Part shown: in pieces, positions 1 through 64,000 of the stretch | How positions within the stretch are numbered: position 1 is the first letter of the stretch | Layout: each line of letters opens with the position of its first letter | Origin: Patellaria atrata CBS 101060 | Lineage: Eukaryota; Ascomycota; Dothideomycetes; Patellariales; Patellariaceae | NCBI GenBank assembly: GCA_010093705.1 | Contig: MU006108.1 | Location: 62,001 to 126,000, forward strand | Length of the DNA stretch: 64,000 bases | Direction of reading: 5' to 3' | The notes under the pieces: model-generated | Seen by the model: only the letters and a program-made list of their open reading frames with translations | Told to the model about the DNA's origin: nothing | Databases searched by the model: none | Translations under genes and position numbers: made by a program

Positions 1-493
1 TAAGCTCTCAACAACGCTCACATACGAAGTGGCACCAATGAAGTCGATACTCCTATATCTCTATGGAGCCTCGATGAATGCCTGAATCTCTTACTCTCGT
101 ATATCTGAAATACTTTTTCCCCTTTAGAGCCGAAATTTATATACGTATGTATTCAGAGAGCTCTCAATTCAGCCCCTCATTGCCTCATAGCTTTGCCCCT
201 CCATCTCATCATCTGCCCCTCCATGCCCTCGTCCTCCGTTTATCATCCGAACGGTATAGATAGATGGGAAGGATACGTTCAGTCCATAACGTTTAATGTA
301 TTTCAAAGAAAGCCGTCAACAATTCATCTATGAGTTATCTCTGAATCTGATGGGGCAGGTGTAGTGACAGAAAAACAGCAAAGCAATCTATTTCAGTTTT
401 GTCAAAGCTATAGAACGAAGTGGTATCATCATAAGAGATTGAAAAGAACATTCGAACATCTCGGCCCATTTTTCCTTCACATATACTGCAAAT
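1..493. other. left-edge non-coding segment
   Basis: No convincing gene. Only short reading frames without recognisable motifs are present. The right part is probably the 3' flank of the minus-strand gene ending at 494. Confidence 0.5.
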
Positions 494-1145
494 TTAATGA
501 GCAGACGGCTCAGGCGTCTTATCCTTCTTGCCCAAACCTAAGGCATTTTTGGCCTTGTCAACGAAATTTTCCTTGCGGGGATGCTCGGCGTGTTTATGGG
601 GCACATGTTCGCCTCTGATTTCGTTCCCTTTTCCGCCACGCTACGAGAAAGATAGCGGTCAGTAGGGACATAATTGAGTTAGGATTATTGGAAAGACATA
701 CCCCGGCGTGGAAGTTTTCGTGTCCATCCGAACGCAACGCGGTCTCGGGAATCACGTCCTCAGAATGGCGCTGCGCACCGAGCTGGGGAGTTCCTTTCGG
801 GGTGCCGATATTTCCAGCTCCACCGCGCTGCCTGACGTTAGCCTCCAGGTAAGAGGTAGCAGTGTAGTTGACGTACGCCCGTCGAGTACTCCTTGTTGTC
901 GTTAGTCTCTCCGACGACTCCTTCGCGGACAATGGCACCATCTGCGTAGCTAGAAGCGTAGTTAGCTTTGTGTCCATTTCAGGAGATTTATTGAGAATGG
1001 GATAACCTACACATTGGGATCGGTACCAATGTTGCCGCGGCCTGGATAAAGAAGAGTTAGTCTTTCTATTTCTAAAACAGTAGGTTCGATGGCTTTTACC
1101 TCCGCGACCAGTAGAATGGATCCCATCTGATACGTGCTCGGCCAT
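494..1145 (-). CDS. Par32-like small protein (DUF3602 family), 5 exons
   Basis: A predicted 140-residue hydrophilic protein with three Gly-Arg repeats: TGRGGRGNIGTD near residues 12-23, STGRGGAGNIGTP in the middle and AGRGGKGNEIRGE before a Lys-rich tail ending in PEPSAH. This repeat is the hallmark of the fungal DUF3602 family. In yeast the family member Par32 is a rapamycin-responsive phosphoprotein that holds ammonium transporters inactive; the same role here is only an inference. I join five exons: 1145-1100, then a 31-nt exon, a 73-nt exon starting at the codon for YADGAIVREG, a 126-nt exon, and a last exon ending at the TAA at 494-496. The sum is 141 codons. Exon joins restore the repeats exactly, which is good support. 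ATG at 1143-1145 is the only sensible start. Confidence 0.8.
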
Positions 1146-2362
1146 TTTGGATGTAGTTTTGATATGTTCAGAGATGAGCCAAAGTATTTCTCGGTTTCAA
1201 GGTTGACGAGAATTGTAGTGAGTCAAGGGGAGAGCTTTAAACAATTCGCTCAAGAGTCCAGACGAACTGGGTTTTTATATATGACGCAATGTCAACGTGG
1301 GATAGAAAAGCGTTCACCTGGCGTTATTGCACAAGTATGATTAGAACTAGCTGCTTGCCCCATTATTACTTCAGGTTAGCATTCACACCTAACCGCCACG
1401 GCCAAGAAACAAACTCGAGGAAGAAGAGGCATCTTGCTGTATATCTCCGTACTGGCGGGGCCTTGGGTTGACTGATGGTGTTGACGCATCCACGAGGAAA
1501 ATCAGATCTTTCACCTCTTCCAACCATGTGCCCTCCTGTTCCTTCTGCCTACATTACCGTCCCCTGCGCTACCGTGTTGCTGGTGCTGGTCCGGCAAAGA
1601 GCATAACTTCACCACATTTAAGCCCTACATGACGCAGAATCCGGTGATCAGTCCGGTAAGGTTACGGAATGGCTGATGGCTTTGGGGGAATACGAGAGAG
1701 TTTCAAGCACGTCAATTCAACCCGCCGGCCCTTTTTGTTCGTCAAAATTTGTCGAATGCGTGAGGTGATGCGTTTCCGCTGAGCTTTTGCTTTTTACCTA
1801 CAAATACCTTCATCAGAGAGATGGCCTGATAAGCTTCCGCCTTCTGATTCGTCAGGCAGTCCAAGATCACTCGTTCTCGCTGAGTTTGCTGACAGTTCCA
1901 TATTAGGTTTTGATAGGGGTGACAAACCGGGTGGAATACGACTATACAGAACTACAAGTACAGGAGTCTGCAGTCTGGGGCCTAGAGTCCGGAGAAGGTA
2001 TCGGGATGCAGGAGCGTGGTGTGAAAATCGCACGACACTAAAAGGTACAAGTTACAAGCAGAAAAGTCTTCTACCCCGGAAAAAACCCCCTATTGACTAG
2101 CTAAGCATCATTCACTGTCTAATCGCTTGCTTCCAGGTCTATTTGTGTGGGAAGCAAAGACCAAGGGACGTTGGGACAATGAGGTAAATGCAGGGGATTC
2201 CTAAACCACATTTGGGATTACGTACATTTGAATACGATAAAGTACATGTACATAATGCGCAAAACTCTAACCCAAAGAACCTCTGAAAGTTGACATAATC
2301 CGTTGCTTTCGTTATGAAAAAAAAAAGCTGTACAATTGTCTCCCGGCTCCTAGGAACCATAA
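1146..2362. other. intergenic, no gene recognised
   Basis: About 1.2 kb between the Par32-like gene and the 3' end of PIC2. Frames on both strands are short and without known motifs. Part is presumably the promoter of the gene on the left and the 3' UTR of PIC2. Confidence 0.5.
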
Positions 2363-3732
2363 CTACTTCTTCTGCTCGTTTGCTTGACCACCACCGGTAG
2401 TAGGCAATCCTAGGGAAAAAGTTAGCTCAGTCGATATCAAAGCTTGTAGCAAGGGATCATCTTTACCCATGAAGATCTTGAAGTAATCGTAAATCATCCA
2501 CTGCAATCCGGTCAAGGTGCCAATCATCACAATTCTTACTGGAAGACCATTCCACAGACCCGAGAAGCCAATATCCTTGTAGATGCGGCCCATTGCAGCT
2601 CCGAACGCCTCCCCAGGTTGACGGTTGGCATTAAGTTTTGAAACCATAACGTCCGCAGGATGACTGACTATCGCACAAAGGATACCGGCGATATACCCAC
2701 CAGTAAACGATACGGCCGTTTGTGCACCCTTTCCATAGTCGGATTTTTGCCCCGGGAGCGATTTGTAGATCATCTCAACCGTGGTTTCAAACGATGCGAA
2801 TTTCATCATGGTGTAAGGGATTTGGCGACCCCAAAGTGGATACAACCCCTTATATAAGCTGATGTCTGATTAGAAAAAATTCACAAATGCTGGGTTTTAA
2901 GTGTGTAGTCCTTACCCGGAAGCTCCTTCTTTCGCTGTGATCTTCGAGATGCCATCAATCGTTCCGGTTGCGAATGGAGGGATAGTGGTTTGCATGCGGA
3001 CCTTGGCAGCTTCGAAAGGACAGAGGGCAACATCAGCAATGAACTCGGCAGAAGCACTGGCTGTCAGGTAAAGTGTCGTCTTCCATCTCGCTGCAGTATC
3101 AGGACCCACAAGATCGGCGTAAAACTTCTTGAAGAATTCATATCCACCGTATTTGAAAGCACCTTGAGCCTGACAAAAGTCTCAGTACTGATCATATCCG
3201 ACAACTATCCCAACACTTACCGAATATCCAAAGAAAGTTGGACTCCAACCAGTATATATTCCTCTGAACCCTTCGGCACGGCTGATCTTTCCCCAAGCCT
3301 CAAAGTTCCCTTTGTACATCTTCGAGTCTACCTGGCGACGGCATTTCACAAGATCTAACGGGGTAACGGCAGTATGTGTAAGGCCCTAACGGTAATTAGC
3401 TTCATAATAAGGATGATGGGTGAATAACCTACGCAGGCCAAGAGACCACCGAAAGTACACGCAGCAAAGTATTTTGCAGAGTATAACTCAATCTTTCCAG
3501 CTTTCGCCTGAGCCGCGCTACTGGCCTTCTCAAACTCCTTTACGGCTGCATCACTAAGTTGTGAGCCTTTCTTTTTAGCATCATCCACTGCACTCCATGC
3601 GGAGTAGAGCTCTTCTCGAGCTTCGTATCGACTTAGTTGAGTATGCGCCGGTGAGGACCTGTTGCTTGAGAAGGGCGACGATGTGGCGAAAACATCTCTC
3701 AAAATGGTCTGTGAAGGAAATAAAATGGGCAT
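2363..3732 (-). CDS. PIC2: mitochondrial phosphate carrier, Pic2 type
   Basis: Mitochondrial inner-membrane carrier (SLC25 family) importing phosphate, and in yeast Pic2 also copper, into the matrix. Five exons (3732-3433, 3385-3221, 3179-2926, 2858-2467, 2409-2363) give 385 residues. All three carrier repeats are visible: [10 protein letters not shown] in repeat 1, [11 protein letters not shown] in repeat 2 and HPADVMVSK in repeat 3. The core starts at [18 protein letters not shown]; the preceding ~80 residues are Ser/Arg-rich and could be a targeting presequence. The C-terminus, after an easily missed 57-nt intron, reads [10 protein letters not shown], matching the GLPTTG end of yeast Pic2 rather than Mir1. 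Reading through that intron would insert about 19 false residues. Paralogue choice rests on remembered sequences, but the family is certain. Confidence 0.95.
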
Positions 3733-3759
3733 CTTGACAAACTGTGAATCTGAGAGCTT

Positions 3760-3797
3760 TTGAACCTGTTGAACCTGTTGAACCTGTTGAACCTGTC
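3760..3797. repeat. 9-bp tandem repeat, about 4 copies
   Basis: The unit TTGAACCTG is repeated four times, starting about 28 bp upstream of the PIC2 start codon, so it probably lies in its 5' UTR or core promoter. Copies are nearly perfect, so the number may vary between strains. Confidence 0.9.
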
Positions 3798-4269
3798 AGC
3801 TCAGTTACTCCACATTGGCATTGATGCTATAGCTCCAATATTCCGATAAGCAAGATGCCGTGCTTATTCTCGCAATTGGAATAATTACAAGGCTAATACT
3901 TACTACCTATCACTGAAATCAAGAATACCGAAGGCAATGAGGTTTATGAAATGAGACGGAAGTGCCGGGAGGTTGATAACTTTGAGGTTGGATGAAGGGT
4001 AGGGAAGCTGCAGCATTATCGCCAACCGTCATAACGCTCATATCTAGTTCTACCGTAGCTTGGCATTTACGTCAAAGCTGATTTTTATACCTCGGATCCT
4101 AAACCCCGAGTTATACTTGTACTTCACCTTAGTAAGAGACAAAGCAGTAAACAGAACAGCATTTTGGTGTATTTTATCTACTAATGCTCAATGGTCTTTA
4201 TGTATTCTCGCTTTCTGCTCGTCAATCAATGGTTCCTCTGCTACTTTATTACTGATAGCTGTCATCATA
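3798..4269. other. intergenic between PIC2 start and PRP16 stop
   Basis: Holds the upstream region of PIC2 and the 3' flank of PRP16; both are transcribed leftward. No further gene seen. Confidence 0.5.
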
Positions 4270-7245
4270 TCAGAACCCTCGTCCTGGCCTTCTGACGATA
4301 GGTTTCTTTACTGCTCCCTGCTTTGAGATTTGTTTCAAGCTCGAAAATGGCTTCTTCACGCTAGTGTTCGTATCGCTCTTCTCTTGAGCTATTCTTTGAG
4401 CTTCCCGTTCTTTGTCCTCGGCCATCTTGGCCTCCAACTCCGCTTTCCTATTGAACTCTATCTCTGTAACGCGTTTCTCTCGGACCGAGTACCCCTTCTC
4501 CTTAACTGAGTAGAATACACCACCCAGATCGGCGAGCCAGTGGGGATCCACTGAAGTCACGCAAGACATGTATTCCTTGGATGTAAGAATGAGTTCGTGG
4601 TAGATAACATAGTCCGGAAGGTAGCCGAGCCCATATAGCGCGCTCGTAGGGTGCAGCTGCACCGTGACACTCGTCCTCAAGTTGATGTATTCACCGATCC
4701 CTTTTACTTTAGCCGCTTGATGGTAGTATCCGGAGCAAATGCATTTTCTGATGATATCCCAATCGGTCCCGCAACTGGTCAAAGACATCTTCTGTAGCTT
4801 CATAATATCCTGAAGCTGTTCTCGGATTTCCTTCGCCCGACGAACTGTTTTGGGATGGAGAAAATGCTTCACACACCAGCCATCCGAATAACCATTCATC
4901 CTCCATAGAGTGTACACATTGAGGAGGGTCAAATGGTCGGACTCTGGGACGAAGAACTTCTCACGGGCTGCGTCAGCTTCCTCCATTCGCTCTTTCGGTC
5001 GATAGAATACGTTCGGCACCGATAACATCGACACAATGGTTAACATCTCCTCGCTGCATCCGTACTCTTCAGAAGTGATGAGAAGTTTGGCTAGTGATGG
5101 ATCCATAGGAAAGGCGGTCATTTTCTTGCCGAGAGGAGTCAAGTTCCCTAGATTGTCTAAAGCACCTAAGGCCCAAAGGTCGAAGAGCGAGGTCGTGATG
5201 GTATCTTGAGGAGGAGGATCCATGAAATCAAAATCAAGGAGATCTTTTACTCCGAGAGATTTAAGCAACAGGACAGTGTTGGCCAAATTTGTCCTCTGAA
5301 TCTCAGGGATCGTCTGTATGTAAAATTCATCCCGGAAAGCTCTCTCAGTGTAAAGGTGAAAGCACTTCCCTGGGCCCGTTCTACCAGCTCGACCAGCTCT
5401 TTGTGAAGCATTGGCCTGGGATATTGGGGTTATTTGCAATGTATCCATACCCATGCGAGGATTATACACTTTCAGCTTAGAATAGCCCGCATCCACCACG
5501 TACATGATGCCATCTACGGTCAAACTTGTCTCAGCAATATTGGTCGCAACAATGACCTTTCGTACACCGGGTGGAGCCCGTTCGAATATTTTCGCCTGCA
5601 AATCTGCAGGCATTTGACTGTATATTGGCAATATACTCAGCTTTGGAGGGTCGTTCAGGAGCTTGAGCCTTTCATCGACAAGCTCACATGTTGTTTCAAT
5701 ATCTTCTTGTCCTGTCATGAAACAGAGAATATCCCCTACACCCTGGGACACATGGATAGCAAGAATTTGCTTAACAGCGCTGTCAACATAGTCCTCGCAA
5801 GGGGAACGTGAATACTGTATGTCCACTGGGAAAGTCCTCCCGGGGATGAAGAATTCAGGAGCTCCTCCATAGAAGCGAGAGAACCGTTCTGCATTCATAG
5901 TCGCTGAGGTTACTATGAGCTTAAGATCTCGCCTTCGAGCTAGGACCTTTTTGATTAAACCCATTAGAACATCAGTATTTAACGCACGTTCGTGAGCCTC
6001 ATCCATAATAATGCAAGAATACCTATCGAGATCAGCTTCCACCAGTGATTCTCTCAACAGGACACCGTCCGTCATATATTTGATGACAGTCTCTTTGCTG
6101 GTACAATCTTCAAAACGGATAGCATAACCAACTAAGCCCCCTAATTTTACTTCCATCTCTTCACTCACCCGCTTAGCTACGCTCATGGCAGCAACCCTTC
6201 TAGGCTGCGTACACCCTATCATGCCGTGTTTTCCATATCCATCCTCATATAGAAATTGTGTGAGTTGTGTGGTCTTTCCAGAGCCCGTCTGACCAACGAC
6301 AATTATAACTTGATTATCACGAATGACGCGAAGAAGCTCCTCTCTTACCGCGAAAGCCGGAAGGTATTCTCGCTGCTCTCTGAGCGTTTTGCTTCGACTG
6401 AAGGTACTTTGCCCCTCATTTTGCTTTAGGTGCTCCGCAAACTTACTACCACCTTTTCTTTCTTCCTCGCCTGGTATATGAGCCGCCGTATCTCCGTCAT
6501 CCTCTTTCACGCCCATTAAATTTCCTAGTGCAGTGCCAGCAACATTGGTAGCCTCCTGTGCTTGTTTCTGTCTTTCCTTCTGTTGACGTCTTTCCTTAAC
6601 GACCTTACTCCCCTTACGACTGAAGACGGCCATATCACTCTGTGGGTCTCTAATAGCTGATACCGGATCCAGTTGCTTGGTAAACACCTTTCTCCCGTCC
6701 AGAAAGGGGGGTTTGAGATCATGCACTAACAAGTGTACTCTGGTAGCCTCCTCATCATCTTCAAAATCCGCGTCGAAATGACGCCGCTGTGCTACACCGG
6801 ATGTGAGCATACGGTTCGTTTCCCACGCATCTACCTCTTTTTTTCTTTGAATTGCCCGCACATCTACACGTCTGTTATTCTTTTTCTCGGCCATCGCGGC
6901 TTCTCGTTGTTGATCTAGCCAGGTATTATCTAGACCGCCGAACGGGTTATGTGTATCATCCCCAAATGCGTGGCCATTCTCCTCTCCCCCGTACCAGTCT
7001 CGATCTAGTGCCGTGGAATCTTCCCAGTCCACACCAGGTTCGGGACCGTCAAACTCTTCCTGCTGAGGTATTGGAGTCCCTACATTTGCTGAGGTTCGTG
7101 GAGTATGTAACCCTGAAGAAGCGGTAAAGTTCCTGGATCGATTCGGGGTATTAGAGCGGCTTGTGGCTCTCGATAATGATCGCGATGGGATAGAGAATCG
7201 ACCATCATCAAGCTTTCTCCGCTTCGGACTGTGATCACGAGCCAT
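4270..7245 (-). CDS. PRP16: pre-mRNA splicing ATP-dependent DEAH-box helicase Prp16
   Basis: Single-exon gene of 991 residues. Prp16 (human DHX38) uses ATP to remodel the spliceosome after the first catalytic step. The N-terminal ~280 residues are charged and Ser/Arg-rich (spliceosome-binding part), starting [15 protein letters not shown]. The helicase core follows: P-loop [10 protein letters not shown] near 316, motif Ia [26 protein letters not shown] near 415, SATMN near 443, and motif [12 protein letters not shown] near 611. After that come the winged-helix, ratchet and OB-fold regions. The segment [20 protein letters not shown], followed by [16 protein letters not shown], is typical of the Prp16/Prp22 OB fold. 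Prp22 is excluded because no S1 domain is present. Lack of introns is notable in a gene whose product drives splicing. Divergent from PWP1 across 238 bp. Confidence 0.96.
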
Positions 7246-7483
7246 CCTGAGGAGTTATGATAACCTTTAAGGCAGTTAATTAAGGTGAAAAAGAGCGTGG
7301 TAGATACCTTCAACTGTCTGTACCTTGCACTTTGTAGTCGATGCCAAGATATTGGGTCCTTGCGCGGTCGGGTATTTCCCTTCACGGTAGATAACCGAAT
7401 ATCTGCCGCCATCATTCAATATTTTTCTGAGCAGCGCGCAAGGTGGGAAAAATCACTTAATTTTATAGCGCAACACTTTTAGG
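7246..7483. promoter_or_regulatory. shared divergent promoter of PRP16 and PWP1
   Basis: Only 238 bp separate the two start codons, which face away from each other, so both promoters and 5' UTRs must fit here. It contains T-rich and A-rich tracts but no motif I can name with confidence. Confidence 0.5.
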
Positions 7484-9200
7484 ATGTCTATGATCACAGC
7501 GACAGCTTGGGTACCTCGGGGCTTTGCTGCTCCATTTCCCACCAAGTACGTCTTTGACGAAGCCGAATATTCTCGCATTCAAGAGCTTGCAAAACTTCAA
7601 CTAGATGACGCCAAGGAGGACCTCGAAGAGGCGCAAGGGAAGAAGAGTGAAACCAATGGATCTTCAGAAGGGACTGATCTTCCCCAATCTAACGCGTGAG
7701 ATACTACTCTACCTAACCTCATTTCTAAACTAATTCAGTATGTTCCCACAGCGACATCGATGATGACCTCAAAGAGTATGACCTCGAGCATTACGATGAC
7801 GACGATGAGGAGAAAGAGCAGGATGAAAATGGAGTCTCCATGGGCATATTTGGAAATATTAAATCCTTAGCATATCACACCTCCAACGATGATGACCCGT
7901 ATATCACACTAAAGGATGGGGATGACGATGACGACGACCGCGAAGAGCTTCAAATATTAGCAACAGACAATCTGGTATTAGCAGCTAGGTTGGAAGATGA
8001 GGTCGCCCATCTCGAAGTTTACGTATATGAAGACACGGAGGACAATCTTTACGTTCATCATGATATCATGCTACCTGCGATACCACTCGCCGTAGAATGG
8101 CTTGATTTACCGGTAGGTCAGTCAGGAACTGAGAGAGACAGTAAAGGTAACTTTGTCGCCGTTGGTACTATGGATCCTGATATAGAGCTCTGGGATCTTG
8201 ATACTGTGGATTGTATGTACCCAAATGCGATACTTGGGCAAGGACAGGAAGATTCTACTAAAATTGATAAGACGAAAAAGAAGAAGAAAAAGAAGTCAAA
8301 AAAGGCAAACGATTCATATCATGTTGATGCTGTGCTTTCACTTGCCGCCAATCGACAGCATCGCAACCTCCTCGCATCATCTTCCGCAGATAAGACCATA
8401 AAGCTATGGGATCTTAACAAAACAAAATGTGCAAAGTCGTATTCATACCACACAGACAAAATCTGCTCAATAGCCTGGCATCCCGTCGAGGCGACGGCTC
8501 TACTGAGCGGCAGTTATGATCGGACAGCCGCTGCCGGCGACATGAGGACAACAGAGGCAGACCTACGCCGATGCGGGATTGAGAGTGATGTTGAGGCCGT
8601 CAGATGGAACCCACATGACCCAAACTATTTCTACGTAAATTTATCGCACTTTCTAACAAGATCGGTGCTGACATAGAATAGGTTACGACAGAGAGTGGTG
8701 TTGTTCATTATCAAGATGTCCGACAGCTAACAGGAGATCCCGCCAAATCCAAGGCTGTCTGGACACTTCAAGCCCACGATGAGTCTGTGTCGGCCTTTGA
8801 TGTAAACCCGATAATACCAGGTTATCTAGTCACTGGTTCAACCGACAAGGAGATCAAACTCTGGAATGTCCAGGCTTCGGGTCCAAGTATGGTAGTCTCT
8901 AGAAATCTTGGCGTGGGTAAAGTTTTCTCGACTACTTTTGCCCCTGATCAGGAAGTAGGCTTCAGACTGGCAGTTGCTGGCAGTAAGGGATCGGTACAGA
9001 TCTGGGATACTTCCACCAATGCTGCTATTCGCAGAGCTTTTGCTAACAGAGTCGCGTCTTCCGAGGTCGAAGTAGAAGAGCGCCTAGTCAGTGTTAAAGA
9101 GGATGATAGTTCGTCAGATGAGGAGGGAGAGGGAGATGAAGCGATGACTGACGGTAATGGACATCCAGATGGTTGGGAATCTATGGAGGAGTCAACTTGA
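7484..9200 (+). CDS. PWP1: periodic tryptophan protein 1 (WD40), ribosome biogenesis
   Basis: Three exons (7484-7695, 7752-8634, 8682-9200) give 537 residues. Pwp1 is a nuclear/nucleolar WD40 protein needed for 60S subunit maturation. The N-terminus MSMITATAWVPRGFAAPFP is characteristic, followed by acidic stretches (DDDDEEKEQDE) and VSMGIFGNIKSLAYH. WD repeats are visible around FVAVGTMDPDIELWDL, LLASSSADKTIKLWDL, ICSIAWHPVEATALLSGSYD, YLVTGSTDKEIKLWNV and VAGSKGSVQIWD. A Lys-rich block (TKKKKKKKSKK) after repeat one is a probable nuclear/nucleolar signal. The C-terminal tail is Asp/Glu/Ser-rich, as in the family. Both introns restore frame at conserved positions (N-A-DIDDDL and YFYVTTESG). 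Confidence 0.95.
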
Positions 9201-10531
9201 ATTATGCTTCCATCCTGATAAACCAAGCACGAAAAGCATCGAAGGCAGGAGTAGCGCAAGAAGAGCATTCGAATTCACGGTTAGTACCGGTACCTTGCAT
9301 ATTCCCGTGGCGGATGCTTCTATACTACGACAGTCCATGTTGTACGTCCTCAAGGGAGCAGTATTTCGTCCTGGTCAACTCGAGTTTTCACCTCAGGTAA
9401 GATGACAGCACAAAACAGGAGATTTACCTTACCGAAAGCTATCAGACTCGAGAGACTATATTGGCATGTACAAGTGCAAGGTACAAGTTCTAATAGAGTA
9501 CACTTCACTACCATACAGCCTGGTATCTTCTTGTCACTGTTACACATGTGGACCCGTAAAAAGTTAACATTAGTCAAAGACCGAAGTCGGAATAGAATTT
9601 CAATCCATACTTTACATCAAAACCCTTACAAGCTTGATGACTAAAAAAAGTTATTCTTGTCCATTTGTACTAAGTTAATTCTATAGTATTGGTACTGAGT
9701 TCGCTATCACCCTTTACAGTACACTGGTCCGAGTTCGCATAGGGGAGAATTCTCTGGTCGGCTGCGGTACAGCAGAACTACTGTACCCACTGGATTGACC
9801 AACACATCAATACTGCAAGACAGCTCTATTTTTGCTGACGGTCTACTAGACGAGCCACGAAGTCTGGCCGAGGACAAACTTCGCCGACATGGCTGCATCG
9901 GGGTCCTTTGATTCACAGCGTTCGAGGAGCAAGTGTTGTTAGCTTTATATGACTGACCGAATGACCGATCCGATGTCAGCGGGCTGGGACTCACAGAAAA
10001 TTCCCCATATGAGGTTGAAAACCGAACAAGACTCAGAAGGAGAGCGATACCTGGACCCGTGCCGAAAGGTTTGTCCCATCACTGCAGGATCTGTTATAAA
10101 AACAGCCATCTGGTGATTCCAGTGAGTCTGAGGTGCACTGTAGGGCTTCTCGGAAGAAACAAAAATGTTCTACGGTAGATGAAACGCTCCCAAACGGGCT
10201 AGGCTGGAAAAGGTAAGCAAGGTAGGATGCAAGCAAGCATGAAAAAGTCTGCAACACGTTGGCGTCGCTCTCCTGTACCCATACCTCCCATACCTTTACC
10301 TTAGCGCCCGCTTTGTTTCTTTCTCTCATTCAGTCTCTCTGCACGATTTGCATAACGGAACAGACATACGAAAACGGTGATTGGTCAGTTAGTGCCAACA
10401 AAGCGACCAGCATGTGAGAAGAAATTCCGAGGGAAGCACGGGAAGATGGCAAAGAGTGGGCGCTTGGATGACAGGTGGATCAGAGTGTCAATCATTTTCT
10501 GTCAAACAAGTCAATCCGCGCAATTCCCATG
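9201..10531. other. intergenic with weak reading frames only
   Basis: 1.3 kb downstream of PWP1. A minus-strand ATG frame of 98 codons (10033-10329) and several plus frames near 9.4 kb have no motif and no plausible splice partner that I could establish. Treated as non-coding. Confidence 0.45.
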
Positions 10532-11288
10532 TTTTAGGCCCGAAAGTCTCCCCATCATCTCTCCGCCTTAACGCTAAGATACCCTTTTTGCGCCTTTTGC
10601 TTCCTCTTCTTTTCAAATTATATCTCTTCTTCAACAACTTTTCAATCCAACCTTCCCTCCATAAAACCTTTTTTTTATCTGTCTGGTTACACTGCTCCGA
10701 CACGCTCCCTATCTCCTAAATCTCTGTCGCGACCTGGTTGTTCGCTCCTTACGACAGCTGGATCCCTTACATTCTCTTTCCATTGCCTCATTTAACTTGA
10801 ATTACTCTCCTTATTCTTACAGACAGCGCTGCCAGCCAGCCTCAACATCGCACAATCTCTGAAATCGATCCGAGACTAGATTCGCAAAACACTTCTTACT
10901 ACCTGAGTCTCGCACACTGCTCCAAGGGAACAAACGTACAAGTTTGAAATCCTGCGCCTTGTCCAAAACGTTTCACAGCTTCCCATTCTCCCCAAGGCGC
11001 AAACACCACCGATTAAAAACGGTCAATCAGTCTTCACGGCCACGAGACACAATCGTCTTAGACACTACACACATTGTAGCTGCAAATTGTGCACCACCTT
11101 CCTAAATCTTGAAAGCCTCGCAGCTCCTCACGTGTCGACTTTAATTTATCCGTTGCCTTTCCCCGCAATATCCGTCTAAGCCAGACCTCCCAAAATCAAT
11201 CTATATTCTTCCACGGCCCTATTTCCGCAATTTCGACTTGCTTTAGGAAACCCACAGCCAATATACCTATAAAAAACTTCTCCACAAA
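10532..11288 (+). promoter_or_regulatory. long ATG-free, pyrimidine-rich leader of the gene at 11289
   Basis: I scanned 757 consecutive bases before the start codon and found no ATG in any plus-strand frame. The stretch is C/T-rich with A-rich patches, ending ATAAAAAACTTCTCCACAAA just before the start. This fits a long 5' UTR kept free of upstream initiation codons, possibly with introns in it, plus the core promoter at its left end. Confidence 0.55.
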
Positions 11289-12083
11289 ATGTCCATCGTC
11301 CGCGCTTTTACCAGACGCTCAAAACGAACCGAGACTCCATCCTTCTCGCCCATCCGCACTGCCAGCACAAAACAGAATGGCCAGATGGTTGACCGCAAGC
11401 AAATATCAGGACCCGTTGCTCTGATTTCCACGACGAATATGCTGTCCTACGACGCTCCAGATATCCCCACCATGCGCCACGTATCCTCTTCGTCCGTTTC
11501 CTCCTCGTCTTCAAGCACCGCCGAGGATTCAGATCACTCCGCCGCAAATCTCTCCGGAGCTGATACCGATGCGACGTCAGTAACGTCGTCTCCCACCTCG
11601 CCGGAGCCAAACCATCTTTCATGCTACTTCCCCCAGCCAACCCAGAAGCCACGTAGGTCGACATCCACCACCAGCTTTCCTCGAGCATCTGAGCTTTCAA
11701 TCGATGCGCCGGCAATACCGAAACGTGCACTTTCACATAGTAAGAAAGCTCATGAACAGATCGCACGACAAAGGTCCATTCGCTCCATGTCGGCAAGAAG
11801 CAGCTTAAGCTCACGGGAACAACGCTCCTCGGTCGACATGTTCCGGACTTCGGTAGAACCGAACCATCCTTTCGGTAAGGAATTAGAGCAGTTGAACGAA
11901 GTCGCCGAGGAATTTGGGAATGTTGCCAAAGATGCCGATGCGGCCCAGATCGATGAAGACAACCATTTCATGCAGCAACATGGTTTAGTCAAATTTTGCG
12001 CAAGCGACTATCTGATGGAAATTCAACCACTTTATAGCAACATATTTGGGGATATATCTCTTCCCAGCCCTCAGTGGATCTAG
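11289..12083 (+). CDS. conserved fungal protein, Ser-rich, unknown function
   Basis: Single exon, 264 residues. Starts MSIVRAFTRRSKRTETPSFSP; the first ~180 residues are basic, Ser/Thr-rich and probably disordered, with a poly-Ser run (SSSSVSSSSSSTAEDSD). The last ~75 residues look folded and conserved: PNHPFGKELEQLNEVAEEF and NVAKDADAAQIDEDNHFM, then the C-terminal LVKFCASDYLMEIQPLYSNI. I believe proteins with this C-terminal block occur widely in Pezizomycotina as hypothetical proteins, but that is from memory. The many Ser/Pro sites suggest phosphorylation. No membrane segment or signal peptide. The leader is exceptionally long and ATG-free. Confidence 0.75.
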   Translation: MSIVRAFTRRSKRTETPSFSPIRTASTKQNGQMVDRKQISGPVALISTTNMLSYDAPDIPTMRHVSSSSVSSSSSSTAEDSDHSAANLSGADTDATSVTSSPTSPEPNHLSCYFPQPTQKPRRSTSTTSFPRASELSIDAPAIPKRALSHSKKAHEQIARQRSIRSMSARSSLSSREQRSSVDMFRTSVEPNHPFGKELEQLNEVAEEFGNVAKDADAAQIDEDNHFMQQHGLVKFCASDYLMEIQPLYSNIFGDISLPSPQWI

Positions 12084-12701
12084 GAGAGATTTGTTTGGAC
12101 AGCTGGTAGGAATCCTTTGTATAAGCAGCTAGATGTTGTTCGCAGAATTGGGGAACAACCCCGCCATATCATTTTCTTGTGGATATTTTAAATTTACTTC
12201 TCTTCTTCTACTTACTATCTGTTGGATTGAAAATTGGCGTTGTCGGCAAGACAGGACATGGCGGCGCGGGGGGCCCCGGAATATACAGAGAAAGGAGTTC
12301 TCTTCCGATCGTTTATGACTTGCAGTCTATGCTACGGTGCAACCGACTTGTTTTCTTCTGTATGATTGAGTTTGTTGCTTCTTGCCGATAGCGGCTTTTT
12401 AAGTATAAAATATATCGACTCATCTCAAAAATCTATTGTTGAAAATTTACTTCTCACAAGCACAAGTGCCCTCATCCGCCGTCGATAAACCGATATATAT
12501 GGCGAAGTCAGGATTTTAAATGCTAAGGCCCATCTACCTGATGCTTTATACTTGATGTTGAATAATAATAAGAGTCTTTGATATTTTGAACTGTATACAG
12601 TGTTCACCCTTGCTCGCTTTGTTCGGCTATCCGCTCGTGGGTTACCCGTCACCCGCAGCGTTGGGCACAAGGGGCCACTTTGGGCTAAGGGAAACGGGTG
12701 T

Positions 12702-12736
12702 GTGCAGTGGGTGCGGTGGGTGCAGTGGGTGCTGTG
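12702..12736. repeat. 9-bp G-rich tandem repeat
   Basis: About four copies of GTGCAGTGG / GTGCGGTGG, the last one partial, in the presumed CKS1 leader. Confidence 0.85.
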
Positions 12737-12803
12737 TGAATTATCGGTGATCATCCCGTGCATTGGTCCATCACCAAAACCGAAAACCAGAAACAAAAAC
12801 ATC

Positions 12804-12825
12804 CAACACAACACAACACAACACA
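12804..12825. repeat. ACACA-type 5-bp microsatellite
   Basis: About four copies of AACAC ahead of the CKS1 start. Confidence 0.85.
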
Positions 12826-13018
12826 GTTACTCCAAACCTACCTCACCCCTCTCCAACTTTTCCTCTTCCCGTCCACACGCATAATTCGGGGAGAAGAGAA
12901 GGATACCAGACAAAAGACACAACTAGAATCACGAAAAGCTGAAATCACTACTCCGTCTCTTAAAGCATCAACAAATATCAAACCTAACCCCGCGGTTCCT
13001 CACACGCGAGCAACTGAC

Positions 13019-13567
13019 ATGGCTATGGACATTGACTTCACAAGACGAAACAAGAAGCCCAGACCTCTTTCCGAGAGCGAACGAGACAAGCTGGATGAAT
13101 TCATAGACGCGATACACTATTCTGCGAGGTATAACTGCGCTCCCATTGATGCCTAGACCACATCTAACGCGCATATTCACCACAGATATTCTGACTCCGA
13201 ATACGAGTATCGCCATGTGCAACTACCTAAACAAATGCTGAAATCAATCCCGAAAGAGTATTTTGATGGTTCACGCGGAACCCTGAAATTACTATGGGAG
13301 GAAGAGTGGAGAGCTCTGGGGATAACCCAGGTACGGACCTGATGTTTTACAAATCCACAACTCTCTCTCCTCTCTTTCATGTGAGAACAATAAGTGGGCT
13401 GACACGATGTTAAGAGTCTAGGTTGGGAACACTATGAAGTGCATGAGCCAGAGCCACATATTTTGCTCTTCAAGTACGTGTTTTGCTCAGTCGTTCTCGC
13501 CTCATGTCTTCAGCTAATTTGCTATAGGCGGCCAATCAACTATCAACCACCTATGCAGCAACAGTGA
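13019..13567 (+). CDS. CKS1: cyclin-dependent kinase regulatory subunit Cks1/Suc1
   Basis: Four exons (13019-13128, 13186-13330, 13415-13473, 13528-13567) give 117 residues. Cks1 binds the cyclin-dependent kinase and docks phosphorylated substrates during the cell cycle. The family core is complete: [50 protein letters not shown], then the beta-hinge HEPEPH and the final strand ILLFKRPINYQ. The joined exons recover every residue of this conserved run, so the intron calls are secure. The N-terminal 25 residues ([20 protein letters not shown]) are fungal-specific. The Gln-rich end (PPMQQQ) is much shorter than the polyQ tail of yeast Cks1. Confidence 0.97.
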
Positions 13568-14364
13568 TCCTATTCCCTGGTTTTTTGAAATCTCTTCTAC
13601 AGTGTTCGTCGTCTCGCGCCTGTCGATAACCGGAGAGCGAATCTCTGGTCACACTTTAACTCTTCAAAAGATGTTCTCGAACCGCTCAATACGAGAATCA
13701 TTTCCCATAAACGACAAGATCTTAAAGAAGCTTGCTCGCGCCTTAATTCTCTTTCTGCGACACATACGAGATTCTTATGGATACCGAACCGGTTAACTCT
13801 ATAGAACCGGTGTTAGGGTATCTCAATTCTTGTCATTGATTGGTGTCCATCATTGTAGATATGAATGAATGAATCTCTAAACGTTCTAAATGGAAAAAAG
13901 ACTCAGAATGTAGGGCGTTCCGTTCCCCACGTCAACACATCACTTTACTCGATACCCGAATATGCTTCTACAGTCTTCCCGGATTGTTTTCAAAAACGCT
14001 CTTTTATACGATCCTGATCAATTACCTCGAGGATTGGAGTAATGGACCCTGGTTTCCACTTGAATACATGGGCGTTCCTACCTAATTATTCACGATATCC
14101 AGAGACCAATATCATCAGCTAAGTCAATGGCTAGTCTAATTGGGAACACGAGTATCTGCTCCCAGAAAGAATCTACTAAAGATGGGAAAAGAGATCCATA
14201 AGCCGTACGAAACAAGTTCTACCGTGTACAAAATCCGTTTGTACAAGTGGAGAATCTTTTATTTGTGCTATATTTTTTTTATTAGAAGGAGCGGATTATC
14301 TACAATACCTACGCAATTTACAATCTACCTATCTTGCGTCTGTCTCTATGAGTGGGACCATCTC
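13568..14364. other. intergenic between convergent CKS1 and MFS genes
   Basis: About 800 bp between two convergent 3' ends. Small unrelated frames only; nothing recognised. Confidence 0.55.
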
Positions 14365-16102
14365 TTAATGGGGCCTTTTACCTTTCACGCTCACCCATTC
14401 CATCGCCACAGCACCAACAAGTGAACAACATCCTAGCACCAGAGCAACCTTGAACACATCGGTCAATGCATCATTGTACACATTCAGCACGAGGTCCAGC
14501 AGCGACGAGTCAACCACATGCCTCAGCTCCGTCGCCCCTGTATTTGCGATCACACGTGCATCGATGCCCTCAACGCCAGACAGACCGGATATCAGCTTGT
14601 TACTGAGGATGTTCTGCGCCACCGAGATGAATACCGCACCTCCCAACCCCTGTGCAAAAAACATGAGTGATGTGCCCGTCGGTACGTCTTTCTTGTCCAG
14701 TACTGCATTTGCTGCGGTAGCAGTCTGTTGGACTCCCAGCCCTAGCCCCATTCCTGCGAGCACCTGATATCCGATCCACTTCTCGTGGCCTGTCGTCGTC
14801 GTGAATGTTGTGAGCAAACCACAGCCTATCGAGAAGAAGACAGAACTGCCGATCATGAAAGGAGTGTAGAAGCCCGACATCGTTACCAGTGCTCCTGAAA
14901 TTATACTAAACAGCACAACACCCAGCAGCATCGGTAGATTCATTATACCAGATTTGACCGCCGATGCATCCTTGATGGCCTGAAACCAGAACGGGAGATA
15001 GTAAACTAGGACTAACATTCCCCCTCCGATGCACGTTGTGAACCAGACTCCGGACGCTATGCTGCGCTGCCTGATTATGCGAGGAGGAACCGTTGCGCTC
15101 TCACCACGCCAGATCTCGACTGCGACGAAGACTAAGAGCGTGATTGAGAAAATGACCAGTAATGCGATGATCCGACCATCCGACCAGGCATACTTTGCTC
15201 CGCCCCATTGCAGCGCTAGAAGTAAACAAACGATACTCGGCATGAATATTACTGTCCCCAGGGGATCAAGCTGGATCATCTTCTCTTTGAAGGTCATGTT
15301 ATCCACCATTGTAGGAATCCGTAGTACCAACACGAGAACCGCTACAGAAAACCCACCAAGGGGTAGATTTATATAGAAGCACCAACGCCACGATACATGG
15401 TCCGTAAAGGCGCCACCGAGGATAGGACCGGCGACAGACGCGACCCCGAAAACGGCGCCCATGAAGCCCATATATATGGGCCGTTTCCGGAGAGGGATAC
15501 TATGCATGATGATCACGACGATGCCCGAGAAGACTCCTGCCGATCCGAGGCCTGCGATCGCCCGGCCGATGATCAGGGCTATGGAGCTAGGTGCTGCGCC
15601 GCAAATGGTGGACCCGACTTCGAAAATGAAGATACTCGCGAGGAAGACAGCTTTCGGACTATAGAATGTGTAGATGCGGCCGAAGAGGAGCTGAGAGGCG
15701 CACATGGTGAGTGTGTACGCGCTACCATACCAGCCGACGTCTTCTAAGGAGTTGAAATCGTCCGTTATGCGGGGGATCGCTGTCGCTATGATGGTTCTGT
15801 CCTATGCTTTCATTAGTGCTATAAGATTTGAAGGTGGAGACGGGACGATATACCAGAGCAACGAGGAACAGAGACAGGTATATAGAGATCATAACGAGAA
15901 GGATGGACATCCCTTTGGGTTGCTGGGCTTCGTCTTCCATCTTGGGGTCGATGTCTTCTTCCTCATTCTTCAGTGCTTCAGGACGGACTGACGTTGCTTC
16001 GTCCTCTTTTTTTGACTCTGTATGCTTTTCGACATCTTCCTCTAGCTGTGTTTGGGAAGAAGCTTCTTTGACAATTGACGTTCCATCTCCTTTCTTCGAC
16101 AT
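14365..16102 (-). CDS. MFS drug:H+ antiporter-type transporter (DHA2 / 14-TMS)
   Basis: Two exons (16102-15854 and 15801-14365, 52-nt intron) give 561 residues. The first ~65 residues are a charged cytosolic tail (EDVEKHTESKKEDEATS). TM1 then runs ILLVMISIYLSLFLVALDRT, the exon junction restoring the family motif ALDRTIIATAIPRITDDF. VGWYGSAYTLT, LLFGRIYTFYSPK, GRAIAGLGSAGVFSG (motif A/B region) and GPILGGAFTDHVSWRWCFYI (motif C, antiporter signature, ending in the usual WRWCFYINLP) follow. About 14 hydrophobic segments fit DHA2. Members export fungal toxins or drugs; the substrate cannot be told. Divergent from a short-chain dehydrogenase 781 bp away, with no biosynthetic backbone gene nearby. 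Confidence 0.93.
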
Positions 16103-16883
16103 AACGAACGTGTCTGCAGCTGTTTCTGATAGGCTAGTGAATTGACGGTACAGTTAGAAGAAGAGAAGAGCAAATTATAAGCAGACTTGACTGGGGAAGA
16201 TGATCACATATGCTACAAGAAGATGCTCCGGGTCCCTTTACATATTTGGTCAAGAATACGGTATAAAAGGAGCTTGTCGGGACCGACGAGAACCACCATG
16301 ATACTTAGAATCCTTCTAGAGTCCATTCGAAGTAAATTCCACAGAACAAGATATTGTTTCAGCCTTTGAAAGTGACGAATTCCAATGCTCGCATCCTATC
16401 ATGGACCTCGTAATTTGTTGAAAATGGTGCATATTATCCCGATTCTCCGATGGTAAGGAGATAGGATGTCGGTGAGTCGGTGACATGATGTACCGTTTAG
16501 GGAGAAGTTCAAGCACGTGACCAAGGAGGGCATTTTCAACTAGAACAGATCTAGTTCAGCCTATTTTTAGTTCTATCTTCCTTTCATATTTGAATATTTC
16601 AACTCCCGAAGAGCGGTAGCAAAGATATTATCGTGGTGAGAATCCGACTGGAAGCTAGAAGTTATCTATATGACTATAGAGTAGGACTAAGTTATTCTCA
16701 AGCTCATTATAGTTGATCAAGCAGGCCATGTCGTTCGGTTAAAGGCAAAGATACTTCTATATGCGTGCTCTGTATGCACCCGTATGTATGACCTCACCTC
16801 GTAATAATGCTCGACTCCCACCACATGCCTACTTACTGCAACTATTTCTCTTTATTCATTTATAAATGCAACGAATGCAATAA
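16103..16883. promoter_or_regulatory. divergent intergenic region between MFS transporter and SDR
   Basis: 781 bp between two start codons facing away from each other; it must contain both promoters. TATA-like TTTATAAATGC lies just before the SDR start (about 16859-16869). No operator motif recognised. Confidence 0.4.
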
Positions 16884-18096
16884 ATGATCCGAACACTCTC
16901 ACAAACTACTTCCTCGGCTGCTCTTTTTATACGATCTTCGTTCATCCTGAGGACAAGAACACCATCTCTCTCCTACATACGCACAATGGCAACAGGGAAA
17001 GCAGACAACGAGCAATTGAAGAGTTCGAAGCTCTTCGATGTATCCCATGTTACTGCCGTTGTAACTGGCGGAGGAACGGGAATTGGTTTGATGATCACCC
17101 AAGCTCTTGTCACCAACGGAGCGAAGGTATACATCACCGGTAGAAGAGAAGAGGCTCTGCAGCAGGTTGTAAAACTTTACAACAGTGGCCCCGGCAAAAT
17201 CATTCCGTAAGGCTTGCTTAGACACACTTTGACATCCTTTTCTTCATTCTCTCATGTTTGTCCTCCCAGTCTTCCCGGCGATATAAGCGATAAGTCCGAA
17301 GTACAACGTCTGGCCAAAGATATCTCGTCCAAGGAACCAAAGGGGATTCAGCTCCTTGTCAACAATGCCGGTATCGCCCGTGACGATGCGACAAAGTTCT
17401 CGAGTGCCGGTGAGCCAAACATGGAGGATCCAGTCTCAATATCTGAACACTTCCTGAAATCTCCGCCCGAGTCTTGGGAGGAAACGTTCAAAACCAACGT
17501 GACGGCTCAATTCTATATGTCAATGGCATTCTTACCTCTCCTAGCGAAGGGCCAGAATGAAACTCCTGGCTACACGTCCAGTGTCGTTAATATCTCCAGT
17601 GTCTCAGGCGCCATGAAAGGTCCTAGCAGCGGCCAGTTCGCGTACGCTTCGAGCAAGGCAGCATTCACTCATCTGACGAGGATGCTAGCTACCACCTTTT
17701 CCAAAACCGGTGTCAGGGTAAATTGTATAGCGCCTGGTATCTTTCCTAGTGAGGTGAGTTACCGTTCTCCTTTCGTTGATCACCCTGCGGATACCGTAGG
17801 CTATTCAATGGATTGGAAGAGCTCAGAGTACTGACAATTATTCTGTAGATGACGGCTGGAGACTCGGATAACGATCAGAAATCGTCACTCGATATGAAAC
17901 CATCAAACCCAGCTCGGCGTACTGGACATGACGCCGATATAGCGGCGACCATTCTTCTCCTCGCAGGCCACGGTGGAGCCTTCTATAACGAACAGATCAT
18001 GTATCCAGATGGAGGTAAATTATCGCACCTCATTCTATTCTTCTCGAGTTAACAATATGTCTAGGCAATACCCTCGTGCAGCCAGCGGCCAATTAG
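16884..18096 (+). CDS. short-chain dehydrogenase/reductase (SDR)
   Basis: Four exons (16884-17206, 17270-17753, 17849-18014, 18065-18096) give 334 residues. Classical SDR: cofactor motif TGGGTGIG and YITGRREEAL, LLVNNAGIARDD (NNAG), active-site Ser in SVVNISSVSGAMKG, catalytic YASSKAA (YxxxK) and PGIFPSEMTAGDS, ending DGGNTLVQPAAN. An Arg after the second strand (TGRREE) suggests NADP(H). It resembles fungal proteins annotated as RhlG-like 3-oxoacyl reductases, but the substrate is unknown. Two starts are possible: the upstream ATG adds a Ser/Arg-rich, acid-free 34-residue leader that could target mitochondria; the second (at 16986, MATGKADNEQ) would give a cytosolic form of 300 residues. The three joins all restore conserved residues. 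Confidence 0.92.
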
Positions 18097-18477
18097 CGTG
18101 GAACTTTTCCTATGTGATGCACGTGTATCATTTTTTTGTACAATAAGGGGTCGTTGACTCAATGAGGGTTATTATTGTCTCACTCTAACTTCTTTGTTCA
18201 AATCTAAAATAAGACCTTTGGCAAATGAAACTATTGTCTCAATTGTAATTTCTGTCTATGGTTGAGTGTCCTTGTTCTTCGGAGCCTCAACCCGGCATCA
18301 ATGACTTCCTACATTATCATCGGCGTGACCAATGCGAACTATTCACAAATTTTCTTAACAATCGCGAACTATTCCCCAACCACCAACACTCAAGCAAACG
18401 ATTGCACATGCGACATCTTTAGCAACGCACTCCCATCGCATCAGCGTTCCTACATGATCAATAGCATTCTCATTACA

Positions 18478-19500
18478 ATGACTCGACCCCAGCCACCTTC
18501 CTCCGTCTATATGTATCCGTCGATTTCTTCTTCCTCATCTTTTTTTAACAATAAGTACCCCTCAAGTCCTTCTTCATATACCTTTACCTACCCAATGTTT
18601 CCTCATTCACAACGCTTCGATCCCGGTCGGATCCCGAAATTCGCAGCCTGGCCGCTCCCACCTTACAACCCTATTTTTCCAGCCAATTACCGTCTTAAGG
18701 CCAATCCAGACGTGCTTGGCCCATATGCTGACCTTGTATATGATGAGAATTGCGCCCGGATTCGAGCGCGCTTCGCCGGCACCAACCCAATGCGCGGCTA
18801 TAACGAGCCCTGGCTCCCGAATCTCTATCTGACTCGTGACACCTACAGTATGCTTAGTTACCGGATGCTGCGTAAAAACTCGAAATCCAACCCCATCCGC
18901 ATCCTCGCTCCCGAGCCCGTGGAAGCCGAGCCAAAGAAAGCCGAGCCAGAGACCATTCCTCGCCCATGCACGCCACCACCTCGATATTGGGATCCGCTCG
19001 CCAACGCCTACACCGACTCACCCTAAGTCGGCCTACGCATCCTCGAGCAATTTCAGGAAGAGGCCAGAAGGGACGAAGAAGAATCGGAAAAAATCGAGCG
19101 ATCCCGACGGATGATGAAGAACTACGAGGAAGAAGTAATAGACTGCGCCCAGTTCCTCCTCCACTGGGCCCTCAGGATCTACCTCGTCGTCATCACCGCC
19201 GTCACCATCTGCAAGGTCCCTTGGTGGTTCTACCTCGTCTACGGTACGCTCTTCCTGCTAGTCGCCTCCGTCCCCCCGGCCATCGGCCTGTACCGCAACT
19301 TCCGCATCAGCGACGACACCAAGCGATACGTCCGGTACCACTAGTGCGTCCTCAAGCTCGAGTGGGACATAGTATACTACTCTCCGAGGAGCTTCGCCGT
19401 CTTCCGCGTGCTGAACGCCACCGTCTTCAATCCGAAGTACTGGTCCATAGCTTTCGGCCTGTGCTTCGTCTTCGTAGTACTCACGAGAACGCCGGATTAG
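18478..19500 (+). pseudogene. interrupted gene for a multi-pass membrane protein, unknown family
   Basis: One continuous coding-like frame runs from ATG 18478 (or 18301) to TAG 19498-19500, broken by in-frame TAA at 19024-19026 and TAG at 19342-19344. Before the first stop it is Pro/Tyr-rich with FDPGRIPKFAAWPLPPYNP and LKANPDVLGPYADLVYDE. Between the stops it is a charged coil (EEARRDEEESEKIERSRRMM), then two hydrophobic segments around ALRIYLVVITAVTICKV and WWFYLVYGTLFLLVASVPP. After the second stop comes a third hydrophobic segment, YWSIAFGLCFVFVVL. The frame keeps a C/G-rich third position to its end, unlike the AT-rich flanks. I found no intron that removes either stop and keeps frame. 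It may be a recently disabled gene or, less likely, one read through. The family is not recognised. Confidence 0.55.
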
Positions 19501-19783
19501 CGCAAGCTTTTTTGAAAAAGGCTTCGCGTACGGGAAACGTGCTGGATGAGTGTTCGCGATGGAAATTGGCTGGAGTGTTAAATGGACGAGGTTCACTTAG
19601 AGTATCGATATCAGTCGTGCACTATCATCGCTTGTCATCATCGTTCGACGAAATCACTTTATCACCATCGTATTCGAGGCACATCGTCTATCCTACCGGC
19701 ATCATTCATCATCATCATCAATGGAGGAACTGGAAGGGCAAATCGTTCATGGATTCTCGACAAAGAGAAAGAAAGAAGATCAA

Positions 19784-19801
19784 CTGTCTGTCTGTCTGTC
19801 G
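19784..19801. repeat. (CTGT)n microsatellite
   Basis: Four CTGT/GTCT units in a row. Confidence 0.85.
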
Positions 19802-19817
19802 ATTTCAAGAATTGGAA

Positions 19818-19993
19818 AAAGAGTAGATTATCTTTGGATTGATCTATCACATTGGAAGAAAGGAGTAAATCGTTATATCGTGGTTCATTGGCGCTGCAGA
19901 AGGAGTAAAATCGGCCTTGGATAGATCTGTCACACTGGAAGAAGGGAAGCAAATTGTCACATGGTGGTTCATTGGCGCTGGAGAATGAATTTT
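19818..19993. repeat. degenerate tandem duplication, ~83-bp period
   Basis: Two copies align around GATCTATCACATTGGAAGAA (from about 19840) and GATCTGTCACACTGGAAGAA (from about 19923), each followed by TGGTTCATTGGCGCTG about 40 bp later. Differences are mostly C/T and G/A. Confidence 0.75.
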
Positions 19994-20061
19994 AGCAGTA
20001 TCTCAGGGAAATTGATCAGGATAAGAAAGGTCCATTGATTCATCATTTCAGACCAAGGTCT

Positions 20062-20246
20062 GGTCGTTCAGTTCTTATTTTCATTTCTTTATCAAACTCA
20101 GGCGCTGCTCATATAGCGAGTCTGGCGTCTTTTGATATCTTATGGAACTTTATCATTTCTGGAAAGGCTTCTTATTGGGCCGTTCGGTTCATGTTCATCT
20201 TTTTCTTCAAATCAGGCTGTTGAAATAGCGGGCCTGGCGTCTGTTT
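20062..20246. repeat. degenerate tandem duplication, ~115-bp period
   Basis: Copy one has TCAAACTCAGGCGCTG ... ATAGCGAGTCTGGCGTCT (about 20092-20130); copy two has TCAAATCAGGCTGTTG ... ATAGCGGGCCTGGCGTCT (about 20207-20241). Both are preceded by a GTTCNGTTC block and T-rich stretch. Confidence 0.7.
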
Positions 20247-20272
20247 ATTGACAGAAGCTTATGCTTAGATCC

Positions 20273-20294
20273 CAATCAATCAATCAATCAATCA
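20273..20294. repeat. (CAAT)n microsatellite
   Basis: Five CAAT/ATCA units in a row. Confidence 0.9.
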
Positions 20295-20881
20295 TCGAAT
20301 TACATTGCTTACATTAGTGATGACATTGCTGTGGATGTGCTGATGTCTACCCATTACCTTACATCCTTGAAACTCAATACCTTCCTGCCGTACCATCGGG
20401 AGCGCCAGATACTGATAAATGATCTACTCAGTGGCGGGTGTAAGATTGCTTCTATAATTTGCTCTATCTATTACCCCAGTGACCTCCCTAATAACGAAAA
20501 CCTTTCCTATAGATCCACTCTACAATCGAACCTCTACCAAAAGCTGCGTCCCCTTAAATGAAAGCTTGACAATAATAGTCCGTTTGTTCTGCGTGCTTTC
20601 CACACTCCCAGCCAAACATCCAGGAGGGTTGGATACAGCAAATGTCATTGCTGACGTAGCAGCCTTTTCCGTACGCACCGGACATCTCCACTATCCGTAT
20701 GTGCTCCACGATCGATAGTCCCGCGCTGAGCGTTGAAATTGAAAATTTTGCTCTATCCCAGAACTTCGGAAGACTGGAGAATTTGAACAAAATATCGGTT
20801 TAAAGGGAAAGGAAAAACAGGGGGAAAGATTCGGTTAATCCGAATGGATCAATATGAACATTGATCATGAGGAAGGGTATT

Positions 20882-21035
20882 GCGCGGCTGGTACTGATAG
20901 CCGGGATAGGTAAGCGCATGGTGCTCTGTAAAACTGATGTGCGGTTGGTACTAATAGTCGGAAAGGGTGAGCACATCGACGTTTTAAGGGAAGTTACTAT
21001 GCGAATGATATTTATAGTTGGGATAGGTGAGTAAG
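20882..21035. repeat. degenerate tandem repeat, ~60-bp period, 3 copies
   Basis: Three copies begin near 20882, 20941 and 21001: GGCTGGTACTGATAGCCGGG, GGTTGGTACTAATAGTCGGA and GAATGATATTTATAGTTGGG, each followed by a GGTRAG element. The differences between copies are largely C to T or G to A. Confidence 0.75.
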
Positions 21036-21296
21036 AGTTGATTAGCGATGGCTCTAAGGATCGTCCTTGGTCGAAACATATGAGCCAGTCTGCATTTTGC
21101 CCTGGTCATTTCTCTTCCTTTACGTTCTCTATTCCCTCTAGCACCTCTTCTAATGAACTAAGATGACTGTTTTATCCGCATAGATGTTTGAGTAGGTAAG
21201 GGGTGATGGAAGCGATGCTCTTTGCTGAACCTTAACGTCTTCTTGCCCTCATCTTTGTAGTCTTATTGTCGAGTGAACAGGAAATGATTCGGATTA

Positions 21297-23038
21297 TCAG
21301 CAAAACAACCAAGTCCCGGCTTGTTTGAAAAGTCTCCATTGAGGTTCGATGCACTCTGAAAATCCCTTCAAAATGACTTCGTTTCCGCCTGTGAGATCAG
21401 ACTTCACTTCTTCCGCCTTTCGGTATACCATTTGCGCAAACCGGCTCGATTTACCGTGACTCTTTTCTACGTTCGCTTCTACCTGGAGTAGTAAACTGTA
21501 CGCGATAACGGGGAAATCCAGTCCTCCTTTCTCCTGCATATTTTGGACTGGTGGATAGCTGTCGATCTCATTCACCAGGTAGATTATCAGCTTCACCAAA
21601 GTCCAAATATGGACTACCCGCAGGGGATGATGTGGTTGGGGATACAGCACAGGGTCAACGTGGAAATGGATCTTCGAAGCTTGCATGAGTGCTGCAACAA
21701 ATTGCCCAGCGGTAAGCGTTCTCACATACAACTCTTTTCGTAGTGCGGCAAACGGCTGGCGGGTGGGCGAGAACATGCCTGATTGATAGCACATTTGCAT
21801 GTTATCGTCAAGCATTGTCATAGCCTCTTGATTATCTTCCAAGTCCCGTGATTTCTCCAGCGCGTCGAAAGCCTTTGCCTGAAGAATTGCCATATACCTC
21901 AACCGGAGTTCATCACAACCAACGTAATTGGGCCCACCATGCTCAATAGTAGAAGATAGATCACGGCGTTCCTTGAGTAATATCCGGGCTTTGGAAGCCC
22001 AATACTTAGTCACTGACGAGACTAAGAACTCATCCTGAGGAAGGGTGCTTCCTTTCTCGCAATTGGAACAAGCGCAAGTAAAATGATAGCGAGATTTTAA
22101 CTCTGATTGGCGTCTGTAAAACGGATTACTGCTGTCGATGTACGAGATGAAGACTTCTTGATCTCCCTTAATATCTTTCAGAGCACGCAAGGACACCTCC
22201 GGACCATCCATGACTATGAAAGCATTGGGGTCACAAGAATGATTTGCCGATGCGAGGAGCGGGTCCAGACATATACCCAATGGATCATAAGTAGGAGTGA
22301 TTAGAGCAAAAGAGTTTGTAAGGACCTAATAGGTTAGATAGAGGATGGAAAGGATTTGTATTTAGTCCTACCTTCGCAAATATCTCTTGCGCGATCCCTT
22401 CATTGAAGGCATTCTGAGTCCCAGAGATTTCCAAGGCGCCCTTGGATAAGACTTCTATCTTCTCTAGAAGTTGTTTGTGTGACTCAGTGGATCGAATGTG
22501 GTCAAGATGCGAAGTGAGACGGCCTAATGAGTCCCATTGATCATCCGTCAAGGCCCCATGTCGTCTCATTGTTAGTATCTGTATGGTAGCTCGTACAGCA
22601 TTAGGTAGTTGGTTGCTACGCAAGAACTCCTTGAAGCGGGAACATTCGTGCTTATGGTGTCTCTTCCAAGACTGAGATTGACATTTCTATGGCCTCTTAT
22701 TAGCAAACTTCAAGATAGCGAGTAGAATTATGTCAAGGATATCAATTCGCGTAGGAGTCAAAACTTACCGTCGAGCAGTATTTCAACACTTTACAGCCAC
22801 TACATGCTTTAACGCCTACTTTGTCCACCGCATCCCCTTTACTGCTGAACAGAGGTGTCGTACTCCAGATGAAGCAATTAGAGCAGCTATCGGACAATCT
22901 GGGTAGATCAAGAACGGCGATAAGTGGTCGTGCCAGGGACAATATCAATTCCCCTGGTGGGATATTTTCCCGAGCAAAAAGCCCACTACCTGAGGTGGGG
23001 GAGGGCTTTACATCAGCCCGACAAGGTAGTGATGACAT
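21297..23038 (-). CDS. SET and MYND domain protein (SMYD-like)
   Basis: Three exons (23038-22769, 22686-22372, 22325-21297) give 537 residues. SMYD-type proteins have a SET methyltransferase domain split by a MYND zinc finger. The order here fits: SET-N (SGSGLFARENIPPGELIL), MYND Cys/His ligands (CSNC, CSGCKVLKYCS, KCQ, HHKHEC), insertion, then SET core with SANHSCDPNAFI, the NHSCxPN signature, followed by EVFISYIDSSNPFYRRQ (the usual IxYID) and post-SET CACSNC. The C-terminal ~280 residues are helical, as the TPR-like domain of SMYD proteins. Substrate is unknown; fungal members are poorly characterised. Exon joins restore YCSTKCQSQSW and FAKVLTNSFALI. No signal peptide. Confidence 0.92.
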
Positions 23039-24715
23039 GGTGAGAGATGGTGGTAGTTTTGGCTTTGTTCATAGAAGAAGTTACGTTTTTGATAATTGGT
23101 AAAAGGGGAAATACTGTAGTCGCGTCCAGGGGGTTCACACCAGGTTCACAAACGGTATGTGCGTCATTCTCAGATACGGGCTAAGTTACGAAATCACGTG
23201 CAGCCTACCTCACAGTACTTTTTGTTCGATAGCTAGGAGAGATATTTCTCCGACTTCCCATATTCGCTCGTTATCGCATTCAAGCTACCTCCGTATATCA
23301 ATCGAGATATCAAATTGTTTAGAATCACGACCGGAGTAATCGGCATCACACCTGCAAGTTGCTCTGTTTCGAAGCATTCTCAAATCTTTATACATATCCG
23401 AGGTTCGCGCCTACAGTATCTGTTTCGGAACGTGAGTACTCCTATAGCACTGGGTTTTGCCTGTGAGACCATATACCCGCACTCCGAGGGACCCCATTGA
23501 CGACATTCTATAGCATGGATGAACCTGTATCCGTGACCGACGCCCCTCGGGAATACAGTCTGACCCTAGTCGAAAGTGAGAAACCAGTTCTTCGGAAACA
23601 AGACTAATGACACAGGATTTGCATAGCGGAGGCTAAGATATAGAGTATGGTTATAGACACTCACCGTAAATATGACCATTGACTCCGGAAACGTGCTGCC
23701 AAAAATAGAAGAGTTTTCAGTTACACAAGAGATATCAGCTGCCTGAAGCAGTGAATGATAAAATGATCTTTCGATAGCGAAAATGATGGCCGGCACAGAT
23801 CTTCATGCAAGGTAGGAGGCCATTGTATGATTCCAAGAGCCTAGGGATATTTTTTCTCTATTAAGATAAGGAAAATCTAAGCCACCAGGCGTACCTGCAC
23901 CTATACAACGCATACGTACTCCGAGGGCAATGGCCAAGTCATCTGGGTGTCAAAATCGATCTCCAGGGCGTATAAGTCTATCACCGATGCATCCTCTGAC
24001 GTATAGATACACGAATACCTTTCTGCCTTGCTCACCTGAATGATGACCTGCATGGTGGAAGCAGTATCGAATTGATTGTACTTGATCTGTGCGTCACATA
24101 TTAAGCAATATGAATATGTGACAATATAACGAGTGTAACTATTTACTTCTTTGTAAAGGTTTTATGTAGCCGATTATTCCCAGGTATATACAAATTCCCA
24201 ACGGGAGAAAGTGTCAAGCATGAAAATGAAGAGTGTCAGCCATGCTGACATACCACCATTCCCTGTGCTCGCAAGCTCAGCTTATTCAACTCAGCCCAAT
24301 AGTAATTTGATTTCATAAGAGTAACATGCGATGGGATTGGACGGTGTTCTGTGAATTCATACTGCGAGTCTCTCATGTCCTACATAAGTTTAGAGTACTG
24401 CTCGCAATTTAAAAGTTTTGATAAATGAGAGCTATCGCCTTTTGAAACGATTATAGCAAGAGCAGGATTCGAGAGAGTTTAGGAGAGCGAGATTGAGATC
24501 TATGCATTCAGATTAGTCCTCTGGTTAGGCTCGCCATATGGTACAAGATTTGCTGGATTCCATAGACTATCTGCAGATAGAACTAGTAAGTTTAACGACG
24601 CAATCCTAGACCCAAGCCGCTTTAGAGGATTACCACTGAAGAACCCGTCAGCGACTCTTCCAAGCGCATCACGAAACTAGTGCACCCAATTAGTCCATAC
24701 ATAGAGAAGTGGAAA
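23039..24715. other. 1.7-kb gene-poor AT-rich segment
   Basis: Upstream of the SET gene and of the gene starting at 24716. Frames of up to 76 codons show no motif. No repeats or transposon parts recognised. Confidence 0.5.
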
Positions 24716-26068
24716 ATGGGTACCGGAACGAACATACACCTTGAAGAATGGCTTGACGAGCATGTGCGGTCTCAATCATACAGTGGTCCAGTTATTCCCC
24801 CTGCGTTTAAAGTATAAACATTCCCCCAAGAGGTTGGCATAGTATTTGTGTTGATCGTCCGTGGTAGGATAATTCACTGGAGCTGGAGAGAGTAACGGGT
24901 TGGAGCAATAGAAAAGATTTCATCTATGGGTCTGACACAAAGTTACCCGATGTATCACCAAATGGTGTTACCACAAGGTCTGTTTCGAGAGCATATGGGG
25001 CTTCCATTCGACCTACTAGCCAAGTGATAAGTACCGACCTTTTGTCTTCTCCAAAGGGCTTCACCAATATCCAGCAGAGCGGTGCACCAGCAACGGCTTC
25101 AAAAGGCAAGCACAGTTCCAGAAATATGACACAGCAGAACCCTAGATGGCAGAAAATAGTGGATGGTATTATATCTGATTGCGCGAAGCCTGGCTTCTGG
25201 CAACTCAAAAGGCTTTCTCTAGGCCTCACAAACAGGGAGATGAACTACTCTGTTATGTGCTCCATACTCGCAACATCGAGCATTATTTATTTGGATAAAG
25301 AACTGAGAGCGAATAGAATCGAGATTCCAGCAAATGAAGGCCCAAGGGGACGTCTTCTGCGCATAGCAGCAGGATATGCTCTGTCCACAGTAGAGTACAA
25401 GCCTAACGCATCACTAACGACGCAATTACAGCAATTCAGAGAACTTGTTTTTGCGAGTTTATGCGTCGTCCTGGAACAACAAACCGTACCAATAGCGAAA
25501 ATAAATGATATTATGCGGCTGTGTATCTCTGCTTCGGGTACAGCAAACTTGTACCGTCTAAGGCGAGGTGCTCTATGGGTAAATCGGGTGATAGCAGGGC
25601 TCATTAAGAAAGGATGGGGACATCATGCCACTGAGCTATTTTTCTTATGTACGTATTCCTATTTCTTGATAACGGAGCCACTCGCGGTATTTGTGACAGA
25701 ACTGACCTATTCATCTGTAGGCGGCCGGTCCGTTTCGCAATATGGACTCCTTTGGGAATCGTCTTCGCGGTCATTCCCATATTTCTCAGCAAGAGTAGAA
25801 CAATCGAGAGAGAGCGCTAATGCACTCTCGGACGAACCTGGCTGGGTGCCTTTATGTATTCCTATGATTATCAAGAGTTTGGTTGGAGACGTGGTATCGT
25901 GAGTATTCAACATCTTATAGAAGTACATCCTCATTATAATGCTCATAATCTGACATATTAAGGGTAAGTCAATCCCACATAAGTCTGGCTTTAGGATACG
26001 ATGAGACGACGTTGGCTCAAATATGTGAAACTGTTGTGCAAAACAACACCTCCTTGATGTACTGCTAA
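24716..26068 (+). CDS. unrecognised protein, four exons
   Basis: Exons 24716-24811, 24868-25648, 25721-25898 and 25963-26068 give 386 residues. The predicted protein starts MGTGTNIHLEEWLDEHVRSQ and ends SLMYC. Exon one ends in frame at GTATAAAC and the next begins after GTGGTAG; all four exons sum to 387 codons, which supports the structure. The middle is a helical, moderately hydrophobic block (GYALSTVEYKPNASLTTQLQ, FRELVFASLCVVLEQ, NDIMRLCISASGTANLYRLR, LWVNRVIAGLIKKGWGHHA). No catalytic motif, zinc finger, signal peptide or clear membrane helix was seen. It ends only 43 bp before the SEC20 stop on the other strand, so the two 3' UTRs probably overlap. Function unknown. Confidence 0.6.
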
Positions 26069-26111
26069 GGTGCGCTGGGTTCATCGTCAAACGAGGTGTA
26101 TACGGTATAAA

Positions 26112-27389
26112 TCACAGTTCATCTTTCTCAGGCGGCGGCTCCTCCCACATCCTCTTCTTCTGATTTCTCGGCGCATCTGACTCCTTTAGTTCGTTTCCAT
26201 CTCCTCGAGCGGGAGTCTTGGATGTTTTTTTATCCTCTCCTGCGACTTGAGAACCTTCACTGTTCTCAGCAATTTGACCTACTTCTCGCGAAAGACTGCC
26301 TTCAGGACTTGGATCTAGGTCTTGCTTAGCTCCAGTCCCGCCAGCTCTGGTACGTACAGTTGCCGGTTTATCAGCCATATTATATGAAGGAGGACCTTTT
26401 TCCGCGCTCGGTTTAATGATTAGACTGCTTCCGGTGGATGTTAATGTATGATTGACGGTAACCGAACTGCCGACCAGTCCAACACTACTCAATGTCCAAG
26501 ATAACAACCTATAACAGGACTTTAACGGGAGCCAAACAAGCCACCAAAGAGGACCATAGAAGAATCGTCGATATACCAACCAGATAATGGTACACAGTAG
26601 TATGTAAAAGGCGGTTTCGAGGTACCACGTGTCGCTTTTCTGACTACGTAGAAGAACGCCTAAAAGGTTCCTTGAAGAGGAAAGCAGATCGCCTAGACTC
26701 GTATACTGTTCAGATAGTTGGGCGAGAGCGGCTGTACTCTGGTCTAACGTTTCTTGAGCGAACTGGGAGCGAGAAAGCTCCGATTGCATAAGCTGATGGG
26801 TACGTCTTAAAGCAGCAGTGACGTCGCTCGAAGCCTGAACTTCTAGCTCTTCTTTTGTTAACTGTTGATTACCACGACGGCGGGATGGTGTGTTCTCGTT
26901 GTTGCCTTCCTGTATATTAGTGAAAAGAAGACTCCGCTCTTTTGCCTTAGCTGCTTCCGCGTTACGTTTTGCTGTCAATTGCGCAGACCTGAACTGGGCA
27001 CGGGAACTATATATCCGAAGTTAGACACCTTAAACTGATGAGAAGAATCAGGAGCCGCTTGCATACTGTCGCAAATCCTCGCCTAATTTTGCAAGTTGTA
27101 CCGCGATCCTAGACCGTTCTCTGTCTTTCTCACTTCCCTTTCTTCTATCCGCGATACTGGACGCTAGGTCGTTAAATTCTTGCCGTAGGATCTCTAGTTC
27201 TTCTTCTTGTTGCTTGAGGTTATCGTGGATCTCTGCACTTAATTCCACCCTGACATCATTGGTATCGTCGTCGAGAGGTGTAGAGCCCGGTTGAAAATTG
27301 AGCTTCGAAAGACGGTGTATTAGCAGAACTACAGATTTATTCGAATCGGTAAGGTGGGCGATTCGGGCATTGAGTGACTGGGTTGTCAT
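26112..27389 (-). CDS. SEC20: ER SNARE Sec20 with C-terminal KDEL
   Basis: Two exons (27389-27067, 27006-26112; 60-nt intron) give 405 residues. Sec20 (BNIP1) is an ER Qb-SNARE that captures COPI vesicles returning from the Golgi and works with Tip20 and Ufe1. N-terminal coiled coil: LKQQEEELEILRQEFNDLAS. The Sec20 domain follows, EDLRHSRAQFRSAQLTAKRN, SSDVTAALRRTHQLMQSELS and AQETLDQSTAALAQLSEQY, ending in SSRNLLGVLLRSQKSDTWYL (SNARE region). One transmembrane segment, ETAFYILLCTIIWLVYRRFF, then WLVWLPLK. The ~150-residue luminal tail is charged and ends EKDEL, an ER-retrieval signal equivalent to the HDEL of yeast Sec20. That ending strongly supports the identity. Confidence 0.93.
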
Positions 27390-27812
27390 TGTTCTTTCAA
27401 AGGGAGCTCTCCACGTAGGCTGGTTTCCTTTTCAGATGCAAGATGGGGGTCCAAGAAGCCGGAAAAATAAAATCCCATAGAACTACTGAAATAGCGTAAG
27501 TGGTCAGTGTGGACAGACCTAGACACTGGCGCCGGGAGCAGGACGACAATGAGAGAAGATGTAAAAGTACACCAGTAATTGTTAGCCAATGCAGGATCGC
27601 GCCTTTGAGTCTGTGGTATAGATTATTTGAAGGTAGGTCATTTAGGTTTCCGTTGATATTCTAACGCATCACTGACAATGCGGTAGTTTATAATACCTTC
27701 GTACCGTCTCTGCTCCGAAGATCGAACACTCTGAGATCTCCCCATTTCCCCTTTCCTCCACGATCGGAGCATATATACAATTGGAAAATAGTGAGATTCA
27801 AGGACCATTGAA
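27390..27812. promoter_or_regulatory. divergent region between SEC20 and mL53 genes
   Basis: 423 bp between two start codons facing away from each other; both promoters must lie here. No specific element recognised. Confidence 0.4.
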
Positions 27813-28192
27813 ATGATAACGCGCTTTCTCACCGATGTAACCGTCCGCTTTAACCCTTTCACGGCGCCCGCAAAGACAGCACGGACATTTCTTGCACATC
27901 TTCCACCAAATGCGCGCTCCAATATGAAAATCAACACAGCGCTTTTACCGCGCACTGCAACAGGTCCAACGAAATTATTTCTTAAATTCAGTATGTGGAC
28001 AAGTTGGAGCTACAAACCAATGATATAGCAACATGCTCACTTAGTTGTATATCTGCTAATACAGGAGTTTGCACAGAAGACGGCAAGGAAATGGATCTTG
28101 ATCTTGATAAATTGAAGATCAAAGACGTTATGGTGGAAGTGGACAGGCATGCAAGATTACTATCAAGGCAGGAAGAGCTGTCGGGTAGCTGA
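27813..28192 (+). CDS. MRPL44: mitochondrial large-subunit ribosomal protein mL53 (yeast Mrpl44)
   Basis: Two exons (27813-27990 and 28077-28192) give 97 residues, the usual size. Starts MITRFLTDVTVRFNPFTAPA, matching the MITK..TKV.VRFNPF start of the family, then ARTFLAHLPPNARSNMKINT and LPRTATGPTKLFLKFKDGKE, ending in VEVDRHARLLSRQEELSGS. The frame-restoring acceptor is GCACAG before AAGACGG; the earlier acceptor ATACAG would lose the conserved F-K-DGKE join. A structural component of the mitoribosome; nuclear-encoded and imported. Convergent with inorganic pyrophosphatase, 183 bp apart. Confidence 0.92.
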
Positions 28193-28375
28193 TTCGATTG
28201 GCGACTAGTGAAGCATTCTTCGGAGTCTTTGTAGCATTTAGGCAGGGTTATTCGGAACTCGAATTGAAAGATTCTCATCAATCAACTATAATCCCTTGTT
28301 CAGATTTTGTTACTACTTTTGGGTACTTTAAGATGTCAATCAACCACACCGTTTCCTCGCGCAAACGCTGGAGGT

Positions 28376-29839
28376 CTATGCTGACGGTGCTCCAGAGATA
28401 AAGAACCATTTATCAATGCTGGAATCGATGGGCGCAGGAGGGAGATTCTCGCCCCTTGGAATGTTAAGGCTGTTGGGGTCGACCCGATCGGGGGAATGAG
28501 GGACTTGGACATTCGTGCTATAATAACGAATCAGCTAGCTACCCTATTAGATTGGGTGAGAAAATGGTTCTTACAGTGAGATTTGGCCTTTCTGCGACTT
28601 CCCGGTGATTAACTTCTCCCAAGCTTCGGCACATTCGCGAATAATGTCCGTTGCGTACCTGTCATAGTCAGTTATTGGTTCGCGGAATAGAAATGCTCAA
28701 TTTACACACTTCTTGTTCTTGCACTCTCCGGAGAATGCGAATTGGTTCTCTGGCTTGCCGTCGGGAATCTTATAGATACGGAACCATTCGTTCGTAGCCC
28801 GAAGTAAGCCTGGCAAGTGTCGTTCGACATCCTCAATATCGTTCAGCTTGGGTGCTAAGGGGTCGTTGATGTCGATGACGATGATCTTCCAATCCGTCTC
28901 TTCTTCGTCCAACAATGCCATGACCCCCAAAACCTTGACTTGTTTAACTTCACCCGGTTTGCCCACAATTTCACCAATCTCGCATACGTCAAGCGGGTCG
29001 TTATCTCCTTTTGCCTTGGTTTCCGGATGGACAACATTGGGGTCCTCCCAAGTCTACAAGTTATTTAGTAATGACATCCATATTTTCTTTTTTATCTGAT
29101 GACGCACCTGGGGGAACGCTCCGTAGTTCCAAAGGTAACCCTTATGGGGAAAGCAGTTCCGCACGTATCGAAGTTTGCCCTTCTTAATATCTTGCTTGAT
29201 AGGGTTAAGGGTCTCTTCTTTGGAGATCTACCGGGTAGGGACCACATTAGCGGGTAGGCTCAACTTCGTAAATGGCGATACATGTTATGGGAGGTTGTAA
29301 GGGCAGGGTAAGCATACCTCCATCTTAGCATTGGTCCACCGGGGCACCTCAACGATCATGTTGAAGACTGTCTGCTGCTCGTTGGCATACAGAGGAATGT
29401 CGTGAAAGGGTGAGAGGGGAACGCCATCTTTTTCGATGAAGATGCGGTGCTCCAAAGTGTTAGGGGCGCCAATTTTCCTCGCGGTGTAGGTGGAGGGGGC
29501 TTTTGAGTGGTAACCTTTTTCAGAGATGGGAAGAGAAGCCATTGCAGCAGTGGTGTGTCGTGAAGGTGAAAAGGATGAAGAATTGAGAAGATGTCCAGCG
29601 ACCTGGCTTGCTCTTGATTGAATTTTATCGACCTTGGCAGAATTGGTGGTGGTGGTGGTGGGGTAATGGCGATATGGATTTGACGTGGCCAGTGTAGCAA
29701 ACGTCACGGCAGGAAGTCCGCATGAGACTGCCTGCACTCGAGCTTGTATTATGGGACTACTGGAACTAGTGAATGATGTGCTCTTTATCCGCGGGGTCAA
29801 GAGAATTCTCTGAGGACATGACAACCGAAATACGACCAT
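28376..29839 (-). CDS. IPP1: inorganic pyrophosphatase, possible cytosolic and mitochondrial forms
   Basis: Hydrolyses pyrophosphate to phosphate, pulling biosynthetic reactions forward. Exons run 29839 (or 29542)-29318, 29227-29108, 29053-28710, 28658-28575 and 28517-28376. From [19 protein letters not shown] at 29542 the product is 304 residues, the usual length. Family motifs: [69 protein letters not shown] (the DxDPxD metal site), [40 protein letters not shown], and the C-terminal [16 protein letters not shown]. The last exon follows a GTAAG donor that overlaps an apparent TAA stop, so it is easily missed. An in-frame upstream ATG at 29839 adds 99 Arg/Ser/Thr-rich residues resembling a mitochondrial presequence. 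Confidence 0.95.
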
Positions 29840-30290
29840 GCAGGCTCATTAAAAGTAGAAGTTGATAAAAAACTCGGGTGTTTATGTACGGATGGAAGAG
29901 ATGGTAATGCAATTGATACCTTGAGCTATCCCGTCTCCACTTGGTTTGACGTTTATTGTACAATACAGTACACCTCAGTATTATGGATTGTTCTCAGCCC
30001 GAGGACCAACGGAAGAAAAACAAGGGGAAACATGCACGCTGAGGTCAAAATAACCTGGAAACTTTCCATTTTGGTGCACACGCTAATGAGATCTACCTTA
30101 CTGACTAGCACCAGAATGGAAAAGCATACAGTTCACTACCTTACCTTATGGTGACCAGTGAAGTATCCATCCCTACTGTCTGAATATATATTGAGCCATC
30201 GTTTGAGAGAAAATACGGGACGTCACTATAACAACGAGGGGTTTCGGATTGTGCACAAAATAAAAAGAAGCTATCCTATATGCTCAGAGC
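29840..30290. other. intergenic, IPP1 promoter side
   Basis: Between IPP1 (leftward) and the 3' end of the next leftward gene. It contains TACAATACAGTACAC at about 29958-29972, related to the motif clustered at 62-64 kb. Confidence 0.45.
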
Positions 30291-32430
30291 TCAATATAAT
30301 CTATTCGGGCGCCAAAAGTTCTGAAACCTTTCATCGAGAAACAGCCCTTCTCTCGTCATCAGGGGTTCTTCTGGAATTGTTCGCTCTTCAAATATGGCTG
30401 ACTCCGTTACCTCGCATTCATCGTCCTGACACGGAAGTAGCACGCTGACTCCCTCTTCCAGCCCTTCCGCTCCGATATCAATAGCATCAATCTCGCCCCC
30501 ACCCTCAGCGCCCAGAAACTCGTATTGTCCTTCGTTAAACCCCAGGTCAAACTCGCCGTAGTCTATATGCGTGTTATTATCATGTGGAATAGCGAATATA
30601 AACGTGTCGTCTCCGACGTAGTCATTCACTGCACCGAGATTCTCATCATAAGGTTCATCAAACTGGTCGTAAATTCGTGGATACCTGATATGGGAATGCT
30701 GAATGTCATCATCAGCTAGATTCTGGGGTTGGTAGTTTGCCGCGTATGTGTCTTGAGCGTCGACATCATTCCCTGGCACATCAAAAGCTGCATCACACCG
30801 TTTAAGCAGCTGGCCGAGTGAGGAGGATGTAGCAGGGTCTACCCTGTCACGAGTTTTATCTGGTTGACCTCGTTTCACATCGGGAGAGCAACGTCGTTCA
30901 GGGGTTTCCTTGCGTATCTTGTTAGAATTAGTCTCAGAGCTTTGAGTTCTTACATCCGGAGGTTGATGTGACAATCGCCCTCCATCATTCTTTGAATAGA
31001 TAGGCGTTTCTACGGCGGAATAGCGATGATGTTCGGCGACCAGCATTTCTTTCAAATCTTGTCCGCTCCTGATCGGTTCTCTATTCCTTTGGAGGTGATT
31101 CAACCGTATCGTTGCACCCCTTTCCATAACATGAGATTGACTACCATGTCGGCTGGGCAAGGTCTCGTCAGATGGCCGAAACGATCCCGAGTCTGTAGGT
31201 GCTGAGGATGGGCCCCGATTATGAACAACCCGCCCCTGGTTAATATGAATTTGAAGCGGACTGTTCTCATCTAGCTGACCGACATGTATAGCAGAGAAAT
31301 CCCGTGGGAATACCTTATGTCCTTTAGATTGAGGGTTGGATTCAGACCAGGTGAAAGGGGTCTCCCCCGTCGAACTTTTTCTTGAATCGTACTGTTCAAC
31401 GACGGAACTTTCCCGTGCTTCCACAGTTGGAATAACTGTATGTACCGATTCCCTACCTAATGACGATCTGTACGTTCGTATTTTATGATCTCTTTTCGAG
31501 TCTCCCAGCGGATGCTTTGTGGGTAGTTTTTGCACGTTACCGGCGTTCTCAGCCCGTGAGACTTTCTTGGTAGCGAAGTACCCAGATATTTCGTAGTTAT
31601 TTGATCTTTTTCGATCTCTGTTCCTATCTTTCTTTCCGCTTGCTCTACTCATCTCCGTCGGGTTGAGCTCATGGCCGGCTTGTCTGGGCTTTTGAAGGAA
31701 CCTCATCTCGGAAAAAGTAAGGTCAGGTACTGTAAGTACGAACCTTAGCTTTCGTTGCTCACGGCGGATTCATTTCAAAGGAGGATACTTACAGCCGCGA
31801 CCCTTATGCGGAGAGGATGCGCGACCTCTCCCGAACATTCCCACTGGCGCGCATTGTTTTAACTAAAAGGTTTCCGATCAGCGTACGCTTCAAGAACACA
31901 GTCCGCTTGGAGCGTACGGTTAGACGTTCACTGGCTACATTCTTTGCGCGAAAAGCTTGAACAAGTCCAGTTCCTTGCCTGTCCTCTTTTCTTTTTCGTG
32001 TCTTTCGTTTGGATTTTCTCCTCTTGCCGTTTCCACCGTCATTAACAGGTTTCGCTCGAGACTTCTCTTTCACTTCGTAGAGATCAGGTCGGGTCTTATG
32101 ACGAGGCTTCCGCTGGTACTTGTTTGACGGAGTGGAACTCTCTGAAGCGCTGCTTCCGGGATCGAGAAGGGCATCGGATGAGGTCTTTAATAGTTTTTCC
32201 TCTGCATCAGAATCTATATCTCCCCTGAGGGAACGTTTACACGCAGGCTGTGCTTGGAGCAAAGAGCTGTCTGTATGTGAACGTTTCCGCTTGCTACGTC
32301 CAGTGGGTGGTAGGTCTGCTGCAGCACCTCGTCCAGCTAAGAAAGGATGAAGACCGAGTTCGTGAAGAGTTTCGGCTTCTTCATCTATCTTAGTTTGCTC
32401 AATCCATTTTTGAATGCGGATTTTGTCCAT
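30291..32430 (-). CDS. large basic, mostly disordered protein, function unknown
   Basis: Three exons (32430-31918, 31862-31793, 31729-30291) give 673 residues. Starts MDKIRIQKWIEQTKIDEEAE; residues 30-170 are Lys/Arg/Ser-rich with nuclear-signal-like runs (GKRRKSKRKTRKRKEDR). A short motif spans both introns: LTLKQCAPVGMFGRGRASSP directly followed by HKGRGLPDLTFSEMRFLQK. I believe this block recurs in uncharacterised Pezizomycotina proteins. The rest is polar (YEISGYFATKK), becoming acidic towards the C-terminus (GEFDLGFNEGQYEFLGAEGG), which ends RFQNFWRPNRLY. The tiny 70-nt middle exon encodes nearly all of the motif, so joined exons matter here. The composition suggests a nuclear scaffold or regulator, but nothing enzymatic is visible. 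Confidence 0.75.
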
Positions 32431-34065
32431 CGGTCAATGCTCAACGATAATGCAGAGGTCCACCGTCTGATCTAAGGTAAGGACGGGATTGAGAGGTCAT
32501 GATAGGCAGGAAGGCGACAGAAGGTGTGACTTCCTCTTCTAGCAATCAGTTTGAGTCCCCTCATTCCGTTCTATCTTGCCGACGTAAGGTACTTTGTGAG
32601 GCACCTAACAACCACATCTCCTCCGTTGGCACTTTTATTTCCCCCCTTTTTACTGAAAAGAACCAACATAAAGTAACCATACGGAATTCAATTCCGTTGG
32701 ACGTAGCACCGTTCCATACTGGAGGTCCATCGAAAGACGATAGCAGGCGCCACAGAATACCTACAGCCCAAACCTCCCAGGGAGCACAAGAGCTGGGTCA
32801 AAATATAATGGGAGCGATTGCCAGAGGGCAGAAGCGGATGTTTCTTCCGGGATGAGTGTTAATAAGGTACAGTCACCGATGGATGGATGAGTAATTACGG
32901 CGACGGATGCGACTGGAAGTATTTTGCAGCTTTTGTTCTAATCCATGCTACGGAGAGGATTCATCAGTCTCGCCGCACTTCGCAAAAACTTGATTTGAGA
33001 GCGAATTGAGCGCATGAGGATGAAAGCTCAGCTCCTTCAGCCGTACTGTCGACAGGCCAATCTCCAAGCGCCAACGCTCCGTGATATATCTAGCATTCCA
33101 GCAGCTTAGGTTACAAGCGTGCACAAGCTGAAGACCTTTGGTGGTTGAACCAAGTCGTCGTTGACGAAAGCGGTAGGGCCTACGTCCCAGGTGAGGGAAG
33201 CCGGGGCTTCCCCTTAGAACTAGAACTAACGGGCATGGGGGGGACTCTCGCATTCGCAGAGACCTTGATCCGAACGCACACCAACTCCTTGTCCTTTCTC
33301 CTCCACAAAGCGAAGTTGATAAACCTCCTCTTAACCTCACGCAATCGGTACGTCTCTGTTGGGCTTCCCCTAATACCCTTGCTCTGTTCTCCACCTCTTC
33401 TCCCAGTTTCTTACTGTTATTATGGCCGCGAACGATGATGATAGCCGCATGTATCCGTCCAAGTCGGTAACCCAGTACCAACGCTACAGAGGGATCGATC
33501 GCACTTCAAAGTCTTGAGAGCTGCAGCCGCCGCAAGGGGCCGTCAGGTTTCTTCGGAAGTACAAGAGGGACCCTGCTTCAGAAAGTGTTACCGTATTGTG
33601 CTAGATGGCGCAAGGATGGATGGTCATGTCGAGCACTTAGGACTCGCTTTGCCCAGCTGCGAGTGTATACTGGCAAGTGTGGCATTACTGCAGCAGGTTG
33701 GGCTGGCCTCTTCTTGGGCTTGCATTCTGCTGCACCATATCAGGTCTAGACGAGTTCGAGGGTCAACTCTTTTCTGCAGACTCTGTTGCTTCAACCCCGG
33801 CTGTATCCTACCATTGGCTTCAACAGCTGGGCCTTATAAGGATTGGCCGCATGATCCAGATAGCACGGGATGGCTGTCAATATGCCTCTTCGCACCACTC
33901 GCGACGAGCAACACCAGAATCAACTTACCACATCCACCAACCAGAAAATTTCCTGGCAAAAGTACAGTTTGGACCGATGGACGGAGTTGGACCCAGATAC
34001 ATTGCATTAAACTAGCATAACAAGCATAACAGTGGTGTGAGATAATAGTCAACAGTGAGAGCATG
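32431..34065. other. intergenic, promoter of the 673-aa gene and further upstream DNA
   Basis: 1.6 kb. Plus frames at 32499-32855 and 33514-34020 and a minus frame at 32948-33481 are open for 118-177 codons but have low-complexity, Cys/Arg-rich composition, overlap one another, and lack motifs. I take them as chance frames. Confidence 0.45.
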
Positions 34066-35050
34066 TCGTTAAGATTGAAGACATCATCAGTATCATCGGT
34101 TTCGTTCGAGCTACAGTACAGTACCAAACGGAGTACAAAGTAACTCCAAACTGTTTGTACTGTACAGTGCCTTCCACTCGATCAATCCACGCTTTCTTGA
34201 GAAGTCATCAGAGTTCATCCATCCTACCTTAAGCTACCTTATTAGAACGTTGAGCCGCGCACTCTTTCTGTCGCATCTAGGCGTCGGGTGCTTGCATCAT
34301 CAAGCGCACTCATCCATCACTCTTTTCATTCTTCCTCTTCCTTTCTGTTTGCCCCAAAACGTTTGTTGCTGTGTGACTGGACGATCAGTTTGCCCGGCCC
34401 ATCTTTCATCTATCCTCCAAGCCTTTACTCATCTCCTCCACTACATAATACCCAGCTGGTATTAGATCTTTCGAAGCCCGAACTTCGTTCCTGATCATAA
34501 TTTTATTGGTGACAAGCAAAAAAAGAGGTCAGCTTTTTCCAACTCGTTAGCGCGTACGGTACTGTGCAATACTAGAGGGCTCTACCTTTTATTTTTCTTT
34601 TGCCCCGCGATTGTGAGGTCCAGGTAGTTCTTCATCACCCCCCCCTCTTTACCCACTTCCTCCACCCAACTTGCAACTTCATCCACGATCTGCAGAATCA
34701 ACACCCTCCTTCGTCTACCTCGCAATTCTCCAGCTCGCTCTGGACTTTTGCTCCAAGCCAGATATTGACCCTTTACCAACGCCAGCGCATAAAGATTGTC
34801 AGTCATTTCTTGATAACAACGCTAAACTCCGTCGATCATCCTCACTCACTGTTAACTGCTGCCTTACTACCCAACTTTCCTCACAAAACATCCTTGCATC
34901 ATTCTGCGCTCTGTTTCTACCCATTACTTTTCTACAGCAGCAAGATCTTTGTATTGGAGCTCCACACGCGTCCCCTAATAATCGTCCATACTAACACTTC
35001 ACTATAGCCATCTCTGCGCTTCAGGATACGGTCCGCGAAAACAAACAACA
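34066..35050 (+). promoter_or_regulatory. 985-nt ATG-free leader of the glycine-rich RNA-binding protein gene
   Basis: I checked every line and found no ATG on the plus strand from 34066 to the start codon at 35051. C/T-rich with poly-pyrimidine runs. It includes the motif TACTGTACAGT near 34158-34168 and TACAGTACAGTAC at 34112-34124. Probably promoter followed by a long 5' UTR, perhaps with an intron. Confidence 0.55.
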
Positions 35051-35912
35051 ATGTCTAAACTATTCGTAGGGTAAGTGTAAATCATCTTGGATGACCTTTA
35101 GATGGCCATAGAGACTCGTACTGATACCACCTCTCCAGCGGCCTAGCTTGGCACACTGATGACCAAACTTTACGCACCAAATTCGAGGAATTCGGTCAAG
35201 TTGAAGAAGCTGTGCGTGTCGATTCTAAAGTTTTACTACTAATCACTCACTGATGGTGGAAGATCGTCGTCAAGGACCGTGATACGGGCCGCAGCCGTGG
35301 TTTTGGCTTTGTCCGCTTCTCCCAGGAAGCCGAGGCGGATGCCGCCATTCAGTCAATGAACAATGTTGAGTAAGTCAAGGGAATTCATCTAGCTGTTTCC
35401 AATGTCCCCTCTCTGGAAGGAATAGCGTCTTCTCTGAAGTGTCGACCCTTTTCCCTTGCAATTGCTAACTTCATCCAGGTTCGACGGACGCACCATCCGC
35501 GTTGACAAAGCGTCAGAGCGCGCCGGTGGTGGCGGCGGTGGCGGCGGGTTCGGCGGCCGTGGTGGATATAATAATCCTCGCTCTGGTGGAGGGCAGGGTT
35601 ATAACTCTGGATATGGTACGTGTCGACCATCGTTCATTACCGTGTGTCTCTTTAAGAAAATATGCTAACAGTATCAAAAGGTCAACAGGGTGGCGGATAT
35701 CAGCCACGTAATCAGGGTAAGCAAAATTTAACCACCAACATGACATCACCAAATTCGAATTCAATGTACTCATTCGTTACCCAGGCTACGGTGGTGCCGG
35801 TCAATGGGGCGGCGGGAACTATGGTGGCGGAAACTCCTATGTAGGTGGTCAACAGAGCGGATACGACCAAGGCCAGCAGCAAGGCGGTGGTGGTCAGTGG
35901 CAGCAGCAATGA
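35051..35912 (+). CDS. glycine-rich RNA-binding protein (single RRM plus Gly/Gln-rich tail)
   Basis: Six exons (35051-35070, 35139-35211, 35263-35369, 35479-35615, 35681-35716, 35785-35912) give 166 residues. One RRM at residues 1-80: RNP2 [31 protein letters not shown] and RNP1 SRGFGFVRF, then [17 protein letters not shown]. The tail is Gly-rich ([17 protein letters not shown]), then Gly/Tyr/Gln-rich ([32 protein letters not shown]), ending GGGGQWQQQ. This is the class of cold-inducible/GRP proteins that act as RNA chaperones and can form condensates. All joins restore RRM or Gly-repeat codons and the exon sum is divisible by three. The first exon is only 20 nt. Many small introns and a long leader suggest post-transcriptional control. 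Confidence 0.93.
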
Positions 35913-36955
35913 GTGGATGACGACAGTTTGAGGTTCCGCATTCGCACTGGTTCTTTTCTCGGGTCCATTGGGAAAAAAAAAACATTCATCGGACTCATCT
36001 GGACTCGACCTTTCAACATTACACTATCGTCGAAAGGGCTCTCTGCATCTAGTTTCGAGACGGGGATATGGGATTGAAGACCTCCCGCATTACCATCAAC
36101 CTCTACTGCTCATCATACTTCTACACATACTCCACATTCCTCTTTCCACATTCACTTCACACTTCAAAATCAACAATTCTCCTTACACACGACATTTCTC
36201 ATTCAGGCGGGATGCTTCAGGGCTGGGGTCGGGGCTTTGCGAGACTGCAATAGTGGCAGATGAATTTTCTTCGAAATGTCCTTTCTAATGATGGCTTAAG
36301 GGATGATACCCCAGGTCTACGGAATCGATCACACTTGCTGTTTCTCTGAATGACCCGAACAAAAAAATGCTGAATTGATCCCGCACGACTGAAAACCACC
36401 TTTCTCCACAGAAACCCCCTAAAATCTAACATCCTAGCTTGATGAAAAGAACAGATGGTAAAACCCCTAGATCCCCTTTTACACTTACCAATATCACTCA
36501 CTGGAGTATTTTTACAGAGTATTTTTTTTTTTACAGGCGCCGACAAACTCGCCATTATTCTCTCCTCTCTTGCTACTACCGAAATATCCTCGGTGAATAT
36601 ACGGATTGTCGATCCTCTTGCCCACAATTGGGACTGCTCGAAATTACGTGGAATACAAAACCTTATGCGCTCGATGGACGTTACAGTAAGCATGAGTACA
36701 TGGCACAGAAATAACCGGTTTGTCGCGTGAGTTTCAAGAAGCAGGGAGGACATTGTGGGATGGATGAAAATGAAACATGAGGTGCAATTTCGTCATTTCG
36801 TTACTTATGAACAATCTACACCAGCTCGCTCGCTCCGAACGCTCATCAACATCGTATAGAAACCCAACGCTCAAGCGATCCTTCGTTATTATCCCGCAAC
36901 TGACTACCCATATATACTTCCCGCCTAGCGCTCCGAGGACTCCCCTTTCCACCTC
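35913..36955. other. intergenic between convergent genes
   Basis: About 1 kb between the RNA-binding protein stop and the PhoD-like stop. Frames here (for example 36217-36753 minus, 178 codons) lack motifs. Poly-A and poly-T tracts at 35971-35982 and 36522-36533. Treated as 3' UTRs and spacer. Confidence 0.5.
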
Positions 36956-39900
36956 TTACCAGAAGATTCTCCACCCAGCCTTCTTCTTCCGCGGCGCGGG
37001 ATACGGTTCCGGCGTCAGACTCCCCTCGCTGTACCTCTCCCTCTCCACACGCTCGAGATACTCGCGCTCGCCCCTCTCGCGCTCACTCATGACCTGCTGC
37101 GCGCGCCGCGAGTGCCCCCGCTCCAATCGTTCGTCGTGCAAGTCAGCCGACTCACGCGACACGCTGGCGCTGCGGTAGCTGTGGCGCTCCGGCTCCGGGA
37201 CGGGGTCATGCGGTTGCGGTTGGTGGCGGGGCATCGTGACGGAGCGACGGGGCGGGGCGATTGCCTGAGCTTGGGGCTGTGAGTGACGGTGCGATGCCGA
37301 ACGCTGCGGTTGGGAGTGGGGGCCGCTGTATGTCTTCGCTCTCGCTGGGGGGCCTGAAGGCGGAGAGGGCGTGTATCTGTCGCCCTCGTCGTAGCGATCG
37401 TCGTGGTCGTAATCCGGTTCCCTCTTCTTCCGGGAGCCGAATAGGCTGAAGCGGCGTTTTGGCTTTGCGGGTTCGTACTCGTAGTCGTCGTACAGTACGT
37501 CGCCGGTCTCGCGGTGAGCATGTGTCGGATCGATGGAGTGATCGTGGGGTGTGCCGGCTGGAGTGACTTCCTCGCTTTCGTCAAAGCCACCGCCGGATGG
37601 TCCGACGTCGTGAGACCTTTTGTTCTTACCATGACTGAAGAGACTCTTCAGGAGACCCTTCTTCTCGTAGTCGAGTGCATTTAGGTCTCCCTCACCCCGA
37701 TATTCAAGCGCCGGTACGAGTAGCCGATACGGCGTCGTGATTCCGGAAGGATCATGCTGGTTCACCTCAACATTGAGCACTATGTCCAATCCATGCTCCA
37801 GATTTATAACCCCAGCATTCTCCAAATTGGATCCACCGCCTTTGAGCGCGGCCTTTTCGGATAGACCAGTTGGGCGGCGATGGAAGGGATTAGGACGAGG
37901 AATATCTCCCGCAGTAGTGTCTGGAAAATATGACCCCGAGCCGTCTGCTGGTCTGGGGATAACGTCTGCACTTGCGCGGCGTCGGGATCCCTCAGGTCTG
38001 CTTCCTGCCAAGGTTGAGTCTTGAGACATGCTGTTATGATATGATGATGGCGGAGCCCCTCTATTAGAAAGCCTGCGGACCAACCCACCTGGGGTAAAGT
38101 CTTTTCGCGTCAGCGATAACGTGCGGGACAATCTAGGGCCTCTTTGAGACGGCGATGGCGACTGTGGAGGAGGAGACGGTGGCGGTGTAGATCCGGGCTC
38201 ATACTCGCGCAGGGAACACCAATTGCGACGAGGAAGGAGATGTTGGTTGTTCCTTGGTTTCCCATCCACATCATGGGTGAATATAGGGATCATGTCCTCG
38301 TCAGTCTCATGATCGAGATGGTGGATTTTGTTCCGCTTGTTCAAAATATCTGCCATCATATCGGGAGGAGGAGTATTGACTATGGCAGACGATATGACGT
38401 TCGGCATGTACCTATGATCACAGTCCTTGGGTATCCCAAGTTTCTTGTTACTGAAGAATTGCCCAACCGCTGCTAGATGAACATCACCACCCAGGATGGT
38501 GATGCGGACCGACTTTTCGGCTGCTATTTCCTGCAGTTCTTGGATGAACCAGTTACGTTCACTCTTATGGTGCTTTGCAGTCCAGTGATCGTCCAGATCA
38601 TCCAAGATCTCAACTCCGCCGTCAAATTTATTGACAAACCCACCAAGCAAACCTGTGCGGCCTAGGGCTTTTATAGGATCCATCATACGAGAGGTAAGAA
38701 CATTTTCCAAGAAATTGAGTCGTGGGTATGCAATTGGCTATTGAAGAATCAGCATGGTATCTTGTCAGAAGGTTTTAAATATTCTTACCACTCCTAAAAG
38801 GACGATAAGGTGCCTTGTCTCGCCCTTGATGATTTCTCGTCGCAACCGATCGAAAACGAGATCGTATGTAGCTTGGGTTAGGATTGAGTCTCGCTGTCTC
38901 TCCATGCGGCAGTCCAGGCCAAGGAAAGCAACATTACGGCCCAAAAACATGAACAGATTGCGACTCAACTGATTGATATATGGGCCGGGGGAATCGCCCA
39001 AAAGCCAGGAAGGTTCGTGCTCCTGTAACTCTTCTGGAAGACTTTGATGCTGGAAAAGCATATAGTACTTATAAGCTACTGCACCCAATCCTGTAAAAAC
39101 TTTAGTACTCATGAAATGATGAGGATATGAACCAAAGCCCTGAAAGAGGTTAGTAATATATATTAAGATGGGTTTCCAGTTACTTACGTCGATAATGTCA
39201 TGATCATCCCAAATATTGATCATAGGAATTTGGGAATTGGCCATCCCAAACAGCCCTTGAGAGAACCACATGGCATATCGATTGAGATAAAAGTCCTCTA
39301 ATTCATCCTGCATCTCCCGAGTGAATTGTGCTGAGTGCTTGTGTAGAGCATTTTTGGTTACTGTCCATTCTTGGAACAGCTTCGTCTGCTTCATAGCAGC
39401 ATCGTTGTAGATCTGGTCTCCACCTCCTATCATAACGTGAAAAGGACGTGTCTGGTGGGTGTTCAAGACGTCTCGCCACATCGGATCTGGGCCAGAGAAT
39501 TGATTGGAGTCTACACTGAGACTGAAACCATTGCAGCTGTGGAACATCATATTCATCGTTTGTCCCTTTGCTGGTACCCAGAAGCCAATTGCTGGACCAC
39601 GGTTGATACGATATGCAATTCGACGTTGCTTTGATCCCAACTCCACTTCTATACTGAAGCGCCAGAAGGTCACGCCTCTCTCAGCATATAATCGAATGCC
39701 TTTTACCTCCTTGTACTTTCCTAGTTTCTCGCCATCTTTGGAACGTATTCGAGATCTCAATCGCTGGTTTTGTTTTCCTTGTAATTTGTGGGCACTGTCG
39801 TTGCTGTGCGTATTGCTTCGTTTTTCTTCGAAGAGACCACTATCATCCTCAATGCGAGAGAGGTCCGTGTTTTCGGTCAAATCTTCTACAGGGCGAACGA

Positions 39901-41953
39901 ACAAAGTCTTGCCCGTCCTGGACACCTTGACTTCTCCAGCTAGAGGATCAATATACTCCGGCGCAAGTCTTTGCCCGCTCTCAGCGCTTACCTGTGCCGG
40001 AGGAGGTGGCATCAGATCCATAGGTTGCACAAAAAGTCGTAGAACAGGTACTGCTGTGTAAGAGGACGCTGAATCTTGAGTGACTATCATCACGGTTCCT
40101 CGCCAGATTTCACGACCTTCGGAGGTGCTGGCAGCGGCTGCAGAACGCGCGACCGTCTCTTTTCGCATTCCGGTGTACCTCAATAGAGGGCCGCACTTCA
40201 TGTATAACGGGGGATTAAAGTTTGTCTGACCTGATGGATCCTCATAAGCTCCATCATAGATGAGACCCTCAGTAGGATTAGAACCTGTCAAATCCTGACG
40301 AGCGCTCCCACTACTACGACGTTGTTGACCGGAACGTTCCCACCAAGCCTTATTCTTATCATCAGTATGATTTTGATTAACGTTAGTCTCCGGGGCATCT
40401 AACGACATGTCATTCGCTAATAAAGTTGCAATTTGTGCTTGTTTCCACTCATCCAACGGTTTTGCATGCTGGTATCTTCTTTCTGGTTCATGTTTACGGT
40501 GAACGATACTGGCGAAACGCTTATGAAGACCATCGGTGGGTATGGATGTGTCATCCTCTAAGCTTGCATCACTAGAACTTAAGCTATCTCTTGCTTTGTA
40601 GGCACCCGCAAGTTGATATGGAACACCGTATCGATGTTCAGCACGATCGTGTGGCTTGTGGTCATTCTCGACGGAGCCCGATGTCTTGGTGATATCTCTA
40701 CCACCTACGAGCTTCCGGCTTGGATACTCCCATGGCGGTTCTTTCTGAAGTTTTCGACTGTTGCTCCGGCCAACCATCACTGGCTTTTGTTCGGTCTGGT
40801 TGTCCATACCATAAAGCCCTAGACCAGTGGGCGCAGTGTCTCGTAGTTCTTCCTGCGGGACTTCACCCCTGCGCTGATCTGACCGGTCTCCAGCGAGAGA
40901 CCTATCGCGGAAGCTGGCACCCCTAGAGACGTTCGATCTATCATACGGCCTTACTTCTTTTGATACATCTCGCGGAACTCCTTTGGGCCTCCCATCTTGC
41001 GTTTCTAATGGAAGAGCCCTAGAACTAGATTCCCGCGATTGTCTTACTCGTTGCGTGTTTGGCGCGGCCTGCGGATTGTAAGGAGTTCCGCCGAAGTCAA
41101 TCGTGCCCTTTTCCGGATACCTGGCATCTAATAATCCTTCTGTCGGCATAGAAACATTGCGTCGATTATTGTCTGTTCTCAGTGGCTGAGAGCTCAGAGG
41201 CTCACAAACTTTACGAGCTTGTGAAGACGCGGGGGCGGCATCACGGTTAGAGCGGCTGGCGCGACGATCTGCAGCTGCCTTTTCTTGCGCTTGAAATTCA
41301 GCTTCCTGAACTCGTGCGCGCTTTTCCTCTTTACTAATATCATCGAGTTTAACCTCAAGCTTTTGTAAAGGGGATCGATCTGGGACGGAATCGCGCCTGT
41401 CAACCGTGGCTCTTGTAGCAGACGTCCTTCTATGCTCCCTACGATCTTTTGGAGATGTAGGTGACATTGCATTTTCAAGATCATAGGCGGATGGCTGTGG
41501 TACGGTTATGGTAGGTTGACGCGCACTGTGGGAAGAATAGCTTTTCGAATTGCCGCGAGGGGGTGCGGATGCTTGGCCTGCTGCATTTGGCCCTCTATAT
41601 GAGGAGGGTGGTGGCGCACGGGGTGCATCTGGCGCAGCAGGGGGTGGGTGAGAGCTTAACGGCTCGTTTGATACTGGATAATTATATCTTTTATTCTCCC
41701 GTCTTCGATGAGAACTAGTCCTCTGAACATCGGCTGTGGGTTGACCCGTGGCGTACTGAGACTGAACAATTTTTTGCGGCGTGTAAGATGGAATGACTGG
41801 TGACTCTTCTTGGGCGTGCACCGCGGTAACCTGGTCAGGGGCCCGTCTATAGGAAGAACGCTGTGGCTTGTATGTATCGACACCTGTTCGCTGAGGTTGC
41901 GGTGGAATTACTTGAGATGGCGAATATACACCCCCACTCCTGCGGTCATCCAT
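36956..41953 (-). CDS. very large PhoD-like metallophosphatase domain protein
   Basis: Three exons (41953-39188, 39139-38789, 38737-36956; introns 48 and 51 nt) give 1632 residues. Residues 1 to ~570 are polar and disordered (many Arg/Ser/Pro/Gln). GLIYDGAYEDPSGQTNFNPP begins the ordered part. The PhoD-like core carries its metal-site motifs: GGGDQIYND near residue 843, NIWDDHDIIDGFGSYPHHFM near 916 (joined across the first intron), and ITILGGDVHLAAVGQF near 1118. The remaining ~500 residues are again low-complexity, with proline runs and basic patches, ending ARKKKAGWRIFW. No signal peptide is seen, unlike bacterial PhoD; fungal members are cytosolic or membrane-associated and of unknown substrate. 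The extended tails suggest a scaffold as much as an enzyme. Confidence 0.88.
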
Positions 41954-42993
41954 CCCGAGAGACAGTCTTGCGCACCCCGGGGCCTAAACTTTTTGTGGAG
42001 ACAGAGTAGTGGTTTGGGAGTAGAGATGATAGAGGTACCGAATGGAGACCAACTCCCTCACTAGATTTGACGTTGGATCTATGCAATGCTTCATATTAGT
42101 GACTTGAAAACATGACACTGGAGGTTTATTTACCAGATACTGCTGTTAGTAGCACGAAAGATGTGTGCTGGTCATAAAACAGTTTAACAAATGACGTGTG
42201 GACGTAGTACGAAACGAAACAGCAATATCAGAATGTCAGAGGCATCATAATGGAACAACTGAAAGCATCGCATAGAAAGACTGAAGCTATGTACAGGAAG
42301 AATAAGAAAAGGAAAAAAGAAACAGATGCGCAGCGGGGAGGAAAAGTCTGGTGGTGAACGATTCGGTGGCTGGCATCTTGTGCTGATCTCGGATCGGCTG
42401 GTAACTCTGGTGGTTGGGTGGCTTGAGCGTCGGCCCGTCTGTCGCTTCCCCGCAGGAACTCGGGGGGTTAGGGCGGGAGAGATTGCTTAGCGCGCTTGGC
42501 TAGTTGTTCAGCGGAGCGGAAGTCTTCAGGGGTATCAAGGGACCCGGAGTACTCCCGTACGTAGGGAGGCGACTTCTTTGCGCGTGAGAGGACACATGTG
42601 AGAATCCCCAACAGCAAGCATTACAAGATCTTTGTCCACTGGTCTATAGCACAAGTATATCCGCTTACCTCCTTGTCGCTAATTATCTTTTCCTCGTATT
42701 CCTGGCTTAGGACCCGTCCGTATACCGCTTAATCCACTTTCCATACTTCTCTAAACATCCGTAATTTCGAGCTTCAACCTATCTCCTCGAACCGGGTAGA
42801 CGTTTACAATATCATAGACCGGCGACTTACCTTTCAACTCTGATATTGGTCTCCAGAAAGTGGTCTACTCCTTCAGTTTCCACGCTGGAACAAACGGGTC
42901 GCTCTTGTCACACCCAGGGGCTTCTCTGAGCGGAACATTGACGGTAAACTTTTGGACCCTGTTACTTTTTTTTTTCGAAACGGGTGTATAGTT
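41954..42993. promoter_or_regulatory. divergent intergenic region, PhoD-like gene and kexin
   Basis: 1.04 kb between two start codons facing away from each other; contains both promoters. No conserved site recognised. Confidence 0.4.
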
Positions 42994-45492
42994 ATGCGCA
43001 AAAACATAATATGGATATTAGCTATAGCGACCTCTTGCGTCCTTGGGGGTCGTCTCCGCCCTCGGAATTATGACACCCATGACTTCTACGCCCTCCACCT
43101 CGATCCCACCACGTCCCCTTCGGAACTCGCGACTTTCTTAGGGTTAGAGCACGATGGCCAGTTGGGGGAACTTGTTGATCATCATATATTTAGAGCACCT
43201 AAGGATGGAAGGGATGTTATAACAGATGCAGTCGAAGAATTGAAAAGACGACGACGGAAACGGAACGCTCTCGAACCTAGCATATTGGATGGGATATTAT
43301 TCAATCAAAAGCAGAAACTGAAACCTCGAATGGTAAAGAGAGATATATTATACCCCGAGCTGTCAGATATAGCATCGGACCACGTACTATTCCCACGTCA
43401 GGACGCCCCACCCGTCGACTCAGCTGTAGTTGAGCAGAATCAAATCCGGGATGCACTTGAGATAAGAGATCCTGTATTTCAGAATCAATGGCATCTTTTT
43501 AACACACGACAACCTGGAAATGATCTCAATGTGACAGGAGTCTGGATGCAGGGGATCACAGGCAAGAATGCGACCGTGTGCATCATTGATGATGGCTTGG
43601 ATATGGATAGCGACGATTTATCGCCTAACTATTTTGCGATCGGCTCGTATGACTTTAACGATCATGTGGAGGAACCCAAACCTCGTCTTTCTGACGACAG
43701 ACACGGGACCAGGTGCGCCGGTGAAGTTTCAGCTGCGAGGAACGATGTATGTGGTGTCGGCGTTGCCTATGATTCTAAGATTGCAGGCGTTCGTATACTA
43801 TCCGCTCCAATTACAGATGCTGATGAAGCCATTGCTGTGAACTACGAGTTCCACCGTAATGACATTTACTCATGTTCGTGGGGCCCTCCGGATGATGGGC
43901 GCACTATGGATGCTCCTGGTATTCTGATCCGAAGAGCGTTTGTGAATGCCATTCAAAAGGGACGGAACAACAAGGGCTCTATCTATGTGTTTGCGGCCGG
44001 CAATGGTGCTTCCTCTGACGACAACTGTAACTTCGATGGCTACACGAACAGCATCTACAGCGTAACCGTTGGCTCCGTCAGCTCTGAGAATCATCATCCT
44101 TACTACTCGGAGAAATGCTCAGCACAGTTGATTGTTACCTATAGCAGTTCACGGGTCAATTCAATTACGACCACAGATGTTGGCAAAAACGAATGCACAT
44201 CCTCGCATGGAGGAACTTCAGCCGCTGGGCCGTTAGCCGCTGGAGTCTATGCACTGGTGCTTCAAATACGTCCGGACCTGAGTTGGAGGGATATCCAATG
44301 GCTCACAGTCATGACTGGTGTCAAGTTCACGGATGATAGCGATTGGCAGCAGACTGGCGCCGGTCGATTCTATAGTCATCAGTACGGTTATGGCAAAATG
44401 GATGCTTGGGCTATGGTTGAAGCTGCGAAAACATGGAAATCAGTTAAACCACAAGCTTGGTACCATTCGCCCTGGATTCATGTGAAGCACGAGATTCCTC
44501 AAGGCGATCAAGGCTTAGCGAGTATCTTTACAGTCACCGAGGACATGTTAAGGGAAGCTAACTTTGAGCGGCTTGAACACGTCACTCTCACGATGAACGT
44601 CGAGCATACCAGACGCGGTGATCTAAGTGTGGAACTACGTAGCCCTACCGGTGTTATTAGTCATATCGCCACAGCTCGGAAGATGGACGACAAAGCTGCT
44701 GGGTACGTCGATTGGACATTCATGTCCGTTGCTCACTTTGGCGAAAGTGCTGTCGGAAACTGGACGGTTATCGTCAAGGATACCAAGGTCAACGAACATA
44801 CTGGCACTTTCACCGACTGGAAGTTGAGGCTTTGGGGTGAATGTATTGACGGCGCAAACCAGCCGTTGTTTCCACTGCCCAATGAAACCGACGACGATGA
44901 TCATGATGCGACAGTCACAGCCCCAGTTGCAACCACCAGTGTACATGTCCCTTCCGAAACTGAGCATGTCGCTCAACCGACGGATCATCCGAGTCGGCCA
45001 GTTAACTCCAAACCGCCTGCTTCCACTACTACCCCCTTCGAGCCTCCAATAACCACCTCACCATCTCCTAGTGCTATTCCAGACGAGTCATTCCTACCCT
45101 CACCGTTCCCTACTTTCGGTGTGTCCAAGCGAACTCAAATCTGGATATATGGTGCTCTAGCTCTGATCATCGTGTTTTGTGCTAGCTTAGCACTATACTT
45201 CTGGCTCGCACGCCGAAAGCGCCTACGAAACAACCCTCGTGGGGATTATGAGTTCGAGATGATTGACGATCAAGACGATGACGGTGCAACCAGGCAGGGA
45301 CTAACAGGTTCGGGTGGTGCTCGAAGAGGCAAGAATCGGCGGGCTGGTGAACTATACGACGCCTTTGCCGGCGAAAGCGATGAGGAATTACTCAGCGAAA
45401 GTGAAAGCGAGAACGAAACATACAGGGACGATGCCCCTGAAAATTTTAGAGAAAAGCATGACCCTCATGTGGTTGGGAGTGACGATGAATAA
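42994..45492 (+). CDS. KEX2: kexin, Golgi proprotein convertase (Kex2/KexB)
   Basis: Intronless, 832 residues. Kexin cuts secretory proproteins after Lys-Arg and Arg-Arg in the late Golgi. ATG at 42994 opens a good signal peptide (MRKNIIWILAIATSCVLGG); nothing upstream in frame starts with ATG. The propeptide has basic sites at RRRRKRN and MVKRDIL, the latter a likely self-cleavage point. Subtilisin-type triad: Asp199 (CIIDDGLDM), His237 (DRHGTRCAGE), Ser409 (HGGTSAAGPLAAGV); Asn337 in VFAAGNG completes the oxyanion hole. A P domain (VEHTRRGDLSVELRSPTG, GNWTVIVKD, WKLRLWGE) is followed by a Ser/Thr/Pro stalk, one membrane helix (YGALALIIVFCASLALYFWL) and an acidic cytosolic tail with YEFEMI and ELYDAF as possible sorting signals. 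All expected parts are present. Confidence 0.97.
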   Translation: MRKNIIWILAIATSCVLGGRLRPRNYDTHDFYALHLDPTTSPSELATFLGLEHDGQLGELVDHHIFRAPKDGRDVITDAVEELKRRRRKRNALEPSILDGILFNQKQKLKPRMVKRDILYPELSDIASDHVLFPRQDAPPVDSAVVEQNQIRDALEIRDPVFQNQWHLFNTRQPGNDLNVTGVWMQGITGKNATVCIIDDGLDMDSDDLSPNYFAIGSYDFNDHVEEPKPRLSDDRHGTRCAGEVSAARNDVCGVGVAYDSKIAGVRILSAPITDADEAIAVNYEFHRNDIYSCSWGPPDDGRTMDAPGILIRRAFVNAIQKGRNNKGSIYVFAAGNGASSDDNCNFDGYTNSIYSVTVGSVSSENHHPYYSEKCSAQLIVTYSSSRVNSITTTDVGKNECTSSHGGTSAAGPLAAGVYALVLQIRPDLSWRDIQWLTVMTGVKFTDDSDWQQTGAGRFYSHQYGYGKMDAWAMVEAAKTWKSVKPQAWYHSPWIHVKHEIPQGDQGLASIFTVTEDMLREANFERLEHVTLTMNVEHTRRGDLSVELRSPTGVISHIATARKMDDKAAGYVDWTFMSVAHFGESAVGNWTVIVKDTKVNEHTGTFTDWKLRLWGECIDGANQPLFPLPNETDDDDHDATVTAPVATTSVHVPSETEHVAQPTDHPSRPVNSKPPASTTTPFEPPITTSPSPSAIPDESFLPSPFPTFGVSKRTQIWIYGALALIIVFCASLALYFWLARRKRLRNNPRGDYEFEMIDDQDDDGATRQGLTGSGGARRGKNRRAGELYDAFAGESDEELLSESESENETYRDDAPENFREKHDPHVVGSDDE

Positions 45493-48400
45493 GCGAAATT
45501 CGGGTCAGTCCTAAGATAAGAATAGCATTTTGTAAATTCAATTAATTAGTTATGACTTTGTATAGAATCTGCCACTGCGGATTAACTTCCGTCTCAGATA
45601 TTCAATATTTACAGGGAGCAGTAACCCACGTTTTCAGTCAAGTAATTGATGCTAGGCAAGTCTAGACAGTCTATCCGCCTGCGTAGCGTACCGACACGCT
45701 ATGAATAGCTTATCGATTCACAGAAAGCTTACAGCGGATGGGATAACCATAATGGAATATTTCTCATTTACTAAGGATTAAGAGTTGGAGCTTGAAAGTA
45801 CGTTATCATCACTATCTCAGAATCAAACAAGTCATCGGTCAAGAGGCTCAATTACTTAGGTATATCAAAGGAATATTATTATTAAGAATGAGGACAATAA
45901 GGATATTCATAGGAGTACGGTGTAGAATTCATAATCGCCACCGTTGTCGTTCGCCCCATATGTAAAGGTCTCCTCGTCAAGCCTCATCCTACTCAGCGAT
46001 ACTATTCATAACAACGATTCACTCATTGGAGTCGAGTCATTTCAGTTAGCACTTTAGGAACGAGAGTAAGAATATAAATTTCCTTATCAAATTCGTGTCT
46101 ATGCGCTTATTACTTTCCCGCATCTGTTCTTTCAGTATCAGTATTTCTCCTGTCATTGTCTCAAATCAGAGAGCGCAGAATCAAGTCTTCACGTGGAGAT
46201 CCTGTACAAAGAGTTTGGTGGGCGATGTAACGTTATGAAAAGATGGTTTGACAGATCTTCTAAAATCCAAACGAGATTAAGATCGCAGTTCCGAAGCCAT
46301 TTCTATGTTATGCCTTCTACGTCCGGGTCAACTATCGTCTATTTGAATGCCGATGGAGGATGTCCTTGCATTTGCTGTCTTTCACCAAATACCCCACTTA
46401 TATGCTCTACAAGGACGCCAGGATCTTACTTGCTTGGAGATCACCAGTAATGTAGATATCTGTTTTACGGTGCGTTGAATAACTTGAATCTGTAAGTGTA
46501 TTCTCTTTGGACCCATCTTTGATCAAACCAGGCCTAATTACTATACTAGAACATGCAGGACAGGATAGCTCTTCGGTATTATATCGGGTTGTTTCCATGT
46601 GTAGGGGATAATGCTGTAAGCACCCATTATGGGGATCAGGATACTGTACATCTGTACATCAAGCAGGTCCACTCGCATCTACAAACGATAAGCGACACTC
46701 GCTTCGCAGATATGCCCCCGGGAATAAGGGTATGGCATAGCATCCCATTACTAACCAAGGTTTCCAGTAGTAGTGAGGGGTTGGATCATTCTCTAGTACT
46801 CAAGTTGTTAACGAACGCCTAGGATTAGCCCGAGCAGATCCGATTTCTCGGTATGAAGAGAAGAGGAGCGTACTGGCTTTCTTCTCGCAGGTCCTCCTTC
46901 ACCCACAGGGAATTACTATCCATCTCCTCTGGTGTTGGCGGGTTATATTGGCATGAGCTGATTCTCGTAGACATACTTATAGAATCAGTTGACTATTGGC
47001 CTGGCTGGATTACGTTTGCTACGCTTGATCTATCATTCACGAGTCTACCAATAATGATGGGTACGTTAGAGATAATGGTAGTGAACTCGTATGCTCGGCT
47101 AACTTTGTAAAGGGAAAGCTAGGATCCAATCTATCGAATGTTGTCTTTTGCCTTTCGTGTCATCTTGCTATATTTGGATGCCAACTTCAAGACTCATGAA
47201 GGGGATTTCAAGTAAAACGGCAATTATTCGAGAAAACGTAAGTTTCGAAGCAGTCAGATAAAGCTCTATTGATTTTACGTACTCGAAGAAGTTCGAACAC
47301 GGCCCAAACACATGTACTCCACGTGGAAGAATCCCTGTTACCGCAAGGTTGGAAAAGCTTGCTAAGTAAAGTGGTAGCTTATTTCAAAGGAGACGTCGAG
47401 GCTTTTAAGGTAGTTCTAGTTAGCAATTATCTAGTTCTTCCCTAGCCATGAGTAAGTGACGTTGGATGGGTCTAGTAGAGCTGAAAATACTATAGAGTCG
47501 TGAGAGAGGGTCAATGGTCCTTGGGCCAAGAATGCCCAGCCTGTGATTTTTCCCTTGGCATTTTGTCTGATAAGAATGATAAGACGATACCTTACCGTGC
47601 TCACCTACCGCGGGGCCATCTACTGGATGAAAACAACATGAGAGCACAAGTCTGGCGGAATATCAATTCCTACTTTGTCGCTGTACAGATAGATAAATAT
47701 CAGACCCCCGTTCCATCCCACTCCTCCAAGGCTCCTAAACTGCTAGGTTCATATCACTCCACTACTGTACTCAGATGATTAGAGTCATTCATCCGAATCC
47801 ACCAGGTATCGCTTCAGTTCATCTCTCAATTCGCAACCAGGTCATCCTGTACCTGACGTGTGGCTGCAGTTGTACATGACAATGTCACTTCTAGTCCCTC
47901 CTCGCGTCCTGTCGCTCAGAGGCCCGAGTTTTGGCCTTGATGTTCAGGAACAACACGAGGAAGAAACTGCTAACTCAGAACCAAACTCGGGTTTCTCATA
48001 GATATCCGGGACCATGATACCGGATAAGGTCTAGAAGCTCACAATCAAGGGTAATACAACTCACGAATATTCCCTGGCCATAGAGAGTAGAGACCCCCCA
48101 GTTCTAGTTACACTCGCATCAAATTGTTTCCTACCTCTGTGTTTCTTACTTTCAGGATAATCTGGCAACGCAATTTTCAGAGCAAGTCATGTATATCGTA
48201 AACTTCGAATCAGGCATTCCGAATTCTTCTGCGAATCCTTCAGCTTCGACAAGAACACGGTACATGGGCATATCACTCTGAATGCAGAGCCGTAACCCGA
48301 TGGAAGGTCGGGAACCTTAACCTAGAAAGTACCTTAGCTTACACCTTGAGCTTCCCAACCTTGATTATAGAAAAAATTGGCAATCCTCTTGTATCCTGAC

Positions 48401-48682
48401 TCTGTAACAATTTGCATTATCCATTGTATTTGCTTGACTACACTGATCACTTTCTATGATGTAAGTTTTCTGCTCCTTATCTTTTCCTACTCTATCCAGG
48501 TTCCCCGGTATGCCGAGGTGCGAGTCAGAAAGCTCAATGCTTGCCTGGAAGCTGTTTCTGAGCTCTGCTGTCTTCCACAAGCTCCAATCGAAATCTGAAG
48601 CTCATTTCTGATTTAAGAGCTCATGTCCTCTCATTGAAACTGAAGCTTCGACCCTCGTCAAAAAGACATCTTTCTCGTCAAT
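45493..48682. other. 3.2-kb gene-free region
   Basis: AT-rich. The longest ATG frame, 46553-46822 (89 codons), has no recognisable motif. I saw no terminal repeats, transposase or reverse-transcriptase motifs. Its right end must hold the amine-oxidase promoter. Confidence 0.5.
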
Positions 48683-51222
48683 ATGCCTCGCTCATTATGC
48701 TTCCTTTTGGCTTTCAGCACTGCCGTTTCTGCCGCTTCCATCAGTGGTCGTGGCTCTGCTCTTCCTCCACTAGGCTATGAACGACGTCTCTTGCGTGATG
48801 CCCTCAACAAGAGAAGTTCGAATGATTCAGAAGGGTCTTGTATCACTTCTGAAGCTCCTACTGTGTCCGCTCCCAAGACGAATGTCTGGGCTCCGATCTC
48901 AGCCGAAGATAATCTAGCAGTCTGGAATTTGCTCCACGATCCTGCTTCTGGACTCAACTTGACCCACCCGGACGAAGCAACATTGACGGACAACTATGTC
49001 TTCTGGATCGATACACTGGTGAGTTGCGGGAAGTCGGACTGGAGACCAGTAGCTAATATCAGGTTCTAGCATACAAACAAGAGTTCAGTGATTCCATATC
49101 TAGACGGTGATGGTCCCGTTCCGCCAAAGTATGCGCGGACAATCATCTTCCGTGGTGGTCAGGAAGAACCAGATTCGCAAGAATTCATGGTTGGACCCCT
49201 TCCGGTATCTGCTGAAACCACTATCGAACCGCTTGACTATATCTATAACGGAGGTAGCGGTGGATCTGTTCCTTTCAATGCCCGCTATTTCGATGGAGTT
49301 AAAACTTCTGCTACAGACCCGCTCGTTATCTCGACTATGACCAATATCGCTGATATCACAGCTGCTTTGTTCCAAGGTGGGGTCTATTATGGATCGAGTA
49401 ACGAGAGCACGACTCTCACAGCGACATCGGGTACTCCTCAGAGCTTCGATGGGACTCAAGCTTTCAGAAACATTATGTTCAGGTTTCCTGGACCTGGTGA
49501 GTCTGACAAAAGCGGTTATATGGGATGAACCGTTTACTGATAAGTACTAGCGACATATATGACTCCCTTGGATTTTTTTTTACTTATTGACTGCACCGGT
49601 ACTGATCCCTCCAAATATTTTGTTAAGGGTTTCGTTACGAATGAGAGGTTCTTTGCCACTGAAGCTGAGCTACGTGCCGCATTTGAAGCCGGTGAAATTG
49701 CACAGGAATACGATCAAACACTTGATGCATCTTGGGCTCTTGTTGACTATAAACCCGAAATGGGCGTCCGTGAGCTTGAAGAGAGATTCGCACCTAATAG
49801 CATTGAGCTTGGCGGAAAGCGCTACAAGCTGGACAAGGAGCAGCAGTACATCGAATACATGGGCTGGAGCTTTTACATGTCCTTCACTCGGACGCTAGGA
49901 ATTATGTTTTACGACATCAAGTTTAAGGGTGAGCGTATCTTGTACGAGCTGTCTCTTCAAGAAGCTACGGCTCAGTACGGAGGCAACCAACCAAAGGCTG
50001 CTAACACCGTCTACCATGATACATACTACAGTCTCGGGGCTGAGATGGGTACACTCGTCGAGGGATTCGACTGCCCCTTTGGTTCAACGATGTGGAACAT
50101 TAGCTACCACGAGGGTAACCAAACAATTGTTAATCAAGACGCGCTTTGCATTTTCGAAACAGACATGAACTTCCCCATTTCCAGACATAGGGCTGGTGGT
50201 GGATCCAGCGATTACGGCTTCCGAAACTTAGGTACCGTCAAAGGTGCCATGCTTACCACTCGTGCTATCGCTACCGTCGGTAACTACGATTACATGTTCG
50301 ATTACTCGTTCCATCTTGATGGGTCACTGGAGCTTTCCGTTCGTGCTAGTGGCTATCTTCAATCTAGCTTCTATTATCCTGATCAGGGTAAATGGGGTCC
50401 TCGTATCCAACAGGCAACGCAAGGCTCCCTTCACGACCATATTTTAACGTTCAAGGGAGACTTTGACATTGTGGCTAGCTCGAATAGTTTGGAGGTAAGC
50501 AAACTCGTTTCCGTCAACCAAACTCAACCTTGGTTCCCCGAGCTCGGTGAATTTGAGCAGATGGAGATGGACGTGAGCTGTATGGAGAAAGAGCAGCAGT
50601 TCAATTGGGCACCTAACAACCAAGCTATGTATTGCATAGTCAACAAGAACGAGAAGAATGCCTGGGGAGAGAAGAGAGGTTACCGCATTGTTCCAGGTCG
50701 CAGCGACATACATCTTAGTGTGCTCAATTCACCTTGGTCGATGAAGAACACGGAATTTGCTAAAAGTCATCTCGCTGTTACGAGACAGCATGATAACGAG
50801 CCATTCGCGAATTCTGTACAGAACATCAACCTCCCACTGAAGCCGCAACAAGATTTCATGAAATTCTTCGATGATGAGTCAGTGGATGATGAGGATATTG
50901 TTCTCTGGTTCAATTTGGGGATGCATCATTTCACTCGCTCTGAAGGTTTGTCTCACAATAACTTGCCTGGTCAGTTGTAAGCATACACTAACTTTCGCTA
51001 GATGTCCCTGTTACTCTCTTCACTGAAGCGTTTTCCAGTATTGTTTTTGCTCCTCAGAATTTCTTTGATCGTGCTCAAGATGGCGATCTTTTGAACCGTA
51101 GGTGGATCGTACCGAACGAAGAGGGCGGCCTAGACTATGAAGATTACGGCGTCGAACTCGCCACTTGTGCTGTATCTCCAAGTGAGCCTGTGCTCAGTAT
51201 TGATAAGGTATTGGAATTGTAG
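48683..51222 (+). CDS. secreted copper amine oxidase
   Basis: Four exons (48683-49018, 49070-49496, 49551-50945, 51002-51222) give 792 residues. The enzyme oxidises primary amines to aldehydes with release of ammonia and hydrogen peroxide. A signal peptide (MPRSLCFLLAFSTAVSAAS) and a Lys-Arg site (DALNKRSS) point to secretion and kexin processing. The cofactor Tyr is Tyr500 in VGNYDYMF (motif NY[DE]Y, converted to topaquinone). Copper ligands: His549 and His551 in SLHDHIL, and His714 in GMHHFTRSEDVPVT; the SEDVPVT part is completed by the last exon. The catalytic-base region is YHDTYYSLGAEMG. Several N-glycosylation sites (NESTT, NISY, NQTI, NQTQ). All introns restore family residues. Confidence 0.95.
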
Positions 51223-51668
51223 ATCTACTACAAAATGACCTGTCGCGCAAGTTGAATGGAGAAGGGGGAATATTCAATGGGTGAGAAGTGAGGGAGGCAC
51301 CCGATTTTAATGCACGTTACGACTGATATTCATGATCTGACGCACATAATAGTACATAGACTGATGGGTACTGGGATGATAGATAGACTTAATTCAGAGT
51401 TTGAACACAATGGTTTCCACACATAGATAGTCACACAAGAGAAAGTCTGCTTAGCCTCATGTACGGTTGTCACGGTAAGGCTGATCTTTGTGTACTAGCA
51501 GTAATATCTGTCTGTTCCGGTTTCATCTCGACAATCTGATCTTTTGAGTTCCGTCCGTACTTGTAACCTACATATGCATCAACGCACAGCAACGTCAACC
51601 CCTCGACGCTCGGAACCAGGACCAACAGGTCACGCAACATGCCCCCCAATCCCTCAACTTTCGTCCCT
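51223..51668. other. intergenic between convergent amine oxidase and E3 ligase
   Basis: 446 bp between two converging stops; no gene seen. Confidence 0.6.
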
Positions 51669-53288
51669 TCAGCTCTTTTCATCGCCCCTAAACCGCTCCA
51701 ACAATCCAACATCCCATCCCTGAAATCGTCTCGCTGAGATCGGTAACAACTTCGCACTCTCCCTCAGCGTATCCCTCAATTGCGTTACCACCAGTGCCGG
51801 CAGCGTGAGTTCCTCGACCGACATGCTCTGCGTGTCCATCAGGAGAGCGGTGGGAGCTTCTTTCCTCCCTTCGGTCTGCCAGAAGATTTTCATGGCGCGG
51901 GTGGGATCGGTGCGTTTGGATGACAAGACGGAAGAGCAGATAAGGAGGGAAGGGGTGAAGATCCAAATCTGTGGAGGTTAGGAAGAGGGGGGCAGTCGGA
52001 GTGAGGAGAATTTCTTCATAGCATGGTGTATGAATGGTTGAGTATGGTGGAGGACAGTTACATAGACTTACCAGAAGTGACTCTTTTTCAGCATCATCGT
52101 CCCTATCGCTGCTATCGACGCGAAATTTGCGCACACCTTGGCTCTCGACGAGCGTTATGAACAGCGCGGAGAGCCATTTCTGCATACTGTAGTACTGGCG
52201 TCGTGGCTTTGCAAAAGCGATGGTGAGACTCCATTTATAGAGCTTGTAGCCCTCTGCACGAGTATCGAAAAGTCCAAGGACGGAATTACAAGATGAGCAC
52301 AGGAGCAGTGGATCATGGTTATGATTATGGGAGGAAGAAGACTTTTGTATTATCTGCTCCTATCTAAATTAGCGCATGAACGCTCATTTTACGGTATGTA
52401 TCTCTAATTTCCCCGGCCAAAGTAACAACTTGAACAGAGGCCTGAGGAATAAAGGAGACGATGACTAGACCCGCTAAGTCACCCGTCCGAAGAGGGTAGC
52501 AGAGCAGGTCTGGTCTATTTACTCTCGGGCGAGTGTATCGGGTAATTGAAGTCACCAGGCCGACCGGAGACCGGTCGGGACTTACTCCCTTCTTCAGGCC
52601 CATGAAAAGCATTACAGTATAGGGTAATAGATCATATGTAGATGGCACAAGGCTGACCTACTTTGACACCGCTACAGTCCTCGTGGTCGAGTAGCAGATA
52701 CGAAAGATCAACAAGGCCAGTACCTTGCGAAGCAGTCAGTTCGGTAGAAGCAGCATAGCCCTTTTCCTGACCAACTGTGTGGTGCTGATGTTCGTGTGGT
52801 TTATGACAGTGCCAAAAGTCCATCATCTCGGCCCAGTTTTCGCTGGGCAGATCTTTCCACTGTCCGATAGCATCAGATTTGACGAGTTCATTGCTACATT
52901 CTAGACACGAAATCCTTTTCGCATCGTCCATTGAGGTTGCGGACCAAGGGACTGCATTTGCTCCCTCATCTGCGCTTGCTTCCCCGTACTGGAGTAACCC
53001 AGCGGCCTTCTCTTCAAGCTGTAGTCGTAGGGTTAGTTCCTTGGAAGGGGTAGCTGGAAGTGTTAGTGAGGCAGAACCACCGCCAGATATCTTGGTCGGT
53101 AGGCGTATGCTTGCAAATTTGCCTTCATGGGTGAGCGTAATCCATTCACCGTCGGTTGACAGCGAAGCTTTAGTTTCTTCGTTTGACTCTGTACGTAAAG
53201 AAGCGAAGAAGGATATCGTACGTATGTTTAGGAGAAGCTCAGCGTAAAGTTCTATGTGTGAATCCGCGTCGGATTCGGACTCTCCCAT
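51669..53288 (-). CDS. HECT-like E3 ubiquitin ligase (UBE3D / E2-binding protein family)
   Basis: I join three exons, 53288-52662, 52341-52072 and 51968-51669, for 398 residues. The family (HECT_2) binds E2 enzymes and cyclin B in vertebrates. Landmarks: ISCLECSNELV (CxxC), LPSENWAEMMDFWHCHKPHE, a Gly-Leu-Val-Asp-Leu block, DPLLLCSSCNSVLGLF, GYKLYKWSLTIAF, IWIFTPSLLICSS, AMKIFWQTEG, and the C-terminus LLPISARRFQGWDVGLLERF. That ending is what I remember as typical. Exon one and two are joined over a 320-nt intron, long for this genome; the exact acceptor is uncertain (an in-frame alternative lies 18 nt upstream), and a small additional exon cannot be excluded. All exon sums keep frame. Confidence 0.82.
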
Positions 53289-54232
53289 TATTGTTGAATT
53301 TATTGACGGGTGTGGTCCGGGTTAGGTTTGCGCTTTGCAGTTGGGAAAGTGTAGTGTGCGCACGGGCGTCTTCGACGCAAACATTTGTCCAAATGAAGCA
53401 GACAAGCCAAACAAGCCAAACAAACCAAACAAGGGGTCCTGTACAGTTCGAATTGAACTTCTTGGCGTTTCGTCTCCATCCCTACATATCAGTTCATCAC
53501 CCGTTCCTCTATGTACCATAGCAACTATCTCGTGCTCCAGCTCTCTACAAAGCGGATACTTTTGATCGTGCATCTTGTCATCTTGAAGCCTCTTGAGGCT
53601 CAGAATCAATCGAAACGGTTCACAGAATGTGCTCTCCGATTTCGTTCAAAGAGACCGCTAGGCCGTAAGTCTGTAACGCGAACGTCTCATCCCCTGATCT
53701 CCAACACCAAACGTCGCAGAGTCGTCACCAGCGCCACGCGAGACCGATATGAGACCTCTTCTATTCCTCTTCCGTTTAAAACTGAACTTTTACTCCTCAG
53801 AGTGGCTCACCATCTTCAACCCAATTCCATCTTGGCCATAAGGAAACGACCAGGGCACGGGCGTTTAAGTCCGCCTAGAACAAAAACATACCAAACTCCC
53901 CTGATGATTACGATCGTGAGACCCGGTTTACCATGTAATGATGTGCAGGGGACTTTCGTTCTCATTTCTCAATGCCTTTTTTTTTTATCGAGTCTCTTGA
54001 GTCCGTGACGCCTAGGTTTTGCGTCTTCAGCTCCGACTCGTGTTTTTTCCTTTCCCATTCATCTTTCCTTTGAATCTTCATTCGTCGTTTGGGCAAAGTC
54101 TTTCGACTTTTTGTCGTATTCGTTCGTTCTTTTCTACAGCTGGTCTGCTTAGCGGTCTGTGACTGATTACACTCCTTTCTATTATATATTTATTTCGATG
54201 CATTTGTCTAGCAAGACCAGAACACGATTACA
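53289..54232. other. divergent intergenic region, E3 ligase and repeat-protein gene
   Basis: 944 bp. A plus frame of 165 codons (53511-54008) has no motif and Arg/Leu-rich composition; taken as chance. T-rich stretch near 53980 and pyrimidine-rich sequence before 54200 look like a 5' UTR of the secreted repeat protein. Confidence 0.45.
53403..53433. repeat. 9-bp tandem repeat, about 3.5 copies
   Basis: Unit AAGCCAAAC (once AAACCAAAC), about 115 bp upstream of the E3 ligase start codon on the opposite strand. Confidence 0.85.
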
Positions 54233-57078
54233 ATGAAAAGGATAAAACTAGCCAGCGCTTGGATGAGCGTCGTCGCGATAGGGATCCTATGGCTGCCAAC
54301 GGTACGGAATAAGATAGTGAATTCGGGAGAGCGTAGTTTGACATATTGCAGGTCCGAGGTCGTTTTCCACAGCGCATCATTCCAGATGATCACGATGCGA
54401 AAGGTATTTTTCATGCGAACCACAATGCGAAAGGAATATTTCACGTCAGGGACGCCAACGGCGAATTGCCCGCTGTAGTTCCTGAAGTAGCTCCTGAGTA
54501 TGCAATCCCATTATACGCCCACGACGTAACCAACGATTCTAACATTCAGAAAAGAGGACCAATGTCCATCGATGCAGTCCAAGTCGAGACCAGTCCCGCG
54601 TTGGGGCCCAGTATGACAACGGATGTTGAGCATATTCCTTCCCCAGAAGTATCTCAGCCCGTGGAAACAACGTCGTGCAGTACCGAAATAGCCGTGATAA
54701 CCCATGAACCATCGATCGTTGTAGAATCCGTCACTCAAGAACTTCCTATGACGTCCCATGTACCACCAACAGAACATGTCGTATCAGTTAACTCGCATCC
54801 CGTGGAATCAACATCGTATAGCAGCGAATCTATCGTGGCAGAAGTACCCATGGAGTCTCATGTACCGCCTCCGGAACATGTCATACCTGTTGAGAGCATC
54901 TCATCTCCCGAACACACTCCCGAAGGCGAAACCACGATGTACCTTTGGCCTGAAATAACTGGCGAGACCGAAGCCCTGTTGCCGATCTATACATCAATCA
55001 TTGAGCACCCTCCCATTGAAGAGCAGTCGATCCCTATTGTCTCTGAACCCATGCAGACTCACCCGATAGCGGTAGTCTCTACAGCACATATAATGCAGCC
55101 TCACGAGACGACAATCGCTGATATTGCAGTATCAACGCATCCGGTTGTAGTAGAAACGGTAGTGCATCCACCACCTCCCCATGAGACTCTAGTTGTAGAG
55201 GTTACCCCGGTAGCCTCATCACCACCTCCACATGAGGTAGCACCTGTCCAGGAAACAATGCCGGTCCATGAGACTATGCCGCCGGTGCATATGACGATGC
55301 CAGTCCAAGAGATCATGCCAGTTCATGAGACGATACTGCCGGTCCAAGAGACAATGCCACCGATTCATGAGACGATGATGCCTCCGGTCCACGAGACGAT
55401 GCCGCCGCCAGAACTCCACGAAACGATGCCACCGCTTCAAGAGACGATGCCACCAGTAGTCCATGAGACGATGCCACCAGTAGTCCATGAGACGATGCCA
55501 CCAGTAGTCCATGAGACGATGCCACCAGTAGTCCANNNNNNNNNNNNNNNNNNNNNNNNNNNNNNNNNNNNNNNNNNNNNNNNNNNNNNNNNNNNNNNNN
55601 NNNNNNNNNNNNNNNNNNNNNNNNNNNNNNNNNNNNNNNNNNNNNNNNNNNNNNNNNNNNNNNNNNNNNNNNNNNNNNNNNNNNNNNNNNNNNNNNNNNN
55701 NNNNNNNNNNNNNNNNNNNNNNNNNNNNNNNNNNNNNNNNNNNNNNNNNNNNNNNNNNNNNNNNNNNNNNGAGACGATGCCACCAGTAGTCCATGAGACG
55801 ATGCCACCAGTAGTCCATGAGACGATGCCACCAGTAGTCCATGAGACGATGCCACCAGTAGTCCATGAGACGATGCCAGTACATGAGACAATCCCAATTG
55901 CGGTTGCTCCTCCTCAAGAGCACACTCCGGAAATGCCTATTCATACCCCTCCCGTACATCCACCGATGCAAACTTTGGTTATTGTTGAATCAGTTCCCGT
56001 CATGGTCCATCCTATCCCTAGCGTAGTGGTTGTTTCTACCCCGATGCATGAAATTCCAATGCAGACTCACGTCACTACAGTCAAAGTACCCGTTGTATCT
56101 CATCCACCTGCTGAAAACGTTCATATTCCGGCAGAGTCACCGGAACCTGAGGTGCCCGTCCAAGGAGTCACCGTAACACATCACACAACGCAAAGAGTAA
56201 CGCAATTAATCACAATCACCGAGACAATGAACGGTCTGGTTTCAGTTTACACTGTAAGTGGATAATTCCTGAAAAGCTTACATCATGTGTTGAATTATAT
56301 TAACGTACTATAGTCCGATCTCGCGATACTTTCCTCTCAGACTTTTGCCCTCCAACCTCCCGTTGAAACTGTTCCGGTTCTTATGTCGATGCCACTGCCT
56401 TCAATTATTGCTCCCTCGCTCATACCTTTACCATCTCCCTCAGTGGAAGCATTCTGCAAATGTCACTGCGTGTGCCCTCCCGGCTCTTTTGACCCAAATT
56501 TAATTCAATATGCACCGCAGCACCCCATGGTGGATGCTCCCTCAGCTTATTTACCTGAAATAAGCTCGAACGTGGTCTCATCAGCGCTTCCAACCCTAAC
56601 CACTCTATTAACGGCTCCGTCCAGCTCCGTGATTGCGGAAGAAATAACGACTTCCATATTCGAACTCACTCTCGACGTTAGCGGGGCAGAATCATCTCCA
56701 ATATCGACCTCTGCTCCCGAGAGCGTAGCGGATGCATCTTTCGCGTTATCAGCACCAGCAACCACCGAATCTCCGCCCAGTGAGACCACGATCGAGCCCA
56801 CGACATCCTCTGAGATCCCTGCAACAACAGAAGTACCTGCGAACACATCAACTGCTCCCCCCTCAACAGTTGCTGAGTCTACCACCGAGGAAGCCCCACC
56901 GGAAGTGACAACGGCGATACCGGATGAAGCTCTACAGCAAGCTTCTTCACTTCTCGCCGCGGCGAGTAGCATCGGCAACGAGCTACCGTTTGACATCAAT
57001 ACATTCCAGTTGCTACCGAGCGTCGCCGTCGGTCTTGGACCCGGAAGATTGAGGAGAAGGGTGATGAGACCAACATGA
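54233..57078 (+). CDS. secreted Pro/Val/Thr-rich protein with ETMPPVVH tandem repeats
   Basis: Three exons (54233-54301, 54352-56253, 56314-57078) give about 911 residues as assembled, including the N run. Exon one encodes a signal peptide (MKRIKLASAWMSVVAIGILW). Then DDHDAKGIFHANHNAKGIFH, a small internal duplication, and a dibasic site in NIQKRGPMS that kexin could cut. The centre is rich in Pro, Val, Glu, Thr and His, becoming a perfect eight-residue array ETMPPVVH. After the second intron comes a Cys cluster (FCKCHCVCPPGSFDP) and a Ser/Thr/Pro-rich region, ending GPGRLRRRVMRPT. No transmembrane segment or GPI signal is visible. Such architecture suits a cell-wall or surface protein, but no domain is recognised and function is unknown. 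The third exon has two possible acceptors, 27 nt apart. Confidence 0.75.
55441..55866. repeat. 24-bp coding minisatellite (ETMPPVVH)
   Basis: Identical 24-bp units: three complete copies plus 23 of 24 bases to the left of the N run, and four complete copies to its right. Copies match at every base including silent positions, so expansion is recent. Imperfect relatives (HETMP, QETMP variants) extend left to about 55246. Confidence 0.95.
55536..55770. other. assembly gap (235 N) inside the coding repeat
   Basis: 235 undetermined bases within the 24-bp array. The true copy number of the repeat is therefore unknown. Confidence 1.
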
Positions 57079-57567
57079 GTCGTGGTGCGGGTTTTATGAG
57101 CGTGGATTTCCTTTTGTTAGCTTGCGATGAATATTCTTTATGTAATAATACCCAAGATGCGCTTTATTTGTGTTGGGCCACTGTGTAGGATAATGGAACT
57201 CGGTACCGAAGAAGCTATCTGAGGAGAGGGGAATTGAGCGTTCAATTCGCCAAGGACGATATTGAGTGTACACAACTTGGGCAAAGAGGTTGCTAGGCCT
57301 GATAAGGGCAGGTGATAGCAAAGACGAGAGGATTACCGCATCATCGTAGCAAAGGGGCCATTCTATGCACATGTATGGCACATCCTAAAATATACGATTA
57401 CATTCCACAAGATTGACCGTATAAGTCACATCTCTCTTTCTATCCATATGTAGTTCCGAAATGCTACATGTCTCTCCCACCTCGCCGCCATTCCCCTCTT
57501 GATACCAGTATCAGTTACACGATTTCCAGCACACCCAAGATATCCAAGTTTCTTTGCTCCAAATCTC
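57079..57567. other. intergenic between convergent genes
   Basis: 489 bp between converging stops; no gene seen. Confidence 0.6.
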
Positions 57568-58329
57568 CTACGCCTCCTCAAGCCTGCCCATCATATCCCG
57601 CATATCCCTCTTCATCTCGGCCATCCCCTGCCTCACGCCCTCCAAGCGATTCTTCCGCTCCGCGATCTTCTCCCTCATTTTCTCCATCACCCGCTTCTTC
57701 CTCTCGATCCGCCTGTCGAACCGCTCGAAACTCGCTTGTAGCTCCTCCCACTCGTCTTCGAGGACTAAGCGGCGTTTTGGACCTTCCTTCCTCAAACCGT
57801 TCGGCGGCTTCGGCTTCAGTATCGTGGCGGTGGGCGCACTTTTCTTCCTGGAGTTCGCGTTCACGTTTGAGGACTCCTGCATAGGTGGTGAGCTCTCGGT
57901 TTTCCGTTCCCCCGGCACGATGTGGGTGTGAGTGTCTGTTTGGGTGACGTCCTTTTCGGATTTGAGCTCTTCGCCGTCTGATTCTTCGTCGGAGGGCGTG
58001 AGAAGATTTATGATGCAGGGGGGTGGGCGGCGGGGTGGGGAGCCTACTGCAGAAGTGGAAAGGTTATTGGGGGGGTTCTAAGAAAAAGAGTTTGCGTTTG
58101 CGTTTGGGTGTAGGTTTTGGAGGGGTGGTAGGAAGGAAGGGGAGAAAGGGGGCGTACGTCGTTTGATTGGCATGTCCTCTTGTGGGCTGGGTGCGCTGTG
58201 ACGATGCGGTTGGGCGGTCGAGTGACCGGGGACTTTGGATGACTGGGCGTCGCGCTGCCAGATGCGTTTCATTGTTGACGTTTGGTTTTGACCGGAGCGG
58301 AGACGCGCTGTTTGCTTGATTCGTGCCAT
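57568..58329 (-). CDS. coiled-coil protein with a histone H3-tail-like N-terminus
   Basis: Two exons (58329-58158 and 58046-57568, 111-nt intron) give 216 residues. The start, MARIKQTARLRSG, matches the H3 tail (ARTKQTARKSTG) at 8 of 12 positions after Met removal, with Lys4 and Arg8 kept but Thr3 replaced by Ile and Lys9 by Leu. The start codon sits in an excellent context (ACCATGG). The middle is basic and polar, with an acidic patch after LLTPSDEESDGEEL. The C-terminal third is a long charged helix, a likely coiled coil: LVLEDEWEELQASFERFDRR, then VMEKMREKIAERKNRLEGVR, ending MRDMMGRLEEA. The intron join keeps a single frame (KRLGSPPRRPPP). It is not a histone: no histone fold is present. 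Function unknown; an H3-reader partner is the obvious guess. Confidence 0.78.
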
Positions 58330-59791
58330 GGTTACGACGGGTTGGGTATGTTTTGTAGAAAATATAGAGAGATCCGTTCTGTGGATTGAGGTTCACATAA
58401 GGTAGATCTTGTGGTTGGAAGAATGGGGAGGACGTAGGGTTAACCCCCTAGAGAGGGGGGGGAACCCGGGGGGGGGGGGTGCGAGGGCGAGATGAGTCAA
58501 TGTTGCGGTGTCTCGATCACTGAGTAAGTGCTTATCGAACCAAACGGAGATTTCAGCCAGAGGGCCCCGCTGATATGAGAGAGATGGTTTCTGGGAGTGC
58601 GGTATTGAGGAGGTTGGGGTTGAGGGGGGACATGTGGACGTAAGGGGCTATGACTATCGGCTGAGGCACGTGAAGATGTTGGTAGGTGGTACGTATAAAG
58701 GTGCAAGTATATAGGAGATTTGGGGCCTGGTGTGGAGGATCGGTTCGTACGGTGCTGTTTCTGTGATATGGTATCTGTAGATGGTGCGCTTGACTTGTAA
58801 TACCAACGCGTAGTAGTTCCTAAGTTATGTTAAACCGGTATTCAGTCTCACATTCTGCTTCTGAAAACCAACCACGAGGAGATCCGTATTAGTATAAAAC
58901 CTGGATCCATAACTATATTCATAAGGTGAAGATACTTACAATGTCATAGACTACGCCAAAGAATTAGAAGTCTACACTCAGCTGCTAAACTTTCTTACCT
59001 CTTCCGAACACCCAGTGTAAAGTTCCTCCTCCATTCTCCTGACATGTTGATTGGTAAAGGAAAGGAATCCTCCATCAAAGAATTACTAGCTGATTTTAAC
59101 GACCAGATACGGCGATGGTGGGGCAAAAGGAGAATATTCAATCGATACGAGGTCCTTATAACCGCTAAGCTTCTTGAAATTATATAGGTCGTATACGGAA
59201 AACCAGCGTTTGGACTTGTGCTTTAACATCTAAAAGCCGGGAACCCATTTCTTTGTCCTCGACCAAGTATTTATCATGTCTATAGTGATGTGGGTTTGTT
59301 CCACAGTACGAGTAAACTCAACTCATATTCTCCCTAGAGACAACAGTCCGGTAAGCTAGAAGTACAATGACAAGATATCACACACGATGGGGCAAAATAT
59401 AGGTATAATTCTAAAAGCAAAAATTATGAAAATATCCGTACTCATTAACACTTCCAAGGTGAGGCCACGCGAGAAGAGGCTTTTCGAAGCCACTCACCGA
59501 ACAATGAAATCCTCCCCCAATCTCATCTCAATCTCCCAAATCAAGACAATGAAAAATGATGGATTTGTATAATGAACACGATTCTATAACTTACCTCAGA
59601 CTCTTGCACTTTCGATCACCATTCCGTGATTATTACCCACATTCGTTTTGCTCGCTAGGAGCCGTACACTCATTACTGATTACCCTGAGAACCATACGCA
59701 ATCATTGCATTTCAGAGCAATTTCTCTCTTCCAGTCTTGTCTAAAGCAGGCTTCGATTAGAGACCAAGATTCTAGAATATAACTTCTCAAC
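58330..59791. other. intergenic between divergent coiled-coil and tyrosinase genes
   Basis: 1.46 kb with both promoters. Small frames only (for example 59387-59572). Contains the G-rich tract listed separately. Nothing else recognised. Confidence 0.5.
58449..58480 (+). repeat. G-rich tract, possible G-quadruplex
   Basis: On the plus strand, runs of eight and eleven or more Gs are separated by AACCC, about 120 bp upstream of the minus-strand coiled-coil gene. Run length may also be a sequencing soft spot. Confidence 0.6.
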
Positions 59792-61715
59792 ATGTACTTC
59801 GCTCGTACTCTATTCGCTATCGTAACTCTCCTTGTAGTCGCATCTAATTCGATTGCCCTTAAAGGTATTACGGCCGGTGTTTGTATCCAGTCCGGACGAA
59901 GGCCTTTTAGGCAAGATATCGAACAGTTTCAAAAAGAGAGACGGATGTTTACTCTGTACATCCTTGCTTTGCGGGAGTTTAACACGGCAGATGAAAACGA
60001 TCTTCTTTCAGGTACCAGAGTGGCTGGTAAGTTTTGCCACGTTCGATCATTGTTCTTTCTTTCACCTTTTAGCCATGCTGATAACAATGAACATTTAGGA
60101 ATCCACGGCTGGCCATACAAGGTGTATGATAATGTAACAAGTTACGCAGAAAACCCGACGGTTGGGTATGCACTTCATCAGTCCATCCTTTTCGGACCAT
60201 GGCATCAGGCGTATTTGGCTCACTATGAACAAATAATCTTTGAGTATGCCCAGAAGATAGCTTCGAAATATCCTGACGGGAAACGGACAAAGTATATGCT
60301 TGCGGCCAACTTTCTCCGGATCCCTTACTGGGATTGGAGTCGTTCGCCCGAGCTGCCCGAAATCGTTAAGAGAAAGAAAATTGATATTGACATGCCAGAG
60401 GGAAGACGAAGGATTGATAACCCGTTATACACCTTCGAGTTCAAAGGAGCTACTGATTCGGTGAGTGAATCCCCAACACGTAGAAAATATGTTTTAACCT
60501 GCACGATCATTCTTCTGTTCTCTTCAAATAGAGAAAATTTTTGCTCATAACGCGATTTCGCTAATAGTAGCACCACAGTTTCTGGGTTGTAAAGAAATAG
60601 TTCGAGCTTCTGACATCGTGAATGATAGATGTACTACTAGGGATGATTTGGCGAATGCGGCTATGACAAACATAGGAAAAGCTCTGCGAGAAGATACATA
60701 CCGTCTCATCGCTTCCCAGCCCAATTTTGCAGCATTTTCGAACCAGGCGTATAGAGGTCCATTACGAAATAATAACCCGGGGAACATGGAGGAAATTCAC
60801 AACCGGGTCCATGCCTTCGTCGCGGGCCACATGAACTACATCGCCGCTTCATCATTCGATCCCTTATTTTTCTTGCATCACGCCAACGTGGACAGATTTT
60901 ACGAGATCTGGAAGGCCATCTACCCCGACTCGTACGTGATCGATCAACTGCACCAGGATCCGACGTTTACTTACGGGCCGAATACTACCGAGACGATCAA
61001 CACCCCGCTGGCTCCGTTCAAGAGAGACGACAATGGCAACTTTCACACAGCCGCCACAATCCGATCCACGAAGAACGTCGGATACTCTTATCCCGAAATT
61101 CAGGATTGGGGCAACATCACATCTGCTCAGCTATCGCTCAATGTCAAAAAGGAGCTCAACAAAATCCTCAACCCCACGGGTACCACCCACGCGGGAAGTG
61201 GCAATCGTTCGGCTAGGAAGCGTTTAGGAAAGAGAAATGTGCTTGAACCGTATAACGAATATCTTATTAACATCGTAGTTGATAAGAATAGTCTCGGCAC
61301 CTCCTTTTTCAATCGCTTTTTCCTCGGTGAACCACCAGCTAATCCGAAAGATTGGACGACGGCGAAGAACCTCGCTGCTTCTCACGCCGTGCTTGTCCAA
61401 ACTCAGCAGGTCGACGGTGACGTTATTCCTGTAGTCGCTCAATTGTCTCTCACAACAGCACTAGAGGAAGCTAAAGAGGGTGGCAAAATCGAAAACTTAG
61501 ACCTAGAATCCGTAAAGGATTTCCTGGATGAAAACTTAGAATGGCGAGTGCAGAAACTCGACGGGAACACCGTCGACCCCGCAAGCCTCGTAGATCTGCA
61601 CATCACCGTAGGCTATCAAGTAGTAACGCCGAATGATGATCTTGGAAGCTTTAGCGAATATGGCCCTTTTGAGACTCTGAAAATCAACTGGAGTGATGGG
61701 AACTTGGCGAGATGA
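59792..61715 (+). CDS. secreted tyrosinase (polyphenol oxidase)
   Basis: Three exons (59792-60026, 60099-60460, 60534-61715) give 592 residues. Type-3 copper enzyme oxidising phenols to quinones, leading to melanin-like pigments. Signal peptide MYFARTLFAIVTLLVVASNS. CuA ligands: His81 (GIHGWPY), His105 (ALHQS), His114 (FGPWHQAYLAHYEQ), with the usual 24 and 9 spacing. CuB: His288 and His292 (EEIHNRVHAF), His314/315 (LFFLHHANVDRFYEIW). The third exon's acceptor is the second AG of TAGAG; only this keeps frame and yields VRASDIVNDRCTTRDDLANA. A C-terminal domain of ~200 residues follows a basic linker (SARKRLGKRNVLEPYNEY) with a Lys-Arg site. Such domains usually shield the active site until cut. 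All catalytic parts are intact. Confidence 0.94.
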
Positions 61716-62247
61716 GGGAGGACGACACAAACGAGTAGCAGGTCTCCTATTATGTCAATGTAAGTTTATGACAGTGCGGCATTTGGTCAAAAGGGGGGTT
61801 GGCGGCTGATATATTTCCAGCAATCGGAATGATCTCGCGATGGAAGTTCTCGTCTCTCCTTTAATCCCGTTAGCTTTGTACATAAGAATAATTCCTTTCG
61901 AATCTATTAGCTACTATCCCGCGGGATAGGGTTCAAAAAATCTTCTCAAGCGTATACACTTTTTGACGCCTACCACGTAAGTGAAGGATCATTTTTGCTT
62001 TCCGGTGCTTTAACAATGATCAATGCCGGCTCAAACTGTAGATCGGGCAAGCCAGCAATCCTACTCTTACAGATGCTACCGAACAATGAGACTCATCAAT
62101 TGCTTCACCATTATTCGACAGAGTCTGCACCCTAAAGGCCCTTGTTAGGTAAGAGTCACATGGAAGTCAGAATCTGGAGGCTCTCCGAACTGCGCGACAT
62201 CAGTCCGGCTGACATGGTGCATGGCAGTCTTCAAAAGCAGGTCTTAT

Positions 62248-63783
62248 GTACAGTAGAGTAGCTCGGTAAGATGAATTTCGTGCATCTGGTCGCCTGGCGT
62301 GGCTGCGCATTTACATGGAAATGCATCCTGAACTCGATAGAGATGACTTGTGATGCAGTAGGAAAATGAGGGGTGCATGCAAGTCATACGAGTCAGGTCA
62401 GGGCTCCCAAGCAAGCGCTACCTCAAGGTATGCCTAAGGAGCCCTGGGAGCCCTTCGAGCCTTGAGCTTTGAGCCTTCAAGGCTTCAAGGTTTCAAGGTT
62501 TCCAACCTAACAAGTGCCTAATAAGTTAACCCTCGAGGCTCGAAGCGGGGAGAAAACGCTAAGATAGATCGACGCTTTTGTGGGGTAATAAAGTTGCGAC
62601 GGACCTCTGCCTGTATAAGTCTATAAGAGGCTTGATAAAGCCTGTACAGTAGAACTATGGGACCAAGGACCAAAATAGAAGAGACATGGTTCTGTACAGT
62701 GACAGTATGATGGTCGAAAGCACTCGCATTGCACTATTTGCAAACCCATGGAAACTATTACCCCATCGTGCTGGTGCGCTTCGTAAAAATCGAGTAATAT
62801 CAGAAGCGTCGTTCGTGCAGAGTTACGGTATAGGCCGAGCTAGAATCTTTTGCAAAACGTGGGATTCCGTCTTTCCAAACTCTCGTCGTCGGCGTTCGTC
62901 AAGTTACGGTTATGGATGGGTTCGCGAAGTTGTTCCTTGCCATATTTGAAGGTCCCAGACTGTTCTTATACTGCCGATGTACAGCAGCCGCGTGGGGGTT
63001 TTTCCTCTGCCACCCATTCTCCGATTCTGCTGGTCTCAGGAACACGGCATGAAACGGGCAAATGTGAATCGACTGTGCATCCTTGGGCCTGCCATTAACA
63101 GCCATTTGGGTGATAAAAAGCAAATCGAGGCTGAATCTTTCCAACCCATTGGGTCGCAAAAACATCTTCAAGTACTGTACAGTAACTCCAAGCATCTTCA
63201 ACCATAATCATCCGGAAATGGACGTTGAAAGTCGGAAACCCACGACGACGCGAGGGAAGGAATTGCAGTACAGTAGTACTCTGTAATATCGACGTAAGGT
63301 AGCCGTTTAGAAGAGATATCGAGTCGGTTCGTTCCAGCGCCAAGCGTAGGTTAGTCCTGGGGAAGTATAATGATGGATACTTCGGTACAGTATGGGTAAA
63401 GTACTCTTTTCATATCTCGTCACTCGTGAGTCGTGGATGGATGTCATTCATAGTCGATGATCAAAGGTTAAACTTAGTTATGCCCCCATGGAGGGAAAAG
63501 GCTCCTCTGGAATTTTTTAGTATCTTCATAATTTCCCCATGATTCAAATTCCCATTAATTGAACGCCCAAAATCCCATTTATTTGCTACACTGCTACTGT
63601 AGAACTTGAGCAGTGTTACATACGGTGCTAACTCGAATGCTTGCTGATACAAAAGTAACGCCACCGGATGGAATTACGTGGGGGTTCGGTCTGAGGAGTC
63701 GTCATCCAATCCCCGTACTTCCTGCGCTTACTCGGGCGTATCCCTTGCAAAACTGACGAAGCTTATACGGTCCAGTACAGTAG
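62248..63783. repeat. dispersed GTACAGT(A) motif cluster
   Basis: GTACAGT occurs at 62248, 62644, 62694, 63178, 63268, 63385 and 63775; four of these extend to GTACAGTAG, and the one at 63178 lies in the perfect palindrome TACTGTACAGTA (63173-63184). Confidence 0.8.
62455..62505. repeat. short imperfect tandem repeats (GAGCCTT / TTCAAGG)
   Basis: Consecutive GAGCCTT/GAGCTTT units run into CTTCAAGG, CTTCAAGG, TTTCAAGG and TTTCC units. Confidence 0.7.
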
Positions 63784-64000
63784 CAAACAAAATAGCGAAC
63801 TCGATTGCCAGATCATTCACCAGAAAAGGCCCTCGTATGAGAAAAACGGCGGGAAATGGGGGTAAGGCAATCGGCTCGGAAAGAGGAGCTCATACATATG
63901 TGCACGATCTTGTGACAACGATGGAAATTTGCTACCCAGCATGAACAACATGGCCAACATCGCATGCTGCCACGTCTTTCATTCTCATACGAGCATCATT

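Follow-up and report, generated by a model that had tools for sequence, protein, structure and literature searches.

A gene whose product begins like histone H3

The small, otherwise uncharacterised protein M501DRAFT_1019783 (216 aa) of the dothideomycete Patellaria atrata CBS 101060 begins, after its initiator Met, almost exactly as histone H3 does. The locus raises the question of whether this N-terminus works as a docking tail for proteins that read H3, whether it was copied from the H3 gene, or whether it resembles H3 by chance. We examined the gene in its window (the whole stretch of DNA analysed, 64,000 nucleotides), where it is composed as follows:

58329-57568, minus strand: M501DRAFT_1019783 gene, two exons
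58158..58329, minus strand: exon 1, which encodes the H3-like N-terminus and runs through residue 57 to the first base of codon 58; equal to public protein P0001
58047..58157, minus strand: intron of 111 bases, GTACGC...TTCTGCAG, with an in-frame stop if retained; the public protein agrees
57568..58046, minus strand: exon 2, remainder of the protein, ending in TAG, from reading frame and splice
58303..58326, minus strand: codons 2-9, A-R-I-K-Q-T-A-R, identical to H3 residues 1-8 at 7 of 8 positions, from translation and DNA pattern scan
N-terminal tail peptide of M501DRAFT_1019783: ARIKQTARLRSG
58393..58398, minus strand: ATG-TGA, in frame upstream of the start, a minimal uORF if transcribed

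Our own splice of the two exons gave public protein P0001 letter for letter, the intron at 58157-58047 being based on the splice consensus and the public model. On paper, 17 alternative splices also remain open, one of which shifts the acceptor by just three bases to give 215 aa, and the first 20 residues are unchanged in all 17. The start codon lies in the context AACCATGGC, with A at -3 and G at +4. Upstream, the frame is closed by an in-frame stop at codon -22; the single ATG within 300 bases upstream of the start, at 58398, is directly followed by TGA, so the frame does not extend in that direction. After loss of Met, the protein reads ARIKQTAR where the H3 of the same genome reads ARTKQTAR, and G12 is also common to both. 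With 3 of 4 residues of H3 1-4 and 7 of 8 residues of H3 1-8 matched, the N-terminus has the sequence likeness expected of an H3-tail mimic on a non-histone protein. The initial annotation had described such an N-terminus (Thr3 changed to Ile, Gly12 kept), which is confirmed by translation, the public protein and the genome's H3; the intron and the start codon in an ideal context that it predicted are likewise borne out by the splice, the start context and the public model.

Coding scores were computed with a codon table from 15 ORFs picked from the 27 listed in the window, whose own scores were 0.05-0.155. In exon 1, the annotated frame scored 0.094, compared to -0.060 and 0.046 for the other sense frames, and in exon 2 it scored 0.128, compared to -0.401 and 0.110, a small margin; the scores favour the annotated frame, in exon 2 narrowly. 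An ACGCGT box, which we take to be an MBF site, was found 482 bases upstream of the ATG, and H3 and shugoshin each have two within 700 bases; rough arithmetic gives about 0.2 expected, and the box was left out of the evidence. Adjoining the gene, positions 54346-57078 of the plus strand hold reading frames rich in Ser, Thr and Pro, in which an ETMPPVVH tandem repeat is interrupted by a run of N (the whole window has 235 N in total), and reading frames that by eye resemble a tyrosinase-type (copper oxidase) gene lie divergently at 59792-61715 of the plus strand.

Predicted disorder, a C-terminal helix and no recognised family

The remainder of the protein was analysed by single-sequence AlphaFold2 prediction and pattern matching. 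In the model (mean pLDDT 66.9, pTM 0.32), residues 1-146 are predicted to be disordered, with pLDDT block means of 48-67, and are followed by one helix at residues 147-215, for which the block mean is 79 at 151-160 and 94-98 from 161. Two stretches are of interest:

57574..57780, minus strand: residues 147-215, a single predicted helix, from AlphaFold2 and heptad count
57967..58014, minus strand: residues 69-84, IINLLTPSDEESDGEE, resembling a SUMO-interacting motif, with a hydrophobic core and then an acidic run, from pattern match

When the heptad registers of residues 147-215 were counted, the best had hydrophobic residues at 16 of 19 a/d positions, and the other six at no more than 10 of 20; because one register stands out, the helix likely forms a coiled coil. 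Just ahead of residues 69-84, pattern matching also placed a CDK-type site, S60-P-P-R, and basic clusters are present; the names SUMO-interacting motif and CDK site are those that we presume fit these patterns.

No relative of the protein was found. The homologue search with the whole protein (E up to 1) returned 148 candidates, that with residues 1-100 (E up to 10) 14 and that with residues 118-216 (E up to 10) 11, and in each case only M501DRAFT_1019783 itself was retained. These searches depend on shared five-residue words, with a power that is uncalibrated for fast-evolving fungal proteins, and at this sensitivity the protein is an orphan. No paralogue was seen in the genome, where the sole other match is weak (E 0.265) and interrupted by two stops. 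With E allowed up to 10, 13 Pfam families were matched, all under their curated cut-offs and nearly all over the C-terminal helix; the same is true of 8 NCBIfam families, and among PDB sequences 3 were matched with E no higher than 10, the best with an E of 0.21.

Several identities were rejected on these grounds. A histone variant or H3 itself (PF00125) is contradicted by the absence of any histone Pfam family at E up to 10, with filters that drop most weak matches, and by the predicted disorder and single helix. The protein is not shugoshin, as neither Shugoshin_C nor Shugoshin_N was matched in Pfam and the genome's Shugoshin_C match sits on C4, nor Borealin/Nbl1 (PF10444), as Nbl1_Borealin_N was not matched in Pfam and the genome's copy is on C16. 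Orthology to PAF15/PCLAF was rejected too: the H3-like N-terminus is present, and the pattern of the PIP box, which we take to be the defining feature of that protein, has no match. It had been proposed that the protein is not a histone and carries a long charged helix at its C-terminus; the former holds as the absence of a recognised histone domain in Pfam, and the latter agrees with the predicted structure of residues 147-215.

The tail is rare for one genome and within chance across many

To place the tail in its genomic background, a degenerate DNA pattern for ARTKQTAR was scanned over 28,285,586 bases (the 28.3-Mb genome) on both strands. It fits perfectly in one place, the H3 gene, with one mismatch in one place, M501DRAFT_1019783, and with two mismatches in 10. 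Up to three mismatches, 163 places were found compared to 172 for the reversed control; near matches to the H3-tail pattern in general thus show no excess over chance. When the ATG was included, 7 places fell within three mismatches (6 of which keep the ATG), compared to 2 in the control, and H3 ranked first and M501DRAFT_1019783 second. The third-best match to the ATG-containing pattern, at C6:907088-907113 of the minus strand, would read MDRTKETA. Past residue 9, homology to H3 was rejected, as residues 10-83 align with H3 no better than shuffled sequences (445 of 2000 shuffles were as good).

From residue composition, the chance that a protein start matches H3 in at least 7 of 8 residues is 2.3e-8 to 4.5e-8, with the composition taken from the 15 window ORFs and the upper value, 4.5e-8, assuming 15% Ala at position 2. 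Such starts are then expected 1.8e-4 to 3.6e-4 times per 8000 genes (an assumed gene number), i.e., in 2-4 of 10,000 proteomes, or 0.02-0.04 times per million genes for a single motif. The tail match is therefore rare for one genome and within chance across many genomes and motifs.

These figures bear on what we regard as a rival equal to a docking function, and about as likely: that M501DRAFT_1019783 is a real protein, disordered with a coiled coil and either evolving fast or young, in which the agreement of the basic N-terminus with 7 of 8 H3 residues arose by chance and the tail has no reader. That no relative was found, whether with the whole protein or with its two ends, is in keeping with this, as is the number of near matches in DNA, which is no greater than in the control. 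The expectation per million genes applies to this one motif, and a scan spans many genes and many motifs. The GC3 of the gene (57568-58329, minus strand) is 0.71, above the 0.41-0.61 of the 15 window ORFs and higher than that of the genome's H3 (0.59) and main shugoshin exon (0.44), which would be compatible with a gene that is young or unusual. Against chance stand its low expectation within one genome, the position of the match, which coincides with the start codon, and the predicted chromatin-like features, namely the SUMO-interacting-motif-like stretch, the basic disordered region and the coiled coil.

A putative docking tail and its candidate readers

The other leading reading is that the free N-terminus of M501DRAFT_1019783 works as a putative H3-like docking tail, which we hold tentatively, at somewhat less than an even chance. 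Removal of Met would expose Ala1, and Ala1 would fit together with Arg2 into the pocket that an H3-tail reader offers; the disordered middle would serve as a linker, perhaps with a stretch that binds SUMO, and the C-terminal coiled coil would make a dimer or oligomer in which two tails act together, presumably in the nucleus. This proposal starts from the tail sequence, the gene model, the predicted disorder and helix, the shugoshin start and the BIR residues. In its favour are the tail match and its genome rank, the extreme N-terminal position and the good start context; the disorder of residues 1-146, the coiled-coil register, the SUMO-interacting-motif-like stretch, the CDK-type site and the basic clusters; and, in the same genome, a shugoshin that starts A-R-L-N-E and a BIR domain with altered residues.

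The genome of P. atrata has matches for BIR, Haspin, Borealin, Shugoshin_C, SWIRM and PHD. Its H3 gene is at C24:121608, and a CenH3-like gene, named by eye, is at C3:1006275 and starts MPPKAARRS; the Borealin match is on C16 and the best Haspin match on C1. Divergently beside H3 on C24 lies an H4-like frame, also recognised by eye. There are 17 PHD and 4 SWIRM matches, so that sequence alone does not identify the reader.

About half of the weight that we give to docking goes to Bir1, as we call two adjacent BIR matches on C5. Aligned with survivin, the first domain, BIR1, has R62, L64, D65, W67, D71 and H80, and looks like a reader of H3 phosphorylated at Thr3. BIR2 has L62, L64, D65, W67, D71 and R80 in survivin numbering, from an ungapped reading of match range 1-55 to survivin 38-92, so that Lys62 and His80 of survivin are replaced by Leu and Arg. 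Judged by these residues, BIR2 may read A-R tails without a Thr3 phosphate, and Ile or Leu at tail position 3 could pack on its Leu62. The two unlike BIR domains are suggestive of labour divided between phosphorylated H3 and other A-R tails, which would possibly give Ile3 a meaning beyond that of an H3 tail with a broken Haspin site. PMC12420818 ties survivin E65 and H80 to H3 Arg2 and to the backbone beside Ala1, and because of this link Arg80 of BIR2 may weaken binding of the tail and not of the phosphate alone. For the human chromosomal passenger complex (CPC), PMC9253516 reports that SGO1 binding was kept with survivin K62A (42 nM) or H80A (112 nM) compared to 71 nM, and was lost with K62A/E65A/H80A.

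The Shugoshin_C match in P. atrata lies at C4:880280, and the shugoshin there starts MARLNEVPVSTDSIEA, reading A-R-L-N-E after Met (C4:879000-884000, base 2031 of the reverse complement); the ends of its first intron can be placed in several ways, none of which affects the start. On sequence grounds, this A-R-L N-terminus is itself possibly a BIR-docking tail. It shares residues 1-2 only with the tail studied here, which counts against docking, and MAR starts are expected to be common among proteins. Further against docking, homologue searches gave no relative, and so no trace of the tail being under selection, and Ile stands at position 3, a position that matters in the analogous PAF15, where according to PMC7060239 T4D causes loss of binding. 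The proposal that Ile3 makes the tail deaf to Haspin would follow solely from the missing Thr3.

The other half of the weight on docking, and no addition to it, goes to a tail that would dock on a PHD finger, a Lys4 methyltransferase or an LSD1-type enzyme instead of Bir1, a target that we consider unlikely when taken alone. PHD fingers or an LSD1-type enzyme would be the next candidate readers, and the genome's PHD and SWIRM matches supply them, although no particular one is singled out and LSD1 among the SWIRM proteins is a candidate only. Residues Lys4 to Arg8 are kept, which would go beyond what the Ala1-Arg2 pocket of a BIR domain demands, but Lys9 is lost. According to PMC7060239, the PAF15 sequence VRTK is bound by the UHRF1 PHD finger, a precedent for such a target; in the same source T4D kills binding, which speaks against a tail with Ile3, and the effect of K5A is small, which makes the kept Lys4 weak support.

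Origin from the first exon of H3 is improbable

An explanation that concerns origin, and is compatible with function or with none, is that the start region of the H3 gene was copied and joined to another gene; we think this improbable. The first intron of the H3 gene lies inside codon R8 (...ACTGCCC|GTAAGT...AATAG|GCAAG), so that exon 1 spells M-A-R-T-K-Q-T-A and ends one base into R8. M501DRAFT_1019783 resembles H3 without a break up to R8, where H3 exon 1 ends, the change of Thr to Ile needs one base (ACC to ATC), and the K4 and Q5 codons are identical to those of H3. Against capture, all five fourfold-degenerate third positions of the shared residues differ (A1, R2, T6, A7 and R8), M501DRAFT_1019783 has no intron at R8, and residues 10-83 are, as above, no more H3-like than shuffled sequences. 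The 700 bases upstream also lack similarity to those of H3 (224 of 300 shuffles were as good), and a promoter in common with H3 was rejected on this basis; a similarity that ends at residue 8 may equally be coincidence or functional. Least probable of all is the full composite, a fungal CPC regulator made of an H3 tail and a coiled coil, dimeric and Haspin-independent, whose A-R-Ile tail, resembling the A-R-Leu start of shugoshin, would occupy BIR2 with its altered contacts for phospho-Thr3, leave BIR1 for phosphorylated H3 and derive from a captured first exon of H3.

Comparison with known copies of the H3 tail

The SNAG domain is a short N-terminal peptide, found on zinc-finger proteins, that stands in for the H3 tail and docks on LSD1, and it is not known to copy the H3 sequence closely. 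The tail of M501DRAFT_1019783 is likewise a short N-terminal peptide that would stand in for the H3 tail, but Pfam shows no zinc finger in the protein. With H3 of the same genome it has 7 of residues 1-8 and G12 in common, whereas the histone domain is absent.

Neither MARIKQTAR nor ARIKQTAR occurs in the literature searched. The initial annotation knew of no described fungal protein with an H3 tail and a coiled coil, and we likewise found none among the titles and abstract openings of that literature. Its statement that non-histone proteins can copy the H3 N-terminus finds animal precedents in reports on SGO1 (PMC9253516) and PAF15 (PMC7060239). By analogy with SGO1 and survivin, and with PAF15 and the UHRF1 PHD finger, it is plausible that the tail docks on a reader of H3, and to this extent the interpretation in the initial annotation is supported in part; such tails being already known, that of M501DRAFT_1019783 would be a fungal variant.

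PAF15/PCLAF, as described in PMC7060239, is likewise no histone, and it bears a copy of H3 1-4 at its N-terminus: the UHRF1 PHD finger recognises its VRTK as it does ARTK of H3 (Kd 2.2 versus 1.5 µM), binding is abolished by R3A or T4D (T4 being at the position of H3 Thr3), and K5A, at the position of H3 Lys4, has a small effect. M501DRAFT_1019783 differs in having no PIP-box pattern, a long predicted coiled coil, a longer exact match to H3 and Ile at position 3. In human SGO1, the H3-like tail AKER uses the H3 pocket of survivin, and Ala1 is essential, according to PMC9253516. Like SGO1, M501DRAFT_1019783 is a non-histone protein with Ala1 followed by a basic residue and a predicted coiled coil, in a genome with a BIR protein; unlike SGO1, whose AKER matches H3 exactly at Ala1 only, it agrees with H3 in 7 of 8 residues, its coiled coil is C-terminal, and it has no shugoshin domain in Pfam. 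If the docking function is real, copies of the H3 tail on non-histone proteins are in use in fungi as well; P. atrata Bir1 might then devote one BIR domain to phosphorylated H3 and the other to A-R-hydrophobic tails, the shugoshin tail among them, and the exact match to H3 would be longer than the four-residue cores AKER of SGO1 and VRTK of PAF15.
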